DNA of 64,000 nt from Hymenobacter caeli. GTDB lineage: Bacteria; Bacteroidota; Bacteroidia; Cytophagales; Hymenobacteraceae. The notes beneath the pieces are model-generated. The model made no database searches. It saw only the letters and a list, made by a program, of their open reading frames with translations, and had not been told where the DNA came from. A program made the translations under genes and the position numbers. Below, in pieces: positions 1 through 64,000 of this stretch (position 1 is the stretch's first letter; every line of letters begins with the position of its first letter). The stretch covers positions 248,001 to 312,000 of the forward strand of contig NZ_JABSNP010000001.1 in the NCBI RefSeq assembly GCF_013294115.1, given 5' to 3'.

Positions 1-16
1 CTCTACGTTTATTCCG

Positions 17-649
17 ATGAACCACGACCACACCCCCGAAGCCGACGGCTCCGCGGCCGACGGCTCGCGGCGGACGTTTGTGAAGCAAGCCGGGGGCCTG
101 CTGGGCCTGGCCCTGGCCCCGCCGCTCACCGGCTTCGCCGAACGCTTCGCCGCCCCCGCCAAAACCCTGGCCGGCCCCACCGACCTCACGCTGCGCGTGA
201 ACGGCACCGCCCGCACCCTGCGTGCCGAACCCCGCGTGACCCTGCTCGACGCGCTGCGCGAAAACCTCGACCTGACCGGCAGCAAGAAAGGCTGCGACCA
301 CGGCCAGTGCGGGGCCTGCACCGTGCTCGTGGACGGCCGGCGCGTGAACGCCTGCCTGACGCTGGCCGTGATGGCCCAAGGCAAGGAGATAACCACCGTC
401 GAGGGCCTGGCCCAGGGCGACCACCTGCACCCGATGCAGGAGGCGTTCATCAAGCACGACGGCTTCCAGTGCGGATACTGCACGCCGGGGCAGATTGTGT
501 CGGCCGTGGCCTGCGTGAAAGAAGGGCACGCTACCTCCGACGACCAGTGCCGCGAGTGGATGAGCGGCAACCTGTGCCGCTGCGGCGCTTACCCCAACAT
601 ACTGGCCGCCGTGCGCGAAGTGGCCCAGAAAGGAGGGGCGCAGGGATGA
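17..649 (+). CDS. paoA: Aldehyde oxidoreductase, [2Fe-2S] small subunit (PaoA/YagT-like)
   Basis: The 210-residue protein is the iron-sulfur subunit of a molybdenum hydroxylase of the xanthine oxidase family; it passes electrons from the molybdenum site to FAD. A twin-arginine motif (SRRTFVK, residues 17-23) followed by a hydrophobic stretch indicates Tat export of the folded complex. A plant-ferredoxin-type cluster motif (CDHGQCGACT) is followed by a second cluster domain with GFQCGYCTPGQ and NLCRCGAYPNI. The stop overlaps the next start (ATGA), so the FAD subunit is probably translationally coupled. Order and Tat signal match the PaoABC/YagTSR type rather than cytosolic xanthine dehydrogenase. 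The natural aldehyde substrate cannot be read from sequence. The upstream promoter lies outside the window. Confidence 0.93.
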   Translation: MNHDHTPEADGSAADGSRRTFVKQAGGLLGLALAPPLTGFAERFAAPAKTLAGPTDLTLRVNGTARTLRAEPRVTLLDALRENLDLTGSKKGCDHGQCGACTVLVDGRRVNACLTLAVMAQGKEITTVEGLAQGDHLHPMQEAFIKHDGFQCGYCTPGQIVSAVACVKEGHATSDDQCREWMSGNLCRCGAYPNILAAVREVAQKGGAQG

Positions 650-1626
650 ACAATTTCACCTACACGGCCCTGAAAACGGCCAAGGAAGCCACCGGGGCCC
701 GCAAGGCCGAGCCCGCGGCGGCGTTCATCGCCGGCGGCACCAACCTGCTGGACTTGATGAAATCTAACCTGGAGCAGCACCCGCAGTTGCTCGACGTCAA
801 CCAACTGCCCCTCAAGGGTATTGAGATGACCAGCGACGGATTGCGCATCGGGGCCCTGGAGCGCATGAGCGACGTGGGCGAGCACCCGCTGGTGGTGCAG
901 CAGTACCCGGCGGTGTCGCAGTCGCTGCTGCTGAGCGCCTCGCCGCAGCTGCGCAACATGGCCAGCATCGGCGGAAATATCTTGCAGCGCACCCGCTGCG
1001 GCTACTTCCGCGACGGCGCGTTTCCGTGCAATAAGCGCGAGCCGGGCTCGGGCTGCCCGGCCCAAACCGGCGACAACCGCAACCTGGCCATCCTGGGCGG
1101 CAGCCCGGCCTGCATCGCCACCAACGCCAGCGACCTCGCCGTGGCCCTGGCCGCCCTCGATGCGGTGGTGCTGCTGGAGAACAGCAAAGGCAAGCAGCGC
1201 CGCGTGGCCCTGGTCGATTTCCACGTGCTGCCCGGCAAATCGCCGCAGGTGGAAACGGTGCTCGAAGCCGACGAAATCATCACGGCGGTGCTGCTGCCGG
1301 CGGCGGCCCACGCCCGCAAGTCGCATTACCTCAAGGTGCGCGACCGGGCTTCGTACGCTTTTGCGCTGGTATCGGCGGCCGTGGGCCTCGACGTGCAGGG
1401 CGGCCAGATAAAGGCGGCCCGCGTGGCCCTGGGCGGCGTGGGCACCAAGCCCTGGCGCGTGCCCGCCGTGGAAAAGCTGCTCGTGGGCCAGCCGGCCACC
1501 GAGGCCACGTTCCGCCGGGCGGCGGCGGCGGCCGTGCAGGGCGCGCACCCCTACGAGCACAACCGCTTCAAAATGGAGCTGGCGCAGAGCACCATCGTGC
1601 GGGCCCTGCTGGAACTGCCGGCCTAG
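646..1626 (+). CDS. paoB: Aldehyde oxidoreductase, FAD-binding subunit (PaoB/YagS-like)
   Basis: This 326-residue subunit carries FAD in a PaoABC-type aldehyde oxidoreductase. The ATG at 646 was chosen because it overlaps the preceding stop by 4 nt and gives the usual family N-terminus; the longer open frame upstream is out of frame with the first gene. FAD-binding signatures are IAGGTNLLDLM near residue 35 and the ASIGGNILQRT stretch. A cysteine-rich insert (TRCGYFRDGAFPCNK, then PGSGC) matches the extra [4Fe-4S] site of PaoB-type subunits. AGGAGG lies 10 nt before the start but also encodes the C-terminus of the previous protein, so it may not be a true ribosome site. Cotranscribed with both neighbours. 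Confidence 0.92.
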   Translation: MNNFTYTALKTAKEATGARKAEPAAAFIAGGTNLLDLMKSNLEQHPQLLDVNQLPLKGIEMTSDGLRIGALERMSDVGEHPLVVQQYPAVSQSLLLSASPQLRNMASIGGNILQRTRCGYFRDGAFPCNKREPGSGCPAQTGDNRNLAILGGSPACIATNASDLAVALAALDAVVLLENSKGKQRRVALVDFHVLPGKSPQVETVLEADEIITAVLLPAAAHARKSHYLKVRDRASYAFALVSAAVGLDVQGGQIKAARVALGGVGTKPWRVPAVEKLLVGQPATEATFRRAAAAAVQGAHPYEHNRFKMELAQSTIVRALLELPA

Positions 1627-1719
1627 GCCGCGCCGCCGATGCGGGCCGCCGCGCCGCGCTACTTCGCGCCGCTGTGCCCGGCTACCCCACGGCTGCTAAT
1701 CCATAACAAATTGTCTATC

Positions 1720-4053
1720 ATGGATAACGAACCTAAATTTTTTGAAACGAACCCCCAGGCCAAGTCCGTGGGCCAGCCCATGGACCGCATCGACGGGCGG
1801 GCCAAGGTGACCGGGGCGGCCAAGTACGCGGCCGAGTACCCGCTGCCGGGCCTGGTGTACGCGGCGCTGAAGACCAGTGAAATTGCCAAGGGCAAAATCG
1901 TCAGCATCGACAGCGCGGCCGCCATGCGCGAGCCGGGCGTGGTGGCGGTGCTCACGCACGAAAACATTCCCAAGCTGGCCCAAACGCCCAATACCAAGGA
2001 CGGCAAAAAAGCCATTGGGGCCCCGATGGGCTTCATGCCGCTGACGGGTACCGAGATTTTTTACGCCGCCCAGCCGGTGGCCGTGGTGGTGGCCGACACG
2101 TTTGAGCGCGCCACCCACGCGGCTTCGCTGGTGAAGGTGACCTACCAGCAGGAGGCCCCGGTGGCCACCTTCCACGACCCCAAGGCCGTGAAAGTGGACC
2201 CAGCCAAGGTGCAGGACGGCAAAACCGACGGCCACACCCGCCGCGGCGACGCGCAAGCGGCCTTCGCGGCGGCCCCCATTAAGCTGACGGCCACCTACAA
2301 CCACGCCACCAACAACCACAACCCGATGGAGCCCGGGTCCACCACGGCGCAGTGGGAAGCCGCCGACCGCCTCACGGTGTACGAATCGACCCAGGGCATA
2401 ACGCACACGCAGCAGTCGCTGGCGGTGATGCTGGGCCTGCCCCGCGAGCAGGTGCGGGTGATAACCAAGTACATCGGCGGCGGCTTCGGCTGCAAGGGCT
2501 CGTGCTGGCCCCACACCGTGCTCACGGCGCAAACGGCCAAGGCCGTGGGGCGGCCGGTGAAACTGGTGCTTACCCGGCCCCAGATGTTTACGAGCATGGG
2601 CCACCGCGAAGACCAGCAGCAAACCCTGCGCCTGGGGGCCACCCGCGACGGCAAGCTCACGGCCCTGATTCACGAAAAGGTGTCGACGGCCTCGATGTGG
2701 GACGACTACGCCGAGCCCAACAGCAAGATTGTGAACCTGCTCTACGACTGCCCGACGTTTGAGTCGTCGTACACCCTGGGCCGGGCCAACGTAATGACGC
2801 CCACCTTTATGCGGGCCCCGGGCGAGGCCCCCGGCTCGTTCGCCATCGAGTGCTCAATGGACGACCTGGCCGCCACCATTGGCATGGACCCCTTGCAGCT
2901 GCGGCTGCTGAACTACGCCGAGCAGGACCCCAGCACCGGCCAGCAGTGGAGCAGCAAGGGCCTGAAGCAGTGCTACGCCCGCGGGGCCGAGCTGTTTGGC
3001 TGGAGCAAGCGCAACCCCAAGGCCGGGGCCACCCGCGACGGCCGCCTGCTGGTGGGCATGGGCATGGCCACGGCCAGCTACCCGGTGCACAACTCGCAGG
3101 GCACGGCCCGCGCCCGCCTCTACGCCGACGGCCACGCCGTGGTGCAGAGCGGGGCCACGGACCTGGGTACCGGCACTTACACGGTGATGACGCAGGTAGC
3201 GGCCGACTCGCTGGGCCTCACGCCCGACAAAATCCGCTTCGAGCTGGGCGACACCAAGCTGCCCACGGCCCCCAACTCGGGCGGCTCGGTGGCCGCCGGC
3301 ACGGTGTCGTCGGCCATTTACCTGGCCGCGCAGGACGTGGTGCAGAAGCTCATCAAGGTGGCCGTGCTGGACAAGAAGTCGCCGCTGTTCCGGGCCAAGC
3401 CCGAGGACGTGCAAATGAAGGACGGCCGCCTGCAACTCAAGGCCGACCCGAAGAAGGGCGAAGAGTACACCGCCCTGATGAAGCGGGCCGACATGAGCGA
3501 CATCGAAGGCAGCGCCAGTGGCAAGTATGGGGCCGGCTACGAAGAAGCCGCCCACGCCGCCAACGCCGACCCGGCCCACAAAGACGAGGCCGGCCAGCAT
3601 TCCATGCACTCGTTCGGGGCCCACTTCTGCGAAGTGAAGGTGGACCCGGAGCTGGGCACGGTGCGCGTCTCGCGCTGGGTGAGCGTGCACGCCGCCGGCC
3701 GCATCCTCAATGCTAAAACTGCCCGCAGCCAGATCATCGGCGGCAGCATCTTCGGCATCGGCAGCGCCCTGATGGAAGCCACCGAGCGCGACCCCAACCT
3801 GGCCCGCTACACCAACGCCAACCTGGCCGAGTACCACATACCGGTGAACGCCGACATCCCCGACATGACGGTGGAGTTCGTGGACGAGCACGACCCGTAC
3901 ATTAACGCGATGGGGGTGAAAGGCATCGGCGAAATCTCGATGGTGGGCGTGGCCGCCGCCGTGGCCAATGCCGTGGCCCACGCCACCGGCCGCCGCGTGC
4001 GCGACCTGCCCATTACGCCGGATAAGGTGCTGGCGGCGAAGGCGGTGTCGTAA
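1720..4053 (+). CDS. paoC: Aldehyde oxidoreductase, molybdopterin-binding large subunit (PaoC/YagR-like)
   Basis: This 777-residue catalytic subunit would bind molybdopterin cytosine dinucleotide and oxidise aldehydes to acids. The start at 1720 (MDNEPKFF) follows an AT-rich leader; the frame stays open further up but the extra 27 residues are GC-rich and not family-like. Recognisable parts are the N-terminal IDGRAKVTGAAKYAAEY hammerhead motif, IGGGFGCKGSCW, MRAPGEAPG, and GVKGIGEISMVG near the C-terminus, which contains the conserved active-site Glu. It has no signal peptide of its own, so export would ride on the Tat signal of the small subunit. No XdhC/PaoD chaperone gene is in the window. 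Its 3' end is followed directly by an inverted repeat. Confidence 0.93.
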   Translation: MDNEPKFFETNPQAKSVGQPMDRIDGRAKVTGAAKYAAEYPLPGLVYAALKTSEIAKGKIVSIDSAAAMREPGVVAVLTHENIPKLAQTPNTKDGKKAIGAPMGFMPLTGTEIFYAAQPVAVVVADTFERATHAASLVKVTYQQEAPVATFHDPKAVKVDPAKVQDGKTDGHTRRGDAQAAFAAAPIKLTATYNHATNNHNPMEPGSTTAQWEAADRLTVYESTQGITHTQQSLAVMLGLPREQVRVITKYIGGGFGCKGSCWPHTVLTAQTAKAVGRPVKLVLTRPQMFTSMGHREDQQQTLRLGATRDGKLTALIHEKVSTASMWDDYAEPNSKIVNLLYDCPTFESSYTLGRANVMTPTFMRAPGEAPGSFAIECSMDDLAATIGMDPLQLRLLNYAEQDPSTGQQWSSKGLKQCYARGAELFGWSKRNPKAGATRDGRLLVGMGMATASYPVHNSQGTARARLYADGHAVVQSGATDLGTGTYTVMTQVAADSLGLTPDKIRFELGDTKLPTAPNSGGSVAAGTVSSAIYLAAQDVVQKLIKVAVLDKKSPLFRAKPEDVQMKDGRLQLKADPKKGEEYTALMKRADMSDIEGSASGKYGAGYEEAAHAANADPAHKDEAGQHSMHSFGAHFCEVKVDPELGTVRVSRWVSVHAAGRILNAKTARSQIIGGSIFGIGSALMEATERDPNLARYTNANLAEYHIPVNADIPDMTVEFVDEHDPYINAMGVKGIGEISMVGVAAAVANAVAHATGRRVRDLPITPDKVLAAKAVS

Positions 4054-4136
4054 ATTCAGTTAAAAGTTAAAAGTGAAGGGTTAAAAAGCAATTTCCACAA
4101 GGAATGCTTTTTAACCCTTCACTTTTAACTGAATTA
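4054..4136. terminator. Bidirectional hairpin of 7-nt units between convergent genes
   Basis: An almost perfect inverted repeat (arms about 4054-4090 and 4104-4136) fills the whole gap between the converging paoC and tolC-like genes. Each arm is built from 7-nt units of the TAAAAGT type, and the left arm has exactly one more TAAAAGT unit than the right. It overlaps the stop codon of the minus-strand gene. It would fold into a long A/T-rich hairpin and probably terminates both transcripts. Confidence 0.75.
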
Positions 4137-5489
4137 CGGCGTGAGCAGCGCCGCGAGTTGCTGCAAGGTAATTTCCGCCGATTTGGCCGAGTAGCGGTAG
4201 TTGGTGAGGCGGTAGCCGGCGTCCTCGAAGCTCTGCTGGGCCAGCTTCACATCGACCAGGGTGGAGAGGCCGGCGTCGAGGCGGAGCTGCACGAGGTGCA
4301 GGAGTTGGCGGGCGGTGGTGTAGCTGGCCTGCGCGGTGTTGGTCAGGGCCAGGGTTTGCTGGTAGGCTTCCCAGGCTTTGCGGGCGTTGAGGCGGTAGGT
4401 TTTTTCCAGGGCCGTGCGTTGCAGCTCGGCGGTGCGGGTATTGAGCTGGGCAATTTTCACCAGCCGCTTGTTTACCCCGCCCGAGTAGATGGGCACGCCC
4501 AGGCTGAGGCCGGCGTAGGGCCCGTAGCTCTGGTTGAAGAGGGTGGTGCCTACGGCGTTCTGGTTGCGGGCGAAGTTGGTGCCCGAGTTCAGGGCCAGCG
4601 ACGGGTAGCGGTTGGCGCGGGCGGCGCGTTCCAGCAGCTCGTTTACGCGCACCTGGCGCTCGGCGGCCAGCAGGTCGGGGTTTTTGGTGAGGGCCGCTTC
4701 GATATCGGCCCAGCGCAGGTCGTGGTTCACCGGAATGGTATCCTCCAGGGCCACGCGGGTGTCGAGGTCCAGGGTCAGGGCCCGGAGCAGGTCGGCGGTG
4801 GCCTGCTGGGCGGCCAGGGCCTGCTGCTGCTGGGTTTCGAGCTGGGCGTTCAAATCCAGCTGGGCCTGGAAAAGGTCGGCGTTGTTGGCCAGGCCCACGC
4901 TTTGGCGGGCTTTGATGAGGGCCAGCTTCTGCTTCGACACCTCCACCGAGGCCTCCAGCGTGCGGATGTAGCGCTGCTGCTGCACCACGGCGTAGTATTT
5001 CAGGCTCACGTCGGCCAGCACGTTCTGCACCGTCGAGTTCAATTGAAGCTGGCCGATTTGCTCCAGCTCGCCCAGCCGCTTGCGGGTGGCCACAATCAAT
5101 CCGCCGTTGTACAAGGTGTAGGAGCCGGCCAGCCCCACGTTGTACTGGCTGGCGCGGGCCCCGGTGCGCGTCACGCCCAGCCCGGTGTTGAACTCCTGCT
5201 GGGTGTTGTTAATCACCACGTTATTGGTGGCCACGACGCCCACCGTGGGCAGGGCCCCGGCAAACCCGGCCGAGTTTTGCAGGCCCTGCACCTGCGCGTT
5301 GGTTTGGCTAATCTGGATGTCGAGGCTGTTTTTGAGGGCCGTTTGCAGGGCCTGGCTCAGCGTGAGCACGGGGGCCTGGGGCCGGGCCACGCTGTCGGCC
5401 GGCGGCAGGGCCCGGCGGGGCTGCGCCTGGGCCCCGGCCCGGGCCGCCCCGCCAAGGACAAGAAATACTAAACAGGCAAAAAATCTCAT
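4134..5489 (-). CDS. TolC-family outer membrane efflux channel
   Basis: A 451-residue TolC/OEP protein forming the outer membrane duct of the adjacent RND pump. It has a Sec signal peptide (about residues 1-20) and then two OEP halves rich in long coiled-coil helices with heptads of A, Q and L, typical of the periplasmic tunnel. Motifs such as SLGVPIYSGG (second half) and the repeated pattern LTLSQALQTALKNS at the start are characteristic. It is the last gene of the MFP-RND-OEP operon, 36 nt after the pump gene. Its stop codon lies inside a bidirectional hairpin shared with the convergent paoC. Substrate range cannot be predicted. Confidence 0.92.
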   Translation of the reverse strand: MRFFACLVFLVLGGAARAGAQAQPRRALPPADSVARPQAPVLTLSQALQTALKNSLDIQISQTNAQVQGLQNSAGFAGALPTVGVVATNNVVINNTQQEFNTGLGVTRTGARASQYNVGLAGSYTLYNGGLIVATRKRLGELEQIGQLQLNSTVQNVLADVSLKYYAVVQQQRYIRTLEASVEVSKQKLALIKARQSVGLANNADLFQAQLDLNAQLETQQQQALAAQQATADLLRALTLDLDTRVALEDTIPVNHDLRWADIEAALTKNPDLLAAERQVRVNELLERAARANRYPSLALNSGTNFARNQNAVGTTLFNQSYGPYAGLSLGVPIYSGGVNKRLVKIAQLNTRTAELQRTALEKTYRLNARKAWEAYQQTLALTNTAQASYTTARQLLHLVQLRLDAGLSTLVDVKLAQQSFEDAGYRLTNYRYSAKSAEITLQQLAALLTP

Positions 5490-5525
5490 CGAATGGAGCT
5501 GCAGATGGGGTAGAAACGGGGGGCG

Positions 5526-8500
5526 CTACGCCACGGCCTCTTCTGGCACGCCGGCCGGCACGGCCGCCTCGCCGAGTTCGGGCGGTTTGTGGTCGCTGGC
5601 AATGAAGGTGTAGATGGCCGGGATGACGAGCAGCGTGAGCACCAGCGAGAAGAGGATGCCGCCCACGATGACCGTGCCCAGCGGCTTGCGGCTGGTGCTG
5701 GCCGCGCCCAGGCTCAGGGCGATGGGCAGGGCCCCGAGCGCGGTGGCCAGCGAGGTCATCAAAATCGGGCGCAGGCGCTGTTGCGCGGCCAGCTGCACGG
5801 CCTCGCGCAGGGGCAGCCCGGCGGCCCGCTGCTGGTTGGCAAACTCCACGATGAGGATGCCGTTCTTGGTGACGAGGCCGATGAGCATGATCATCCCGAT
5901 TTGCGAGAAGATGTTAATGGTCTGGCCCAGCAGCGCCAGGCTCAGCAGCGCGCCGGCCAGCGCCAGCGGCACCGTGAGTAGGATGATGAGCGGGTCGCGG
6001 AAGCTCTCGAATTGCGCCGCCAGCAGCAGGTAAATCAGCACCAGCGCCAGCACGAAGGCAAACGTGGTGTTGCCCGCGCTCTCGGCAAAGTCGCGCGACG
6101 AGCCGGTGAGGGCCGTCTGGAAAACCGTGGGGTCCAGCACTTTGTCGGCGATGGCCTGCATGGCCTTCACCCCGTCGCCCACGGTTTTGCCCTCGGCCAG
6201 CTGCGCCGAGATGGTGGCCGCCTTGAAGCGGTTGAAGTGGTAGAGGGTGCTGGGGTTGGAGTTTTCCGTCTGGTGCACCACCGCCGAGAGCGGAATGCTC
6301 TCGCCCCGGCTGTTGGTCACGTAGAGGCGGCTGATGTCGTTGGGGGCGCTGCGATCCGCGCGGTCCACCTGGCCGATGACCTGGTACTGGCGGCCGTCGC
6401 GCAGGAAATACGCCATGCGCCGGCCCCCGAACGCGCCCTGCACGGCCGCCACCACGTCCTGGGTGGTCAGGCCCAGGTCCCGGATTTTGAGGCGGTCGAA
6501 CGTGAGCTGCACCTCGGGCTTGTTGAATTTGAGGTTGGCGTCCACGTTCTGAAACGTGGGGTCTTGCTGGGCGGCGGCCAGGAACCGGGGCAGGGCCTCC
6601 CGGATGCGTTCGAGGTCGGTGGTTTGCAGCACGAACTGCACCGGCACGCTGCTCTTGGCCCCCGAGCCCACGGCAATCGTCTGCTCCTGGACCACAAAAA
6701 TACGCGCGTCGTTAAAGCGCTTGGTGTTCTTGGTGAGGTACTTGGCAATCTGTTCCTGGGTGCGCCGGCGCTGGTCGGGCGGCACCAGGCCGGCGCGCAC
6801 CTGCGAGGTATTGGCGCTGCCGCCGGCGGGCGTGCGCGAAAAAACAAAGTCGTTTTCGGGCACCGAATCGCTGACGAAAGCCGCCACCTGGTCGCTGATT
6901 TTCTCCATCGCGCTAAAGCTCGTGCCCTCCGGCCCGGTCAGCACCAGGCGCACGCTGCTGCGGTCTTCGATCGGGGCCAGCTCGGTGGGGATGCCCCGGC
7001 CCACGAAGAAAATGATGCCCGCGCAGGCCGCCACCACCGCCCAGGCCAGCCCCCGCACCCGCAAAAACTTGCCCACGATGCGCCCGTACCAGCTTTCCAT
7101 GCCCTGGAAAAACGGTTCGGTGCGGTCGTACAGCTTGCCGTGGCCGCTGCCGCCCTGGCTGCTGCTCTCGCGGTGCAGCACCACGTTGAGCACCGGCGTG
7201 ATGGTGAGCGACACGAAGGCCGAAATCAGCACCGCGCCCGCCACTACCACCCCAAACTCGCGGAACAAGCGCCCCGTGAAGCCCTCCAGGAAAATAACGG
7301 GCAGGAACACCACCGCCAGCGTGAGCGAGGTGGCAATGACGGCGAAGAAAATCTCCTTGCTGCCCTCGCGGGCCGCGTCCTTGATGCTCAGGCCCTCCTC
7401 GAGCTTGCGGAAGATGTTCTCCGTCACCACGATGCCGTCGTCGACCACCAGGCCGGTGGCCAGCACGATGCCCAGCAGCGTCAGAATGTTGATGGTGAAG
7501 CCCGCCAGGTACATCACGAAAAACGTGGCAATCAGCGAAATCGGAATGTCGATGAGCGGGCGCAGCGCCGTGAGCCAGTTGCGGAAGAAGAAGAAGATCA
7601 CCAGCACCACCAGCCCGAAGGAAATACCCAGGGTTTCCACCACTTCGTCAATCGAGTTGCGGACAATTTGGGTGTTGTCCACAATCACCCGCATCTCGAT
7701 GTCGGACTTGTTCTCCTTCTGCACCTCGGCCAGGCGCTTGTTGAATTCGGCGGCAATCTCGACGTAGTTGGAGCCCGGCTGGGGCACGATGGCCAGGCCC
7801 ACGGCGTAGGCCCCGTTGAGCTTCCAACTCTGCTCGTAGTTCTCCGGGCCCAGCACCACCCGCGCCACGTCGCCGAGGCGCACGATGCCCTTGGCGTCTT
7901 CACGCAGGATGAGGTTGCGGAACTGCGCCTCGGTGGTGAAGCGGGCCATCGTGCGGATGGTCAGCTCGGTGTTGCCGCCGTAGATTTTGCCGGCCGGCAC
8001 CTCCACGTTTTCGGCGTTCAGGGCCGCCTGCACGTTGGTGAACGACACCTGAAAGGCGTCCATCTTGGCCGGGTCGAGCCAGAGGCGCATGGCGTAGCGC
8101 TGCTGCCCGAAGATGTTGATGGCCGACACCCCGTTGATGGTCTGAAAGCGCTGCTGGAGGTTGTTCTCGGCAAAGTCGCTCAGCTCCAGCAGGCTTTTGG
8201 TGCGGCTCTGCACGGCCAGGATGAGGATGTTGTCGGAGTTGGCGTCCGACTTCGACACCACCGGCGGGGCGTCGATGTCCTGCGGCAGCGAGCGCACGCC
8301 CTGGCCCACCTTGTCGCGCACGTCGGAGGCGGCGGCCTCCAGGTCCACGCCCAGATTGAACTCGACCGTGATGTTGCTGCTGCCCAATGACGAGCTGCTG
8401 GTAATCGACTTGATGCCCGGAATGCCGTTAATCTGCTTTTCGAGCGGCTCAGTTATCTGGTTCTCAATCACGTCGGCGTTGGCCCCCGTGTACGAGGTGT

Positions 8501-8642
8501 TGACGCTGATAATGGGCGGGTCGATGGCCGGGTAGTCGCGCAGGGCCAGAAACAAAAATCCGACCCCCCCAAAAAGTATCAGCAGCAAGTTGAGCACCGT
8601 CGCCAGCACGGGCCGCTTTAGGGATAATTCGGATATATTCAT
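5526..8642 (-). CDS. RND-family efflux pump, inner membrane permease (HAE1/AcrB type)
   Basis: A 1038-residue RND pump that exports substrates by proton antiport. The ATG at 8642 gives the canonical MNISELSLKRPVLATVL start; a TTG 8 codons upstream extends into a dispersed repeat and is rejected. The family topology of 12 helices with two large periplasmic loops is visible: first helix near residues 9-30, loops with the porter motifs, and the central helix block with the paired acidic residues (ATGLVVDDGIVVTENI). The C-terminal half repeats the same plan (GLVTKNGILIVEFANQQR). It is operonic with the upstream membrane fusion protein, separated by a 124-bp palindromic repeat, and with the downstream TolC-like gene. 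Confidence 0.95.
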   Translation of the reverse strand: MNISELSLKRPVLATVLNLLLILFGGVGFLFLALRDYPAIDPPIISVNTSYTGANADVIENQITEPLEKQINGIPGIKSITSSSSLGSSNITVEFNLGVDLEAAASDVRDKVGQGVRSLPQDIDAPPVVSKSDANSDNILILAVQSRTKSLLELSDFAENNLQQRFQTINGVSAINIFGQQRYAMRLWLDPAKMDAFQVSFTNVQAALNAENVEVPAGKIYGGNTELTIRTMARFTTEAQFRNLILREDAKGIVRLGDVARVVLGPENYEQSWKLNGAYAVGLAIVPQPGSNYVEIAAEFNKRLAEVQKENKSDIEMRVIVDNTQIVRNSIDEVVETLGISFGLVVLVIFFFFRNWLTALRPLIDIPISLIATFFVMYLAGFTINILTLLGIVLATGLVVDDGIVVTENIFRKLEEGLSIKDAAREGSKEIFFAVIATSLTLAVVFLPVIFLEGFTGRLFREFGVVVAGAVLISAFVSLTITPVLNVVLHRESSSQGGSGHGKLYDRTEPFFQGMESWYGRIVGKFLRVRGLAWAVVAACAGIIFFVGRGIPTELAPIEDRSSVRLVLTGPEGTSFSAMEKISDQVAAFVSDSVPENDFVFSRTPAGGSANTSQVRAGLVPPDQRRRTQEQIAKYLTKNTKRFNDARIFVVQEQTIAVGSGAKSSVPVQFVLQTTDLERIREALPRFLAAAQQDPTFQNVDANLKFNKPEVQLTFDRLKIRDLGLTTQDVVAAVQGAFGGRRMAYFLRDGRQYQVIGQVDRADRSAPNDISRLYVTNSRGESIPLSAVVHQTENSNPSTLYHFNRFKAATISAQLAEGKTVGDGVKAMQAIADKVLDPTVFQTALTGSSRDFAESAGNTTFAFVLALVLIYLLLAAQFESFRDPLIILLTVPLALAGALLSLALLGQTINIFSQIGMIMLIGLVTKNGILIVEFANQQRAAGLPLREAVQLAAQQRLRPILMTSLATALGALPIALSLGAASTSRKPLGTVIVGGILFSLVLTLLVIPAIYTFIASDHKPPELGEAAVPAGVPEEAVA

Positions 8643-8665
8643 AGGGGAGGAAAGAATGCAGCGCA

Positions 8666-8789
8666 AACTAAAACGTCATGCTGAGCGCAGCCGAAGCATC
8701 TCGCGTGCAGCAGTACTTCAATCGGTTAACGGTTTTGGTTACTATCCCAGGCGAGATGTCTCGGCTGCGCTCGACATGACGTTTTAGTT
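8666..8789. repeat. Dispersed palindrome, family A (copy 1)
   Basis: An imperfect inverted repeat of about 124 bp with the core CATGCTGAGCGCAGCCGAAG. The same core with a closely related arm recurs at 30153-30246 and 43026-43132, and shorter relatives occur at 50256-50301 and 53924-53964. This copy sits between the membrane-fusion and pump genes of the efflux operon, so it would be transcribed as a hairpin. It encodes no protein. Confidence 0.85.
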
Positions 8790-8808
8790 AGACTCCTAGA
8801 CAGCTTCG

Positions 8809-9873
8809 TTAATTGGTAGCTGATTTGGTCTTGCGCACCTTCACCGGCTTGCCGGGCTGGGTGAACAGCACGCCGTTGGTCACCACCGAGTCGCCGGCCG
8901 CCAGGCCGCTGACGATGGCAATCTGGTCCTGCTGGCGGTCGCCGGTGCGCACGTCGCGCATGGTGGCCTTGCCATGTTGAACCACCACCACCTGGTCCGA
9001 CTTGTCGCCGGGCATGATGGCGTTGGTGGGCAGCAGCACGCTGCGGCGGGCCGCGCCGGTGGGCACGCTCACCCGGGCAAAGGCGCCGGGGCTGGCCTGG
9101 GCCCCGGCCGGCAGCTGGGCGCGCACGGTCAGGTTGCGGGTGGTTTGGTTCACCTGGCTTTCCTGGGCGATGACCGTGGCCGGGTAGCGGCGCGGCGGGT
9201 TGCCGGCCAGCTGCACCGTCACCACCGCGCCGGGGCGCACCAGGCCGCCGTTGGCCTCGGGCAGCGTAAAATCGACCTTGAGCTTGGTGTCGGCCTGGAG
9301 GGTGACCAGGATGGTAGTGGGCGTGACGTAGGCCCCGGGGCTCACCTGGCGCAGGCCCACGATGCCGGTGAAGGGGGCCCGAATCACGGTTTTGGCCAGC
9401 ATGGCCTGGGTGTAGGCGGCGTCGGCCTGGTTGCTGCGCACCTGGCTCACGGCCAGGTCGTAGTCGGCCTGGTTCACGCCCTGCACCTTCAGCAGCTTTT
9501 CGAGGCGGTCCTGCGAGAGGCGCGACACTTGCAGCAGGGCGCGGGTTTTCTGGAGGTTGGCCTGCAGGTCGGCGTCGTTGATGCGGGCAATCACGGTGCC
9601 TTTGCTCACGCGGTGGCCCTCGGGCACGTTGAGGTACGTAAGGCGGCCGTTTACTTCGGGGTGCAGCTCCACGTAGTCGTTGGCCACCACCGCGCCGTTG
9701 GCTTCCACCGAGTCGGTCACGGCCGTGGGGTGGGCCACGAGCACGTCGACCAGGGCGGGGCCGGTATTCTTTTTCGCGTCTTTGCCGTCTTTTTTATCGG
9801 GGGACGAATGGCAGGCGGCCAGCACGGCCAGGCCGCAGGCCAGCAGCGGCCGTGCCGAAGTCAGAAAACGCAT
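8809..9873 (-). CDS. Efflux RND transporter periplasmic adaptor (HlyD/MFP lipoprotein)
   Basis: A 354-residue membrane fusion protein linking the RND pump to the TolC-like channel. The start at 9873 gives a lipoprotein signal with lipobox VLAAC (Cys21), and upstream extension would run through the promoter region. The order is an N-terminal barrel strand (VDVLVAHPTAVTDSVEANG), lipoyl half (GRLTYLNVPEGHRVSKGTVIARI), a helical hairpin near residues 135-195, the second lipoyl half (TVIRAPFTGIVGLRQVSPGA), then beta-barrel and membrane-proximal domains. It is the first gene of the operon. A TAnnTTTG box lies about 105 nt upstream. Confidence 0.94.
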   Translation of the reverse strand: MRFLTSARPLLACGLAVLAACHSSPDKKDGKDAKKNTGPALVDVLVAHPTAVTDSVEANGAVVANDYVELHPEVNGRLTYLNVPEGHRVSKGTVIARINDADLQANLQKTRALLQVSRLSQDRLEKLLKVQGVNQADYDLAVSQVRSNQADAAYTQAMLAKTVIRAPFTGIVGLRQVSPGAYVTPTTILVTLQADTKLKVDFTLPEANGGLVRPGAVVTVQLAGNPPRRYPATVIAQESQVNQTTRNLTVRAQLPAGAQASPGAFARVSVPTGAARRSVLLPTNAIMPGDKSDQVVVVQHGKATMRDVRTGDRQQDQIAIVSGLAAGDSVVTNGVLFTQPGKPVKVRKTKSATN

Positions 9874-9978
9874 GGAATAGAAAGAAAGCAAACAGCGAAG
9901 CAGGAAGAAAAGAGCGGGGCAACAACGCGAAAACGAGGTATCCCCCCCGTTGCCAACCGGCCCAGGCAACAGCCCCGG

Positions 9979-9986
9979 CAAAGTTA
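9979..9986 (-). promoter_or_regulatory. Putative -7 box for the efflux operon
   Basis: Read on the minus strand this is TAACTTTG, matching the Bacteroidota TAnnTTTG box. A TTTG lies 15 nt further upstream, closer than the usual 19-21 nt. It faces the adaptor gene, with about 105 nt of leader. No TetR- or MarR-type regulator gene is adjacent. Confidence 0.4.
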
Positions 9987-10066
9987 GCGTTCGGTGAAGC
10001 GCAAAGACGGGGGCCCCTGGCCGGGGTTGCACGGCGCAGGGGCCCCGCGCTGCCTACTTTCAACCC

Positions 10067-10444
10067 ATGAAAACGCCCGCCCCGCCGCCCGCCGCCCCGG
10101 CCCACAACTTCTTCGCCGACGTGCACGAGGTGGTGCGCCTCGTGCCGCCGGGCCGCGTGACCACCTACGGGGCCGTGGCCCACTACCTGGGGGCCCGCAC
10201 CGGCTCGCGGGCCGTGGGCTACGCCCTGATGGCCGCCAACCTCGACGCCGCCACCCTGAAAAAAGACGCGCCCGTGCCCGCCCACCGCGTCGTCAACCGC
10301 CTGGGGCAGCTCACCGGCCGCCACCATTTCCCCACGCCCAGCGCCATGCAGGAGCGCCTCGAAGCCGAAGGAACCCGGGTGGAAGACGACACGGTGGTGG
10401 AGTTCAAGCGGCTGTACTGGGACCCGGCCGTGGAGCTGGGGTGA
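10067..10444 (+). CDS. Alkyltransferase-like protein (Atl/MGMT DNA-binding domain)
   Basis: A 125-residue protein equal to the DNA-binding domain of O6-alkylguanine-DNA alkyltransferases. The helix motif TTYGAVAHYLG (Tyr34) and the arginine finger in GSRAVG (Arg48) are present, but the acceptor cysteine of the PCHRV motif is replaced: the sequence is PAHRVV, with Ala72. Proteins with this substitution (Atl family) bind alkylated guanine without removing the lesion and flag it for nucleotide excision repair. It is transcribed alone, divergently from the efflux operon, and ends at a strong hairpin. It lacks the N-terminal domain of full-length Ogt. I infer a damage-recognition role from the family. 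Confidence 0.88.
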   Translation: MKTPAPPPAAPAHNFFADVHEVVRLVPPGRVTTYGAVAHYLGARTGSRAVGYALMAANLDAATLKKDAPVPAHRVVNRLGQLTGRHHFPTPSAMQERLEAEGTRVEDDTVVEFKRLYWDPAVELG

Positions 10445-10483
10445 GGCCCCGGCTGCTTCGAATTAGACAGTAGGTTTTACACA

Positions 10484-10520
10484 AAAAAGCTGCCGGGGGA
10501 TGGTCCCCCGGCAGCTTTTT
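10484..10520. terminator. Bidirectional terminator
   Basis: A perfect 17-bp stem (AAAAAGCTGCCGGGGGA and its complement) around a three-base loop, with A/T tracts on both sides. It lies between the converging Atl gene and the NTF2-like gene and fits termination in both directions. Confidence 0.9.
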
Positions 10521-10539
10521 GCAGTTGAAAACGCAGTCG

Positions 10540-11061
10540 TTACTTATTGGCTTTATAAGGCTCTTCGGCGATGTGTACGTAGGTGAGCTGCCAGGTAGTT
10601 CCTTCCTTGTGCCCCAGGGTCATAAAGGAGCCGTGCGCCGAAGCGCCTTTTGGGTTGTCAGCCGTCGGCTTGATGTCTAAAGTATAATAGCCCGTGGCGT
10701 AGCCCATCGTAGCGTCGCCACCCGTTTGCAGGGGCGTGAATTTTAAATTGGTGCTGGTGCTGAAAGACCTCTTCAGCCAGTAAGTGCTGAGCGAATCCCG
10801 GCCGCTCAACACCGGCGACACGTTGGCGAGCATCCGCGCATTCTTCGCAAAGCAGGCAGTGGCTTTCGCTACATCCTGCTGCTGCATGGCTTCGGCGAAT
10901 TGTTGCGTTAAGGCGGCCATGGTGGCCGGCCCGGCCGCGGCGGGGAGGGCAGCCGCGGACGTGCCGGCAGGCTTCGGCGCTTTGATTGGTGGCGTGCTCG
11001 CGCTGCTGATCCAGGCGCCCACTACGAGCGCCAAGCTGGGAAGGAATAGGTATTTTCTCAT
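10540..11061 (-). CDS. Secreted NTF2-like (SnoaL/DUF4440-type) protein
   Basis: A 173-residue protein with a Sec signal peptide (MRKYLFLPSLALVVGAW), an Ala/Pro-rich linker and then a domain of about 115 residues resembling the cone-shaped NTF2/SnoaL fold: an opening helix pair (MAALTQQFAEAMQQQDVAKATACFAKNA), a GRDSLSTYW helix, and a terminal run of antiparallel strands ending in WQLTYVHIAEE. Such proteins often bind small molecules or act as isomerases, but the catalytic residues cannot be assigned here. The start at 11061 was chosen over an upstream in-frame ATG because it begins the signal peptide. Monocistronic. Confidence 0.7.
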   Translation of the reverse strand: MRKYLFLPSLALVVGAWISSASTPPIKAPKPAGTSAAALPAAAGPATMAALTQQFAEAMQQQDVAKATACFAKNARMLANVSPVLSGRDSLSTYWLKRSFSTSTNLKFTPLQTGGDATMGYATGYYTLDIKPTADNPKGASAHGSFMTLGHKEGTTWQLTYVHIAEEPYKANK

Positions 11062-11173
11062 GGGTAGGAAGCTGGTTAAAGTGTGCGACAAATCTATATT
11101 AAAATAAAGCACTTAATCTGTTTAAGATGAGAATAAAAGAGTAAAACAGGTAGTTCTACGTGATTTCGCCGCC

Positions 11174-13213
11174 CTACTTGCTTACCACGCCCGGCGCGGC
11201 CAATACCACCGTTTTGGGGTCCACCGTGATTTCGGCCAGGCGCTGGGCTACGGCGGGCGACATGCTGGCCTGGTAGCGGCCGTGCAGGTACTCGGCCAGG
11301 AACTTCTCGGCGGCGGCCAGCATCGCCAGGTTGTTCACGGGGCGGGCAAAGCCGTGGCCTTCGTCGGGGGCCAGCAGGTACTGCACCGGGTAGTTGCGGT
11401 CGCGCAGGGCCACCACAATCTGGTCGGCCTCGGCCTTGTTCACGCGCGGGTCGTTGAGGCCCTGCACCACCATTAGCGGGGTCTTGATTTTATTGGCCGA
11501 GGTCAGCGGCGACTGGCGCACGAGCTGGGCCCGGCCGGCCTCGGTGGTGGGGTCGCCCATGCGCTCGTAAAACTGTTTGCGAATCGGCTCCCAGTAGGGC
11601 GGGATGGACTTGAGCAGGGTGATGAGGTTGCTGGGGGCCACAATGGCCACGGCCCCCGCGTACACGTCGGGCGTGAAAGCCACGCCCGCCAGCGTGGCGT
11701 AGCCGCCGTACGAGCCGCCCATGATGCCCACCCGCTTGGGGTCGGCCAGGCCCTGGGCCACCAGGTACTTCACGCCCCAGGTCAGGTCGTCCTGCATTTT
11801 CTGGCCCCACTCGTTGTTGCCCGCGTTCAGGAATTTCTTGCCGTAGCCGGTGCTGGCCCGGAAGTTGGGCGAGAGCACCGCGTAGCCCCGGTTGGCCAAA
11901 AACTGGTGGTAGGCGCTGAACCCGTATTCGGTGCGGGACCAGGGGCCCCCGTGCGGAAAGATGACGACCGGCAAGCCTTTGGCCGGCACGCCCTTGGGCA
12001 GGGTGAGGTACGCGGGAATCTCCAGGCCGTCCGACGATTTATAGCGCACCACCGTCATGGGGGCCAGGTCGGCCCCGGGCAGCTTGGGCCGGGTCTGGTA
12101 CTGCTCGGTGAGCTGCTTGGTCTGGCGGTCAAACAGGTACGCCGCGCCGGGGTGGGTGGCGTCGGTGGCGTCGAGCAGCCACAGGCGCTCGTCGGTGGTG
12201 TTCGACATGGGGCGCACGTCGAGGCCCGGCAGCTGGGCGGCCACCGTTTTGAAGTCCTTCTCGAAGCCTTTGTCCAGCCACGTGCGCCGCAGCCGGTCGT
12301 CGGTGTAGTCCAAGTAAATCGGCTCGTGCGTTTTCTCCGACAGCACCAGCTCGCCGGCGTCCACGCGGTGCAGCGGGTCGGCGGCAAACGGCGTTTCCTG
12401 GCCGGTGTCGGGGTCGAGCAGCACGATTTCCGACAGGTCGCGGGCCGCGCCCTGGTTGGTGGTCAGGTAGATGCGCTGGTTGTCCTTGGCGAAGCCCACC
12501 ACGCTACTCTCCTCGTTGAGGGTGGTGCGGTAAAAGGGCGTGAGCTGGTCGCCGGCCACGCGCAGCCACTCGGTGTTGCCGTCGGGGTTCGAGCGCGAGG
12601 CCAGGCGCGGCTGGTCGTTCCAGTCGAACACCCAGCCGGTGAGGCGGTCGTTGTTCTGGCGCACCAGCGTTTTCTGGCCCGTCCGCAGGTCCAGCTTGTA
12701 CAGGTCGTGCCAGGCCTTGTCGCGGTCGTTCAGGCCGATGTAAAGCGCGTTGGGGTCGGTGAGCGGAACTTGGTAAATAATAACGCGCACGCCCTTCAGG
12801 CCCGTCAGGTCGCGGGCCGGGGGCACGGCCTGGCCCGCGGGCAGGGCCCCGGCCGGGTCCACGGCGTAGATGTTGAAGTTCTCGTCGCCGCCCTTGTCCT
12901 GCGAATACAGCAGGTACTTGCCGTCGCGGCTCCAGAAGTAATTGCGCACCGGCCGGGCCTGGTCGTTGGTCATGGGCCGGGCGCTGGCAAAGGGCTCCTT
13001 TAGCCCCTTCACCCAGATGTTGCGGGTGCCGTGGTAGGGCTTGATGAAGGAGAGAAACCTGCCGTCGGGCGAGAGCTGCCCGCCCGAAATTTCCGGGTCG
13101 CCGAACAGCAGCTCGCGGTCGATGAGCGGCGGCTGCGCGTTTTGGGCCGCGGCGCGGCGGCCCGGGCCGGCCAGCCCCAGGGCCAGCACCAGCAAAAGGA
13201 GAAAGTTTTTCAT
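11174..13213 (-). CDS. Prolyl oligopeptidase family (S9) serine peptidase
   Basis: A 679-residue secreted S9 peptidase that hydrolyses peptides in the periplasm or outside the cell. After a signal peptide (about residues 1-23) comes a seven-bladed beta-propeller segment (about 30-400), which restricts access to short peptides, then an alpha/beta hydrolase domain. The catalytic triad is visible as Ser501 in GGSYGG, Asp588 in GLNDPRV and His620 in DEGHGF. Length and order fit the dipeptidyl/acylaminoacyl peptidase branch. It stands alone on the minus strand with an AT-rich upstream region of about 110 nt. Exact specificity is not inferable. Confidence 0.93.
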
Positions 13214-13392
13214 AGCGACGAAGCAGAAAGGGAAATTGATTTCGTTGCTAATTACTAAATTATAGTTGAATTACAATATTTAACTAGTTTCCCCTGTCAA
13301 TGGCTAAGCACTTGGTGTAGTTTATAATAGGAGAGCAGCGGAGCCCACGTTCAGGCAAGCTGGCCGGTAAGTCAAGGGGCCGCCCGGCCCGC

Positions 13393-13400
13393 TATTTTTG
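13393..13400 (+). promoter_or_regulatory. Possible -7 box upstream of the lipoprotein gene
   Basis: TATTTTTG matches TAnnTTTG and points toward the lipoprotein gene at 13508, which would give a leader of about 100 nt. No clear TTG partner is seen at the expected distance, so support is weak. Confidence 0.3.
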
Positions 13401-13507
13401 TGGCGGGGCCCAGCCGGCCGCGGCTTCTTGAGGGCCGAATACCGCGTATCCCAATGACCAGTTAAGTTGTTACCGAAGCGCCGGGTCTTTGCCCGGCCCA
13501 CCCACGC

Positions 13508-14050
13508 ATGAAAAACACTTTGCTCCTGAGCGGCCTGCTGGCCCTGCTGGCTACTGGCTGCCAATCGTCGTCCGCGCCCGACCAAGCCGTTGCCGACGAG
13601 CCCACCACCGACCCGTCGGCTCCCGGCCAGAACATGATGCAGAACAACACCGGCATGATGGCGCAAAACGAGCAGCTGAACCACCTGCACGACACCCTGA
13701 GCGCCCCCGGCGCGGGCCCCCGCGCCCGGGCCATGCGCCTGCACGAGGCCGCCATGAACCGCATGGAAGCCCTCGGCACCGAGCGCCAGCGCCTGGCCGC
13801 CGCCCTGGCCAAGCTCAGCGCTGCCACGCCTGCCGGGCAGCGGCGGGCCGCCCGCCTGCGCCGCACCGCGGCCGCCCTGCAACAAGCCGACGACCAGATG
13901 ATGGCCTGGATGCACGACGCCCGGGAACCCGACTCCACCAAGGTAAGCCCCGCCCAGGTTGCGGCCTATTGGCAGCAGCAACTGCCCGTCTTAAAAGAAA
14001 TTGACCAGCGCACCACGGCCGCGCTGGACTCAGCTAAGGCATTGAAATAG
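13508..14050 (+). CDS. Coiled-coil lipoprotein of unknown function
   Basis: A 180-residue protein with a lipoprotein signal (lipobox LATGC, Cys18), a disordered Asp/Ser/Pro-rich segment, and then helices rich in Ala, Arg, Leu and Met with heptad-like spacing (about residues 55-175), including GTERQRLAAALAKL. It is likely anchored in a membrane facing the periplasm. I do not recognise a named domain. It is monocistronic and converges on the xseBA operon, whose end lies 45 nt away. Confidence 0.75.
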   Translation: MKNTLLLSGLLALLATGCQSSSAPDQAVADEPTTDPSAPGQNMMQNNTGMMAQNEQLNHLHDTLSAPGAGPRARAMRLHEAAMNRMEALGTERQRLAAALAKLSAATPAGQRRAARLRRTAAALQQADDQMMAWMHDAREPDSTKVSPAQVAAYWQQQLPVLKEIDQRTTAALDSAKALK

Positions 14051-14095
14051 TTTGGGTTCGGGCCTTTGGGCCTCGTGAGGTCAACCCCTGGGGCC

Positions 14096-14422
14096 CTAAA
14101 ACAGCCAGCTAGGTTGGTTGGGCTTGCCGGCCCCACCGGCCTCGTCGTGGTCGTCTTCGTCCTCTTCTTCGTCCTCGTCGCCATCCTCGTCGGCTTCGGG
14201 CTCATCTTCTGGTTCTGCGTCGTCTTCGTCGAGCGAGTCGAACACCCGGTCGAGGGAGGCTTCGGCGTGGCGCAGCTTGTGGCGGCAGAGGCGGATGAGC
14301 TCGGCCGAGCGTTCGACGCGGGCGGTGAGGTCGTCCACGTCCACGGTGTCGGTTTCGAGGGCCCGCAGGATGGTTTCGAGTTCGGCCAGGGCCTGGGCGT
14401 AGGTGACGGGAGCGGGGGGCAT
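14096..14422 (-). CDS. xseB: Exodeoxyribonuclease VII small subunit
   Basis: A 108-residue subunit. Residues 6-66 form the small helical XseB domain (YAQALAELETILRALE, then DDLTARVERSAELI and CRHKLRHAEASLDRVF) that wraps the large subunit. It is followed by an unusually acidic, Asp/Glu-dominated tail of about 30 residues ending in a short GKPNQPSWLF peptide. The typical family length is 70-80 residues, so the tail is an addition. It follows xseA by 11 nt and is surely cotranscribed. Exonuclease VII degrades single-stranded DNA in both directions. Confidence 0.92.
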   Translation of the reverse strand: MPPAPVTYAQALAELETILRALETDTVDVDDLTARVERSAELIRLCRHKLRHAEASLDRVFDSLDEDDAEPEDEPEADEDGDEDEEEDEDDHDEAGGAGKPNQPSWLF

Positions 14423-14433
14423 GAGGAAAGTGG

Positions 14434-15801
14434 TTAGCGGCCGGGGGCCGGGGGGGCGGTGGCGCGGCGCGGGGCCCCGGCCTGGGCCGTGAGCAGCCGC
14501 ACTTCGGCCCGGTGAAGTAATTGAGTGGTGGCTAGTTCGAGTTGGTAGCGCAGGCGCAGCAGGTGCTCGCGCCGCCGCCGGTGGTGGCGGGCAAAGCGTT
14601 GCTGCAACGCCCGGGCCCGCTGGCGCAGGCGGCGCTGCTCCTGGGCCAGGGCCCGGCGGGCGGCGCGGGGCACCTGCTGGCGGTAGCGGCCCAGGCGCTG
14701 CACCAGCTGCCGCAGCTGCTCGCGCGGGGCCTGGGCGGCCTGGCGGGTGCGCTGGTGCAGGGCGGCGCGGGCGGCGGCCAGGTGGCGCTGCCCGGCGGCC
14801 CGGCCCCGGGCGCTGAGGCGGCCCAGGTGCGCGTCGTGCCGGCGCAGGTGCTGGCCAGCGGCGGCCCGGATTTCGGTGGCCAGGTGGTGCAGCAGGCCGT
14901 CTACCCGCGCCAGGCGCTCGACCAGGAAGGCGGCCACGGCGGTGGGCGTTTTCAGGGCTCTATGGGCCGTTAAGTCGGCCAGGGCCTCGTCGCGCTCGTG
15001 GCCGATGCCGGTGAGCACGGGCAGCGGGAAGGCCCCCACGGCGGCGGCCAGGCCGTAGTCGTCGAAGGCCAGCAAATCGGTTTTGCTGCCCCCGCCCCGA
15101 ATCAGGACCACGGCCTCGAACTGCCCGCGCCGGGCCCGCACCGCGGCCAGCGCCGCCCGGATGCTGGCCGGGGCCTCGTCGCCCTGCATCGCGGCCGGGA
15201 ATAGGCTGAGGGCGAAATCATACGGCGCTTCTTCCAGCTGCCGCACAAAGTCCTGGAAGCCCGCGGCGGTGGGGGAGGAGATGACCGCCAGCCGCTGCGG
15301 GGCCAGGGGCAGGGCCAGCCGCTTCTGCCGCTCCAGCAAGCCCTTGATTTCCAGGGTTTGCAGCGCTAGCAGGCGCTGGCGGGCCAGCTCGCCCACGGTG
15401 TAGCTCGGGTCGAGGGCCAGCACGTCGAGGCTCAGGCCGTACTGCTCGTGGAAGCGCACCTGCACCCGCAGCAGCAGCCGCAGGCCCGGGCGCAGGGCCT
15501 GGCCCGTCTGCGCCTCGAAGGCGGGCACCACCTGCTGGTAGCGTTGGCTCCAGAGCGTGGCGCGGGCCTGGGCCTTGGCGGGCGCGCCGCGCTCGTCGGT
15601 GGCCTGCTCGGCCAGCGTGAGGTAGCAGTGGCCCCCGGCGAAGCGCGGCCGGGTGAGGTCGGCCACCTCGGCCACCACCCAGTACGACTCGGGGAACTGG
15701 CGGTGCAGGGCCAGGCGCACGCGGCCCAGCAGCTCGGCCAGCCCCAGCGGGGCCGGCGGCGCGGGCACGGGCAGGTCGGAACGGCGGTTGTAGAGCGGCA
15801 T
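14434..15801 (-). CDS. xseA: Exodeoxyribonuclease VII large subunit
   Basis: A 455-residue catalytic subunit of the ssDNA exonuclease. An N-terminal OB-fold (about residues 20-120, with WVVAEVADLTRP and GHCYLTLAE) binds ssDNA. The catalytic domain carries the family signature running from IRGGGS through GIGHERDEALADLTAH to KTPTAVAAF. The C-terminal third is a very Arg/Gln/Ala/Leu-rich helical region, the expected coiled-coil stalk that binds XseB subunits. It is the first gene of xseA-xseB and diverges from the M13 peptidase gene. Confidence 0.95.
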   Translation of the reverse strand: MPLYNRRSDLPVPAPPAPLGLAELLGRVRLALHRQFPESYWVVAEVADLTRPRFAGGHCYLTLAEQATDERGAPAKAQARATLWSQRYQQVVPAFEAQTGQALRPGLRLLLRVQVRFHEQYGLSLDVLALDPSYTVGELARQRLLALQTLEIKGLLERQKRLALPLAPQRLAVISSPTAAGFQDFVRQLEEAPYDFALSLFPAAMQGDEAPASIRAALAAVRARRGQFEAVVLIRGGGSKTDLLAFDDYGLAAAVGAFPLPVLTGIGHERDEALADLTAHRALKTPTAVAAFLVERLARVDGLLHHLATEIRAAAGQHLRRHDAHLGRLSARGRAAGQRHLAAARAALHQRTRQAAQAPREQLRQLVQRLGRYRQQVPRAARRALAQEQRRLRQRARALQQRFARHHRRRREHLLRLRYQLELATTQLLHRAEVRLLTAQAGAPRRATAPPAPGR

Positions 15802-15965
15802 CGGCGCAAGATACAGGCGGGGGCCCCCACGGGTTTTGGGCCCCGGGGCTCCGGCCGGCCGGGGTGCGGCTTATGTGCTTTGGGCCTTTACTTTGCGCCC
15901 ATACAATTTCGGCGCGGGCGCTGGCCGCGGCGCTTCCTTTCATTTCTCCTTTTCTGTTCGTTCTC

Positions 15966-18077
15966 ATGAAAAAATCCTCCCACCTGCCCCTGGCGGCCGT
16001 GGCCGCTGCCGCGCTGGCCCTGGCCGGCTGCGCCGGCAGCAAGCCCGCCGCCACGGCCGCCGCGCCCGCGCCGGCCACTCCCCCCGTTGCCGCTGCCCCG
16101 GCCGCCCCCGCCGTGGTGAAAGGCGTGGGCCTCGACGTGGCCGGCATGGACCCGTCGGTGAGCCCCTGCGACGACTTTTACCACTACTCGTCGGGCAACT
16201 GGATGAAGAACACGCCCATCCCGGCCGCTGAGAGCGGCTGGGGCTCGTTCAACATCCTCGCCGAGCACAACAACGCCACCCTGCGCACCATCCTCGACGA
16301 GGCGGCCCAGCAGGCCCCCACGGCCCCCAAGGGCTCGAACCTGCAAAAGGTGGGCGACTTCTACGCCGCCGCCATGGACTCGGCCGCCATCGACAAGGCC
16401 GGCCTGCGCTACCTCGCGCCCCACCTGGCCCGCATCGACGCGGTGAAAAACCTGGCCGAAATGCAGCGCCTGCTCTCCGACCCGAACACGTCGCTGGGCG
16501 GGGCCTGGTTCGATTCGGGCGTGAGCCCCGACGACAAAATCAGCTCGCAGTACGCGGTGCAGTTTTCGCAAGGCGGCCTGTCGCTGCCCAACCGCGACTA
16601 CTACCTCGACCAGGACGCCCGCTCGAAGTCCATCCGCGCCGCGTACCAGACGTACTTGGTGAACACCTTTAAGCTGCTCGGCGAGTTCGACGCCGCCGCC
16701 AAGGCCCACGCCGCCGCCGTCATGCGCATCGAAACGCGCCTGGCCAAGGCCAGCAAAAAGCCCGTGGACCTGCGCGACCCCTACGCCAACTACCACAAGC
16801 TGACGGTGGCCCAGGCCAACAAGGACTTCCCGAACCTGAACCTGCCGTTGATGCTGAAAACGGAAGGCCTGGGCACGGCCAAGGAAGTGATTGTGGGCCA
16901 GCCCGCGTTCTTCAAGGAGGTAAGCGCCATGCTGAAATCCGAGCCGCTGCTCGACCAGAAAACCTACCTGCGCTGGCACCTCACCAGCAGCCTGATGGGG
17001 GCCCTGCCCCAGGCGTTCGGCGACGAGCAGTTCCGCTACAGCCAGGTGCTGAGCGGCGCCAAGCAGCAGCAGCCCCGCTGGAAGCGCATGCTGCGCAGCA
17101 CCGACCGGGCCCTGGGCGAAGCCTTCGGCCAGATTTACGTGGAGAAGGCCTTCTCGCCCGCCGCCAAGGCCCGCGCCAAGGAGATGATTGAGAACCTGCG
17201 CACCGCCTACGCCGAGCGCATCAACGCCACGGAGTGGATGAGCGCCCCCACCAAAGTGGAGGCCATCAAGAAGCTCAACGCCTTTGCGGTGAAGATTGGC
17301 TACCCCGACAAGTGGAAGGACTACTCGGCCCTCACCATCACCCGCGCCAGCTACCTCAACGACGTGCTGGCCGCCCGCGCCTGGGCCGCCAAGGACAACC
17401 TCAAAAAGTTCGGCAAGCCGATTGACCGCACCGAGTGGGGCATGACGCCGCCCACCGTGAACGCCTACTACAACCCGGGCATGAACGAAATCGTGTTCCC
17501 GGCCGGCATTCTCCAGCCGCCCTTCTACGACCCCAAGGCCGACGACGCGGTGAACTACGGCGGCATCGGCGCCGTGATTGGCCACGAGATGACCCACGGC
17601 TTCGACGACCAGGGCCGCCAGTACGACGCCCAGGGCAACCTGAAGGATTGGTGGACCAAAGAGGACGGGGAGAAATTCACGGCCCGCGCCGCCGTGGTGG
17701 GCAAGCAGTTCGACGGCTACTCGCCGCTCGACTCGGTGCACGTGAACGGCAAGCTGACGATGGGCGAGAACCTGGCCGACCTCGGGGGCCTCACCATCGC
17801 CTACCAGGCCTTCGAGAAAACCCCGCAGGCTAAGGAGCAGGCCAAGCTCGACGGCTTCACGCCCGAGCAGCGCTTCTTTCTGAGCTGGGCCCAGGTGTGG
17901 CGCAGCAACGAGCGCCCCGAGGCCACGCGCATGGGCATCCTCACCGACCCGCACGCGCCCAACCAGTTCCGCACCATCGGGCCCCTGCAAAACATGCCCG
18001 AGTTCTACAAAGCCTTCGGCTGCCAGGACGGGGCCAAGATGATGCGCGCCCAGGCCGACCGCGCCAAGATTTGGTAA
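15966..18077 (+). CDS. M13 family zinc metallopeptidase (lipoprotein paralog)
   Basis: A 703-residue neprilysin/PepO-like endopeptidase. The start at 15966 gives a lipoprotein signal with lipobox LALAGC (Cys22) and an Ala/Pro linker; upstream extension is rejected. The N-terminal PSVSPCDDFYHYSSGNW signature, substrate motif NAYYNPGMNEIVFPAGI, zinc motif HEMTH (His540, Glu541, His544) and the second-ligand motif ENLADLGG are all present, as is the C-terminal CQDGAKM/AQADRAKIW end. It likely cleaves peptides at the cell envelope. A strongly similar paralog follows in tandem after a terminator. Confidence 0.95.
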   Translation: MKKSSHLPLAAVAAAALALAGCAGSKPAATAAAPAPATPPVAAAPAAPAVVKGVGLDVAGMDPSVSPCDDFYHYSSGNWMKNTPIPAAESGWGSFNILAEHNNATLRTILDEAAQQAPTAPKGSNLQKVGDFYAAAMDSAAIDKAGLRYLAPHLARIDAVKNLAEMQRLLSDPNTSLGGAWFDSGVSPDDKISSQYAVQFSQGGLSLPNRDYYLDQDARSKSIRAAYQTYLVNTFKLLGEFDAAAKAHAAAVMRIETRLAKASKKPVDLRDPYANYHKLTVAQANKDFPNLNLPLMLKTEGLGTAKEVIVGQPAFFKEVSAMLKSEPLLDQKTYLRWHLTSSLMGALPQAFGDEQFRYSQVLSGAKQQQPRWKRMLRSTDRALGEAFGQIYVEKAFSPAAKARAKEMIENLRTAYAERINATEWMSAPTKVEAIKKLNAFAVKIGYPDKWKDYSALTITRASYLNDVLAARAWAAKDNLKKFGKPIDRTEWGMTPPTVNAYYNPGMNEIVFPAGILQPPFYDPKADDAVNYGGIGAVIGHEMTHGFDDQGRQYDAQGNLKDWWTKEDGEKFTARAAVVGKQFDGYSPLDSVHVNGKLTMGENLADLGGLTIAYQAFEKTPQAKEQAKLDGFTPEQRFFLSWAQVWRSNERPEATRMGILTDPHAPNQFRTIGPLQNMPEFYKAFGCQDGAKMMRAQADRAKIW

Positions 18078-18082
18078 TCGGC

Positions 18083-18147
18083 CGGGTGGTGAAATAAAGA
18101 AGCCCCGCTGCCACTGGCAGCGGGGCTTCTTTATTTCACCGCCCGGC
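18083..18147. terminator. Strong hairpin terminator between the M13 genes
   Basis: A long near-perfect inverted repeat (about 30 bp per arm; core GAAGCCCCGCTGCC with flanking AATAAAG) just after the first M13 gene. Its A/T-rich outer ends suit termination of the first gene, suggesting the second paralog has its own promoter. Confidence 0.85.
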
Positions 18148-18243
18148 CGGGTTGGAGCGGCGGTGTTGCAACGCCCGTGAACGTTCAATGTCCTTATCTT
18201 CACCGCAGTGTTTTCTTCTTCTCAAAAGCCAACTTTTTCGTCT

Positions 18244-20316
18244 ATGTTTTCAACTGTTCTCGTGCGCCGGCTCGCCCTGGCCTCGCTGGGGCTGGGCAGC
18301 GTGGCTGCCGTGGCCGCCGGCCCCCCCGCCAAAACCAAAGCCAAGCCGGTGCCGCCCCAACAAGGCATTGGCATCAACCTGGCCAACCTCGACAAGTCGG
18401 TCGCCCCCTGCGAGGATTTTTACCACTACGCCAACGGCACCTGGCTGAAGAACAACCCCGTGCCCGCCGCCGAAAGCCGCTGGGGCTCCTTTAACGAGCT
18501 GGCCGACCGCAACCAGGCCATCGAGAAGCGCATTTTGGTGAAAGCCGCGGCGGCGGCCCGCACTGCCAAGCCCGGCTCGAACGAGCAGAAAGTAGGCGAC
18601 TTCTACGCCGCGGCCATGGACTCGGTGGCCATCGAGAAAGCTGGCCTTAAGTACTTGCAGCCGCGCCTGGCGCAGATTGCCGGCCTGAAGAACCTGGCCG
18701 AAATTCAGCAGTACATGGCCAACCCGAAGTCGATTTCGACCGGCTGGTACGGCATGGGCGTGGGCCAGGATAGCAAGAACAGCACCGTGTACGCGGTGCA
18801 ACTGCGCCAAGGCGGCCTGGGCCTCGGCGACCGCGACTACTACCTGAAAGATGACGCCCGCTCGAAGGCCGTGCGGGCCGGCTACAAGACGTACATGACC
18901 AGCGTGTTCCAGCTGCTGGGCGATGCGCCGGCCCTGGCGGCCACCAACGCCGACGCCGTGATTGGCCTCGAAACCAAGCTGGCCCAGGCCAGCCGGGGCC
19001 GGGTGGATTTGCGCGACCGCATCAAAAATTACAACAAGGTACCGGTGGCCCAGGCCGTGCAGGACTACCCGAACCTAAACCTACCGCTGCGCCTCAAGGA
19101 TGCGGGCCTCGCCGGGGCCCAGGACGTTATCATCGGCCAGCCCGAGTTTCTGGCGGCCGTGAACACGCTGCTGGCCAGCACGCCCATTGCCGACCAGCAG
19201 CAGTACCTGCGCTGGAACTTGGTGTCGGACGTAACCTCGGCCCTGCCCAAGGCCTACGGCGACGCCGCTTTCCGCTTCCAGCAGGTGCTGACGGGGGCCA
19301 AGGTGCAGCAGCCGCGTTGGAAGCGCTCCTTGCGCGCCACCGACGGGGCCCTGGGCGAAGCCTTCGGCCAGCTCTACGTGGACGAAGCCTTCTCGCCGGC
19401 CGCCAAGGCCCGCGCCAAGCAGATGGTCGAAAACCTGCGCGCTGCCTACGCCGAGCGCATCATGGCCACCGACTGGATGAGCGCCGATACTAAGAAAGAG
19501 GCTATTCAGAAGCTGAACGGCTTCGCCGTGAAAATTGGCTACCCCGACAAGTGGAAGGACTACTCGAAGCTGAAAATCACCCGCGAGAGTGCGTTACAAA
19601 ACCTATTCGCCACCTCCGAGTGGCGCCGCGAAGACAACCTGGGCAAGTTCGGCAAGCCGATTGACCGGGGCGAGTGGGGCATGACGCCGCCCACCGTGAA
19701 TGCTTATTACAATTCGAGCATGAACGAAATCGTGTTTCCGGCCGGCATCCTCCAGCCGCCGTTTTACGACCCCAAGGCCGACGACGCGGTGAACTACGGC
19801 GGCGTAGGGGCCGTGATTGGCCACGAGATGACCCACGGCTTCGACGACCAGGGCCGCCGCTCGGACGCCAAGGGCAACCTGCGCGACTGGTGGACCAAGG
19901 AGGACAACGAGAAGTTTACGGCCAAGGCCGACATGGTGGGCAAGCAGTACGACGCCTTCACGCCGCTCGACTCGGTGCACGTGAACGGCAAGCTGACGAT
20001 GGGCGAGAACCTGGCCGACATCGGGGGCCTCACCATCGCCCACCAAGCGTTCTTGAAGACGGCGCAGGCCAAGGGCGGCCAGAAAATCGACGGCTTCACG
20101 CCCGAGCAGCGCTTCTTCCTGGGCTGGGCCCAGATTTGGCGCGCCAACGCCCGCCCCGAGTACGTGCGCCAGCAAGTGCAAACCGATCCGCATTCGCCCG
20201 AGCAGTTCCGCACCAACGGCCCGCTCATGAACATGCCCGAGTTCTACGAAGCATTCGGGTGCAAAGACGGCAGCAAAATGGTGCGCGCCACCGCCGACCG
20301 CTCGCGCATTTGGTAA
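18244..20316 (+). CDS. M13 family zinc metallopeptidase (second tandem paralog)
   Basis: A 690-residue paralog of the preceding gene with the same domain order: KSVAPCEDFYHYANGTW at the N-terminus, NAYYNSSMNEIVFPAGI, HEMTH zinc site (His527, Glu528, His531), ENLADIGG and the terminal ATADRSRIW. The ATG at 18244 was preferred over a GTG 12 codons upstream. Unlike its neighbour it has a Sec-type signal without a lipobox cysteine, so it should be periplasmic or secreted rather than lipid-anchored. The pair appears to be a tandem duplication with divergence in localisation. It ends near a strong terminator at 20409-20439. Confidence 0.95.
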   Translation: MFSTVLVRRLALASLGLGSVAAVAAGPPAKTKAKPVPPQQGIGINLANLDKSVAPCEDFYHYANGTWLKNNPVPAAESRWGSFNELADRNQAIEKRILVKAAAAARTAKPGSNEQKVGDFYAAAMDSVAIEKAGLKYLQPRLAQIAGLKNLAEIQQYMANPKSISTGWYGMGVGQDSKNSTVYAVQLRQGGLGLGDRDYYLKDDARSKAVRAGYKTYMTSVFQLLGDAPALAATNADAVIGLETKLAQASRGRVDLRDRIKNYNKVPVAQAVQDYPNLNLPLRLKDAGLAGAQDVIIGQPEFLAAVNTLLASTPIADQQQYLRWNLVSDVTSALPKAYGDAAFRFQQVLTGAKVQQPRWKRSLRATDGALGEAFGQLYVDEAFSPAAKARAKQMVENLRAAYAERIMATDWMSADTKKEAIQKLNGFAVKIGYPDKWKDYSKLKITRESALQNLFATSEWRREDNLGKFGKPIDRGEWGMTPPTVNAYYNSSMNEIVFPAGILQPPFYDPKADDAVNYGGVGAVIGHEMTHGFDDQGRRSDAKGNLRDWWTKEDNEKFTAKADMVGKQYDAFTPLDSVHVNGKLTMGENLADIGGLTIAHQAFLKTAQAKGGQKIDGFTPEQRFFLGWAQIWRANARPEYVRQQVQTDPHSPEQFRTNGPLMNMPEFYEAFGCKDGSKMVRATADRSRIW

Positions 20317-20408
20317 CAACATTTTGGCCTCTGGCTGGCACCCGGCCTTTATCTAATTGCATGATTAAGACAAACCGCGGCCGGTAGCTGAACACTACTA
20401 ACATTTGC

Positions 20409-20439
20409 AAAAAGCCCGGCCGCTCTGGCCGGGCTTTTT
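20409..20439 (+). terminator. Rho-independent terminator
   Basis: A GC-rich stem (AAAAAGCCCGGCC and its complement) followed by six T residues, about 90 nt after the second M13 gene and ahead of the BLUF promoter. Confidence 0.85.
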
Positions 20440-20449
20440 TGGGCGGTAA

Positions 20450-20480
20450 TTGCGCACGTAGGGGGGAGCCGCTAGATTTG
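20450..20480 (+). promoter_or_regulatory. Bacteroidota-type promoter for the BLUF gene
   Basis: TTG at 20450-20452 is followed after 20 nt by TAGATTTG at 20473-20480, matching TTG-N19/21-TAnnTTTG. The box lies 24 nt before the ATG at 20505, so the transcript leader is short. Confidence 0.65.
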
Positions 20481-20504
20481 GCCCCCATTCTTTTTCGCCC
20501 GCCC

Positions 20505-20894
20505 ATGCACCACCTCGTCTACACCAGCACCGTCGCCTTTTTTACCAAAGAAGACCTTCAGGGCTTGCTGGGCCGCTGGCGCGCCACCAACGCCCGCCTG
20601 GGCGTGACGGGCGTGCTGCTCTACGGCGAGGGCCAAGTCCTGCAAGTGCTGGAAGGCGAGGCCGGGCCCGTGCAAAAGCTGTTCGCCACCATTGCCGCCG
20701 ACGTGCGCCACCGCAGCGTGAGCAAGCTGGCCGACGGCCCCAGCCCGGGCCGGGCCTTCGCCGACTGGTCGATGCAGTTCCGGGCCGTGGACGCGGCCGC
20801 TTTTGCCCGCGTGGTGCGACAGCTGCAGGGTTCCCCCAGCCACGCCCACGGCCTGGCCTCGCTGCTGGAAGCCTTCATGGCCGAGCAGCCGTAA
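20505..20894 (+). CDS. Single-domain BLUF blue-light photoreceptor
   Basis: A 129-residue protein consisting of one FAD-binding BLUF domain plus a short helical tail. All the residues that form the light-switching network are present when aligned to AppA numbering: Tyr6, Asn29, Gln47 (in VLQVLEGE), Trp88 and Met90 (FADWSM). The LGVTGVLLY strand is diagnostic. There is no output domain, so signalling must be by interaction with a partner protein that cannot be identified here. The start at 20505 fits a promoter 24 nt upstream. It converges on the cyclophilin gene with only 15 nt between stops. Confidence 0.92.
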   Translation: MHHLVYTSTVAFFTKEDLQGLLGRWRATNARLGVTGVLLYGEGQVLQVLEGEAGPVQKLFATIAADVRHRSVSKLADGPSPGRAFADWSMQFRAVDAAAFARVVRQLQGSPSHAHGLASLLEAFMAEQP

Positions 20895-20909
20895 CGGCCG
20901 GCCGGGTAA

Positions 20910-21668
20910 TTATTTCACTACCTCTACCTTCATGGGGATGTCCTGCACCGGCCACTTATCGGACTCCACGGGCACCCGCGAAATCTTGTCCACCACGTCC
21001 TGGCCCTCGGTTATTTCGCCGAACACCGTGTATTGGCCGTCGAGCGAGGGCGCGCCGCCCTCCGCGGCGTAGGCCCGCAGCTGGTCGGGCGTGAGGCGGC
21101 GGGGCGTCATGGCCTGGGCCTGGTTGGGGGCCAGCTTTTCGCCCACCACGAAGTAAAAATCGGTGTTTGACGAGAGCCGGCCGGGGTTTTGCTCGTCGTC
21201 GTAGCGGGCCATGCCCAGGGCCCCCCGGTGGTGGAAGTGCCCGGCCCGGAACTCGGGCGGCAGCCGGTAGCGGTGCAGCCGGATGGTGCGGGGCCCCGCC
21301 GTCTGCCCCCCCTGCACGGCAAAGTCCTTCACCACCCGGTTGAACATCGTCTCGCTGAACACGCCTTTGCGGGTGAGCAGCAAGAAGTTGGCCTTGTGGA
21401 TGGGCGTGTCGTCGTACAACTGCACCCGAATTTTGCCGAAGCGCGTGGTGAAGAGCACCTCCGAGCCGGGGTACTGCCGGCCGTAGGCCAGCAGCGCAGC
21501 CGGGGCCGTAGCGTCGGTGAGGGCGGCAATATCGGGGCCCGGTGCGGCGGGGCGGGCGGCGGCGGGCGCGGCGGCGGGCGGCGGGGTTGGGTTGCAGGCG
21601 GCCAGCAGGCCCAAGGCCCCCCCGGCCATCGCCCGGCAGCCCTTTGCGAAAAAAGACGTGCGTTTCAT
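20910..21668 (-). CDS. Cyclophilin-type peptidyl-prolyl isomerase lipoprotein
   Basis: A 252-residue protein with a lipoprotein signal (lipobox LLAAC, Cys25), an Ala/Pro linker and a helix, then a cyclophilin domain from about residue 75. Recognisable elements are FTTRFGKIRVQLYDDTPIH, the strand-turn MFNRVVKDFAVQGGQ, GALGMARYDDEQN and QYTVFGEITEGQDVVDKI. The usual catalytic Arg-Phe pair is present in FNRVV and the Q-G-G loop. It should assist folding of envelope proteins. The start at 21668 gives the lipobox; the longer frame adds a non-signal N-terminus. Confidence 0.9.
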   Translation of the reverse strand: MKRTSFFAKGCRAMAGGALGLLAACNPTPPPAAAPAAARPAAPGPDIAALTDATAPAALLAYGRQYPGSEVLFTTRFGKIRVQLYDDTPIHKANFLLLTRKGVFSETMFNRVVKDFAVQGGQTAGPRTIRLHRYRLPPEFRAGHFHHRGALGMARYDDEQNPGRLSSNTDFYFVVGEKLAPNQAQAMTPRRLTPDQLRAYAAEGGAPSLDGQYTVFGEITEGQDVVDKISRVPVESDKWPVQDIPMKVEVVK

Positions 21669-21675
21669 GCCACAA

Positions 21676-21713
21676 AAAAAGCCCGGCCCCGCCAATAGTG
21701 GCGCGGCCGGGCG
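21676..21713 (-). terminator. Terminator of the S1/P1 nuclease gene
   Basis: A GC stem (CGCCCGGCCGCG pairing with GGCCGGGC across a short internal loop) followed on the minus strand by seven T residues. It lies between the nuclease stop and the cyclophilin start. Confidence 0.75.
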
Positions 21714-21731
21714 CCTGAGCAGGCCGCCAGC

Positions 21732-22916
21732 CTACCAAGGGATGCTGGTGGTGCGGGTTTTGCTTTTAGTAGTGCCGTCGGGGGTTTTGCTCTTGGTTTT
21801 GACTTTGAGCGGCTCGGGGGCCGCCGCGGGCGCGGGCGCGCCGGGGGCCGGGGTGGCGGGCACGTCCTCCGCCTGCACGGCAGGGGCCTCTTGGGCGGCT
21901 TTTATCTCGTCGGGCGCTTCCACGCGCTTCTCTTTTTGCTGGGCCAGCAGGAGGTGGTCCTGGGCCAGGGTGTTTTTCTTGGCGGCGGCCAGTTCGGTTT
22001 CCAGCTTGGCCCGCTCGTCCTTGCTGAGGCGGTTGGGCGTCATCAGCTGGTTGAGGTCGGGCTTGCCGGCGTTTTGCCAGGCCGTGAGCCAGAGCGACGC
22101 CACCAGGGTAGGGGCCAGCTTGAGGCGGTTGGCCACCATGCCGCCCACCAGCTTCTCGTACTCGGCGGCGAAAGCGTCGGAGTAGCGGCGTTGGGTTTTG
22201 CCGTAGCGGTGCGAAAACGTGTACCGCTCGGGCCCCGGCAGCATTTTTTCCACCTTGCCGGCCCGGTCAAACGTCTCGGTGAGGAAGCCGTAGCTGCGCT
22301 GTACCGTGGTCCAGGCCTCGGCCTGCGGGTTTTTGATATAGGCGGCCGGCTCGTAGGTGATGTTGTACTCGGCGATGTAGGTCTCGGGCAAGGCGCTTTC
22401 CCAAAGGCTGTGCAGGCCAGCTTGGTTGGTGAGCTGCCCGTCGTAGTTGATGGTGGTGTGCAGCGGCACAAAAGCGTCGCTCACGTAGTGCCCCAGTTCG
22501 GCCGAGAGCTGCACGATGGCCACCGTGTCGCGCTGCCGGAAGGCCTCGGTGAGCCGCTCGGTGGTTTCGGCGATTACCCACGGCACAGTGCCGTACTTGC
22601 GCAGCGTGTCGGCCGTGAATTTCTCCGCCGCCGCGTTGTAATCCTGGGGTACTTTAGCGAAGGGGTTGTCCTCCGAGTAGTGGTCCATGTCGATGTAGTG
22701 CTTGCCGGCCTCGCTGGGGTCGGTGGCGCGGCGCTCGTCGGGAGCCGTGCTCTGGCGCACTAACTCGGGCAGGTGCCGGTAATAAAAAGCTTGCATGCTG
22801 CCCGGCAGCCGGTACACGGCCACCTGCGTGATGAGGCGGTGGCCAAAAAAGCCCCAGGCCCCGGCCGAGCCCCCGGCCAGCAGCAGCAGGGCCAGCGGTA
22901 GTAATAGCTTCTTCAT
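21732..22916 (-). CDS. S1/P1-type zinc nuclease, secreted
   Basis: A 394-residue nuclease of the S1/P1 (phospholipase C-like) family. The signal peptide ends just before Trp21 (AGA then WGFFGHR), which fits the family rule that the mature N-terminal Trp is a zinc ligand. Further ligand motifs are GHRLI, HYIDMDHY and HYVSDAFVPLHTT. It likely degrades single-stranded DNA or RNA outside the cytoplasm for phosphate or nucleoside salvage. The C-terminal 90 residues are unusual: a Lys/Ala/Glu-rich helical part and a disordered Pro/Ala tail ending KTRTTSIPW, beyond the normal domain. The start at 22916 was chosen for the signal peptide. Confidence 0.9.
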   Translation of the reverse strand: MKKLLLPLALLLLAGGSAGAWGFFGHRLITQVAVYRLPGSMQAFYYRHLPELVRQSTAPDERRATDPSEAGKHYIDMDHYSEDNPFAKVPQDYNAAAEKFTADTLRKYGTVPWVIAETTERLTEAFRQRDTVAIVQLSAELGHYVSDAFVPLHTTINYDGQLTNQAGLHSLWESALPETYIAEYNITYEPAAYIKNPQAEAWTTVQRSYGFLTETFDRAGKVEKMLPGPERYTFSHRYGKTQRRYSDAFAAEYEKLVGGMVANRLKLAPTLVASLWLTAWQNAGKPDLNQLMTPNRLSKDERAKLETELAAAKKNTLAQDHLLLAQQKEKRVEAPDEIKAAQEAPAVQAEDVPATPAPGAPAPAAAPEPLKVKTKSKTPDGTTKSKTRTTSIPW

Positions 22917-23306
22917 AAAACGGTAAGGATGTGAATAATTCCGGGATGGGCCGGTTCGCGAAGGTCGGCAACAGCTGGCAGTGTTTGGCGCTGCCAGGGC
23001 GAAATTTAATAAATCGCCCCAGGACAACCGGCAATTTATAATATGATTATATGAATTATACGAAACATCGGCAAACGGCTCAAGCATGCTTTAACATGGA
23101 CTGTTAACAATTTCGCAATCGTTATTTTAATTTTTTTAAAACTTTTGCGCAATGGATTGCGTAATAGTATTACATTTGCATAGAAATTCCTCACTCCCAC
23201 CCAACCTACGCCGCTCTGGCGGCAACAAAAACGCCCGGCTTTCCATACGGAAAGCCGGGCGTTTTTACGTTTACCGGCCTGCACTTCGCCGTTAAACACG
23301 TATCAT
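22917..23306. other. AT-rich intergenic region with possible promoter and hairpin
   Basis: This 390-nt gap lies between the start of the S1/P1 gene and the end of the amidohydrolase gene. About 23020-23185 is very AT-rich, unlike its surroundings. A TACATTTG box at 23171-23178 points right, toward the hairpin at 23226-23266. No open frame of recognisable product is present on either strand. Confidence 0.6.
23226..23266. terminator. Bidirectional terminator of the amidohydrolase gene
   Basis: A perfect 18-bp stem (AAAAACGCCCGGCTTTCC and its complement) with a four-base loop, flanked by A and T tracts. It lies about 40 nt beyond the amidohydrolase stop on the minus strand and could also end a short rightward transcript. 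Confidence 0.9.
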
Positions 23307-24602
23307 TCAATTATTTACGTATACCACGCCGGCTTTCATCACGAATCGGGGCCGCATCAGGGCTGTGATGTCCTTGAGCGGGTCGCCGTCGAGGGCCACC
23401 ACGTCGGCGAGTTTGCCGGCTTCGAGGGCCCCGAAGTTGGCCGATTCGTCGAGCAGGGCGGCGGCGTTGAGCGTGGCGCTGCGGATGGCTTCGAGCGGCG
23501 GCATGCCGGCCTCGGTCATGTAGCCGAACTCGCGGGCGTTCTGGCCGTGGCGGTACACGCCGGCGTCGGTGCCGAAGGCCACCCGCACGCCGGCTTTGTA
23601 GGCGCGGCCAAAGGTGCTCTGGATCTGGGGCCCGATGCTGAGGGCCTTGGCCGCGACAACGGGCGAGAAGTAGTCGGGGTGCTTGCGGGCCGTATCGGCC
23701 ACCGACTTGCCGGCGATGATGGTGGGCACGTACCAAGTGCGGGTTTTAACCATCAGCTGAATGGCTTCCGCGTCCATCAGCGAGCCGTGCTCGATGCTGG
23801 TCACGCCGGCCCGCACCGCCCGCTTAATGCCCTCGGCCCCGTGGGCGTGGCAAGCCACGGCCATCCCCAGGTCGCGGGCGGTCTGCACGATGGCCCGGAT
23901 TTCTTCCTCGGTGTACTGCGCGCCGCTGGCGTCCTTGCTCAGGTCGAGCACCCCGCCGGTGCTGGCAATCTTAATCAAATCGGCACCCCGCCGAAACTGT
24001 TCGCGCACGGCCTGTTGGCACTGCACGGGGCCGTTGGCGACTCCTTCGGCCGGGCCCAAATTCAATTTTTCTATCATGTAGTCGCTGAGCCCGTCGGATT
24101 CGTCCATGTGCCCGCCGGTGCTCGAGATGGCCGTGCCGGCCGAATAGATGCGCGGCCCTGGCACCAACCCCTTGGCCACGGCCTTGCGCAAGGCCGTGTT
24201 TATGCCCGAGCCCCCGCAGTCGCGCACCGTGGTGAAGCCCGCCCGCAGCGTCGTCAGGGCGTTGGCCTCGGCGCGGTAGGCCACGTCGGCCGGGTTCAGG
24301 GTGAAGCGCTCGGCGAACGAAGCCCGGCTCGGCACCGTTTCCAAGTGCACGTGGCAGTCGATGAGGCCGGGCAGCACGGTGCGGTTTTCGAGGTCGATGA
24401 CTTTGTCCTGGGGGCCAGCGGCGGCGTAGCCGGCCTGCACGGCCACGATGCGGTCTTTCTCGACTACCACGGTCTGCTGGGCCAGCAGCCGGCCGCTACG
24501 CACGTCGAGCAGGTGGCCGCAGTGCAGGTAGGTTTTTTGGGCGAAAGCGGCGGGGGCCGCGAGCAGCGCCGCCGCTAGGGGGAGAATAAATCTGCGCGTC
24601 AT
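23307..24602 (-). CDS. Secreted amidohydrolase (imidazolonepropionase-like, Xaa-Pro dipeptidase type)
   Basis: A 431-residue metal-dependent hydrolase of the amidohydrolase superfamily with a Sec signal peptide (cleavage near AFAQ). The metal motif GLIDCHVHLE (His84, His86), the carboxylated-lysine region IKIASTGG, CHAHG, SIEHGSL and the catalytic Asp in AFGTDAG are all in the expected order; the terminal beta-sandwich strand KLADVVALDGDPL closes the fold. This set matches proteins that hydrolyse Xaa-Pro dipeptides or similar amides. The exact substrate is not determined by sequence. It is monocistronic. Confidence 0.88.
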   Translation of the reverse strand: MTRRFILPLAAALLAAPAAFAQKTYLHCGHLLDVRSGRLLAQQTVVVEKDRIVAVQAGYAAAGPQDKVIDLENRTVLPGLIDCHVHLETVPSRASFAERFTLNPADVAYRAEANALTTLRAGFTTVRDCGGSGINTALRKAVAKGLVPGPRIYSAGTAISSTGGHMDESDGLSDYMIEKLNLGPAEGVANGPVQCQQAVREQFRRGADLIKIASTGGVLDLSKDASGAQYTEEEIRAIVQTARDLGMAVACHAHGAEGIKRAVRAGVTSIEHGSLMDAEAIQLMVKTRTWYVPTIIAGKSVADTARKHPDYFSPVVAAKALSIGPQIQSTFGRAYKAGVRVAFGTDAGVYRHGQNAREFGYMTEAGMPPLEAIRSATLNAAALLDESANFGALEAGKLADVVALDGDPLKDITALMRPRFVMKAGVVYVNN

Positions 24603-24701
24603 AGGTTTGCCGGAGTTGAGGCGGGAAGGTACACGAATAGCCGGACTAGAGCCGTAGCCTTTCTTGCCGTTCTACCATTTTATCATCCCCAAATACCTCC
24701 C

Positions 24702-24956
24702 ATGACCACCCAGGAAGATTTTGAAGCCGCCGCCCAGCGGGCCCAGCAGCTGCCCGGCAAGCCCGCCAACACCGTGCTGCTCCAGCTCTACGCCCTCTAC
24801 AAGCAGGCCACCGACGGCGACGTGACCGGGGCCCGTCCCGGCGGCTTCGACTTCAAAGCCATTGCCAAGCACGACGCCTGGAGCGCCCTGCGCGGCCTCA
24901 GCAAAGATGCCGCCCGCCAGCAGTACGTGGCGCTGGTGGGGGAGCTGGCGGGGTAG
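24702..24956 (+). CDS. Acyl-CoA-binding protein
   Basis: An 84-residue ACBP consisting of the four-helix bundle that binds long-chain acyl-CoA. The family core is clear: LLQLYALYKQATDGDV (helix 2), then FDFKAIAKHDAWSAL with the conserved Lys and Trp, and a last helix ARQQYVALVGEL. It would buffer or carry acyl-CoA esters in the cytoplasm. No fatty-acid gene is adjacent. It ends just before an inverted array of 8-nt units. Confidence 0.93.
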   Translation: MTTQEDFEAAAQRAQQLPGKPANTVLLQLYALYKQATDGDVTGARPGGFDFKAIAKHDAWSALRGLSKDAARQQYVALVGELAG

Positions 24957-25098
24957 GTGAATGGGTGAATGGGGGTATAAGCAGCTGGTATAAATTCCTA
25001 AAATTTAATTGGCAGGTGGACGAGCGAATGATGGGATGAAGAAGCGAGCATCTGCCCTAAATCCTCATTCACCCATTCACCCATTCACTCATTCCCCC
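24956..25098. repeat. Inverted array of 8-nt units
   Basis: Two or more copies of GTGAATGG (24957-24975) face three copies of the reverse complement (about 25065-25098), leaving a loop of about 90 nt. The right arm has about one more unit. The right arm touches the start codon of the next gene. The loop shows nothing recognisable. Confidence 0.7.
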
Positions 25099-25099
25099 A

Positions 25100-26143
25100 A
25101 TGCACATCTCCCGCAAAAAGCCCAGCTACCCCATCACGCCTGCCCTGCGGCAGTACCTGCGCGACTACGACCGCGAGGCCCCGCTGGCGGTGAGCTACGC
25201 CGATTTGCGGAGCTACAGCGGCTCGTTTGCCCTGCACGACCGGGCCGGGCGCGACACCCTCTGGCAGACGGTATACTACGAGCCCCAGGCCCTGCGGGAG
25301 CTGAGCGCGGGCCTGGCCCAGGTGTACGCGCTGCTGAAAACGGCCGGCGACCTCTCGTTTACCGACAGCCTCGTGGCCGACCGCATCGACTTCTGCCACT
25401 TCGGCAACTCGCAGCCGTTCCGGGTGCGGATTCTCAACCAGCTCAACGACAACTACGATTTCTTCTACGTGAAGCAGGCCGACGCCTCGCGCCTCTACGG
25501 CCTGGAGCTGGAGCACCTGCTCTCGCCCAACTCGATGAACTTCCTCACCAGCGGCCCCACCCTGATTGAGGAGCACATTGCCGGCATCCCGGGCGACGAC
25601 TTCATCCGCCTGCGCCTGAGCCAGCCGCACCTCAACCAGGTGCGCATCGCCAAGGAGTTCGTGAAGTTCAACGAGCGCTGCTTTGCCCGGCTGCTGGGCG
25701 ACATGCGGGCCTACAATTACGTGGTGGCCATCACGCCCGACTTCGAGGACGAGCAATACCGGGTGCGGGCCATCGATTTCGACCAGCAGAGCTACGAGGG
25801 CAACCAGCGCATGTACCAGCCCCGGTATTTTGCCGACAACGCCGCCGTGGTGGACCTGTGCGCCCGCCTGCTGAAGCCCGAAAACGTGCGTCAGTACCAA
25901 ACCGAGGAGCGCACCCTGATGGCCCGCCGCGCCCGCGCCGAGCGCCACCGCCTGCGGGCCCTGCTCGACGTGATGCGGGCCCACGACCTCGCGCCGCCCG
26001 AGAAAGTGGAGGAGCTAAAAACCGCCCTCAACCGCTACCACCGCACCCAAAAATTCGACTACTGCGACTCGATGGGCGACCTGGTGAGGCAGAACCTGTG
26101 GCTCATGCTGGGCCCCCGTACCTTGTCCACTGTAATGCCATAG
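25100..26143 (+). CDS. Conserved-looking protein of unknown function
   Basis: A 347-residue soluble protein without signal peptide or membrane segments. I do not recognise the family. Notable stretches are DNYDFFYVKQADASR (about 115-130), LIEEHIAGIPGDDFI, a VRAIDFDQQSYEGNQRMYQP segment near residue 220 and a final Arg/Leu-rich helical region. The order of a Lys-bearing strand, a hinge-like HIAGIPGD and an acidic IDFDQ motif loosely recalls atypical kinase folds, but no GxGxxG loop or HxD motif is seen, so this is only a guess. It starts directly after an inverted array and is followed by a PH-like gene 60 nt on. Confidence 0.75.
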   Translation: MHISRKKPSYPITPALRQYLRDYDREAPLAVSYADLRSYSGSFALHDRAGRDTLWQTVYYEPQALRELSAGLAQVYALLKTAGDLSFTDSLVADRIDFCHFGNSQPFRVRILNQLNDNYDFFYVKQADASRLYGLELEHLLSPNSMNFLTSGPTLIEEHIAGIPGDDFIRLRLSQPHLNQVRIAKEFVKFNERCFARLLGDMRAYNYVVAITPDFEDEQYRVRAIDFDQQSYEGNQRMYQPRYFADNAAVVDLCARLLKPENVRQYQTEERTLMARRARAERHRLRALLDVMRAHDLAPPEKVEELKTALNRYHRTQKFDYCDSMGDLVRQNLWLMLGPRTLSTVMP

Positions 26144-26203
26144 GCCTACCGGTCATACATTGTTTCAACGCGTACCCTAACGGCTGCGGCCACCCTTTTC
26201 GCT

Positions 26204-26572
26204 ATGGTCAAGATTGAACAACAGGATGATGCGGTGGTCTTCGTCGTGGAAGGCTGGCACAAGCTCTGGGCGCTGCGCAGCGAATTGCGCATCCCGCAGG
26301 CCAACATTAAGGGGGCCCGGCGCGACGCCCAGGCTGCGCATGCCCCCGGCCTGCGCATGCCCGGCACCCACGTCCCGGGCTTCCTGAAGGCCGGCACGTT
26401 CTACCTGGACGGCTTTTTCGATGGCAAGCCCTCGTTTTTAGACGTGCAGCACGACGCCAATACCATCGTAGTGGACCTGGCCGACGAGCAGTTTACCCGC
26501 CTCATCATCGAAGTAGAAGACCCCGATGCCGCCGTGGCCCTGCTCACCCGCCTCGTTACCCCAGCCAGCTAG
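26204..26572 (+). CDS. Small PH-like domain protein, unknown function
   Basis: A 122-residue cytoplasmic protein whose strand pattern (MVKIEQQDDAVVFVVEG, LRIPQANIKGA, GTFYLDG, NTIVVDLADEQFTRLIIEVEDPDAAVALL) resembles small bacterial PH-like domains found alone in many genomes. The middle motif LRMPGTHVPGFLKAGTF is the best conserved-looking part. Role unknown. It may be cotranscribed with the gene 60 nt upstream. It ends just before a strong hairpin. Confidence 0.7.
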   Translation: MVKIEQQDDAVVFVVEGWHKLWALRSELRIPQANIKGARRDAQAAHAPGLRMPGTHVPGFLKAGTFYLDGFFDGKPSFLDVQHDANTIVVDLADEQFTRLIIEVEDPDAAVALLTRLVTPAS

Positions 26573-26582
26573 TGGGAACGCA

Positions 26583-26622
26583 GAAAAGGCAGTTGCTCCG
26601 GCCCGGAGCGACTGCCTTTTCT
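26583..26622. terminator. Bidirectional terminator
   Basis: A stem of AAAAGGCAGTTGCTCC against its near-perfect complement with T/A-rich ends. It lies between the converging PH-like and CDGSH genes. Confidence 0.85.
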
Positions 26623-26642
26623 ACAAGTGAATGCCGCCGTGG

Positions 26643-26873
26643 CTACACCGCCGGCTTAGGCGCGGGCAAATCGAACGCCGTGGCGTCGTGCTCGAAGTGG
26701 CCCTTGTGCGAGCCGTCGCAGAACGGCTTTTGGTTGGAGAGGCCGCAGCGGCAGATGCTGATGCGCTGGCGGCCGCCGAGGCCATAGGGCTGGCCTTGGG
26801 CGTCGACCAGCTCGATGTCTTCGCCTTCCACGCGGAGGGAGCCATTGGAAAGGACGGTGAGTTTGGTAGCCAT
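26643..26873 (-). CDS. CDGSH iron-sulfur domain protein
   Basis: A 76-residue protein with one CDGSH-type [2Fe-2S] site. The ligands Cys41, Cys43, Cys52 and His56 are present in CRCGLSNQKPFCDGSH, the exact family spacing. An N-terminal strand region precedes it. Such small proteins carry a labile cluster and act in electron transfer or redox sensing; the partner here is unknown. The GNAT gene lies 66 nt upstream on the other side of this gene's start, on the opposite end but the same strand, so the two may share a transcript. Confidence 0.92.
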   Translation of the reverse strand: MATKLTVLSNGSLRVEGEDIELVDAQGQPYGLGGRQRISICRCGLSNQKPFCDGSHKGHFEHDATAFDLPAPKPAV

Positions 26874-26939
26874 TTTACGAGGGGTGGATGGTGAGGTATA
26901 AACAGTTGTAGAGGACCGATAACCGAGTCCTGGGTGCCT

Positions 26940-27470
26940 TCAGAGGGTTTTGCGCATCACGTAATCGTTCATGAAGTAGGGGCCGATGGGCACGTTTTCT
27001 TCGCGCTGGCGCACGAAGCCGCGCCGCTCGTAGAAGCTGATGGCGGGGTTGTAGCGGTTCACGTTCAGGTCGAGGGTGTGGGCCCCGGCGCGGCGGGCGG
27101 CGTCCTCCACGGCTTCGATGAGGTGCAGGCCCAGGCCCTGGCCCTGCTGGGTGGGCAGCACGTAAATTTTGTGCAGCTTGTACTCGGTGGGCGCGGCTTC
27201 GGTGGGCGCGGTGGGGGGCTGGGGCCCGAACGAGGCGTAGCCCGCCGGCTGGCCGTCCACGTAGGCCAGCAGGAAGAGGTGCTGCTGCTCGGCCATCTGG
27301 CGCTTGAGAGCGGCGGGCGTGTAAATGACGCGGTACATGTACTCCATCTGCTCGCGCGAGAGGATGAAGCGGTAAGTGGGCTCCCAGGTGCCTTCGGCCA
27401 GCTGGATGATGGTGGGAATGTCGCGGAGGGTAGCGGGCACAATGCGCGGCGGCGCGGGCGAGGTGGTCAT
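26940..27470 (-). CDS. GNAT-family N-acetyltransferase
   Basis: A 176-residue acetyltransferase. The acetyl-CoA pyrophosphate loop QQGQGLGLHLI (Q/RxxGxG/A) follows strand 4 (LHKIYVLP), and strand 5-helix 4 is LDLNVNRYNPAISFYERRGF, all typical of GNAT. The start at 27470 removes a 29-residue extension that crosses the divergent promoter region. The substrate, whether a protein N-terminus, an amine or an antibiotic, cannot be predicted. Same strand as the CDGSH gene downstream. Confidence 0.9.
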   Translation of the reverse strand: MTTSPAPPRIVPATLRDIPTIIQLAEGTWEPTYRFILSREQMEYMYRVIYTPAALKRQMAEQQHLFLLAYVDGQPAGYASFGPQPPTAPTEAAPTEYKLHKIYVLPTQQGQGLGLHLIEAVEDAARRAGAHTLDLNVNRYNPAISFYERRGFVRQREENVPIGPYFMNDYVMRKTL

Positions 27471-27592
27471 ACGGCGGGAGAGCAAAACGCAAAATTGGGG
27501 CGAAAAAAACCAAAACTTGCCCGCTTTTTGTACGGAATGGCTGTTTCCAACGTTCACTTTACGCCCAGCGCCCGTTCGGGTTCCCTTCGTTT

Positions 27593-28057
27593 ATGCCCAA
27601 TTTCCTGAAAACCGCGCTGCCCCTGGCCGCCCTGCTGCTGGCCGCCGGGGCCCCCGCCCGCGCCCAAATTGCCAACGTGCCCGACAGCCTGCGCCGGTCC
27701 GGCGAGCTGGTGGGCAGCCGCCCCAGCGCCCGGCGGCCGGCCGGCGCGGCCCGCCCCGCGGCGGCCGCTACGCCCACCGCCCGCCTGCTGGGCGACGGCG
27801 CGGACCCGGCCCGCGCCAGCGCCGCCGACCTGCCCGACCTCTACGAAAACTTCATCGGCGCGTGCCAGGACCAGTACCGCCAGTGGGGCGACGACGACTG
27901 GAGCGCCGCCGCCACCGTGCTCGCCCGGCTCAACCAGCGCTACGAGCAGGTGCGCACCTCGCTCTCCATCCAGGAGCGCCTCAACATCCGCTCGGCCCAG
28001 GCCGAGTTCCACACCTTGCAAGGGGCCCGCAAATTGAAGGGGCGCCTTGACGGCTAA
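27593..28057 (+). CDS. Secreted protein of unknown function
   Basis: A 154-residue protein with a clean Sec signal peptide (ending APARAQ), a low-complexity Arg/Ala/Pro segment (about 45-75) and a helical C-terminal domain (DLPDLYENFIGACQDQYRQW, then SAAATVLARLNQRYEQV). It has no recognised family. It is divergent from the GNAT gene and overlaps the convergent downstream gene by 4 nt at the stops. Confidence 0.7.
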   Translation: MPNFLKTALPLAALLLAAGAPARAQIANVPDSLRRSGELVGSRPSARRPAGAARPAAAATPTARLLGDGADPARASAADLPDLYENFIGACQDQYRQWGDDDWSAAATVLARLNQRYEQVRTSLSIQERLNIRSAQAEFHTLQGARKLKGRLDG

Positions 28058-28497
28058 GCCATCGGCTGGGCCATGGGGCGGCACAGCCGGGCCAGGGCCT
28101 GGTGGCTGCTGTGGAACAGGTGCACCGGTAGCCGGCGCTCCACAATGCCAACGAATTCCTGGCAGCAGTGCTCGTCCAGGGGGTTGCCGACGAGTACGCA
28201 GTGCACCTGCTCGAGGCGCAGGGCGACGGATTCGGGCAGCCATTCGAACTGAATCCAGGGCAGAGCTTCTTCCCAAACGCCGGTGGTGCGGCTGCGGTCG
28301 AGCAGCAGCTGCCGCGGGGCCAGGCGGCGCTGCCAGTACAGGGTTTGGCGGAAAGTTTCCACCACCGTGTCGCCGGTCAGGTGGCCGTGCCAGCGCACGT
28401 AAAGAAGGTTATCGGGCTGGCAATGGTAGTAATCAGCTAAAGGAACACCGTGGCTATCGGTCATTTTTTCCAGCAAAACGAAAGCGGGCGATGGCAT
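28054..28497 (-). CDS. Unknown protein, possibly STAS/SpoIIAA-like
   Basis: A 147-residue soluble protein. It opens with LYVRWHGHLTGDTVVETFRQTLYW and continues with alternating strands and helices (RQLLLDRSRTTG, WEEALPWIQFEWLPES, QVHCVLVGNP). This pattern resembles STAS/SpoIIAA-like folds seen in short Bacteroidota proteins, but no diagnostic residue is clear, so the assignment is tentative. The ATG at 28497 was preferred over a TTG six codons upstream. The stop overlaps that of the convergent secreted protein. Confidence 0.65.
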   Translation of the reverse strand: MPSPAFVLLEKMTDSHGVPLADYYHCQPDNLLYVRWHGHLTGDTVVETFRQTLYWQRRLAPRQLLLDRSRTTGVWEEALPWIQFEWLPESVALRLEQVHCVLVGNPLDEHCCQEFVGIVERRLPVHLFHSSHQALARLCRPMAQPMA

Positions 28498-28678
28498 GGG
28501 GTGCGGATTAAGCAAGTTTTCAGAAAAACAAGAGGACAGAATAAAGAAGTAGGCCTGGATAAGGTAAATATTTCACCATAAGTTCGGAAAATAGTATTTA
28601 TATATGATTACTAATATGATTAGGTAATCGGAATCCTCCCGGAGGGGCCGTTTTAAAGCCGGCTTTGGGAGCGGGGCT

Positions 28679-28686
28679 TACCTTTG
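28679..28686 (+). promoter_or_regulatory. Putative -7 box for the deoxynucleoside kinase
   Basis: TACCTTTG, a match to TAnnTTTG, lies 38 nt before the kinase ATG. A T-rich TTTT stretch is found about 25 nt upstream but no clear TTG, so the upstream element is weak. Confidence 0.5.
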
Positions 28687-28724
28687 GGGTTCTTCTTTTT
28701 TCTGCTGAATCAGCCTAAGCGCGT

Positions 28725-29345
28725 ATGCACATTGCCATCGTCGGCAACATTGGGGCCGGCAAAACCACCCTGGCCCACAAGCTGGCCCACCATTTCCGCT
28801 GGGAGGTATTTCTGGAGGACGTGGACGACAACCCCTACCTCAAGGATTTTTACCACGACATGCCCCGCTGGGCGTTTCACTTGCAGGTGTACTTCCTCAA
28901 CGGGCGCTTCCGCCAGACGCAGCGCATCAAGGAGCTGACGCGGGCCGGCAAGGGCGTGGTGCAGGACCGCACCATTTACGAGGACGCCCACATTTTTGCG
29001 GCCAACCTGCACGAGTCGGGCCTGCTGGCCACCCGCGACTACGAGAATTACCGGGGCCTGTTCGACTCAATGGTCAGCCTCGTGGAGCCGCCCGATTTGC
29101 TGCTCTACCTGCGCGCCGACCTCTCGAAGCTCATCCGCCAGATTGAGCAGCGCGGGCGCGAGTACGAGAACAGCATCAGCATCGAATACCTCAAAAACCT
29201 CAACGAGCACTACGAGAAGTGGATTGCCGCCTACCCCGGCCGCCACCTCATCATCGACGTGAGCGAGCTGGACTACGTGCGCAACGCCGAAGACCTGGGC
29301 ACCGTCGTCGAGCGCATCAACGCCACGCTTTTTGGCCTGTTCTGA
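28725..29345 (+). CDS. Deoxynucleoside kinase
   Basis: A 206-residue kinase of the dCK/dGK family that phosphorylates deoxynucleosides in the salvage pathway. The P-loop GNIGAGKTT is at residues 7-15, followed by EDVDDNPYLKDFY, the catalytic DRTIYED motif with its ERS-like role, and the lid Arg cluster RQIEQRGREYE. Length fits bacterial deoxyadenosine/deoxyguanosine kinases; the preferred base cannot be told from sequence alone. Monocistronic with its own promoter box. Confidence 0.93.
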   Translation: MHIAIVGNIGAGKTTLAHKLAHHFRWEVFLEDVDDNPYLKDFYHDMPRWAFHLQVYFLNGRFRQTQRIKELTRAGKGVVQDRTIYEDAHIFAANLHESGLLATRDYENYRGLFDSMVSLVEPPDLLLYLRADLSKLIRQIEQRGREYENSISIEYLKNLNEHYEKWIAAYPGRHLIIDVSELDYVRNAEDLGTVVERINATLFGLF

Positions 29346-29346
29346 G

Positions 29347-29399
29347 TTGATTGCTGGTTGTTCAGGAATTCTGGAAGCAACCAGCAACCCTCAATCACT
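29347..29399. terminator. Short inverted repeat after the deoxynucleoside kinase
   Basis: GATTGCTGGTTG faces CAACCAGCAACCCTCAATC, with 7-nt-like units (GGTTGCT) in the right arm. It lies between converging genes and probably acts as terminator. Confidence 0.6.
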
Positions 29400-29405
29400 G
29401 ACCCG

Positions 29406-30083
29406 TTACCCGTTCGGCTCCAGGGCTTCGTTGAGGAAACTGACCAGCGGCCGGGCCGCTGCGATGCCCGCCACGGCCTGGGCCACAAAGCCGGGGCCCA
29501 CCACCTCGGCATCCGAAAAAAGGCGCACCGCGCCGAAGCTTTTGAGCTTCAGCCAGGCCAGGTCGGGGTGGTCGGCGGGGTAGCCTTTGGGCGGGCGCAC
29601 CAGCTGCTCGCCGCCGGTGGTGAGGCCGGCGGGAAAGTGGCGCAGCAGCCCGGGGGCCTGCCGCAGCCGGTGGAATTCGGCGGCGTTGTAGTGGATTTCC
29701 TGGCGCAGGGCCCCCAGCAGCGCCGGCGTGGTGTGGTAGAAGCCCACCCGCAGCGACGACTGGCCCCCGGGCTGCACGCCCAGGTAGTAGCCGGCGCGGG
29801 CGGCGTGGCGGCCGCCGTGCAGTAGGCCGGCGCCCATGCGCCGCTTGTAGGGCTCGGGGTCGCGGTGGCCCCGGTCGTTCTTATGCAGCCGAAACATGGC
29901 CTCGGTGGGAGTGAGGCCCACCAGCGATGGGTCGGTGCTGGCCACTTTGGCCAGCACCTGGCCAATGAGTTCGGCGAAGGCGGCGCGGGCCCGCTGGTAG
30001 TCGGGGCGGTGCTCGGCCATCCAGGGCGTGTTGTTGTTGGCCGCCAGGCGGCGCAAAAAATCCAGGAGGTAGGCGAGGTCCAT
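29406..30083 (-). CDS. DUF2461 family protein
   Basis: A 225-residue protein of the DUF2461/TIGR02453 family. The family opening LLDFLRRLAANNNTPWMAEHRPDY, MFRLHKNDRGHRDPEPYK, GYYLGVQPGGQSSLRVGFY and LKLKSFGAVRLFSDAEV are in the expected order. It is a widespread cytoplasmic family with no established reaction. Immediately upstream of the start is a complex inverted-repeat region. Confidence 0.9.
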   Translation of the reverse strand: MDLAYLLDFLRRLAANNNTPWMAEHRPDYQRARAAFAELIGQVLAKVASTDPSLVGLTPTEAMFRLHKNDRGHRDPEPYKRRMGAGLLHGGRHAARAGYYLGVQPGGQSSLRVGFYHTTPALLGALRQEIHYNAAEFHRLRQAPGLLRHFPAGLTTGGEQLVRPPKGYPADHPDLAWLKLKSFGAVRLFSDAEVVGPGFVAQAVAGIAAARPLVSFLNEALEPNG

Positions 30084-30089
30084 TTTTGG

Positions 30090-30300
30090 GCTATTAGCTT
30101 TTAGCTGCTGGCTGTTAGCTATTTGGGAATTTAAAAAAAAGTTATTCAGCCCGTCATGCCGAGCGCAGCCGAGGCATCTCGCGTGCGTCGTTGCACGGAT
30201 TGGATTACTGCCGCACGCGAGATGCCTCGGCTGCGCTCGGCATGACCGTACTTTTTTTTAATGCTAACAGCCAGCAGCTAATGGCTAACAGCTAGATAAC
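30090..30300. repeat. Nested inverted repeat: 7-nt-unit shell around a family A palindrome
   Basis: The outer arms (30092-30120 and about 30264-30300) are 7-nt units of the TTAGCTG type. Inside them, A8 and T8 tracts flank a perfect 35-bp-arm palindrome at 30153-30246 that belongs to family A. The right outer arm has about one more unit and includes the stop codon and last codons of the MOSC gene. Confidence 0.8.
30153..30246. repeat. Dispersed palindrome, family A (copy 2)
   Basis: A perfect inverted repeat with 35-nt arms (GTCATGCCGAGCGCAGCCGA at the left edge) and a 24-nt loop containing GGATTACT, which is also in the loop of the 43026 copy. Confidence 0.9.
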
Positions 30301-31105
30301 GCAGCACCGTCAAGGCGTCGCCCACGCGTAGGCGGCCGTGGCCGGGCCCGGTCACGTTCTGGCCAAACAGGGCGCTGCCGTCCACGCTGCGGTAGGTGGC
30401 CAGGGTGCGCAGGGGCTCGCCGTGCGGGGTTTTCACGGCGGTGGCCTGGTCGATGGTCGTCAGCACGCAGCGGCCGCAGCCGCGCACGGCCCGGAAGGGC
30501 ACGTCGCCGATTTGGAACTCGGCCCAGGCGTCGTCGTCGTAGGCCGGGCCCCCGCTGAACACCAGGTTGGGCCGGAAACGGTTCAGGGGCACGGGGGTGG
30601 CTAGGCGCTGGTTGAGGTCGGCCAGGGCCGCTTCGCCGAGGAGCAGGAACGGGTATTCGTCGGCAAAGCTGGTGAGCTGGCCCCCGGGGTTCAGGGCCGG
30701 CTCCACGGCCCGCCGCACCATGTCGGACATGTACACGAGCCGGATGTCGCGCCCCAGGGCCGCGCTCAGCCAGGCATCGGCCACGGCCTCGCCGCGCCAG
30801 GCCCACACCAAGTCGTCCCAGATGGTGACGAACGCCGTGCGCTCGGGCGTGGCCTCGAACGGGATGTAAAGCGGCAGCAATTCGGGCCGCTGGCGGTGCG
30901 AAAGCAGCCAACCGTTGTGGGCCGCCGCCACGGCCAGCAGGGCCAGCTCGGGGTGCTGGCGCTGGGTGAGGAAGCGGTTATTAGCGTCCACCAGCAGCCA
31001 GCGGCGGTCGTGGCGCAGGCCCCGGCCGGTGACCTCCGCCTCGTTCACCGCCACCCCGCCGAGCGACTTGACGGGGTAAACGAAAAGTTGGGTAAGGGTG
31101 AACAT
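30278..31105 (-). CDS. MOSC-domain protein (YcbX/mARC-like)
   Basis: A 275-residue protein with the MOSC N-terminal beta-barrel (LFVYPVKSLGGVAVNEAEV, GLRHDRRWLLVD) and the MOSC domain with FRPNLVFSG and the cysteine-bearing GCGRCVLTTID, the expected molybdenum ligand region. Relatives reduce N-hydroxylated compounds using a molybdenum cofactor, which fits a genome also encoding a molybdenum aldehyde oxidase at 17-4053. The final residues LAVSH and the stop are encoded by the 7-nt repeat array, so this C-terminus is probably recent. Single gene. Confidence 0.88.
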   Translation of the reverse strand: MFTLTQLFVYPVKSLGGVAVNEAEVTGRGLRHDRRWLLVDANNRFLTQRQHPELALLAVAAAHNGWLLSHRQRPELLPLYIPFEATPERTAFVTIWDDLVWAWRGEAVADAWLSAALGRDIRLVYMSDMVRRAVEPALNPGGQLTSFADEYPFLLLGEAALADLNQRLATPVPLNRFRPNLVFSGGPAYDDDAWAEFQIGDVPFRAVRGCGRCVLTTIDQATAVKTPHGEPLRTLATYRSVDGSALFGQNVTGPGHGRLRVGDALTVLRYLAVSH

Positions 31106-31193
31106 GCTATTGGGATGATGGCGGGGGGGGCTGCGCCCGGCGGCCGGGTTGCGGCGGACGGCCCGGTTTCCGGCGGGGGCCCTACCCCTTTCG

Positions 31194-31676
31194 CTACTTA
31201 AACCGGCCGTTATACACCTCTATTGCTTTGGCAAAATGGTTGTCCGAGGCAAATAGAACGATGCTGCCAAAAAATGCACCGAGTGCAATTGAAAAAGGTA
31301 CCGGCGCTTTGCTAAACGGGGAGCCAGGGGTATCCTTTTGTTTGTCCGATTGAACACCGCCTACAATTAGAGTGGCAACGTACACTGGCAACAGGCCAAA
31401 GGCCAACCGTCGTTGCGCGCGGTACTTGCGCAGCTCCTCGGCGGATTTTGGGTAGGACTTCAGCACGGCTTTCAGCGTTGCGCCCGTGAGCGGCTCGTTG
31501 TTGACGGTGTACAGCAAGTGGGAATACCGGCCGTTTTGCACGACGCTGACTTTGATGGCGCTGTCTTTTCTCGCGGCGGTATCGGGCCCCTGCGCCTGCA
31601 TCAAAAAAGGATGCAGCGGCAAGAGCAGAAAAAGCAGTTTCCCACGGTGTTTGGCCAGGCGCATTAACTTGTTCAT
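31194..31676 (-). CDS. Small membrane-associated protein of unknown function
   Basis: A 160-residue protein with a signal-like N-terminus (LLFLLLPLHPFLMQAQG) and two hydrophobic segments near residues 92-107 and 128-145. Between them are a soluble strand region (VSVVQNGRYSHLLYTVNNEPL) and a KSYPKSAEELRKYRAQRR stretch. No family is recognised. Base composition is less GC-rich than most neighbours. It may have been acquired, but this is weak evidence. The 263-nt region upstream contains a dispersed palindrome. Confidence 0.6.
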   Translation of the reverse strand: MNKLMRLAKHRGKLLFLLLPLHPFLMQAQGPDTAARKDSAIKVSVVQNGRYSHLLYTVNNEPLTGATLKAVLKSYPKSAEELRKYRAQRRLAFGLLPVYVATLIVGGVQSDKQKDTPGSPFSKAPVPFSIALGAFFGSIVLFASDNHFAKAIEVYNGRFK

Positions 31677-31814
31677 GCGGAGCAGCGGGCGGGCCAGGCA
31701 ACGCAGCGGAGGTGCTGCGCTGCCGGCGCGTCGGCCAATCGCTAAATAAGTACGGCAGTCTGACGAACTCCTGAATAATTGTTATGAGGCCGTTTGAGTT
31801 AACGTCGGCGCGAT

Positions 31815-31896
31815 GTAGAGACACATCCTTGCGTCTTAGAACTGAACGTCTTGTCCGGACACTGTTCAATCCTGAGACGCAAGGATGCGTCTCTAC
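31815..31896. repeat. Dispersed palindrome, family C
   Basis: Inverted arms GTAGAGACACATCCTTGCGT (left) and its near complement ending CTCTAC (right), about 22 bp each, with a loop that itself carries GAACGTC. Single copy in the window. Confidence 0.75.
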
Positions 31897-31939
31897 GGCG
31901 TTGCGGAAGCCAAAAATCGACTTAGACAGCCGTTAAAAC

Positions 31940-33703
31940 CTATTTCGCCATTGTTTCGGCTAGTTTCACGGCCTCGTACAAATCAATCACGCCGCCGGTG
32001 TTCGAGAGCGTGGCGAAATCCACCTTTTTGGCGGTGCTGCCGGGCACCAACACCTGCGTGTGGTGCACCTGGGCCGAGCGCCGGATGATGTCCTTGAGCT
32101 GCACCGCTGTGAGGGCGGGGAAGTACGACTTGAGGGCCGCCGCCACGCCGGCCGTCACGGGCGAGGCCATGCTGGTGCCGCTCTCGGTGCCGTAGGTGCT
32201 GCCGGGCAAGGTGCTGTAAATGGCCACGCCGGGCGCAAACACGTCCACCTGGCGCTTGCTGTAGTTGGAGAACTCGGCGGCCAGCGTGGCGTCGTCGTGC
32301 TGGCTGCTGGCCCCCACGGTGAGCAGGTTGGGGAAGGGCTGGCCGGCCAGGCTCAGGGCCGAGGGGTAGTGGTTGGTCACGTCGAGGTCGTCGTTCTCGT
32401 TGCCGGCGGCGTGCACCAGCAGCACGTCGTGGGCGGCGGCGTACTGGAAAGCGGCCTCCACGGCCGGGCGCTGGGGCGAAAACTCCTTGCCGAAGCTCAT
32501 GTTGACGACCTTGGCTCCGTTGTCGACGGCGTAGCGGATGGCGTTGGCCACGTCTTTGTCGCGCTCGTCGCCGTTGGGCACGGCCCGCACCGTCATGATG
32601 CGCACCAGGGGCCCGGCCACGCCCTGCACGCCGAGGTTGTTGTCGCGCACGGCCGCGATGATGCCCGACACGTGGGTGCCGTGCAGCGGGTCGGGCCCGT
32701 GCAGGTCGTTGTTGCCGTAGCTGCGCTGGGCCACGTCGTCGGGGTTGTCCTTGATGATGTCGGCCCGCGGGTTGAACTTCAGGTTCAGGGAGTTGTCGAG
32801 CATGCTGTGCTCTTCCTTGGAGCCGCTGTCCAGCTCTTTTTCCAGGGCGTCGGTGTCGGCCAGGCCCATCTGGCGCAGGTTCTGGTCGAGGGCCCGGCTG
32901 AGGCCGCGCATGTTGTCGTTGGTGGGCTGGGCGCGGTGCAGGGTGGCCGTGTCGAGGCGCTCCACGTTGAGGTCCTTTTTCAGGGCGGCCACCATCATCT
33001 TCAGCGGGCCGGCCATCTCGTCGACCTGCGCCACGTTTTCGGTTTCCTTTTTGGTGCGGGCGGTGAAGGCTTTTTCGGCCTTGGTGTACATGTCAAACTC
33101 GGCCCGCTGGGCCGCCGGAATGGCTGTGCGCACCTTGCCTTTGAAGCGCGGCCGGTCCTTGGCCACGATGCGCGTCACCTCCAGGGTTTCGTCGCCGATG
33201 TTGCGGCCGTCGGCCCCGCCCAGGAAGTTCCAGCCGTGCACGTCGTCGATGTAGCCGTTGTGGTCGTCGTCGATGCCGTTGCCGGGAATCTCCCGGGCAT
33301 TGGTCCAGAAGATGGGCTTCAAATCGACGTGGGCCGTGTCCACGCCCGAGTCAATCACGGCCACCACGACGAGCGTGGGGGTGCGGCCCTTTAGCAGCTC
33401 GGCGTAGGCACGGGTGTCGCCAATGCCGGGGATTTTGTCCAGCTGCGGGTCTTTCAGGTGCCACTGGGCGGCCGTGGCTTCGGCGGCGGTGGGGCCGGGG
33501 GGCGTAGCGGGTTTGGCGGGCGTTGCAGCTGGCACCGCGGCGGCGGCTATGGGGGCCGCTGGCGGGGTGGGGGCCGCAATGGATGTGGCGGCCGCGGTGC
33601 TTTGGGCGGCGGCGGGCACGGCCCCGCGGGTGCAGGCGCTCAGGGTGGGGAGGGCCAGGGCGGCCAGGGCAAACGTCCAGGGGCGGAAGGTGAAAACGGT
33701 CAT
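31940..33703 (-). CDS. S8 subtilisin-like serine protease (lipoprotein)
   Basis: A 587-residue protease. The start at 33703 gives a lipoprotein signal (lipobox LSAC, Cys24) and an Ala/Pro linker to about residue 75. The catalytic triad is Asp118 in VIDSGVD, His341 in HGTHVSG and Ser511 in GTSMASP, with the oxyanion Asn435 in AAGNEND. A roughly 190-residue insertion lies between the Asp and His motifs, an arrangement seen in secreted S8 proteases of this phylum. It is probably an envelope protease. It diverges from the PIG-L gene. Confidence 0.93.
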   Translation of the reverse strand: MTVFTFRPWTFALAALALPTLSACTRGAVPAAAQSTAAATSIAAPTPPAAPIAAAAVPAATPAKPATPPGPTAAEATAAQWHLKDPQLDKIPGIGDTRAYAELLKGRTPTLVVVAVIDSGVDTAHVDLKPIFWTNAREIPGNGIDDDHNGYIDDVHGWNFLGGADGRNIGDETLEVTRIVAKDRPRFKGKVRTAIPAAQRAEFDMYTKAEKAFTARTKKETENVAQVDEMAGPLKMMVAALKKDLNVERLDTATLHRAQPTNDNMRGLSRALDQNLRQMGLADTDALEKELDSGSKEEHSMLDNSLNLKFNPRADIIKDNPDDVAQRSYGNNDLHGPDPLHGTHVSGIIAAVRDNNLGVQGVAGPLVRIMTVRAVPNGDERDKDVANAIRYAVDNGAKVVNMSFGKEFSPQRPAVEAAFQYAAAHDVLLVHAAGNENDDLDVTNHYPSALSLAGQPFPNLLTVGASSQHDDATLAAEFSNYSKRQVDVFAPGVAIYSTLPGSTYGTESGTSMASPVTAGVAAALKSYFPALTAVQLKDIIRRSAQVHHTQVLVPGSTAKKVDFATLSNTGGVIDLYEAVKLAETMAK

Positions 33704-33891
33704 GCGGAAGGGAAAACGCCGCGGCGGTGCGGCCAGCGGCAAAGAAACGGCAAGCGGGCGAAAGACGGGCTCTAGGGGCAGAGCGTTGCGGCGGGGGCAG
33801 CCCCTCTTCCGGCCCACGCCGCTTGATGCGCGGAATCCGGTGGGAAGAGGTGAGGTCGCCCCGAGGGCGGCCCCGGCATGCAACAGATCCG

Positions 33892-33926
33892 AGAAGTTAC
33901 CTGGTGAGGGGTTGCCCGGTAACTTC
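33892..33926. promoter_or_regulatory. Dyad in the divergent S8/PIG-L region
   Basis: GAAGTTACC and GGTAACTTC form a perfect 9-bp inverted repeat 25 nt before the PIG-L start. A second pair (CCTCTTCC/GGAAGAGG) lies at about 33803-33852. Either could be an operator or an mRNA hairpin; nothing identifies a regulator. Confidence 0.35.
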
Positions 33927-33951
33927 ACGCCCCGAACCGGTTTGCCCTCCT

Positions 33952-36603
33952 ATGCCCCTCTCGCTCCGCCCCGCCGCCCGCCTCTGCCTGGCCTTGCTCA
34001 TTGCTCATTGCTCATTGCTCACTGAAGCAAAAGCCCAGGCCCCCAAAACTTATACGTCGTCCGAGATTTTGCTGGGGCTGAAAAAGCTCAATGTGCTGGG
34101 CTCGGTGATGTACATCGCCGCCCACCCCGACGACGAGAACACGCGCCTCATCGCCTACTTCGCCAACGGCCGCCTGCTCGAAACCAGCTACCTGAGCTGC
34201 ACCCGCGGCGACGGCGGCCAGGACCTCATCGGCCCCGAGCTGCGCGAGCAGCTCGGCGTCATCCGCACGCAGGAGCTGCTGGCGGCGCGGCGCATCGACG
34301 GCGGCCGGCAGTTTTTCACCCGCGCCAACGACTTCGGGTTTTCCAAAACGTCGGCCGAAACCTTCACCATCTGGGACAAGGAGCAGGTGCTGGCCGACAT
34401 AGTGTGGGTCATCCGCCAGCGCCGGCCCGACGTGCTCATCACCCGCTTCCCGCCCGACCCGCGCGCCGGCCACGGCCACCACCAGGCCAGCGCCATCCTG
34501 GCCGCCGAAGCCTTCGACGCCGCCGGCGACCCCAAGCGCTTCCCCGAGCAGCTGAAGTACGTGCAAGCCTGGCAGCCCAAGCGCCTGCTCTGGAACACGG
34601 GCAGCTTCTTCGTGAAGCCCGGCGAAAACATGGCCGGCTACCTCAGCCTCGACGCCGGCGGCTACAACCCGCTGCTGGGCCAGAGCTACGGCGAAATTGC
34701 GGCCCGCAGCCGCTCCAGCCACCGCAGCCAGGGCTTCGGCTCAGCCGCCACCCGCGGCGAGGCGCTGGAGTATTTCCAACCCGTAAAAGGGGCCCCCGCC
34801 ACGAAGGATTTGTTCGACGGCATCGACCAAACCTGGAGCCGCGTGCCCGGCGGCGCAGCCATTGGGAAGATGATTGACGAGGTAATTCGGAAGTATGACC
34901 CGAGTAACCCCAGCGCCAGCGTGGCGGAGCTGCTGAAGGTGCGGGCTAATCTTTATATAAAGCCGCAGGCGTGGGTAGGTAATGTACCTGACCCTTCTTT
35001 TTGGAAAGTGCAGAAGAAGCAGGAGGTAGAAAACTTGATTCAGGCTTGCCTGGGACTAACTTTAGATGTTACGGCCGCACAGCCAACTGTTACTCGGGGA
35101 CAGCCTTTGCAGATAACTATCGAGGCAATTAATAAATCGAACGTGCCAATTAGTATCACTGGTATTTACGGGGGATTTATGCTTGACAGTACCCTCGTTT
35201 TACAGCAGAACAAACTAATTAATTTAAGGGAAAATGTGCAGATGAAATTTTCGGGTGATGAATCTCAGCCTTATTGGCTACAACAAGCTGGTAGTACGGG
35301 TATGTACAAAGTACCGGAGCGACTAGGGTTTCCCGAAACGACAGATGCGGCTGGAATGCTGGCTGAGTCCAAACTTGGCCTCAGCCTCATGCCAGCAGAT
35401 GAACCTACTGGCAGCTTTGGCTATCTAGAATCTAAACAGCAACTAACAGGAAGGCCAATAAATCCGCCTGCTGCCGGAATTGCTTTTGTTGTACAGGTAA
35501 ATACAACGAAGCTTATTTATACCGTCCCCGTCCAATACAAGCACACCGACCCCACGCTGGGCGAGCTGTACCAGCCGCTGGTAGTGGTGCCGCCGGTGAT
35601 GGTGAACATTCCCGCCGCCCGCGCCTACGTCTTCGCCGATGCGCAGCCCAAAACCATTCCCGTGACGCTGCGGGCTGGGCGCGCCGGGGTGCGCGGGGCC
35701 CTGGCCTTGCAGGTGCCCGCTGGCTGGCAGGTGGAGCCGGCCACGGCGCCGTTCGATTTGAAGAACAAGGACGACGAGCAGACCGTCAACTTCACGCTGC
35801 GCCCGGGCGCGGGGGCCCCCGAGGGCAAGGCCGAAGTGCGCGCCGTGGCCACGGTGGACGGCCAGGCCTACACCCGCGGCATCCAGACCATCGACTACCC
35901 GCACATCCCCACCCAAACGCTGTTTCCCGAGGCCACGGCGCCGCTGGTGAAGCTCCAGCTGGTGCGCCGCGGCCAAAATGTGGGCTACCTCATGGGGGCC
36001 GGCGACGAGGTGCCCGAGGCCCTGCGCCAAATCGGCTACAACGTGACCCTGCTTAAACCCGAGGACATCAGCGCCGCCCGCCTCCGGCAGTTCGACGCCG
36101 TGGTGCTCGGCGTGCGGGCCTACAACACCGTCGAGCAGCTCAAAACCAAGCAGGCCGAGCTGCTCAAGTACATCGAGGGCGGCGGCAACGTGGTGGTGCA
36201 GTACGCGGTGAACCGCGGCACCGTGCTGCCCCAGATCGGGCCCTACCCGCTGACGCTTTCCAACGACCGGGTAACGGTGGAGGACGCGCCCGTCACGTTC
36301 CTCAAGCCCCGGCACCCGCTGCTAAACAGCCCCAACAAGCTCACCGAGCAGGATTTCAAGGGCTGGGTGCAGGAGCAGGGCCTGTACTACCCCTCGCAGT
36401 GGGACCCCAAGTACCAGCCCGTCATCAGCAGCCACGACCCCGGCGAGGCGGCCAAGGAAAGCGCCATCCTGGTGACGGACTACGGCAAGGGCCACTACAT
36501 CTACACCGGCTTGTCGCTGTTCCGGGAGCTGCCGGCCGGCGTGCCGGGGGCCTACCGCATCATCACCAACATGATTTCCTACGGCAAGGAACCGGTGCAG
36601 TAA
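33952..36603 (+). CDS. PIG-L/LmbE-family deacetylase with C-terminal accessory domains
   Basis: An 883-residue secreted protein. After a signal peptide (about 1-29) comes a PIG-L/LmbE zinc deacetylase domain with AHPDDE (57-62), RITR-like catalytic strand and GHGHHQAS (His174/176/177 region). These enzymes remove N-acetyl groups from sugars. The rest is beta-sandwich-like, and a final part near 680-880 resembles a glutamine-amidotransferase-like fold (FDAVVLGVRAYNTVEQL, YIEGGGNVVVQY). The start at 33952 was chosen for the signal. Two oddities: four tandem TTGCTCA units lie in the signal peptide codons, and the DNA from about 34945 to 35520 is low-GC with different codon use. Confidence 0.88.
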   Translation: MPLSLRPAARLCLALLIAHCSLLTEAKAQAPKTYTSSEILLGLKKLNVLGSVMYIAAHPDDENTRLIAYFANGRLLETSYLSCTRGDGGQDLIGPELREQLGVIRTQELLAARRIDGGRQFFTRANDFGFSKTSAETFTIWDKEQVLADIVWVIRQRRPDVLITRFPPDPRAGHGHHQASAILAAEAFDAAGDPKRFPEQLKYVQAWQPKRLLWNTGSFFVKPGENMAGYLSLDAGGYNPLLGQSYGEIAARSRSSHRSQGFGSAATRGEALEYFQPVKGAPATKDLFDGIDQTWSRVPGGAAIGKMIDEVIRKYDPSNPSASVAELLKVRANLYIKPQAWVGNVPDPSFWKVQKKQEVENLIQACLGLTLDVTAAQPTVTRGQPLQITIEAINKSNVPISITGIYGGFMLDSTLVLQQNKLINLRENVQMKFSGDESQPYWLQQAGSTGMYKVPERLGFPETTDAAGMLAESKLGLSLMPADEPTGSFGYLESKQQLTGRPINPPAAGIAFVVQVNTTKLIYTVPVQYKHTDPTLGELYQPLVVVPPVMVNIPAARAYVFADAQPKTIPVTLRAGRAGVRGALALQVPAGWQVEPATAPFDLKNKDDEQTVNFTLRPGAGAPEGKAEVRAVATVDGQAYTRGIQTIDYPHIPTQTLFPEATAPLVKLQLVRRGQNVGYLMGAGDEVPEALRQIGYNVTLLKPEDISAARLRQFDAVVLGVRAYNTVEQLKTKQAELLKYIEGGGNVVVQYAVNRGTVLPQIGPYPLTLSNDRVTVEDAPVTFLKPRHPLLNSPNKLTEQDFKGWVQEQGLYYPSQWDPKYQPVISSHDPGEAAKESAILVTDYGKGHYIYTGLSLFRELPAGVPGAYRIITNMISYGKEPVQ
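33994..34021 (+). repeat. Four perfect TTGCTCA units inside signal-peptide codons
   Basis: Four uninterrupted copies of TTGCTCA encode part of LLIAHCSLLT in the PIG-L signal peptide. Because the unit is 7 nt, gain or loss of one unit shifts the frame; loss of one unit reaches a TGA at about 34079. Confidence 0.9.
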
Positions 36604-36626
36604 CGGCCTTTTAGCGGTCAGGCGCA

Positions 36627-36744
36627 GTGGTCCGGCGACTTTTTCCGTCGTCGGGCCACTCCGGCGTTAGGGGCCAGCCGCTGTTCAAGTGATAGTCGTT
36701 CAATCGTCAGAGTGGCCCGACGACTGAAAAAGTCGCCGGACCAC
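36627..36744. repeat. Dispersed palindrome, family B (copy 1)
   Basis: An inverted repeat of 118 bp with ends GTGGTCCGGCGACTTTTTCC and its complement. The same ends recur at 59975-60083. It lies between the PIG-L stop and the aspartate kinase promoter. Confidence 0.85.
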
Positions 36745-36796
36745 CACGTCAGGCATTGCCGCGGCCTTTTTCATGTCGCTACCGGGGCCCCGTGGC

Positions 36797-36804
36797 TAAG
36801 TTTG
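36797..36804 (+). promoter_or_regulatory. Putative -7 box for aspartate kinase
   Basis: TAAGTTTG matches TAnnTTTG and lies 25 nt before the GTG start. A T-rich segment is about 25 nt upstream, so the second element is imperfect. Confidence 0.5.
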
Positions 36805-36829
36805 CCGCTCATCCATTCTGCAAAACCTA

Positions 36830-38212
36830 GTGCTGACAGTAGAAAAAATCGGCGGCACGTCGATGAGCGCCTTTGGCGACGTGCTCAACAACATCATCTT
36901 TTACAACCGCCGGGGCCCCGAATTGTACAACCGCATCTTCGTGGTGTCGGCCTACGCGGGCGTAACCAACTGGCTGCTGGAGAACAAGAAAACCGGCGCG
37001 CCCGGCGTGTACCACCGCATCAGCGAATTCAAGGAATTCCACCAATCGCTGCGCGATGTGACGGCCCAACTCAAGGCCCTGAACCAGCAGTACGTGCCGC
37101 TGGGCCTCGACCTGGCCGTGGCCGACGCCTTCATCGAGCAGCGAATGCAGGACGCCAAAACCTACCTCGACAGCCTGGTGAACGTGCTGGCCTCGGGCTA
37201 CGTGAGCAGCGAGAACATTCTGCAAGCGGCCCGCGAAATCCTGGCCTCCATCGGCGAAGCGCATTCGGCGTTCAATTCCGTCAACATCCTGCAAAGCAAG
37301 GGGGTAAATGCTACGCTGGTGGATTTGAGCGGCTTCCACGACCACCAGCCCTACACCATCGACGAGCGCATTGCGCACGCCTTCGAGGGCATCACGTTTG
37401 CCGAAACCATCTGCATTGCCACCGGCTACACCAAGGGCACGGAGGGCATCATGCGCGAGTTCGACCGCGGATATTCGGAGGTGACCTTCAGCAAGATAGC
37501 CGTGGCGGTGCGGCCCCAGGAGGCCATTATCCACAAAGAATATCACTTGTGCTCGGCCGACCCGGGCCTGGTGGGCCTCGAACATTGCCACCCGGTGGGG
37601 GCCACCAACTACGACGTGGCCGACCAGCTGGCCGACGTGGGCATGGAGGCCATTCACCCCAAGGCGTCGAAGCCGCTGGAAATTAACGGCATCAACCTGC
37701 GCATCAAGAACACCTTCGAGCCCGCCCACGCCGGCACGCTGATTACCAAGGACTACGTGTCGGCCCAAACGCGGGTGGAGGTGATTACGGGCACCGACAA
37801 GGTGGTGATGGTGGACGTGTATGACCCGCAGATGGTGGGCACGGCCGGCTTCGACCTGGCCATCATGCAGATTTTCTACGAGCTGGGCATCAGCTATGCC
37901 TTCAAGGCCACCAGCGCCAACAGCATTTCGGTATTGATTTGGGAGAAAGACCTGAAAAAGCAGCTGGTGCCGCAGCTCGAAGCCCAGTACGAAAAGGTGA
38001 CGGTGGAAAAAACGGCAATGGTCTGCCTCATCGGCTCCAACATCGACCGGCCCGGCCTGCTGGCCCAGGCCGCCGGGGCCCTGGCCGAGGCCAGCATCAA
38101 CATTAAAAGCGCCGGCTTCGCGCTGCGCAAGGTCAACATTCAGTTCATCATCGCCCGCGACGATTACAAAGGGGCCATCGTGGCGCTGAACCAGAGCCTG
38201 GCGGACGGGTGA
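36830..38212 (+). CDS. Aspartate kinase
   Basis: A 460-residue aspartokinase catalysing the first step to lysine, threonine and methionine. A GTG start gives MLTVEKIGGTSM, the usual N-terminal distance to the nucleotide-binding KxGGTS motif. The motif is KIGGTSM rather than the more common KFGGTSV, and the catalytic core continues with GYTKGTEG and EVTFSKIAVAV. Two ACT domains are at the C-terminus (about 310-460), including VCLIGSNIDRPGLLAQAAGAL, and allow allosteric control. KIGGTSM resembles the aspartokinases linked to ectoine synthesis; no ectoine genes are nearby. It precedes the pentose phosphate genes by 116 nt. Confidence 0.93.
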   Translation: MLTVEKIGGTSMSAFGDVLNNIIFYNRRGPELYNRIFVVSAYAGVTNWLLENKKTGAPGVYHRISEFKEFHQSLRDVTAQLKALNQQYVPLGLDLAVADAFIEQRMQDAKTYLDSLVNVLASGYVSSENILQAAREILASIGEAHSAFNSVNILQSKGVNATLVDLSGFHDHQPYTIDERIAHAFEGITFAETICIATGYTKGTEGIMREFDRGYSEVTFSKIAVAVRPQEAIIHKEYHLCSADPGLVGLEHCHPVGATNYDVADQLADVGMEAIHPKASKPLEINGINLRIKNTFEPAHAGTLITKDYVSAQTRVEVITGTDKVVMVDVYDPQMVGTAGFDLAIMQIFYELGISYAFKATSANSISVLIWEKDLKKQLVPQLEAQYEKVTVEKTAMVCLIGSNIDRPGLLAQAAGALAEASINIKSAGFALRKVNIQFIIARDDYKGAIVALNQSLADG

Positions 38213-38328
38213 CCCCACCCCCGGCCCCGGTAGCCCAACCTTGGCGGCTTGCGTATAGCCGTGCGCTTCTTTGCTTTCTTCGTGGCCCGGATGCCCGGGC
38301 ATTTTCCTCCCCAAACCTGCAATAATCC

Positions 38329-39858
38329 ATGAGCCCCAACCCCACGCAGTACGCTTTTGGCATGATTGGCCTCGGCACGATGGGCCGCAACCTGCTGCTG
38401 AACATGGCCGACCACGGCTTTGCCGTGGCCGGGTACGACAAAAACCAGAAACAGGTGGACCTGCTCGGCCAGGAAGGCCAGGGCAAGCCCGTGCAGGGCT
38501 TCACCGACCCCGCGGCCTTCGTGCACAGCATCAAAACGCCCCGCGCCATCATGATGCTGGTGCCCGCCGGTGCCATCGTGGACAGCGTAATTGCTGAGAT
38601 GCTGCCGCTGCTGAGTCCCGGCGACATCCTCATCGACGGCGGCAACTCGCACTTCACCGACACCGAGCGCCGGGCCAAGGATTTGGAAAGCAAGGGCTTC
38701 CACTTTTTCGGCATGGGCGTGTCGGGCGGTGAAGAAGGGGCCCGGTTTGGCCCCAGCATGATGCCCGGCGGCGACGCCGAAGCCTACAAAACGATGCAGC
38801 CGGTGTTCGAGGCCATCGCGGCCAAAGTGGACGGGGCCCCCTGCGTGGCCTACATGGGCCCCGGGGCGGCCGGCCACTTCGTGAAAATGGTGCACAACGG
38901 CATCGAATACGGCCTGATGGAGCTGATTGCCGAAACCTACGGCCTGCTTAAAAACGGCCTCGAAATGGACAACGCCGCCATCGGCCAGGTGTTCGCCGGC
39001 TGGAACGAGGGCCGCTTGCAATCCTTCCTGCTCGACATTACAAAGGATATTTTCGCCTTCGACGCGCCCGGCACCGACCACCTGCTGCTCGACGACATCA
39101 AGGACGAGGCCCGCGCCAAGGGCACCGGCAAGTGGACCTCGCAGGAAGCCATGAACCTGCAGGCCCCCCTGCCGACCGTGGACACGGCCGTGTCGATGCG
39201 CGACCTCTCGAAGTACAAGGAGCTGCGCGGGCAGCTGGCCCAGCTCTACCCCACCGCCGACGCGTCGCTGGCGGTGGACCGGGCGGCCTTCCTCGCCAGC
39301 CTGGAGCAGGCGTTCTACTTCAGCATGATTATGGCCTACGCCCAGGGGATGCACATGCTGGCCAAGGCCTCGGAAGAGTACAAGTACGAGCTGGACCTGG
39401 CCACCATCGCCAAAATCTGGCGCGGCGGCTGCATCATCCGCTCCACGTTTTTGAACGACATCTTCAACGCTTTCCAGAACGACAAGGGCCTGGCGCACTT
39501 GCTGCTGGACGGCGCGGTGCAGCAGCTGGTGCTGGCGGCCGCCCCCGGCGTGCGCACCGTGGTGGCCGCCGCCGTGGCCACCGGCCTCGCCGTGCCCGCC
39601 TACACCAGTGCGCTGGGCTACTTCGACGCCTTCCGCACGGCCCGGCTGCCCTCCAACCTCATCCAGGCCCAGCGCGACTACTTCGGGGCCCACACCTACG
39701 AGCTGATCGGCAAGGAGGGCGTGTTCCACACCCAGTGGACGGGGCTGCGCGACAAGGTGGAAACCTCGGCCGGTACGCACGCCAACCAGACGCCCGCCAC
39801 GCCGCCCGTGCCCAGCACCAAGCAGTCGAACACGGAGCCCGCTAACCCGAAACTGTAG
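38329..39858 (+). CDS. gnd: 6-phosphogluconate dehydrogenase (decarboxylating)
   Basis: A 509-residue enzyme converting 6-phosphogluconate to ribulose 5-phosphate with NADP reduction. The Rossmann motif GLGTMGRNLL is near residue 14; the substrate motifs GVSGGEEGARFGPSMMPGG and the catalytic AAGHFVKMVHNGIEYG follow, then the all-helical domain. The last 30 residues (rich in Thr, Pro and Asn) go beyond the usual family end. First gene of gnd-zwf-pgl; its stop is directly abutted by the zwf ATG. Confidence 0.96.
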   Translation: MSPNPTQYAFGMIGLGTMGRNLLLNMADHGFAVAGYDKNQKQVDLLGQEGQGKPVQGFTDPAAFVHSIKTPRAIMMLVPAGAIVDSVIAEMLPLLSPGDILIDGGNSHFTDTERRAKDLESKGFHFFGMGVSGGEEGARFGPSMMPGGDAEAYKTMQPVFEAIAAKVDGAPCVAYMGPGAAGHFVKMVHNGIEYGLMELIAETYGLLKNGLEMDNAAIGQVFAGWNEGRLQSFLLDITKDIFAFDAPGTDHLLLDDIKDEARAKGTGKWTSQEAMNLQAPLPTVDTAVSMRDLSKYKELRGQLAQLYPTADASLAVDRAAFLASLEQAFYFSMIMAYAQGMHMLAKASEEYKYELDLATIAKIWRGGCIIRSTFLNDIFNAFQNDKGLAHLLLDGAVQQLVLAAAPGVRTVVAAAVATGLAVPAYTSALGYFDAFRTARLPSNLIQAQRDYFGAHTYELIGKEGVFHTQWTGLRDKVETSAGTHANQTPATPPVPSTKQSNTEPANPKL

Positions 39859-41373
39859 ATGAACGCCCTCCTGAAATCGCAGCCGACGGTGTTCGTCATC
39901 TTCGGCGGTACCGGCGACCTGAACGCCCGCAAGCTGGCCCCGGCCCTCTATAACCTGTACCTGGAAGGCTGGATGCCCGACCATTTCGCCTTCATCGGCA
40001 CGGGCCGCACCAAGCTCAGCGACGATGACTTCCGGGCCCGGGTGCTGAACGACCTCAACAGCTTCTCGCGCAGCGGCCCGGTGAAGGACGAGCAGTGGCA
40101 GGGCTTCGCGCCCAATATCTACTACCAGCCGGCCGACGTGCAGGACGCCAAAACGTACAAGGATTTCGGCAAGAAAATCAAGGCCCTGGAAAGCGAGTGG
40201 AAGACGTCGGCCAACGTCATCTACTACCTAGCGGTGGCCCCGAATTTCTTCCCCATCATCGCCGAAAACCTGGCCAAGGCCGGCCTGACGGAGGACGCCG
40301 GCTGCACGCGCATTGTAATTGAAAAGCCGTTTGGGCACGATTTGGCCTCGGCCAAGGAACTGAACTTGCTGTTGGGCCGCATTTTTCAGGAGAAGCAGAT
40401 TTACCGCATCGACCACTACCTGGGCAAGGAAACGGTGCAGAACATCATGGCCTTCCGCTTCGCGAATGCCATCATGGAGCCGCTCTGGAACCGCAACAGC
40501 ATCGAGCACGTGCAGATTTCGGTGACCGAAAGCCTCGGCGTGGGCGAGCGCACCGGCTACTACGACGGCTCGGGGGCCCTGCGCGACATGATTCAGAACC
40601 ACCTCCTGCAGCTGCTGTGCATCGTGGCGATGGAGCCGCCGGTGAGCTTCTCGGCCGAAGAAGTGCGCAACCGCAAGGTGGACGTGCTGCGGGCCATGCG
40701 CCGCTTCACGCCCGAGAGCGTGCGCGAGCAGGCCGTGCGCGGCCAGTACGCCGCTGGCTGGCTGGAAGGCCAGCAGGTGCCCGGCTACCGCGAGGAGCCC
40801 GGGGCCAACCCCGTGTCGAACACCGAAACCTTCGCCGCGGTGAAGTTTTTCGTGGACAACTGGCGCTGGCAGGGCGTGCCGTTCTACCTGCGCACGGGCA
40901 AGCGCCTGCACCGCTCGGCGTCGGTCATCACCATCCAGTTCAAGGACGTGCCGCACCTCATCTTCTCGCCCGAAACGGCGGAGACGATGCGCCAGAACCG
41001 GCTGGTTATCAGCATCCAGCCCGAGATGAGCATCCGCCTGCAAGTGCAGGCCAAGCGCCCCGGCGTGGACATGATGCTGAACACCGTGGACATGGTGTTC
41101 GATTACAAAGGCACCTACGTGAGCGAGGCCCCCGAAGCCTACGAAACCCTGCTGCTCGACGTGATGCTCGGCGACCAGACCCTGTTCATGCGCGGCGACC
41201 AGGTGGAGGAGGCTTGGGACCTGGTGATGCCCATCCTCACCTCGTGGCAAACCCGCCTCAGCCAGAACTTCCCCAACTATTCGGCCGACTCCTGGGGCCC
41301 CGAAGACGCCGAAGCCCTCGTGGCCAAGGACGGTTTCCACTGGTTCACGCTTCCGCTCAATGCCAAAAAATAG
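39859..41373 (+). CDS. zwf: Glucose-6-phosphate 1-dehydrogenase
   Basis: A 504-residue enzyme starting the oxidative pentose phosphate pathway. It has the nucleotide motif IFGGTGDLNARKL and the active-site signature RIDHYLGKETVQN with the catalytic His, followed by FRFANAIMEPLWNR. Start and stop are tightly packed: the ATG immediately follows the gnd stop, and the last 14 nt overlap pgl, implying translational coupling. Confidence 0.97.
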   Translation: MNALLKSQPTVFVIFGGTGDLNARKLAPALYNLYLEGWMPDHFAFIGTGRTKLSDDDFRARVLNDLNSFSRSGPVKDEQWQGFAPNIYYQPADVQDAKTYKDFGKKIKALESEWKTSANVIYYLAVAPNFFPIIAENLAKAGLTEDAGCTRIVIEKPFGHDLASAKELNLLLGRIFQEKQIYRIDHYLGKETVQNIMAFRFANAIMEPLWNRNSIEHVQISVTESLGVGERTGYYDGSGALRDMIQNHLLQLLCIVAMEPPVSFSAEEVRNRKVDVLRAMRRFTPESVREQAVRGQYAAGWLEGQQVPGYREEPGANPVSNTETFAAVKFFVDNWRWQGVPFYLRTGKRLHRSASVITIQFKDVPHLIFSPETAETMRQNRLVISIQPEMSIRLQVQAKRPGVDMMLNTVDMVFDYKGTYVSEAPEAYETLLLDVMLGDQTLFMRGDQVEEAWDLVMPILTSWQTRLSQNFPNYSADSWGPEDAEALVAKDGFHWFTLPLNAKK

Positions 41374-42097
41374 CCCGCAGCTGCACGTGTTCCCCACCGC
41401 CGACGCGGTACTGGAGGCCCTGGCCAACTTCTTCGTGGCCACGGCCCACCACGCCGTGGCCGAGCGCGGGCGCTTCGCTGTGGCCCTGTCGGGCGGCAGC
41501 TCGCCCAAAAAGCTCTACGAGCTGCTGGCCTCGCCTACTTATCGGGCCCGGATAGCGTGGGAAAAGGTGTTTTTCTTCTTTGGCGATGAGCGCAACGTGC
41601 CCCAAACCTCGCCCGAGAGCAATTATTTGATGGCCAAAACGGCCCTTTTCGACCCGCTCGGCATCGCCCCCGCGCAGGTGTTTGCCGTCGATACTACCCT
41701 GGATCCGGCCGAGGCGGCGGCGCAGTACGGAGCGGCCATCGAGGAATTTTTCGGCGACGAGCCGGCGCGGTTCGACCTCGTGCTGCTGGGCCTGGGCGAC
41801 AACGCCCACACGGCCTCGCTCTTCCCGCACACCGACGTGCTGCACACCCAAGCCGTGGGCGTGCAGAAGGTTTTTGTGGCCGAATTAAACGCAGTTCGTA
41901 TCACCATGACGGCCCCGCTCCTCAACCAGGCGCGGGCCACGGCCTTTCTGGTATACGGCGCGGGCAAGGCCCTGGCCGTGCAGCAAATCCTGGAGGGCCC
42001 CCGCGACGCGGACCAGTACCCGGCGCAGCTTATTGCCCCCGGTAATGGCCACGTGCACTGGTTTATGGACGCAGCCGCGGCCGTAGATTTAAAGTAA
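41360..42097 (+). CDS. pgl: 6-phosphogluconolactonase
   Basis: A 245-residue lactonase of the DevB/SOL type that links zwf and gnd. The family motifs VALSGGSSPKKLYELL, FFFGDERNVP and VLLGLGDNAHTASLFP are present. It overlaps zwf by 14 nt and is followed by a strong terminator, so the three enzymes that turn glucose 6-phosphate into ribulose 5-phosphate form one transcript. Confidence 0.96.
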   Translation: MPKNSPQLHVFPTADAVLEALANFFVATAHHAVAERGRFAVALSGGSSPKKLYELLASPTYRARIAWEKVFFFFGDERNVPQTSPESNYLMAKTALFDPLGIAPAQVFAVDTTLDPAEAAAQYGAAIEEFFGDEPARFDLVLLGLGDNAHTASLFPHTDVLHTQAVGVQKVFVAELNAVRITMTAPLLNQARATAFLVYGAGKALAVQQILEGPRDADQYPAQLIAPGNGHVHWFMDAAAAVDLK

Positions 42098-42116
42098 AAG
42101 GCAAGCCCTTAAAAGC

Positions 42117-42154
42117 AGAAAGGAGCCTGGCCGATGCGGCCGGGCTCCTTTTTT
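42117..42154 (+). terminator. Terminator of gnd-zwf-pgl
   Basis: A hairpin of AAAGGAGCCTGGCCG against CGGCCGGGCTCCTTT with one mismatch, followed by T residues, 20 nt after pgl. It probably also faces rpiA transcription. Confidence 0.85.
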
Positions 42155-42199
42155 GTGGTACCTCCCGTGGGGTTCTCCAGGGGCGAGGTTTGCGTATCC

Positions 42200-42964
42200 C
42201 TACGGCAGCTCCGCAAATTCCGCCGCTGGCCGGGCCGCTTCGCCGGGCCGCAGCACCAGGGCCGCCCCATCTTTCACGATGACGGCTGCCTTGGCCAACC
42301 CCAGAAACAAGCCGTGCTCCACGATGCCGGGGATGGTTTTGAGCTGCGTCGCCAGCCGCTCCGCGTCGGCAATCTGGCCGAAGTGGCAGTCGAGAATCAG
42401 GTTTTTCTGGTCGGAATAGTAGTAAGCAGCCGGGTCATCCTTGATCATGCGCACCACCGGGGCCCCGCCCAGGGCCTCCACCGCGTCGAGCACCCAGGGC
42501 AGGGCAAACGGCACCACCTCCAGCGGCAGCGGAAACCGGCCCAGCACCGGCACCAGCTTCGAGGAATCGGCCACGACGAGCAAGTAGTTAGACGCCGTTT
42601 CCAGCAGCTTCTCGCGCAGCAGGGCCCCACCGCCGCCTTTTATCAGGCGCAACTGGCCGTCCAGCTCGTCGGCCCCGTCCACGGCCAGGTCGAAGCGCAG
42701 GCCCCGGCGCGGCGCCACCAGCGGGATGCCCAACTGCCGCGCCAGCGCCTCGCTGGCCAGCGAGGTGGCCGTGCCCTGCACCTTCAAGCCGTTTTGCACC
42801 GCCGCCCCCAGCTGGATGATGAACTGCGCCGACGTGCTGCCCGTGCCCAGGCCCAGCAGCATGCCGTCGCGTACCCAGCGCAGGGCGGCGGCGGCGGCCA
42901 CCTGCTTTTCCTGGGCCAGCGTAAGGGCCCCGGCGGGGGAGTTGGCAGCGGCGGTTGGGTTCAT
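42200..42964 (-). CDS. rpiA: Ribose-5-phosphate isomerase A
   Basis: A 254-residue isomerase interconverting ribose and ribulose 5-phosphates. It has the phosphate loop GLGTGSTSAQF, the catalytic acids in DGADELD and the loop KGGGGALLREK, in the family order. The start at 42964 was preferred; the upstream frame would run into repeat DNA and is not protein-like. It faces the gnd-zwf-pgl operon, so the window holds the oxidative branch plus the first isomerase of the non-oxidative branch. Confidence 0.96.
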   Translation of the reverse strand: MNPTAAANSPAGALTLAQEKQVAAAAALRWVRDGMLLGLGTGSTSAQFIIQLGAAVQNGLKVQGTATSLASEALARQLGIPLVAPRRGLRFDLAVDGADELDGQLRLIKGGGGALLREKLLETASNYLLVVADSSKLVPVLGRFPLPLEVVPFALPWVLDAVEALGGAPVVRMIKDDPAAYYYSDQKNLILDCHFGQIADAERLATQLKTIPGIVEHGLFLGLAKAAVIVKDGAALVLRPGEAARPAAEFAELP

Positions 42965-43025
42965 GGGCGTGTGTGTTGGTGGTTGGAATGATGTAGCGCA
43001 GCAAGAAGAACTACAGCACAAAAAT

Positions 43026-43132
43026 AGGCCGTCATGCTGAGCGCAGCCGAAGCATCTCTCCAGCGGCAGTAAACCCATCGGTTGGATTACTCAGCGGGAG
43101 AGATGCTTCGGCTACGCTCAGCATGACGGCCT
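43026..43132. repeat. Dispersed palindrome, family A (copy 3)
   Basis: An inverted repeat of 107 bp. The left arm AGGCCGTCATGCTGAGCGCA pairs with the right arm with very few mismatches, and the loop includes GGTTGGATTACT as in copy 2. It lies between rpiA and the DUF2911 gene. Confidence 0.9.
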
Positions 43133-43173
43133 AATAATTAAATCGGCGACGGCCTAATCAGGCAGCCAGCGAC

Positions 43174-44058
43174 CTATTTACCCATCTTTTTGGCCTCGGC
43201 CATCAGCTCCTCGTCCATTTTCACGTATTCGCCGTTGGGCGGGGTGGCGGCCAGGGCGGCCTTCTTCGAGGCTTCAGCGGCGGTGATGGCCCCTTTGTAA
43301 TCCTTCATTTTCAGGCGGATTTTGGCCTCGGTGTTCAGGTTCCAGAACTTGCCGGGCTCGGCGGCGTTGGCTTTCTGAATCCAGGCCAGGGCTTGCTTCG
43401 GGTCCTTGTTGCTGTCGTTGTAGTACACGGCGGCCGAGGCGAGGTCGGTGGGGGTGGGAGCGGCGGCTTTGGTGATTTTTTCGTCAATCTGGGCCGCGAT
43501 TTTGCTGTCCACATCGGCCGTGATTTTGAATTTCGCGCCCGTCGTGGCCCAGGTCATTTCCACGCTGGCGGTGGCGGGGGTAAGGTCGGCGAAATCGATG
43601 GTGAAGGTTTCCACCTTGGCCGGCAGCTTGTAGGGCTTGATGGTGAAGCGGGCCACGTCCTGGTCGTCCTTGAAGCCGTCCACGTCAGCGCCCTGCTTGA
43701 GGCTTTTGTTGAGCACCACCGTCCACTCCGCTGCGGTGGGGATGGTGTAGAGGCCGTACTCGCCGGCCGGAATTTTCTTGCCCTCAATGGTCACGTCGTC
43801 CGAGAACTTGATGCTGGTGGTGGCGTTGGCCCCCGTGCGCCAGCGCTTGCCATACGGCACCACCGTGCCGAACACGGCGCGGTTCTTCACGCCCGGCCGC
43901 GAGTACGCAATGGTCACGTCGGTGAGGCCCACGCGCTGCATCACGGTGCTTTTGGGGCTGGGCTGCGGGGTAGTAATTTGCGCCTGAGCGGCGGGGGCCC
44001 CCAGCAGCGTTACGGCCGCGGCAGCCGCGGCGGAGAAAGTCAGCAGTTGAAACTTCAT
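43174..44058 (-). CDS. DUF2911 family secreted protein with TPR-like C-terminus
   Basis: A 294-residue secreted protein with a Sec signal peptide (about 1-26). Residues 35-190 match DUF2911: VGLTDVTIAYSRPGVKNRAVFG, YGKRWRTGANATTSIKFSDDV and GKKIPAGEYGLYTIP. The C-terminal third is helical, with a TPR-like repeat pair (DPKQALAWIQKANAAEPGKFW, then KMKDYKGAITAAEASKKAA). The family is common in this phylum and has no established activity. Monocistronic. Confidence 0.9.
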   Translation of the reverse strand: MKFQLLTFSAAAAAAVTLLGAPAAQAQITTPQPSPKSTVMQRVGLTDVTIAYSRPGVKNRAVFGTVVPYGKRWRTGANATTSIKFSDDVTIEGKKIPAGEYGLYTIPTAAEWTVVLNKSLKQGADVDGFKDDQDVARFTIKPYKLPAKVETFTIDFADLTPATASVEMTWATTGAKFKITADVDSKIAAQIDEKITKAAAPTPTDLASAAVYYNDSNKDPKQALAWIQKANAAEPGKFWNLNTEAKIRLKMKDYKGAITAAEASKKAALAATPPNGEYVKMDEELMAEAKKMGK

Positions 44059-44097
44059 TGAACTTGAAAATGGGTTGGTTGAGGCCCCAAAACTACA

Positions 44098-44123
44098 AAA
44101 CCCGCGCTGGGGGCGCGGGTTTC
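44098..44123 (-). terminator. Terminator of the ExbD-like gene
   Basis: AAAACCCGCGC faces GCGCGGGTTT around a short loop. On the minus strand it is followed by TTTT, about 35 nt beyond the ExbD-like stop. Confidence 0.75.
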
Positions 44124-44157
44124 ATAATCCTTCGTGATTTCAGCCAGTGATGCGGTG

Positions 44158-44799
44158 TTATTTCATTTGGGTCGCTAAATCAAATCTATTAATCCCAGCT
44201 GTTTGTAATAAACTAATTAAATGCATGACGTTTGACGCTTTGGTATCAACATCGATGTTAAGTGTAAAATACAAATTTTTTCGTTCTAAGGTTATGGATA
44301 GCTTCTTTGCTGCGGTCACGCACTCTATAAGTTGTGCTTCGCTAAGTGGACCAATGTCTCCCAACCTAATTGCTTCGTGGCGCTGAACGGCTGCCAAGTC
44401 CAAAAACTGGGGAAGCTGTTGCACAGTCGTCGCCAAAAATGGAATTGTTCGCAGTTCTGCTAGCTGCGAAGCCGTGAAAACGATTTTATGTTGTGAAGCA
44501 ACTTGTTTGATAGCAGCTGTTTGTGTCTCTGTGTTAGAATAGGTATTTGGACCAGAAAAAGAAAGTTCGTTTGCCTGGTTGAGGCTTACTACAGCATTGT
44601 GCTCTGGGGTATGCCAACACACAGCACTATTACCTGGCAATCGGTCATCTGCAACCAATCCGCTTTCTGGCCCTTTCAATCTGCCTGTGAGTGGATAAAA
44701 GCAAACTATTATAAATATCAAACTGGCAAACGGAGCCATGTCCGGCATCGACAGACCTTGATACCGATTTCGACTCGATTTTAATTGCAGGGAAACCAT
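44158..44799 (-). CDS. ExbD/TolR-like protein without partner genes
   Basis: A 213-residue protein. A short N-terminus leads to PDMAPFASLIFIIVCFYPLTG, which resembles the ExbD transmembrane helix and its conserved Asp. The C-terminal part ends in NVMHLISLLQTAGINRFDLATQ, the classic last helix and strand of ExbD/TolR. The central region is longer than usual. ExbD works with ExbB to use the proton gradient, but no ExbB or TonB operon is adjacent. The gene is markedly AT-richer than its neighbours, which suggests recent acquisition. Assignment rests on the two motifs seen. Confidence 0.65.
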   Translation of the reverse strand: MVSLQLKSSRNRYQGLSMPDMAPFASLIFIIVCFYPLTGRLKGPESGLVADDRLPGNSAVCWHTPEHNAVVSLNQANELSFSGPNTYSNTETQTAAIKQVASQHKIVFTASQLAELRTIPFLATTVQQLPQFLDLAAVQRHEAIRLGDIGPLSEAQLIECVTAAKKLSITLERKNLYFTLNIDVDTKASNVMHLISLLQTAGINRFDLATQMK

Positions 44800-44808
44800 A
44801 CTCTTAAA

Positions 44809-44858
44809 TAATTAAGGCCGTTGATTCGCTAAATATAACGAATTAACGGCCTTAATTA
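44809..44858. terminator. AT-rich hairpin after the ABC exporter gene
   Basis: A perfect 20-bp stem (TAATTAAGGCCGTTGATTCG against its near complement) around a 10-nt loop. It lies between the exporter stop and the ExbD-like start. Confidence 0.7.
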
Positions 44859-44874
44859 TATGCTTGCAACTTGC

Positions 44875-46728
44875 TTAACTCAGCTCAAACTGCAACCGCA
44901 GCAAGTTGGCATATAGTCCGCCCTCCCGCTCGCTCAGCTCGTCGTGCGAGCCTTCTTCCACGATGCGGCCGCCGTCGATGACCAGGATTTTGTCCACTTT
45001 GCGGATGGTGCTGAGGCGGTGGGCGATGATGATGCTGGTGCGGTGCTGCATCAGCTCGTCCATCGCGCCCTGCACCAGCTTTTCGCTCTCGCTGTCGAGC
45101 GAGGACGTGGCTTCGTCGAGGATGAGGATGGCGGGGTTTTTCAGGATGGCGCGGGCGATGGCCACGCGCTGGCGCTGCCCGCCCGAGAGCTTGATGCCGC
45201 GGTCGCCCACCACGGCGTCGAGGCCCTCGGGGAAGGAGCTGATGAACTGCCAGGCGTTGGCCTGGCGGGCGGCGGCGATGATTTCGTCCTCGGAGGCGCC
45301 GGGCTTGCCGTAGGCAATGTTCTCGCGGATGGTGCCGCCGAAGAGCAGCGTTTCCTGCGGCACGATGCCGATGTGGCGGCGCAGCTCCGTCAGGTCGTAG
45401 CTGCCGATGGCCTGGCCATCGACCAAAATCTCGCCGCCGGTGAGGTCGTAGAACTGCATCAGCAGGCCGGCAATGGTGCTTTTGCCCGCGCCGCTGGGGC
45501 CCACGAGGGCAATTTTTTCGCCCGCCGCGATGCGGAAGTTGATGTCTTGCAGCACCGGCAGGTCGGGCCGCGTGGGGTAGCGGAAAGCCACGTGGCGGTA
45601 CTCGATGTCGCCGTGCAGGCGGATGGGCAGGGCCCCGGGCCGGTGGGTGGGCTCGCTGGCCTCGTCCAGGATTTCGAGGATGCGCTCGGAGGCCCCGAGG
45701 GTACTTTGCACCTTGCCGTACAGCTCGCCCAGGCCCGCCACCGAGGCCCCGATGAAGGCCGTGTAGATGATGAACGACACGAGCTGGCCGATTTCGAGGT
45801 GGCCCGGGCCGGCGGTGTACACCAGCGTGGCCCCGCGCCACAGCACCAGGATGATGCCGCCGAACAAGCCGATAATCACGAACGACACGAAGCCGCCGCG
45901 GTACAGGTTGCTTTGCAGCGCCGCCCGCACCACCTTGCCCAGCGAGGTGGTGTAGCGCCCGATTTCAAACCGCTCGTTGGTGAAGGCCTTCACCGAATTG
46001 ATGGCCTGCAAGGTCTCCTCCACGATGGTGTTGGTGTGGGCCAGCTCCTGCTGGGTGGTTTTGGCCAGGGTGCGGATTTTGCGTCCGAACAGCCCCGCCG
46101 CCAGCACGATGGGCGGGAACGTGACGAGCATAAACAGCGAGAGCTTCACCGACACGAGCATGATGAAGGCGATGCCGCCCAGCAGCGTGAACACCTGCCG
46201 GAACAGCTCGGCCAGCGTCAGCGAAAACGTGTCCTGGATGTTGGCCACGTCGCTGGTGATGCGCGAGGTGATGGCCCCCACGCGGTTCTTCTCGAAGAAC
46301 GGAATGGGCAGCGTCACGAACTTGGCGTAGAGCGCCTGCCGGATGTCGCGCACCGTGTACTCGCTCACCTGCGTGAAAAACCAGATGCGCCCGAACGAGA
46401 AAACGCCCTGGCACACGATGACCACGAACAGCAGCAGCGCGATGCGGTTGATGCTGAGCGCCAGGCCCCCGGGCAGCGCCACCGCCTTGTGGTTGGCGGC
46501 GTCCACGAGCTTGCCGGCTACCCACGGGAAGGCCATGAACGTGCTGCTACTGAGCAGCAACATGACCAGGCCCACGACGAACTTGGCGCGGTAGGGCAGC
46601 ACGAAGCGGAAAATCCGCAGGCTGCGCTGGAGCGACTGTTTATTTATTTTCGGCTTGGGCAAGTCCTCCGTAAGGTCGGTGCCGCCGGTGTTGAATCCGC
46701 TTCGGGCCATAGCTGGTGGCGCAGGCAT
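44875..46728 (-). CDS. ABC exporter, fused permease and ATPase (MsbA-like)
   Basis: A 617-residue half-transporter working as a homodimer. About residues 40-340 form a six-helix ABC transmembrane domain; the ATPase follows with Walker A GPSGAGKST, Q-loop VPQETLLFGG, signature LSGGQRQRVAIARA, Walker B ILILDEATSSLD and the H-loop IAHRLST. This is the architecture of MsbA-like lipid or drug exporters; substrate not assigned. Two ATG starts, at 46728 and 46710, are possible. Confidence 0.94.
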   Translation of the reverse strand: MPAPPAMARSGFNTGGTDLTEDLPKPKINKQSLQRSLRIFRFVLPYRAKFVVGLVMLLLSSSTFMAFPWVAGKLVDAANHKAVALPGGLALSINRIALLLFVVIVCQGVFSFGRIWFFTQVSEYTVRDIRQALYAKFVTLPIPFFEKNRVGAITSRITSDVANIQDTFSLTLAELFRQVFTLLGGIAFIMLVSVKLSLFMLVTFPPIVLAAGLFGRKIRTLAKTTQQELAHTNTIVEETLQAINSVKAFTNERFEIGRYTTSLGKVVRAALQSNLYRGGFVSFVIIGLFGGIILVLWRGATLVYTAGPGHLEIGQLVSFIIYTAFIGASVAGLGELYGKVQSTLGASERILEILDEASEPTHRPGALPIRLHGDIEYRHVAFRYPTRPDLPVLQDINFRIAAGEKIALVGPSGAGKSTIAGLLMQFYDLTGGEILVDGQAIGSYDLTELRRHIGIVPQETLLFGGTIRENIAYGKPGASEDEIIAAARQANAWQFISSFPEGLDAVVGDRGIKLSGGQRQRVAIARAILKNPAILILDEATSSLDSESEKLVQGAMDELMQHRTSIIIAHRLSTIRKVDKILVIDGGRIVEEGSHDELSEREGGLYANLLRLQFELS

Positions 46729-46781
46729 TGGGTTGCGCCGTTGAGGATGAATAAGTGGTTGGCGGTAGTCGCCCTGGGAAG

Positions 46782-46908
46782 CGCCTCACCCCCTAGCCCC
46801 CTCTCCGAAAAGGAGAGGGGGGACTAGCTCTAGTCGTAGCTTCTAAAATCTAAAACTATAAACTAGTTCCCCCTCTCCTTTTCGGAGAGGGGGCTAGGGG
46901 GTGAGGCG
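46782..46908. repeat. Dispersed palindrome, family D
   Basis: Left arm CGCCTCACCCCCTAGCCCCC and its complement at the right enclose an AT-rich centre. Each arm contains its own smaller hairpin (CCCTCTCC-GAAA-AGGAGAGGG). It separates the TonB-domain and exporter genes. Confidence 0.85.
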
Positions 46909-46947
46909 ACCGCTGCACGGCAATACAATACAGAATTTGAGAAACGA

Positions 46948-47412
46948 CTACTTTAATACTTTCAGCGTCGCGCCGTTGCCGAACGGCACCGGCAGCTGGA
47001 TGGCCACCGGCAGCGGCACGCCCAGGCGGGTGGCCGGCTGCCAGGGCGGCAGCAGCGCCGCCACGCGCAGGGCCTCGGCGTCGCACTCGGGCGAGAGCGG
47101 CTGGGCCACCTTCAACCCGCTAAGTTGGCCGTCGGTGCCCACGGTGGCACTCAGCAGCACGTTGCCGGTGATGCTTTTGACGCGGGCGGCTTCGGGATAC
47201 TTTAGGTGGTCCTGAAAAAATGCGCCCAGCGCCTGAGGGCCCCCGGGGTACTGCGGCGCTTTGTCGGGCCGGTTGGCGGCCCCGCCGTGGGCCTGGGCCT
47301 GCATGTGGCCGGGGCGCAGCACCACCGGAGCGGGGGCCCCGGCCGGCGCGGGCACCGTTTGCGCCAGGGCCGCCGGGCCGGCAAGGAGCAACAGAAACAG
47401 TGAGGTTTTCAT
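46948..47412 (-). CDS. Secreted TonB C-terminal-domain protein
   Basis: A 154-residue protein with a cleavable signal (ending AALAQ) rather than the usual TonB membrane anchor. After a Pro/Ala linker comes a TonB_C-like domain: FQDHLKYPEAARVKSITGNVLLSATVGTDGQLSGLKV, then CDAEALRVAALLPPWQPA. Without an anchor it cannot transmit ExbBD energy in the normal way and is probably a soluble periplasmic relative. Same strand as the symporter upstream, with 44 nt between them. Confidence 0.8.
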   Translation of the reverse strand: MKTSLFLLLLAGPAALAQTVPAPAGAPAPVVLRPGHMQAQAHGGAANRPDKAPQYPGGPQALGAFFQDHLKYPEAARVKSITGNVLLSATVGTDGQLSGLKVAQPLSPECDAEALRVAALLPPWQPATRLGVPLPVAIQLPVPFGNGATLKVLK

Positions 47413-47456
47413 TAACAGAACATTAGCGGGCCGCGCGGGCAACCCAGGCCTTCTGC

Positions 47457-48959
47457 CTAAACCGCCGCGATGGGCGCGGGGTTCAGCGCTGGGCGGCGTG
47501 AAATGGCGAACAAGCCCAGCAGCACCAGGGCTCCGTTCAGCAGCAGAATCTCAAACCCGAACTTGTAGCCGTTCAGCCACTCCTCCGAGTGCGTCACGAT
47601 GAGCAGCGTGAGCAGGGGCCCCGCCACGCACACCGGCAGCACGAGCCGGTCGCGTAGGCCGCGCCGGGTGAAAATGCCAAAGGCGTACAACCCCAGCAGG
47701 GGCCCGTAGGTGTAGCCGGCGGTTTTGAACACGGCGTCAATCAAACTTTGGTTGTTGAGCACGCGAAAGGCGAGGATGATGCCAATCAGCGCCACCGACC
47801 AGCCCAGGTGCGTAAGCTGGCGCAGGCGCGTCTGCCGGGCCTCGGGGTACTGCTGGATGTTGAGAAAATCGACGCAAAACGACGTGGTGAGGGCCGTCAG
47901 GGCCGAGTCGGCCGAGGCGTAGGTGATGGCGATGAGGCCCAGGATGAACACGATGCCCGCGAAGAGCGTGAATTGCGTGGTGGCCAGGTACGGGAACACC
48001 AGGTCGGTATCGAGCGTCTTATTGGCCTTGAGCAGCTGGGGCAATTCGCTCAGGTGCAGGCCCTTGGCGGCGGCGTACTGGTAGAGCAGCACGCCCAGGG
48101 TGAGGAAGAGCACGTTGACGCATACAATCACGGGCGTGAACCAGAACAGGTTTTTCTGGGCGTCGGCGAGGCTGCGGCAGCTCAGGTTTTTCTGCATCAG
48201 GTCCTGGTCCAGCCCAGTCATCACGATGGTGATGAACATGCCGGAAACGAACTGCTTCCAGAAGTACTTGTCGTCGCTGAAATTACTGAAATACACCTGC
48301 GACATGCTGCTGCCGCGCACCGAGGCCACGAGCTGCTTGAAGCCCAGATTCAGCTCCGAAGAGATGAAGTAGATGCTCAGCCCCACGCAGCTCAGCATGG
48401 CCAGCGTCTGAAAAGTGTCGGTCCAAAGGATGGTTTTGAGGCCCCCGCGAAACGTGTAAAGGTAGATGAACAGGATGCTCACCATCACGGTGACGGCAAA
48501 CGGCACGCCCATCGCATCGAACACCGCCAGCTGGAGCACGCCCGCCACTAGGTACAGCCGCAGCCCCGAGCCCAGGGCCCGGGAAATCAGGAAGAACAGG
48601 GCCCCCGTCTTGTAGCTCCAGTAGCCAAACCGCTGGTCGAGGTAAGTGTAGATGGACACCAGCCGCAGCCGGTAGTAGAGCGGCAGCAGCACCGTGCCGA
48701 TGACGACGTAGCCGGCCACGTAGCCCAGCACCACGGCCAGGTAGCTCCAGCTTTTGCCGTACACGTTGCCCGGCACCGAGATGAACGTGACGCCCGAAAG
48801 CGAGGTGCCAATCATGGCGAAGGCCACCATGTACCAGGGCGCGTTGCGGTTGGCCACGAAGAAGCTCTCGCTGGTGGCCTTGCGCGAGGTGAGCACCGCA
48901 ATGACGACCAGCACGGCGAAATAGCCCGCAATCAGGCTCAAAACGAGGGTAGGCGACAT
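47457..48959 (-). CDS. Sodium:solute symporter (SSS family)
   Basis: A 500-residue integral membrane protein with about 13 predicted helices. SSS markers are the N-terminal ATSESFFVANRNAPWYMVAFAMIGTSLSGVTFI and the sodium-site helix with a RGGLKTILWTDTFQ stretch. It imports a small solute with sodium; the substrate (sugar, proline, pantothenate or sialic acid) is not clear. A 7-nt-unit array lies upstream. Confidence 0.92.
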   Translation of the reverse strand: MSPTLVLSLIAGYFAVLVVIAVLTSRKATSESFFVANRNAPWYMVAFAMIGTSLSGVTFISVPGNVYGKSWSYLAVVLGYVAGYVVIGTVLLPLYYRLRLVSIYTYLDQRFGYWSYKTGALFFLISRALGSGLRLYLVAGVLQLAVFDAMGVPFAVTVMVSILFIYLYTFRGGLKTILWTDTFQTLAMLSCVGLSIYFISSELNLGFKQLVASVRGSSMSQVYFSNFSDDKYFWKQFVSGMFITIVMTGLDQDLMQKNLSCRSLADAQKNLFWFTPVIVCVNVLFLTLGVLLYQYAAAKGLHLSELPQLLKANKTLDTDLVFPYLATTQFTLFAGIVFILGLIAITYASADSALTALTTSFCVDFLNIQQYPEARQTRLRQLTHLGWSVALIGIILAFRVLNNQSLIDAVFKTAGYTYGPLLGLYAFGIFTRRGLRDRLVLPVCVAGPLLTLLIVTHSEEWLNGYKFGFEILLLNGALVLLGLFAISRRPALNPAPIAAV

Positions 48960-48965
48960 TCCTTT

Positions 48966-49132
48966 AAGCTGTTAGCTGCTAGCTGTTAGCTGTTAGCCCT
49001 TTATTAGGAACAGCCCGACAGGAAGCGGCAAAGCTAACAGGTAGCCACTGGGGGCCCCGCAGCACCACGGCGCACAGCCAGCGCAACGCCCTGTAAAAAG
49101 CTAACAGCTAAAGGCTACCAGCCAACAGCTAA
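48966..49132. repeat. Inverted arrays of TTAGCTG-type units
   Basis: Left arm AGCTGTT-AGCTGCT-AGCTGTT-AGCTGTT (48967-48994) and a matching degenerate right arm (about 49099-49132) enclose about 100 nt. The region lies between the start of the symporter gene and the stop of the metallo-hydrolase gene. Confidence 0.75.
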
Positions 49133-49138
49133 AAAAAC

Positions 49139-50152
49139 CTATTCCCACTCGCGCCAGCGCAGCACCTCGCCCACAGCGGGGGCGTGCAGTTCGCCGCGCA
49201 GCATGCCGCCGGCGGCCACCTCGGTCAACTGCCGCAGGGGCTCCGAGGCGGGCTCGTCGCTGAGGTCGAAGGTGCCGTAGTGCATGGGCACGAGGTGGCC
49301 GGCGCGCAGCACGTTGGCCGCCTTGGCGGCTTCGTGGGGGTTCACGTGGCTCTTGGCCATCATAAACGCTGGCTTGTAAGCTCCGATGGGCATCAGCACG
49401 ATGTCGAGGGGCCCGAACTGGCGCTCAATCTGCTCGAAATGGTCGCCGTAGGACGTGTCGCCGGCGAAGTAGATGAGCTTGTCGGCCGTCTTAATCAGGA
49501 AGCTGCCCCACAGCACCTGGTTCAGGTCGGCAAGGCCGCGGCGGTGCCAGTGGCTGGCGGGCAGGTAGTAAATTTCGAACGGGCTGGCGGGGCCCAGGTC
49601 GTACTGCTGCCACCAGCCGGCTTCCTGCACGGCCAGGCCGGGCACCATGCCGCGCAGCAGCGGGGCCATGCGCAGCGACGAGAGCACCCGCAGGCCCGGG
49701 TTTTCGTTGGCCAGAAACCGGATGGAGTCTTTGTCCAGGTGGTCGCGGTGGCCGTGCGAGAGCAGCAGCAGGTCGATGCCCGTCAGGTCTTCGGGCAGGC
49801 AGGGCAGCGCGTGGCGGCGGCGCAGCCCGAGAGAGCTGTACAGCACCGGGTCGAAGAGCAGTGTGACGCCTGCGATGCGCAGCAGAAAGCTGGAGTGGCC
49901 CAGCCAAATCAGTACGTCCTCTTTCGACTCGACCGCCGCCGTGCAGTCCACCACGGCGGGGGCCCAGGCGTCGCGCTTCTTTTCTTCCTTTTGGGGATTG
50001 GCCGTGAGCTGCCACTTGAGCAAGGTGCCGAAGCGGGGCTTAAACAGGGCTTCGCCGTTGGCAAACTCATCACCGAATAACTTATTGCCGGAATAGCCGG
50101 CCCGCACGGTGGCTAGGGCCTCGTTGCGAAGGTGCGAAATAGAAGCGGACAT
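49139..50152 (-). CDS. Metallo-beta-lactamase-fold hydrolase (UlaG/NAPE-PLD-like)
   Basis: A 337-residue cytoplasmic hydrolase. The metal motif LLLSHGHRDHLD, the Asp in FAGDTSYGDHF and the late His in MHYGTFDL match the UlaG/NAPE-PLD branch of MBL-fold enzymes, as does the N-terminal LIWLGHSSFLLRIAGVTLLFDPV. The start at 50152 avoids an extension through a Tyr/Phe-rich nonspecific stretch. The natural substrate, perhaps a phosphodiester or lactone, is not predictable. Confidence 0.92.
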   Translation of the reverse strand: MSASISHLRNEALATVRAGYSGNKLFGDEFANGEALFKPRFGTLLKWQLTANPQKEEKKRDAWAPAVVDCTAAVESKEDVLIWLGHSSFLLRIAGVTLLFDPVLYSSLGLRRRHALPCLPEDLTGIDLLLLSHGHRDHLDKDSIRFLANENPGLRVLSSLRMAPLLRGMVPGLAVQEAGWWQQYDLGPASPFEIYYLPASHWHRRGLADLNQVLWGSFLIKTADKLIYFAGDTSYGDHFEQIERQFGPLDIVLMPIGAYKPAFMMAKSHVNPHEAAKAANVLRAGHLVPMHYGTFDLSDEPASEPLRQLTEVAAGGMLRGELHAPAVGEVLRWREWE

Positions 50153-50255
50153 GAACGGAGATAAAGAGAAATAGGAATAAGAATAGAAAAAATAATTACG
50201 CCTCAATGATAGGTGTTGGTTTTGAAGCGGTTGAGAAAGTTGCCAAAAACAATGA

Positions 50256-50301
50256 GAACGTCCTGCTCGTCTGGCGTCTGCGCAGCCGAAGCATGACGTT
50301 C
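50256..50301. repeat. Short relative of palindrome family A
   Basis: GAACGTC...GACGTTC ends with the internal CTGCGCAGCCGAAGCATGAC shared with family A. It is degenerate and lies between the MBL gene and the ABC operon end. Confidence 0.6.
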
Positions 50302-50328
50302 AATGGTGCTTCTTCAAAAGCTTTTTTG

Positions 50329-51153
50329 TTAACTGTGCCGAATCTCATCCTTCAGGTGCTCGATTAGTTGCACGAATTCCGGCTTGGCCTGGATGCCGGG
50401 CTGCCAGGCCAGGCCCATTTCGGCCAGGTTGTACTGGTGCTTTTTGTTGACGGTAGCCCCCGGCAGGCATTGCCCGGCGGCGTCGCGCTCGGGGGCCAGC
50501 AGCCAGAGCGTGTCGGCCAGGGCGGTGGTGGTGGCCAGGTCGTGGCTCACGATGACGACCGTGTTCAATTCGTCGAGCAGCGTCACTTCCATAATAATCT
50601 TCTTCACCTCGTCAATCATCGCAATGTCGAGGCCCGAGAAGGGCTCATCGAGGATGATGAGGTGCTCGGAGCAGAGCAGCTGCTGGGCAATGGCCGCCCG
50701 CTGCCGCTGCCCGCCCGAGAGCATGGCGGGGTACTTGCGGCGGTGCGGGGCCAGGTCGAACCGGGCCAGGTAGTCCTCGGCCCGGGCCTTGGCCTCGGCG
50801 GGGGCGTGCTTGCGCTCGGCGGCCACCAGCAGGTTGTCGAGCAGGGTGCGGTGGTCGAACAGCGGGTAGCGCTGCTGCACGAAGCCCACGTCGCCGGGGC
50901 ACACGGGCCGCGCCGGGGTGCCCACCTGCACGGTGCCGGTGCTGGGCGGCAGCAGCCCCGCGATGATGCGGCACAGCACCGACTTGCCGATGCCCGAGCG
51001 TCCGTAGAAGCCCACCACCTGGCCCTGGCTCACGCCCGGCCGCACCACGTCGCGCACGTCCAGGCTGATGTCGCGCAGCACCACCTCGCCCTTGAACTGC
51101 ATCGACACGTCGCGCAGCGCGAGGATGGAATCCTTGTAAGAATGGTCCGCCAT
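50329..51153 (-). CDS. ABC transporter ATPase (nitrate/taurine type)
   Basis: A 274-residue ATPase with Walker A GRSGIGKS, Q-loop VQQRYPLF, signature LSGGQRQRAAIA, Walker B LIILDEPFSG and the H-loop VSHD, as in SsuB/TauB/NrtD-type importers. Its start overlaps the permease stop by one base (TAATG), indicating coupling. Last gene of the five-gene cluster that includes a PspA-like protein. Between motifs there is a longer than usual Val/Arg-rich insertion near residue 35. Confidence 0.93.
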   Translation of the reverse strand: MADHSYKDSILALRDVSMQFKGEVVLRDISLDVRDVVRPGVSQGQVVGFYGRSGIGKSVLCRIIAGLLPPSTGTVQVGTPARPVCPGDVGFVQQRYPLFDHRTLLDNLLVAAERKHAPAEAKARAEDYLARFDLAPHRRKYPAMLSGGQRQRAAIAQQLLCSEHLIILDEPFSGLDIAMIDEVKKIIMEVTLLDELNTVVIVSHDLATTTALADTLWLLAPERDAAGQCLPGATVNKKHQYNLAEMGLAWQPGIQAKPEFVQLIEHLKDEIRHS

Positions 51154-51932
51154 TATTTCGCCGTCGTCAAATCGGAGTAGGGGAAGAACAGACGGCGCAG
51201 AAACTCAAACGTATAGTCTTGCAGGGCCCCGGTGGCTAGGATGACGAGCTGAATGGCCACCACGCCGGCCAGGTGCAGGTAGCGGTTCTGCTTGTAAAGC
51301 AGCAGCCCGATGCCGCCTTCCGATTGGTACAGCGTCTCGACCAGCGTAATCATGGTCCAGATGATGGCGAAGTTCTGGCGCACCACCTCCAGCATCTCGT
51401 CGAGCTTGCCCAGCACGACTACCTCGTAGAAGCTGCGCCACTCGCTCATGCCCAGCGTGCGGGCGTGGTCCATTTCTTCCTGCGTGGTGGTCAGAATCAC
51501 GCTGGTCATGCCCGTCACCAGGTACACCGTGGCCCCGAACACGAGCACCGAGAGCTTCACCTGGTGCCCGTTGCTGACCATCAGGGCCATGAAAAACGTG
51601 AGGCCCGTGAGGGTGAGGTAGCGCATTTTGGAGGCCGCGTAGGCAATGGGCCGGAAGAAGGGCAGCGCCGTGAGGTAGGAGATGGCCAGCGCCAGCACCG
51701 TGGCGATGGCCAGGGCCCCGAGCGCCGTGGTCAGGCTGGCCCACAGCTCCTGAATGAGGCCCTGCGAGGTCACCAGTTCCTTAAAAGAGCCCAGCACCTC
51801 GCCCAGCGTGGGGAACAGTTGCAACGGGTAGAACAGCCACAGCAGCAGCAGCAGCAGCACCTGGCCCCCCACCATGGTGAGGAACACCGAACGGTGCGGC
51901 CTAGCGTTAGGAATAAAAAGGTCTTTGAGCAT
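51153..51932 (-). CDS. ABC transporter permease (nitrate/taurine type)
   Basis: A 259-residue permease with about six helices and a binding-protein-dependent permease EAA-loop, seen as EEMDHARTLGMSEWRSFYEVVVLGKLDEM. The start at 51932 (MLKDLFIPN) is preferred; the longer frame reads through an inverted repeat. Its start lies directly against the arm of the long inverted repeat 51934-52075, so translation may depend on opening that structure. It would pair with the downstream ATPase and with the upstream solute-binding/OmpA fusion. Confidence 0.9.
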   Translation of the reverse strand: MLKDLFIPNARPHRSVFLTMVGGQVLLLLLLWLFYPLQLFPTLGEVLGSFKELVTSQGLIQELWASLTTALGALAIATVLALAISYLTALPFFRPIAYAASKMRYLTLTGLTFFMALMVSNGHQVKLSVLVFGATVYLVTGMTSVILTTTQEEMDHARTLGMSEWRSFYEVVVLGKLDEMLEVVRQNFAIIWTMITLVETLYQSEGGIGLLLYKQNRYLHLAGVVAIQLVILATGALQDYTFEFLRRLFFPYSDLTTAK

Positions 51933-51933
51933 A

Positions 51934-52075
51934 GCGCAAGGTTTTGCGAGGTTAAAATAGGTTTCGCGGGCGGGGTTAGGTTGGATATGGGTCGGATAAT
52001 GAATCGGGCTTTGCCGCGAAGCATTACACTCCGCAAATGCCGCGAAACCTATTTTAACCCCGCGAAACCTTGCGC
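51934..52075. repeat. Long intercistronic inverted repeat abutting a start codon
   Basis: Two 36-nt arms (left 51934-51969, right 52040-52075) with two mismatches enclose about 70 nt. In the mRNA the first arm follows the stop of the solute-binding gene and the second ends two bases before the permease ATG. Confidence 0.9.
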
Positions 52076-53854
52076 TTAGCTGCCCAGCACGATTTCCACG
52101 CGGCGGTTTTTGGCTTTGCCGGCCGGGGTGGTGTTGGGGGCTACGGGTTCGGTGGCCCCGTGGGCGTACACCTGGATGCGGCCGTCGGGGAAGGCGCTGC
52201 TGCTCTTGCGCTCCAGCCACTGGCGCACGGCCATGGCGCGGTCTTCGCTCAGCTGCTGGTTGGCCTGGGGGTCGCCGGTGTTGTCGGTGTGGCCGTGCAC
52301 GGCCACTTTCAGGCTGCCGGCCACCACGAGGTCGTCAAACAGCGCGTTCAACTCTTTTTGGGCGGCGGGGGTGAAGGTGCTCTGGCCCGAATTGAACTCG
52401 ATGTTCCAAGCCCGCTCGCTCACGTTGCGGCGGATTTCGTCGCCGGCGGCAAACTTCTGCTGGTCGGCCGGGGCCACGGTTTTGCCCTTGTAGCGCGCCT
52501 GCACGTTGCGTAGCGGCGTCAGGTCCAGCATGTCGTCCAGCGGTACGTAGTTGGGCAGCTCCTTGGGGTACAGCTTGGTCTGCACGTCGCCGAAGGCCTT
52601 GTACACCGAGGCGTAGATGTTGGTGCCGCCCTCGTTGAGGCCGAATAAATTCAAGTTATCACTGAAATTGAAGGCCTTGCTGCCGCCCAGCTCCACCACG
52701 TTGCCGTTGCGGTCGGCCTCGCTCACGCCCTTGTAGTACTTCAGCCAGTAGGCCCCGTCCTTGTCTTTGTCGCCGTACACGTCGGCCGAGATGTCGGCGG
52801 CGCGGCTCAGGGCCTCGGGGTGGCTCTTCACCTGGTCGCCGGCCACGGCGTGGGCCAGGATGAGGCCCTCCACTTCCTTGGGGTGGGCGTCGTACCAGCG
52901 CTTGGTGGTCACCATGATGTTGGGCATCTGGTTCGAGTATTCCTTGGTCGAGACGATGCTCACCAGGCCGCCTTTCTGCTTGGCAATGTTCACGTCGCCG
53001 GGCGTCCAGGTGGCCACGGCGTCGGCCACCACGTCCACCTTCACGCCGGTGTTTTTGCCGTCCACGATTTTATCGCGGCTCTCGGGCTTGCCCAGGATGT
53101 ACTTCTCCGAAGCCGCCAGGAAGTCGCTGGCCGACATAAAGTTAACGGCCTGCGGGTCGTAGGTGGTCTCGTCGGGGTTCACCTTCAGGCCGTTGTCCGA
53201 GCACCACTTCAGGGCGATGTTCTGGTCGCCGTCGCGCAGGTAGCAGGCGATGGTTTTGCCCAGCGCCGCCTTGGGGTTGTCAATCCATTCCTTGGGGCCC
53301 ATCACTTTGTCTTCGCCGAAGGATTTGCCGGGGCTGTAGGGGATGATTTGCAGCTGCGTGCCGGCCTTTTTCAATTCGGCCTGCACGGCCGAGAAGCCCG
53401 GCAGGCCGTCGCCCATGATGCTCACAATCAGGCCCGGCGTGGCGGGATTGGCCGAGAGGTCGGCGGCGTTTTTTACCAGGTCGGCCTGCATCTTGCTCAC
53501 GTCGTCCTGGCGCACAATCTGCATGTTGAGGCCGTTGGCGGCCATCGCCGAGCCGGTGGTGGTGCGGGGGCCCCCGTTGGCCAGCATGCCGGCAATCTGG
53601 GCGTTCCAGGCCATTACCTCCCAGGTCACGGGCGTGCCCTTGTCGGCCGGGGCCGTGCCGGGCAGCGGGGCCAGCGGCACCACCGTGTTCACGCCGCTGC
53701 CGCCGGTGGCGGCCGGCAGCTCAATCGAGCTGAGCAGCACCGACTCGGTCGCAGCTTTTTTGAAAAGCAGGTTGCTGGAAGTGAGTTTGTTGATGCCAAA
53801 ATACAGGCCCGCCAGGACCAGAATGGCAATGAGGATTTTACCGCGGGTAGTCAT
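52076..53854 (-). CDS. Membrane-anchored solute-binding protein fused to an OmpA domain
   Basis: A 592-residue protein with three parts: an uncleaved N-terminal membrane helix (about residues 7-24), a two-lobed ABC solute-binding region similar to phosphate/taurine-type binding proteins (about 75-430), and a C-terminal OmpA-like peptidoglycan-binding domain (about 465-592). The last is recognised by VAVHGHTDNTGD, NQQLSEDRAMAVRQWL and KNRRVEIVL. The protein would sit in the inner membrane facing the periplasm, and hold the cell wall. Permease and ATPase follow in the operon and a PspA-like gene precedes it. No equivalent function is known to me. Confidence 0.9.
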   Translation of the reverse strand: MTTRGKILIAILVLAGLYFGINKLTSSNLLFKKAATESVLLSSIELPAATGGSGVNTVVPLAPLPGTAPADKGTPVTWEVMAWNAQIAGMLANGGPRTTTGSAMAANGLNMQIVRQDDVSKMQADLVKNAADLSANPATPGLIVSIMGDGLPGFSAVQAELKKAGTQLQIIPYSPGKSFGEDKVMGPKEWIDNPKAALGKTIACYLRDGDQNIALKWCSDNGLKVNPDETTYDPQAVNFMSASDFLAASEKYILGKPESRDKIVDGKNTGVKVDVVADAVATWTPGDVNIAKQKGGLVSIVSTKEYSNQMPNIMVTTKRWYDAHPKEVEGLILAHAVAGDQVKSHPEALSRAADISADVYGDKDKDGAYWLKYYKGVSEADRNGNVVELGGSKAFNFSDNLNLFGLNEGGTNIYASVYKAFGDVQTKLYPKELPNYVPLDDMLDLTPLRNVQARYKGKTVAPADQQKFAAGDEIRRNVSERAWNIEFNSGQSTFTPAAQKELNALFDDLVVAGSLKVAVHGHTDNTGDPQANQQLSEDRAMAVRQWLERKSSSAFPDGRIQVYAHGATEPVAPNTTPAGKAKNRRVEIVLGS

Positions 53855-53923
53855 TCAATTGATGTGAAAAGGTGTTGAATGTGGAAAGGAGGTGAAAACG
53901 GGTCGTATCAGAGTAAAGAGGCC

Positions 53924-53964
53924 GTCATGCTCATCTGGCGTCCGCGCAGCCAGATGAGCATGAC
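53924..53964. repeat. Short palindrome related to family A
   Basis: Perfect 15-bp arms (GTCATGCTCATCTGG) with an 11-nt loop. It lies inside the operon between the PspA-like gene and the solute-binding gene and resembles 50256-50301. Confidence 0.75.
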
Positions 53965-53994
53965 GTTCTAAACGTTCGTTCCGGGTACTGCAAT

Positions 53995-54990
53995 TCAGTC
54001 CAGCAGCTTGCCGTAGGCATCGTCCGAAGCCTTGGCGGTGGCGGCCACGCCCAGGCGCACCGGCGGCTCGTTGTCCATAATGGCGTTGAACTCGCCCTTC
54101 TGGTACTTGTCGAGCAGGCGCTGGCCCTTTTCGCTCATCACCCCGTTCTGGATGTCCATCTCCTTGACGAACTCCTGCGAGTAGCGCATGGCCTGCTTGA
54201 TTTGGCCCAGCTGCTGGGCCATGTCCTGGGCCACGCGGTCGGTGGCCAGGTCGAAGAAGTACTTCTTGTCGGGGTCGCCGCGCAGAATGTTCATCGCCGC
54301 CCGCATCCCGGACGAGGTGCGCTTCACCAGCGCGTACTCATCCTTCAAGAGGTTGACCTTGAACTTGGAGTTGTCAATCTGGCGCAGGGCGGCCTTGAGG
54401 ATCTGGCGCATCACCAGGCTCACGTTGGCCGTGGTGGTGGCCATCGGGGTGAGGCGGCGGTTGTAGTCTTCGAGCTGGGCGGCGCGGCTGGCGTAGCTGT
54501 CGGCGCTGTCCTTTTCGCCCTGGCGCAGGGCCGCGTCGGCCAGGGCCAGGTACTCCTGCATCTGGCTGCGGTTGGCGTCCAGCTTGCGCTGCACCAGCTC
54601 GTGGGCCCCCTCGATGTGGCCCACTTCCTCGTCCATCTTGCGGGCCTCCTTCTCGGTGTTCGAGATGTAGTCCTCCATGATGCCGATGGGGTCGGTGTTG
54701 ACGAACAGCCCCGCCGCGGTGCGGAAGATGCGCTGCCCGGCGTACCAGAGCCCGGCCTGGATGCGCTTGTTGGTGGCCAGCAGAAACAGCACGAACAGGG
54801 CCCCCAGACTCGCGCCGAGCTTGACCGTGTTGAAAACAATATCAACCAGGTAAGGCAAAATCTGCCCCCAATAGTACACCCCCAGGCCGGCCAGCAGGGC
54901 CACAAAGGCCCAGGCGGCCACTTTCTCGGGTTTTTGCCAGGACGGCAGGCCATCCGCGGGCGAAGGCGGGCCCAGTAAAGGTGTGTTCAT
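53995..54990 (-). CDS. Membrane-anchored PspA-like protein
   Basis: A 331-residue protein. Two transmembrane helices (about residues 25-42 and 57-73) precede a long helical region starting DPIGIMEDYISNTEKEAR (about 100), in the same manner as the start of PspA/IM30 (DPxxxxxxxxxE). The helix run includes ALRQGEKDSADSYASRAAQLEDYNRRL, similar in placement to the PspA loop segment, and ends near residue 250. Normal PspA has no transmembrane helices. It probably binds or stabilises the membrane under stress. It is the second gene of the cluster. Confidence 0.75.
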   Translation of the reverse strand: MNTPLLGPPSPADGLPSWQKPEKVAAWAFVALLAGLGVYYWGQILPYLVDIVFNTVKLGASLGALFVLFLLATNKRIQAGLWYAGQRIFRTAAGLFVNTDPIGIMEDYISNTEKEARKMDEEVGHIEGAHELVQRKLDANRSQMQEYLALADAALRQGEKDSADSYASRAAQLEDYNRRLTPMATTTANVSLVMRQILKAALRQIDNSKFKVNLLKDEYALVKRTSSGMRAAMNILRGDPDKKYFFDLATDRVAQDMAQQLGQIKQAMRYSQEFVKEMDIQNGVMSEKGQRLLDKYQKGEFNAIMDNEPPVRLGVAATAKASDDAYGKLLD

Positions 54991-55028
54991 CGTGCAGAAA
55001 GAAAGGATTGGGGTGGCGCTTACGCTGC

Positions 55029-55721
55029 TTACTTGGCCGCGCCGCTGGCGTTCAAAAAGGCTTCGGCGGCTTTGTGGTGGGCTTGCAGCTCGGCCAGCGC
55101 GGCCGAGTTGGCCAGCTCGTAGCTGGCCAGTGCCGCCTGGGTTTTCTGGCGCTCATCGGCCAGCTGCTGCTGGGTCTGGAGCAATTGCTGCTGCTTGGCC
55201 TGGAGCTGGCGGGTGAGGTCGGCGAGGTCGGCGGCGAGCTTTTTTTCCTGGGCCGCGAGCTGCACCACGGGGCCGGGGGCCGCGCCGGGCGCGGCGGTTT
55301 CGCCCATTTTCTCGCGGTGGCGGGCCAGCACCTTGTCGCGGTCGGTGGCCAGGGCCTGCTCAAACTGCGCGGCCGAGGCCAGCAGGCCGGGCACGGTGCC
55401 GCCGTTCACGGCCGAAAAGGCGTTGTAGGCGGTCTGGTACAGCAGGGGGCCCGCCATGCCGGCGGCGGCCATGCTCTTCACCATCTTCATGTACGCCTCG
55501 AAGTCGCGGCCATCGCCAGCCAGCAGGCCCGCGATGTGGTCGAGGTGGCGCTGCTCGGGCTGCGTGACGGCCGGGGCCGCAAACGGCACGGCGGCTCCGG
55601 GCAGTCCCGGCGCGGGCGCGGTGTACGGGGCCCCGGCCGGGGCAGCGGGAGCGTTTTCCCCTTCCTCGGGCTCAATGAAAAAATCCTTGGCGGCGTGGGT
55701 GAGCTTATCGAAGAGGGCCAT
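55029..55721 (-). CDS. Coiled-coil protein of unknown function (first gene of PspA/ABC cluster)
   Basis: A 230-residue soluble protein. It begins MALFDKLTHAAKDFFIEP, continues with a Pro/Ala-rich segment (about 22-52), a helical domain (about 57-135) and a long coiled coil (about 155-225, e.g. QAKQQQLLQTQQQLADERQK). No named family was recognised. It starts the operon: a TACCTTTG box lies 91 nt upstream and the PspA-like gene follows 38 nt after its stop. A partner or scaffold role for the PspA-like protein is only an inference. Confidence 0.75.
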   Translation of the reverse strand: MALFDKLTHAAKDFFIEPEEGENAPAAPAGAPYTAPAPGLPGAAVPFAAPAVTQPEQRHLDHIAGLLAGDGRDFEAYMKMVKSMAAAGMAGPLLYQTAYNAFSAVNGGTVPGLLASAAQFEQALATDRDKVLARHREKMGETAAPGAAPGPVVQLAAQEKKLAADLADLTRQLQAKQQQLLQTQQQLADERQKTQAALASYELANSAALAELQAHHKAAEAFLNASGAAK

Positions 55722-55811
55722 GAGAAATAACGGAAAAGATGAATAAAAAGCCGGGCCAGCCCGGTTCGTGGCCGGCGGCCGGGGGCTGGGCAAAAGCCTC
55801 GGCCAAGCGTT

Positions 55812-55819
55812 CAAAGGTA
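55812..55819 (-). promoter_or_regulatory. Putative -7 box for the PspA/ABC operon
   Basis: On the minus strand this is TACCTTTG, matching TAnnTTTG, 91 nt before the start of the coiled-coil gene. No strict TTG partner is seen 19-21 nt upstream. A palindrome (55850-55902) lies just upstream. Confidence 0.5.
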
Positions 55820-55849
55820 AAGATATCCGGCAATCTGAATGCCTGCGAT

Positions 55850-55902
55850 TACCGCGGTTTTCGGCCCGGCCCGCGCCGGGTCCCGGGCCGAAAACCGCGG
55901 TA
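55850..55902. promoter_or_regulatory. Perfect palindrome upstream of the PspA/ABC operon
   Basis: Two 20-nt arms (TACCGCGGTTTTCGGCCCGG and its complement) flank a 13-nt loop. It lies about 30 nt upstream of the -7 box and about 100 nt after the M61 stop. It has no T-tract, so an operator or structural role is as likely as termination. Confidence 0.6.
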
Positions 55903-56007
55903 AGTTGACAGTTACCGATTGGTCGTTGGCGGTGAGCTGATAAACAATTGACTGCCAGACGTCAATGGGAAGTCAATGACCGGCGGCCCCGGCGCGACAA
56001 CCTACTC

Positions 56008-57966
56008 TTAATTGGCCACCTGGGTGGCCAGCCAGGCGTCGCGCAGGGCCTGCTGGGCGGGGGCCACGGCCTTGGCCGGGCCCTCTTCCAGCGGCTGAAT
56101 CCGCACGTTGGGGGCCTCCGTCAGCACCAGCTGCAGGGTGCGGTCGATGCCGCCGCGGCTGCGCACCTGGGCCATTACCAGGTCGTTGGGCACGTGGCGG
56201 CGCAGCACCTCGGCTAGGTCGGCGGGGCTTTTCAGGGCCTTGTCGTCGAGCATCACCAGCTGGTCGCCCCGGTCGATGCCGGCCTTGTAGAGGCCCGAGC
56301 CGATGAGGGTGTTCGTGGCGATGAAGCCGCGGCCTTCGGCGTCGAACTCCACCTGCTGGGCCAGGCTGGTGAGCACGCGGGTGGGCACCAGGGCCAGGCC
56401 CGCTGCTCCCAGGCTTTCGCTGAAGCGCGGGGCCTCGTGCCCGTACACGTACTGCCGGAAGAAGCGGCCCGCGAAGGCCGTGTCGTGGGCGGTTTCGCCC
56501 AGCACGCGCTGCAAATCGGGCAGGGTGTAGGGCCGGGCGGGGGCGTAGTTGGCCTGCTTCTGGCCGTACTGCTGCCACAGGGCCCGCATGTACTGGTCGA
56601 GGCTGGTGCGGTACTGCTGGCGCAATTCCAGGTCGAGCACCAGCGCCAGGCCCGCGCCCTGGTAGTAGTACGTGAGGTAGGTGTTGGCCGTGTTGGTGGG
56701 GTCGATGCTCACCCCGGCGTCGGTGAACACGGCCTGGCGGCTCATGTCCACGGCCGAGGCGTAGCGGGCCCCGGGGCTGGCGAGGCGGGCGTTCACCCAG
56801 CCGCCCACCTTGTCCAGGAACTGCTCGTCGTCGTAGAACTTGGCCCGGCGCAGGGCCAGCTCGCCGTAGTACTGCGTGAAGCCTTCGGCCAGCCACAGCG
56901 CGTCGCTCATGTTGGTGCGCTGGAGGTCGAAGGGCTCCAGGTCCTTGGGCCGCAGGCGCTTCACGTTCCAGGCGTGGAAAAACTCGTGCGCCACGGTGCG
57001 CAGGTTCAGCAGCGCGTCCTCGCCGTGGATGCCGCGCGGGGCCGTGAGCGAGGTCGAGTTGCGGTGCTCCATGCCGTCGCCGGTGGTCTGGTCGAGGTAG
57101 TCGGCCAGGAAGGTGTAGCGGCCGAAATCGAACACCGGCAGCGTGCCGAAAATGGCCTTTTCCTCCTTCACCACCCGCTGCACCTTCTTGGCGTAGAGGT
57201 CGAGGTCGGGCAGGGTGCCCAGGTACAGGGCCGCCAGCTCAATGGTCTGGTCGCCCTCCTCCCAGGTGCGCACCTGCTGGGCCCCCAGCACCACCGGGCT
57301 GTCCATGAAATAGGCCAGGTTGGGGGCCGTGAAGGTGTTTTTCTCGCCGCCGGGCCGCAGCTGGGTGGCCGCTTTCCAGGCGGGCGGGGCGTCAAAATGC
57401 GCTTCCACGGCCCGGCTTTCCAGGCCCAGCGCGTAGCAGAACGTGGCCGGCACGTTCAGGTGCGCGTGCTGCTGGTCGATGCCGGCGTAGGTGCCGTCGC
57501 TGCGGTCGGCGTACAGCGTGTAGCTGAACAGCACCTTGCCGTCGGGGCCCGGCGTCACGTTCCAGCCGTAGGCGTCGGGCCGGGCCAGGGGCAGCGGGTG
57601 GCCGTCGCCGTCGGTGGCCACCACGTAGTACACGTTTTTGATGAAGTCGTGCTCCGCGTAGCGCCCCGGCGAGCTGCGGGCCATGCGCACGCGCAAGGGC
57701 CCCGCCGGCAGCCCCGCAAACGTGGCCGTAATCCGAGCCTCGTGGTGCACGGCGTTGGGAAAGGCCACGTTGTAGCGCACCGCCGGGCCATCCGGGGCCG
57801 CCTTGGCCGGGGCTGTTTTGGTTAGCGCGGCTTTGGCCGGCGCGGCCTTGGCGGGTGCCGCCGGTACCCGTTGGGCGGGGTGTGGGGCTTTGGCCTGGGC
57901 CCGCGCTTCGGTGGGCCCCAGGCCCGCGCACAGCGCCAGGGTTAGCAAACAAGCGTAATTTTTCAT
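56008..57966 (-). CDS. M61 glycyl aminopeptidase-family metallopeptidase
   Basis: A 652-residue secreted peptidase. After a signal peptide (about 1-24) comes a repetitive Pro-Ala-Lys linker (about 30-58). The domain then has the M61 N-terminal beta-sandwich, the zinc site HEFFH (His327, Glu328, His331) with the third ligand Glu361 in WLAEGFTQYY, and a PDZ domain near 530-620 (GLYKAGIDRGDQLVMLDDKAL). Length and order fit the M61 family; specificity for Gly or Ala N-termini is known for relatives but not shown here. Confidence 0.93.
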   Translation of the reverse strand: MKNYACLLTLALCAGLGPTEARAQAKAPHPAQRVPAAPAKAAPAKAALTKTAPAKAAPDGPAVRYNVAFPNAVHHEARITATFAGLPAGPLRVRMARSSPGRYAEHDFIKNVYYVVATDGDGHPLPLARPDAYGWNVTPGPDGKVLFSYTLYADRSDGTYAGIDQQHAHLNVPATFCYALGLESRAVEAHFDAPPAWKAATQLRPGGEKNTFTAPNLAYFMDSPVVLGAQQVRTWEEGDQTIELAALYLGTLPDLDLYAKKVQRVVKEEKAIFGTLPVFDFGRYTFLADYLDQTTGDGMEHRNSTSLTAPRGIHGEDALLNLRTVAHEFFHAWNVKRLRPKDLEPFDLQRTNMSDALWLAEGFTQYYGELALRRAKFYDDEQFLDKVGGWVNARLASPGARYASAVDMSRQAVFTDAGVSIDPTNTANTYLTYYYQGAGLALVLDLELRQQYRTSLDQYMRALWQQYGQKQANYAPARPYTLPDLQRVLGETAHDTAFAGRFFRQYVYGHEAPRFSESLGAAGLALVPTRVLTSLAQQVEFDAEGRGFIATNTLIGSGLYKAGIDRGDQLVMLDDKALKSPADLAEVLRRHVPNDLVMAQVRSRGGIDRTLQLVLTEAPNVRIQPLEEGPAKAVAPAQQALRDAWLATQVAN

Positions 57967-58103
57967 GGCATACCGCGCCAGCTGGCAGGAGAACGATAAC
58001 TAAAGGAAATTTTGGTATAAAAACCTGAATGAAGCCGCTTATTAACTAGCCTGTTAGGGTAGAAATTAGTTTTTTCCGTTAATAGGCTCCCAAATATAGG
58101 GAA

Positions 58104-58838
58104 TTAATTGAGCGGTTCGGTGCCCGGCGCTCCACTTGGCGCCGCCGGCCGGAATACGGTGCCTTCCACGGCCCCGCCGAAGAAAAACGCCGGTTGCGCC
58201 GGGTGCAGCCCCAGGCCCGCCAGGGCCGCGTGAAAGTCGGGCAGCTGGCGGACGCGCAGGGCCGCCACCGCGCCAAAAAACCAGTACATCGTGCCCAGCA
58301 GCGCCCGCTGCCAGCCGCGCCGGGGCCGGCAGAAATCGGCCAGCAGCCACGGGGCGGCCGGCTGCCGGGCCGCCGCCAGGCGGGCCAGCGCGGGCCCCAG
58401 CGCGGCGGCCGGAAAGCAGTCGAGCACGAAAAACGTGGCCAGCGCGTCGAACCGCTCCGCCGGGGCCAGCGCCGCTTCGGTGCCCCGCCGGAACTCGACC
58501 TGGCCGGCCGCGCCCGGGGCCGTGCGGCGCAGCCGGGCCGCCGCCCGCGCCAGCATGGGCCCCGAGGCTTCGAGGTAGAGCACGGTGGCGCGGGGGCGGC
58601 GGCGCAGCACCTCGCCCAGCACCCAGCCGGTGCCGCCGCCCAAAATCAGCACGTGCGGGGCCCCGGGGGGCAGGCCGGCCAGGGCGGCCCGCTGCGCGGC
58701 CCGCAGGCTGCCGCCAAACACCAGCCCGGCCAGCGCGTCGTAGCACCACGCAATGCGGTCGAAGTTGCCGGTGGTGCGCGCCCCGGGGCCCCGGGGCGGC
58801 GCGAAGGAGGAAGAATTAGCAGAATCTGGGTCCAACAT
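58104..58838 (-). CDS. Class I SAM-dependent methyltransferase
   Basis: A 244-residue methyltransferase. The SAM-binding motif is VLILGGGTGWVLGEVL, followed by the acidic strand-2 end (VLYLEASGPMLARA) and motif DALATFFVLDCFP. The C-terminal part has a hydrophobic WQRALLGTMYWFFGAVAAL segment that may touch a lipid or membrane substrate. The start at 58838 was chosen because the upstream frame reads antisense through the tRNA gene. The substrate is unknown. Confidence 0.85.
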   Translation of the reverse strand: MLDPDSANSSSFAPPRGPGARTTGNFDRIAWCYDALAGLVFGGSLRAAQRAALAGLPPGAPHVLILGGGTGWVLGEVLRRRPRATVLYLEASGPMLARAAARLRRTAPGAAGQVEFRRGTEAALAPAERFDALATFFVLDCFPAAALGPALARLAAARQPAAPWLLADFCRPRRGWQRALLGTMYWFFGAVAALRVRQLPDFHAALAGLGLHPAQPAFFFGGAVEGTVFRPAAPSGAPGTEPLN

Positions 58839-58923
58839 GAAAAAATGTGCGGCTTCAACCAACTGAAAAACAACTTGCCCGGGCCGCCGCCGCCCGGGGC
58901 CCCCGAAAAAAACGGCCCCCGGC

Positions 58924-58955
58924 TTGCGCCGCGCCGCGCCGGCCGCGTACCTTTG
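58924..58955 (+). promoter_or_regulatory. Promoter of tRNA-Leu
   Basis: TTG at 58924-58926 and TACCTTTG at 58948-58955 are separated by 21 nt, a full match to the Bacteroidota TTG-N19/21-TAnnTTTG form. The tRNA begins about 50 nt downstream. Confidence 0.75.
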
Positions 58956-59005
58956 CGTCACCAAACGGCAATCTTCCCCGCGGAGTTGGCTGTGGCGGTA
59001 CCGCT

Positions 59006-59087
59006 GCGCTTGTGGCGAAATTGGTAGACGCGCTGTCTTCAGGCGGCAGTTCCGCAAGGTGTGGGAGTTCGAGTCTCCCCGAGCGCA
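59006..59087 (+). tRNA. tRNA-Leu(CAG)
   Basis: A long-variable-arm tRNA. The acceptor GCGCTTG pairs with CGAGCGC (one G-U pair), the anticodon stem CTGTC/GGCAG encloses loop TTCAGGC with anticodon CAG (59040-59042), and the T arm GGGAG-TTCGAGT-CTCCC is standard. The 3' CCA is not encoded. It reads CUG, the Leu codon favoured in this GC-rich genome. Confidence 0.95.
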
Positions 59088-59091
59088 CAAC

Positions 59092-59125
59092 AAAAAAGGC
59101 CAACCCATCCGGGTTGGCCTTTTTT
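59092..59125 (+). terminator. Terminator after tRNA-Leu
   Basis: A perfect 15-bp stem (AAAAAAGGCCAACCC) with a 4-nt loop and six T residues, four bases after the tRNA. Confidence 0.92.
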
Positions 59126-59235
59126 GTTGTGCGGCGCCGTTGGGCCGTGCGGCCCCGGCGGTTTTCCGGGTTCGGCGGCGGGCCGCCCGTGGCCAGTTTT
59201 GAAAGAATTTCGTTCAACGTACTTTTTCCCCGCCC

Positions 59236-59934
59236 ATGCCCGTCACTTCTTCCAACCCGCCCACGCCCCCGGCGTCGCGCCTGGCCGGCCTGGCCGGCAA
59301 GCTCACCGCCGAGGCCGTGGCGGGCACGGCGGTGTTCGTGCTGGCGTTTGGGCTGTTCTTTTACCTCACCCGGGTCGTCTTCCGCGAGCATTCGCAGGGG
59401 TTCGATGCTTGGGGATTTGCCCAGATGGACCGCCTGCGGCACGCCTGCCCCTGGACATTCGAAGTAGCCAAAGCGCTGACGTTCTTCGGCTCGGTTTGGT
59501 TTTTCATCCCGGCCAGCCTGTTGGTGCCCCTGGTGCTGCACCGGCGCGGCCTCGGCCGCTACGCCGTCGAGCTGCTGCTGGCCATGGGGGGCGGGCTGGC
59601 CCTCAACGAGTTGCTGAAGGCCTTTTTCCACCGGGCCCGGCCCGCGTCGGCGTTGTTTTACCAGTACGGCCTGAGCTTCCCCAGCGGGCACGCCATGATG
59701 AGCATGGCCTACTACGGCTGCCTGGCGTGGCTGGTGGTGCAGCAGGGCCGGCGCTGGGGCGCGGGCGCGGCGCTGGTGGGCTTCGCGGTGGCCATCGGCC
59801 TCACCCGCGTCTACTTCCACGTGCACTACCCCACCGACGTGCTGGCCGGTTTCTGCGGCGGCGCGGCGTGGCTGGTGCTGCTGCGCACCGGCATCCGGCT
59901 GTTCTGGAAAGAGAAGAAATTAATTAAAAATTAA
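59236..59934 (+). CDS. PAP2-family phosphatase
   Basis: A 232-residue integral membrane phosphatase with about six helices. The three PAP2 motifs are present: KAFFHRARP, PSGHAMM and TRVYFHVHYPTDV (His and Asp conserved). It probably dephosphorylates lipid phosphates such as undecaprenyl diphosphate or phosphatidate on the periplasmic side. The last residues (KKLIKN and stop) are encoded by a 7-nt repeat array. Confidence 0.92.
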   Translation: MPVTSSNPPTPPASRLAGLAGKLTAEAVAGTAVFVLAFGLFFYLTRVVFREHSQGFDAWGFAQMDRLRHACPWTFEVAKALTFFGSVWFFIPASLLVPLVLHRRGLGRYAVELLLAMGGGLALNELLKAFFHRARPASALFYQYGLSFPSGHAMMSMAYYGCLAWLVVQQGRRWGAGAALVGFAVAIGLTRVYFHVHYPTDVLAGFCGGAAWLVLLRTGIRLFWKEKKLIKN

Positions 59935-60137
59935 AAATGATGAATTAAAAATGATGGCGGTGGTCGAAAACGAGGTGGTCCGGCGACTTTTTCGGTCGTC
60001 GGGCCACGCTGACAATACCCCGGAGCCGCTGTTCAGCCGCCAGAGTGGCCCGACGAAGCCCTTCGGGCAATTCGCCGGACCACCCCGTTTTCGACCACCG
60101 CCATCATTTTTAATTCATCATTTTTAATTAATTTTCA
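59918..60137. repeat. Nested inverted repeat: 7-nt-unit shell around a family B palindrome
   Basis: Outer arms (59918-59973 and about 60084-60137) are AAAAATT/AAAAATG-type 7-nt units followed by the shared GATGGCGGTGGTCGAAAACG; the left arm has exactly one more unit. They enclose a 109-bp palindrome of family B. Both ends run into coding DNA: the PAP2 stop and the stop of the GAF-protein gene. Confidence 0.9.
59975..60083. repeat. Dispersed palindrome, family B (copy 2)
   Basis: Same ends as 36627-36744 (GTGGTCCGGCGACTTTTTC...), with the central TCGTCGGGCCAC arm shared and only the loop and some bases different. Confidence 0.88.
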
Positions 60138-62496
60138 CCTGCACGCGCAGGGCCAGCAGGCCCTTCACGCCTTGCAGCTCCTCCAGCTCCAGCTCTTCCA
60201 CGCCGGGCTCCAGCAGGCCGCGGTCTTGCAGGTAGTCGATGTACTCGCGGTACTCGGTGGCCTCGCGGGTTTGGGCGTACACCAGGGCCAGGCGGCCGGG
60301 CTGGGTGAGGCGCTCGCCGGTGCCGAGCACGGTGGCCTTGTCGATGCGCTTCTTGATGATTTCGTAGCGGATGTTGTAGGCCCCGTCCACGTCGAACTGC
60401 CGCTCGTCCTGCCGGAAGCGGATGCTCAGCGGCTGGCCGTGGATGTAGATGAGCTGGGTGGTTTCGAGCGGCACGGGCAGGGTGGGGGCCAGGGCGTGGG
60501 TGCGCCGCGTAATTTCCACCATCGTCAGCAGCTGCCACAGGCGCAGGTTTTTGAGGAACACCCGGTCGAAGGGCCGGTCCTGGACCAGCGCCTCGCCCAC
60601 GTAAATGTTGAATTCCACGCCGTCGCTCTTGAAGCGCTGGAAGTAGTGCGGAAACATGGCCTGGGCCTTGGCCTCTTCCTCGTCCAGGAAGGCCCCCACG
60701 GCGTCGTTGATGGCCGTCACGCTCCGCTCGAAGGCCTGGCGGCGCTTGTAGAGGATGCCCAGGCGCGGGTCGATGTTGGCCCAGTAGGCCGTGATGACGG
60801 GCCGCAGCGCGGGCGTGTGCTGGGCCAGGTACTCGAAGAGCGGCTCCACCTCCCGCCGCAGCGATTCGTAGATGCTCAGCTCGTCGCCGCTGGTGATGCC
60901 CTGGCGCAGGCGGCGCAGGTGCTTGTTGACGTAGAACTTCAGCTCGTCGAGGATGGGCAGCTGGCGGAACTCGGCCGCTTTTTTCAGCACCCGGTGGGCC
61001 AGGGTGAGGTGCTCGATGAGGTCGCCCTGGATGGCCTCGTTGCGGGCCGTGCTGCTGCCCCGGATGTCGCAGGAGCCGTGCAGCGGGTACACGTCCTCGA
61101 ACACGATGGCCTCCATCTCGGCCCCGCGCTGGCCCTCGTCCTGGCGGGCCAGCAGGTGGCGGGCCGCGTCCACGAAGCGCCACTCCAGGGTGGGGTGGAT
61201 GGGCGTGAACTGCTCCTGCATCAGGGCCTGGATGCGGGTTTGCAGGTCCTCGGCGTTGCGCTTCACGGCCACCGCGAACAAGGGCACGAACTGCGCCACC
61301 TTTTCCAAGTCAAACTCGTCGAGGTCGCCGGCGTTGGGCGAGCCGATTTCGAGCAGGCCCACCGTGTCGCCGCCGTAGGGCAGCAGCGCCAGGATGGCCG
61401 AGCGGATGCCCAGCTCCAGCACCTGGGCCCGCAAGTCGGGCGGGATGTCGGCCCGCGCCACGTCGGAGAGCACCAGCGGCCGGCGCTCGCGCAGCAGCCG
61501 GTCGTATATCTGCCGGAAGCCGCTGTCGGGCCGGCTGTGCTGCACCTGCTTGGTGAGGAAGCTGTGGTTGATTTTGCGGCCGAAGTCCACGAAAGCCTTT
61601 TTCTTCTCGTCGTAGGCCGCGATGCCGAGCTGCAGCGCCGGCCGGGAGAACAGCACCCGCAGCTTCTCCTGAATCTGCTCGAGGCGGTCGGCGGCTTGCA
61701 GCACGTCGCGCTCCAGCAGGTCGTATTTCAGTTCCGACAGCACCTCTTGGTCGGTCACGTCCACCAGCTGCAACACGTTGAAGCCTTCGAGCACGAAGTG
61801 GGCGGGCGGCAGCAGCTCGCGCCACACGGCCAGGTCGTGGCGCTGGTGGCCCAGCTGCTCGCACTGGGCCGGCGTGAGCACCGGCGCCTCGCCCACCACC
61901 CGCACCTGCACAAACGACGAATCGATGCCCACGCCGTAGTGGCGGTAGAGGCCGATGCGGTAGTCGGGCACCGTGAAGATGATGGCCCCCGCGGCGGGCA
62001 GCTCCACCCCGTACACCCGGTGCAGGATGAGCTGGTAGGCCATGCGGGTCATGTAGGCCTCCGTGCTGGCCTGGTCCAGGTTCAGGGGCTGCTTGATGGT
62101 GCGCTCCCGGTTGAGCAGCACTTCGGCAAAACGGGGCGTGTAATAAAAGCTCGTGCGCCGAAACGGCGGAATGGCCCCGCTGATGGCGCTGCCCACCGTG
62201 GCCGTCGGGAACACGGCCAGCATGATGGTTTCCAAAAAATCGTGCTCTTTTTCGAGCACCGCTGGGTCGGCCAGGGGGCCCCGCAGCCCGGGGGTGCGGG
62301 CCGCCTGCCGGGCAATGGCGCGGGCCAGCAGGGCCAGGCCGGGGTTGGGGTCGGCCTCGCGGGCCTGCCAGTAGGCCAGCAGCGGCTCCAGGCTCAGGGC
62401 GGTGGCAAACGGGAAGGCCGGGTCGCCCGGGGCCGGGGCCGCCGCCGGGGGCGCGAGCAGCGCCGTCGCGGCGGCGTCAAGGGCAGAAGTGGGCAT
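60124..62496 (-). CDS. Large GAF-domain protein
   Basis: A 790-residue soluble protein. A GAF-like domain lies near residues 310-420 (DVARADIPPDLRAQVLELGIRSAILALLPYGGDTVGLLEIGS). Around it are large helical regions without recognised catalytic motifs, such as RLEQIQEKLRVLFSRPALQL and LKFYVNKHLRRLRQG. The C-terminal part contains several Arg/Glu-rich helices. GAF domains bind small ligands or cyclic nucleotides; the ligand here is unknown. The start at 62496 is an ATG; an upstream GTG is possible. Its stop lies in the 7-nt array. Confidence 0.75.
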   Translation of the reverse strand: MPTSALDAAATALLAPPAAAPAPGDPAFPFATALSLEPLLAYWQAREADPNPGLALLARAIARQAARTPGLRGPLADPAVLEKEHDFLETIMLAVFPTATVGSAISGAIPPFRRTSFYYTPRFAEVLLNRERTIKQPLNLDQASTEAYMTRMAYQLILHRVYGVELPAAGAIIFTVPDYRIGLYRHYGVGIDSSFVQVRVVGEAPVLTPAQCEQLGHQRHDLAVWRELLPPAHFVLEGFNVLQLVDVTDQEVLSELKYDLLERDVLQAADRLEQIQEKLRVLFSRPALQLGIAAYDEKKKAFVDFGRKINHSFLTKQVQHSRPDSGFRQIYDRLLRERRPLVLSDVARADIPPDLRAQVLELGIRSAILALLPYGGDTVGLLEIGSPNAGDLDEFDLEKVAQFVPLFAVAVKRNAEDLQTRIQALMQEQFTPIHPTLEWRFVDAARHLLARQDEGQRGAEMEAIVFEDVYPLHGSCDIRGSSTARNEAIQGDLIEHLTLAHRVLKKAAEFRQLPILDELKFYVNKHLRRLRQGITSGDELSIYESLRREVEPLFEYLAQHTPALRPVITAYWANIDPRLGILYKRRQAFERSVTAINDAVGAFLDEEEAKAQAMFPHYFQRFKSDGVEFNIYVGEALVQDRPFDRVFLKNLRLWQLLTMVEITRRTHALAPTLPVPLETTQLIYIHGQPLSIRFRQDERQFDVDGAYNIRYEIIKKRIDKATVLGTGERLTQPGRLALVYAQTREATEYREYIDYLQDRGLLEPGVEELELEELQGVKGLLALRVQVKIN

Positions 62497-62567
62497 GGGG
62501 CAGGGCAGGAGGGGCGGCGGGGGCACGCCCGGTGGTACGCGGCCCGGCCGGCCAGTGGTGCCGGGCC

Positions 62568-63257
62568 CTACTTGGTGATGGACTGGTAAACGGGACTGTT
62601 GGGGGCGGGCTCGGTGGCGGTGATGGTGGTGGCGACGCCAGCGGCGCTGGGAGTGCCGGGGACGGGCATTGGAAGTAGTTGGGTCAAAACGGCCGTTTTC
62701 GAGGTATTGCGGTAGCAGGTGCAGCAGCCCGTGCCATCGAATTCGCCCACCAACCGGATGGTTGTCAGTTCGTACCGGCGCGGGTCGTTGCGCAAGAGTT
62801 GTCCCGGGCCCCGGCGCACTTCAATGCGGTACAGGTACGTGTTGAGCTTCCGCGAGCCCTGCTGCGTAAACGGTAAGTTATTGTTCAGCAACAGGCTGTC
62901 GGTTTGCACGGCGTTGGTACGGGTGGCTGGGCTTCTGATGAAAGTCACTAAATCGTAACCGTTGGCTACGTCAATGGAGTCGGCGTAATCCCGAAAATTG
63001 GTGTAGTGCGACGTCGCCTTGGGAGCCGATAAAGGCTGGCCCTTGGCATCGAGCGGCAGCGCGTAGCGCCGAAACTGCACGGTGTCCAACTCCGTTTTCT
63101 CGTTGAAGCCGTTAGCCGAATTATCGGCCACTTTCACAAACTTGAAATAAAACGCATCGGCCCGCTCGTCCTGGCAGTCGCACACGTTGTTGGCGCAGCA
63201 GCCGGCCAGCAGGCCAATAACACCCAGGGGAAGCAAAAAACGCAGGAGCCGCATCAT
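62568..63257 (-). CDS. Lipoprotein of unknown function
   Basis: A 229-residue lipoprotein with lipobox LLAGC (Cys20). Four further Cys close to it (CCANNVCDCQ) and a later CCTCY are notable and might bind metal or form disulfides. The body is a strand-rich domain (ADAFYFKFVKVADNSANGFNEKTELDTVQFRRYALPL). No family is recognised. The next lipoprotein gene lies 19 nt upstream on the same strand, so the two are probably cotranscribed. Confidence 0.7.
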   Translation of the reverse strand: MMRLLRFLLPLGVIGLLAGCCANNVCDCQDERADAFYFKFVKVADNSANGFNEKTELDTVQFRRYALPLDAKGQPLSAPKATSHYTNFRDYADSIDVANGYDLVTFIRSPATRTNAVQTDSLLLNNNLPFTQQGSRKLNTYLYRIEVRRGPGQLLRNDPRRYELTTIRLVGEFDGTGCCTCYRNTSKTAVLTQLLPMPVPGTPSAAGVATTITATEPAPNSPVYQSITK

Positions 63258-63276
63258 GCCCCAAAGATACGGCCGG

Positions 63277-63933
63277 CTAGCGGCGGCCGCGGGCGGCCGC
63301 GGTGGGCAGCGTGGGGTTGTCGACGGGGCCGTGGGCCAGCAGCAGGGGCCGGAGGCGGGCGGCGGCCGTGTCGAGCTGGGGGCGGATGCGGGCCAGGGCG
63401 TCGCGCAGGGCCAGCACGTCGGCCAGGCGGGGGGCATTTTTTTGGGCGTAGCCGTGGTACATGGCCACGCGGGCCCGGCCGCTCCCCTTGCCGGCGTAGG
63501 TGCCCAGCACGCGGCCCTGGGCGTCCGATACCTGCACTTCGGCCGTCACGTCGGTCTGGTACGTTTCGAGGGGCACGCCCAGAAAAGTGGGCGTTAGCAG
63601 CAAGGCCATCTGCACGGCTTGCCAGCCGCGCAGGCGGCGGCGGGTGGCGGCGTGCGTCACCACGAGGCGGGCGTAGCCGAAGGTGGCCGAATCGGTGGGC
63701 TCGGCCACGTTGCGCTGCAGCTCGTTGGTGAACAGGCGCAGCGGGTCTTCGGGCAGCAGGCCGTCGCTGGCCCCCAGCGGGCCGGGGTCGGTGGCTACTT
63801 CCAGCGCTGGCAGCCGCTCGCGCAGCGGGGCAAAGGGCGTGGCCGCCAGCGGCACCTTGGCCGAGCGGCAGCCGGCGGCCAGCATCCCGGTAATGAACAA
63901 TAGAATATAAATAAAGTGTAGCTTAATTTTCAT
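63277..63933 (-). CDS. Lipoprotein of unknown function
   Basis: A 218-residue lipoprotein with lipobox LAAGC (Cys22). Its middle has a strand-rich core (ATFGYARLVVTHAATRRRL, then LETYQTDVTAEVQVSDAQGRVLGTYAGKGSGRARVAMYHGY) of a type seen in secreted Bacteroidota proteins, then a helical end. I do not recognise the family. It is upstream of and close to the other lipoprotein. Confidence 0.65.
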   Translation of the reverse strand: MKIKLHFIYILLFITGMLAAGCRSAKVPLAATPFAPLRERLPALEVATDPGPLGASDGLLPEDPLRLFTNELQRNVAEPTDSATFGYARLVVTHAATRRRLRGWQAVQMALLLTPTFLGVPLETYQTDVTAEVQVSDAQGRVLGTYAGKGSGRARVAMYHGYAQKNAPRLADVLALRDALARIRPQLDTAAARLRPLLLAHGPVDNPTLPTAAARGRR

Positions 63934-64000
63934 AGACTTAGGTGGCAAAAGCAGGCGGAGCGGTGGGTGGGTAGGCACGCACGGCCCCGAAACCTTTAAA

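Follow-up and report, generated by a model that had tools for sequence, protein, structure and literature searches.

The account closest to the locus studied here is PMC11237479, which we take to be Ravi et al. 2024. Section 18 of that paper describes operons that combine a transmembrane-bearing PspA/Snf7 protein with an ABC ATPase, a permease, a PBPB-OmpA protein and an AAA+ ATPase (e.g., OGG56892.1), and the portion on which we draw calls the action of PspA-family proteins without an AAA+ remodeller unknown. A PspA-like gene is also on record in huge phages, as the preprint PMC12363816 places one next to terD in Jug phages; the resemblance to our locus lies in that gene, as the main text of the preprint does not use the words "transporter", "OmpA" or "permease".

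The window, a 64,000-nucleotide stretch of a Hymenobacter caeli contig, contains a five-gene cassette that shares with the operons of PMC11237479, going by their description in that section rather than by OGG56892.1 itself, a transmembrane-bearing PspA-type protein, an ABC ATPase, a permease and a protein that joins solute-binding and peptidoglycan-binding parts. It differs from them in that no AAA+ gene lies beside it and in that it starts with a coiled-coil gene. The initial annotation knew of no description of these genes as one system; that claim fails, since the bacterial operon type, AAA+ gene included, is described in PMC11237479, and the cassette is not new as a kind. Its carriage by phages is absent from the operon description in that source, and our literature search found no earlier report of a phage-borne cassette; this carriage is the new result.

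Organization of the locus

The genes all share the minus strand, in line with the initial annotation; they and the upstream elements are as follows.

55029..55721, minus strand: gene 1, the cassette's first gene, a soluble coiled-coil protein of 230 residues with no predicted transmembrane segment
53995..54990, minus strand: gene 2, a PspA/Vipp1-related protein of 331 residues with two N-terminal hydrophobic helices (Pfam, profile, fold and hydropathy)
52076..53854, minus strand: gene 3, an anchor, a TauA/SsuA-fold domain and an OmpA domain (Pfam, structure model and fold search)
51153..51932, minus strand: gene 4, an ABC permease of CmpB/NrtB/SsuC type, 259 residues (profile match)
50329..51153, minus strand: gene 5, an ABC ATPase of 274 residues (Pfam and motifs)
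55812..55819, minus strand: Bacteroidota -7-like element TACCTTTG, about 90 bases ahead of gene 1
55849..55903, no strand: perfect 21-bp inverted repeat with a 13-base loop, found by eye between an M61 peptidase gene and gene 1

The intergenic distances from gene 1 to gene 5 are 38, 140, 143 and -1 bases, the last being the one-base overlap of permease and ATPase already noted in the initial annotation (the start of gene 4 is an ATG chosen within a longer listed ORF). That annotation also saw a common-looking promoter. A search for TAnnTTTG, the Bacteroidota -7 consensus, returned one element upstream of the cassette and none in either of the two long spacers within it; the element lacks a -33 partner at the customary distance, and the pattern hints only weakly at a common promoter for the five genes. 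Against a single transcriptional unit, the two long spacers, at about 140 bases each, could accommodate separate transcripts, and the PspA-like gene may have one of its own. The hairpin at 55849-55903 separates the cassette from the upstream peptidase gene and is a possible terminator.

The coiled-coil and PspA-like proteins

PDB matches to the gene 1 protein were generic coiled coils only. The gene 2 protein had been called PspA-like with two membrane helices, and both points held: PspA_IM30 matched at 7.7e-9 (35.9 bits, above the curated cut-off of 33.9), and hydropathy showed two peaks, one of 1.59 starting at residue 24 and one of 1.86 starting at residue 55. Only 13 of 47 PspA-like relatives matched PspA_IM30 at an E-value of 0.01. 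A family profile of 47 rows searched against the PDB found Vipp1 (2.7e-8), whereas an 8-row profile retrieved neither PspA nor Vipp1. The AlphaFold2 model of the protein had a mean pLDDT of 72.3 and a pTM of 0.45; residues 111-210 reached a pLDDT of about 90 or more, and the model was weak in the C-terminal part, past about residue 230. In a Foldseek search with this model ranks 1-15 were all Vipp1 or PspA (best E-value 1.5e-4; query TM-score about 0.4).

By model and profile, the gene 2 protein is predicted to be a PspA/Vipp1 alpha hairpin behind two hydrophobic helices. The long hairpin is what it has in common with PspA and Vipp1, the bacterial ESCRT-III proteins. Canonical PspA is a peripheral protein with an N-terminal amphipathic helix; since the two predicted hydrophobic stretches take the place of that helix, we regard gene 2 as a PspA relative and not a canonical PspA.

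A binding protein fused to an OmpA domain

Gene 3 had been described as a membrane-anchored binding protein fused to OmpA, and this is borne out by an N-terminal hydrophobic anchor, a binding domain at about residues 71-455 and an OmpA domain at about residues 480-592 (1.6e-19 by Pfam). The binding part was firm only by fold, as its NMT1 match (0.046) lay under the Pfam cut-off, and a fold search was needed since PDB sequence searches missed it: searching with the binding part alone gave no match, and among the 60 matches listed for gene 3 only the OmpA half was matched. The structure model had a pLDDT of 88.5. By fold the binding part matched TauA (6ssy_B; Z 24.4, rmsd 3.2, 289 aligned), with SsuA at a Z of about 21, CmpA at 19 and NrtA at 18, in agreement with the oxyanion or organosulfur class first proposed. 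The top two rows of the Foldseek list for gene 3 were an MBP-TssL fusion, 6aeo, and the OmpA part matched TagL with a Z of 17.4.

The conserved aspartate and arginine of OmpA domains bind diaminopimelate. Both residues (D524 and R539) were present in 46 of 46 sequences, and the OmpA domain of gene 3 is predicted to bind peptidoglycan; it resembles OmpA, Pal and TagL domains in fold and in these two residues and differs from them in being fused to a binding protein. A lipobox pattern was found in none of 134 binding proteins. In the binding part nine acidic, one basic and six aromatic residues were at least 90% conserved across the 46 sequences, which came from phage records and bacteria; because these are mostly acidic or aromatic, our guess is that the ligand may be a cationic or metal-linked small molecule.

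The permease and ATPase

Searched alone, the gene 4 permease matched BPD_transp_1 at 0.0082, under the Pfam cut-off, and a profile built with its relatives matched CmpB (2.4e-11) and NrtB (2.1e-7). The gene 5 protein matched ABC_tran (1.7e-25) and carries Walker A, signature, Walker B and H-loop motifs; the best model for it was a sulfate-type ATPase, which scored below cut-off like every other model listed. All four motif expressions were matched in 112 of 124 ATPases. Eleven of the remaining 12 were letter variants in which the lysine, glycines or histidine of the motif persists; in the twelfth (L138) Walker A was not found. Judged by these profiles and motifs, permease and ATPase belong to the TauT/NitT importer class. 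The cassette is like TauABC, SsuABC, CmpABCD and NrtABCD in binding-protein fold, permease profile and ATPase type, and differs from them in that its binding protein is predicted to be tethered to membrane and wall.

A predicted envelope-spanning machine

On balance we lean towards reading the five genes as one envelope-spanning machine, in which a wall-tethered TauT/NitT-type importer is coupled to a membrane-anchored ESCRT-III-like scaffold, the whole moving as a unit and feeding phage infection. The N-terminal helix of gene 3 would grip the inner membrane and its OmpA domain the cell wall, and this double anchoring would fix the TauA-type binding domain beside its own permease and ATPase, through which genes 4 and 5 would import a small ligand. 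Gene 2, a putative membrane-anchored PspA/ESCRT-III relative, and gene 1, its presumed coiled-coil partner, would form a coat on the cytoplasmic face of that membrane patch or shape it, perhaps as a rod or ring polymer, and keep the membrane intact around the transporter. The cassette would travel as a unit, being chromosomal in some Bacteroidota and whole in many huge phages, where it would maintain the envelope of the infected cell and supply a long infection.

The joining of an N-terminal anchor and an OmpA domain (with D524 and R539 invariant) on one protein could also mean that ATP hydrolysis strains the membrane against the peptidoglycan. We consider such a tether or force generator, which the initial annotation had raised, highly unlikely and found no support for it: the permease is of importer type; its conservation, that of the ATPase motifs and that of the binding domain's pocket-side residues follow the pattern of an importer; and one phage cassette (L132) has a second, NMT1-type binding protein after the ATPase, with relatives in five other viral loci.

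Conservation and neighbours in bacteria

Conservation of gene order had been proposed as a check on the cassette, and the order was kept: the full five-gene set was found in order at 64 of 87 bacterial loci, the other 23 had fewer genes and none was out of order, which is far beyond chance. These 87 exclude the window and L004 and include one or more duplicate records (L015 and L054 have contigs of equal length). As the profiles behind the counts drew partly on the same loci, they show presence and order rather than independent homology, and with the genome scan limited to the best 80 of 249 relatives, distant bacterial carriers are under-sampled. Two loci that had seemed out of order (L049 and L035) are explained by ORF choice or a contig end, the profiles showing no such case, and at L127 the order holds despite other ORFs in between. 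Searches of plasmids gave no match to the SBP-OmpA protein or the permease. Evolutionary distances correlate between the five families, with Spearman values of 0.58-0.82 for non-Hymenobacter pairs.

The genome has a second copy in which genes 2 and 3 are kept, gene 1 and the permease have no match and the ATPase is down to 48 residues; because of this copy genes 2 and 3 may function without transport or with the transporter of the other copy. Ten Hymenobacter loci have the PspA-like and SBP-OmpA genes and lack gene 1, though the upstream DNA is covered. That the PspA pair and the transporter are two independent modules that are merely adjacent would agree with the loss of part of the set in the second copy and with the long spacers in the window, but scarcely seems credible given the identical order in bacteria and phage records and the correlated distances.

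The intactness of only the PspA-like and SBP-OmpA genes in the reduced copy would also suit a sensor, in which the binding protein detects a ligand in the periplasm, or strain on the wall, and the ABC unit passes the signal to the PspA-like scaffold, which would then alter the state of the membrane, net import being minor. A sigma-54-type response regulator adjoins the cassette in 51 of 80 genome-scan loci, accompanied in 37 of these by a same-strand histidine kinase, which fits such signalling; the window cassette has no adjoining pair of this kind, however, and ATPase motifs are retained in nearly all loci. The classical Psp response is under PspF/sigma-54 control; no regulator was seen beside the window cassette, and a scan for a sigma-54 promoter (-24/-12) in the DNA ahead of the cassette at 48 loci of clade II and 11 of clade I gave none that was convincing, with L086 alone reaching a shuffle p of 0.01 and nothing repeating between loci. 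We regard the sensor as unlikely and the importer as the better account.

An AAA+ gene lies near the cassette in all three loci of another family, f7 (L018 and L019 by Pfam, L020 by gene start only), a feature these relatives share with the operons as PMC11237479 describes them. In four genomes of the genus the AAA+ partner had no orthologue, and partial matches of about 30% occurred in all four; neither the 51 viral loci of the first scan nor LR756500 had one flagged, going by the best match per ORF and the DNA examined. TelA, considered as a partner, had no match in the 2 genomes tried. The cassette offers a compact five-gene model for PspA-family action without an AAA+ remodeller.

Phage-borne copies

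Two IMG/VR scans, the first giving 51 loci and the second 93 relatives of which 80 were kept, together covered 81 records by contig name, some of them near-duplicates. One 51.5-kb record (L119/L188) had no terminase match and 76-82% identity to the window proteins; it is probably a piece of Hymenobacter chromosome and was dropped, leaving 80. The ordered five-gene cassette was present in 71 of these 80 records with the binding protein, the others being partial, and 26 of the 71 are at least 200 kb long; a 462-kb phage record, LR756500, carries it as well. Among the second-scan viral loci 70 of 77 had all five genes in order and none was out of order, six of the seven partial loci stopping at the end of the record.

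Terminase was found in 23 of the 35 IMG/VR records that reach 150 kb, as well as in LR756500; over all lengths the first scan gave it in 21 of 50 records, and a second test that included LR756500 gave it in 9 of 16. Around the terminase in six records, 45 proteins included portal, UvsX, helicase, tail tube and SSB families, and two terminase-negative records showed tail sheath or virion proteins; the tail sheath family PF04984 does little here as a marker of phages, since three of three bacterial controls also matched it. Ribosomal L2 was matched in none of the 28 viral records tested (out of 50) and in four of four bacterial genomes. By these markers the carrier contigs appear to be phages, nine of the 35 large records having no terminase, sheath or other structural match.

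The ordered cassette in huge phages suggests that some two dozen giant bacterial viruses carry their own envelope machine into the cell. Were our reading true, phages would bring a whole transporter and membrane scaffold and not merely isolated auxiliary genes, and infection would involve bacterial relatives of ESCRT-III. Carriage by many huge phages would equally suit a weapon or shield that blocks superinfection or counters a host envelope defence, with bacterial copies kept for the same use, and PMC7162821, in the part relevant here, suggests that membrane-predicted proteins of huge phages may affect susceptibility to other phages. We think this use improbable, though nothing specific speaks against it; the flanks of the cassette are conserved in Hymenobacter and look like ordinary vertical inheritance.

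Proposed exchange between bacteria and phages

A tree of 64 rows was built with 24 chosen bacterial rows and with 11 near-duplicate or partial viral loci excluded by hand; "phage" on it denotes an IMG/VR record or LR756500, not each of them a proven phage. The label changed four times between bacteria and phage, and at least three changes were forced by starred branches. Exchange of the cassette between Bacteroidota and huge phages is the best reading of this tree, which is unrooted and therefore leaves the direction of transfer undecided. Only tentatively, and with rather less than even confidence, we suggest that huge phages carry a complete import machine reaching from membrane to cell wall, with an ESCRT-III-type scaffold of its own, by which they remodel and stabilise the infected cell and keep it fed, and that Bacteroidota such as Hymenobacter acquired the cassette from phages and domesticated it, perhaps more than once.

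Conservation of the cassette and its lineages in Hymenobacter

The initial annotation had placed five genes on one strand, and its positions agreed with ours, all five genes being on the minus strand.

Window 50329-55721, minus strand: cassette of coiled-coil (gene 1), PspA-like (gene 2), binding protein-OmpA fusion (SBP-OmpA, gene 3), permease (gene 4) and ATPase (gene 5) genes
G000:C17:88000-102000, another contig of the window's genome: L004, a second, reduced cassette

The window cassette is flanked upstream by an M61 peptidase gene and downstream by a gene for a beta-lactamase-fold hydrolase, and no phage gene was seen among its neighboring genes. The annotation had proposed a check of gene-order conservation in relatives, and such conservation was borne out: in a count made by profile, with the window and L004 set aside, all five genes stood in order at 64 of 87 bacterial loci and fewer were found at 23, with none misordered. 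The cassette is a real, conserved system.

Hymenobacter has two paralogous cassette lineages, which occur together in H. negativus, H. rubidus and H. terricola, among others. The first is window-like, with an M61 or hydrolase flank; in our genome scan an M61 and/or hydrolase flank was common to 13 loci (11 and 11) of the best 80 of 249 relatives. In the second (clade II; e.g., loci L030-L034, L043 and L060) a sigma-54-type response regulator adjoins the cassette, as it does at 51 of the best 80 of 249 loci, following the cassette at 46 and preceding it at 5; a same-strand histidine kinase accompanies the regulator at 37 of these 51. A search for a sigma-54 promoter at clade II loci with this regulator found none. 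L004 groups with the second lineage on the binding-domain tree, and a sigma-54-type response regulator and histidine kinase follow it. Genes 2 and 3 are kept intact (84% and 83% identical to the window's), a gene 1 match and a permease match are both absent, and the ATPase is reduced to 48 residues, followed by a 380-aa ORF. By eye, the other flank of L004 holds urease-type genes. Within the window, the spacers at 53920-53970 and 50255-50300 contain REP-like palindromes (CGTCATGCT...AGCATGACG), the half-sites of which recur many times across the window with one mismatch allowed.

Distribution in bacteria and relation to a described operon

Within the phylum the distribution is patchy: a binding-domain query gave matches in 8 of 395 sampled genomes (8/371 good genomes; 3/170 genera), and a profile search of the sampled genomes returned the same eight. 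In Hymenobacter it is common. Scanning 84,980 species genomes yielded 249 relatives; of the best 80, 77 belonged to Hymenobacteraceae and the other three were MAGs under the names Chlorobiota, Bacteroidetes and Flavobacterium. The MAG named Chlorobiota had the cassette and ribosomal protein L2 on one contig, and this copy is therefore chromosomal; the MAG seems to be grouped with Bacteroidota in the taxonomy used, because its phylum's sample contains two genomes with coordinates equal to those of genomes G072 and G084.

A bacterial operon with an AAA+ gene has been described, for which a link between membrane remodelling and solute transport was proposed, with OmpA contacting peptidoglycan (PMC11237479); that paper also mentions a coiled-coil protein gene as the third beside PspA and Snf7 in Bacteroidetes. 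In genus g14 of family f7, which we took for flavobacteria, the cassette genes are almost contiguous and an AAA+ gene lies 3' of the ATPase gene. By Pfam it follows the ATPase gene immediately at loci L018 and L019; at L020 one extra ORF intervenes, the AAA+ call there being from the protein start only. The bacterial form is a variant of the described operon type (PMC11237479). How the cassette works we infer with slightly better than even confidence.

Carriage by huge phages

What is new is the wide carriage of the cassette by huge phages. In IMG/VR, a first scan gave 51 records with the cassette binding protein; a wider second scan matched 93, and 80 of these were kept. Among the 77 loci newly fetched in the second scan, 70 had all five genes in order, and the other seven had two to four genes, correctly ordered, with six of these loci lying where the record ends. 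Combining both scans, minus one Hymenobacter-like record, 71 of 80 records had all five genes; cassette-carrying IMG/VR records of at least 200 kb numbered 26. The record set aside (IMGVR_UViG_2627853892_000001; L119/L188) resembles a piece of Hymenobacter chromosome, not a virus. At L127 (a 312,694-bp record of 22% GC) the order is kept despite many unrelated interspersed ORFs.

In three SBP-OmpA searches of 50,697 INPHARED records, only LR756500 ("uncultured phage", 462,018 bp) was matched across 80% or more of the query. It encodes, in order, the coiled coil, PspA-like protein, SBP-OmpA, a 91-aa ORF, permease and ATPase. We take LR756500 to be a member of the huge-phage set of PMC7162821. 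A 321-aa ORF near its cassette (15436-16401) may be transposon-related, judging from its first residues only.

Several tests addressed whether the carrier records are phages. Searches for a PF03237 terminase were positive for 15/20 first-scan and 8/15 new records of at least 150 kb, plus LR756500, and regardless of length for 21/50 and 9/16, respectively. Ribosomal protein L2 was found in none of 28 viral records examined versus all of four bacterial genomes. In six records we examined the 20 kb round the terminase via 45 large proteins: terminase family matches numbered six in each count, and portal, UvsX, helicase, thymidylate synthase, tail tube and SSB families accounted for two or three proteins each. 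Two records lacking a terminase match had tail sheath and tail proteins (L121) or virion structural proteins (L148). Nine of 35 large records (at least 150 kb) gave no phage marker in the terminase and structural-protein tests.

Among the titles, abstract openings and passages listed by searches of the open-licence PMC literature, we found no report of a phage-borne cassette. PMC7162821 refers to phage proteins with a predicted membrane location, and its main text contains neither "transporter", "OmpA" or "PspA" nor the accession LR756500; "OmpA" is likewise absent from the main text of PMC9239133. A preprint (PMC12363816) mentions a pspA-like gene adjoining terD, and the passages of PMC7416419 and PMC13212656 had no bearing on the cassette.

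A quick, unrooted tree built from binding domains (24 of bacterial origin and 40 from viral records, 64 in all; some branches long) needed four changes between bacterial and viral labels, of which well-supported branches force three or more. Hymenobacter formed a single clade (100), next to a mixed clade of eight viral and four bacterial rows (joining branch 93, not starred), and the three f7 copies formed a separate clade with 14 viral rows (100). The tree supports repeated exchange of the cassette and favors neither direction.

Predicted proteins and additional viral genes

A 47-row profile of gene 2 against the PDB had Vipp1 as its top match (2.7e-8, hairpin region), and Foldseek ranks 1-15 were all Vipp1 or PspA (best E-value 1.5e-4), with CHMP1B/IST1 further down; model confidence was high only at about residues 111-210, and two hydrophobic stretches lie N-terminal to the hairpin. 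In the gene 3 model (pLDDT 88.5) the binding domain was closest to TauA (Z 24.4), followed by an S. aureus binding protein, SsuA, CmpA, Thi5, NrtA and PqqT, and the OmpA domain was closest to TagL. Across 46 sequences, positions with 90% conservation or more included W83, R115, D117, G148, E181, D182, D208, D210, W283 and D287; judged from the DSSP line, many would lie shortly after a strand and ahead of a helix, the region in which proteins of this kind bind their ligands. Gene 4 matched CmpB and NrtB and keeps a coupling-loop-like block. Four motif expressions were matched by 112 of 124 ATPases (gene 5), the remainder being 11 letter variants and L138, in which no Walker A was seen.

Some viral cassettes have extra genes. 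In 16 first-scan records, several of them near-duplicates (L141, L148, L155, L165 and others), an extra protein, 142-167 aa long in the 14 records listed, is encoded between the SBP-OmpA and permease genes. By eye it looks secreted and barrel-like; one member weakly matched an outer-membrane barrel family (0.0047, below cut-off), and three other members gave no such match. An additional family lies 3' of the ATPase in six viral loci. Its sole member scanned (L132:14268-15338) is an NMT1-type binding protein (1.2e-18), with relatives in the five other viral loci, and this second binding protein fits a transport role for the cassette.
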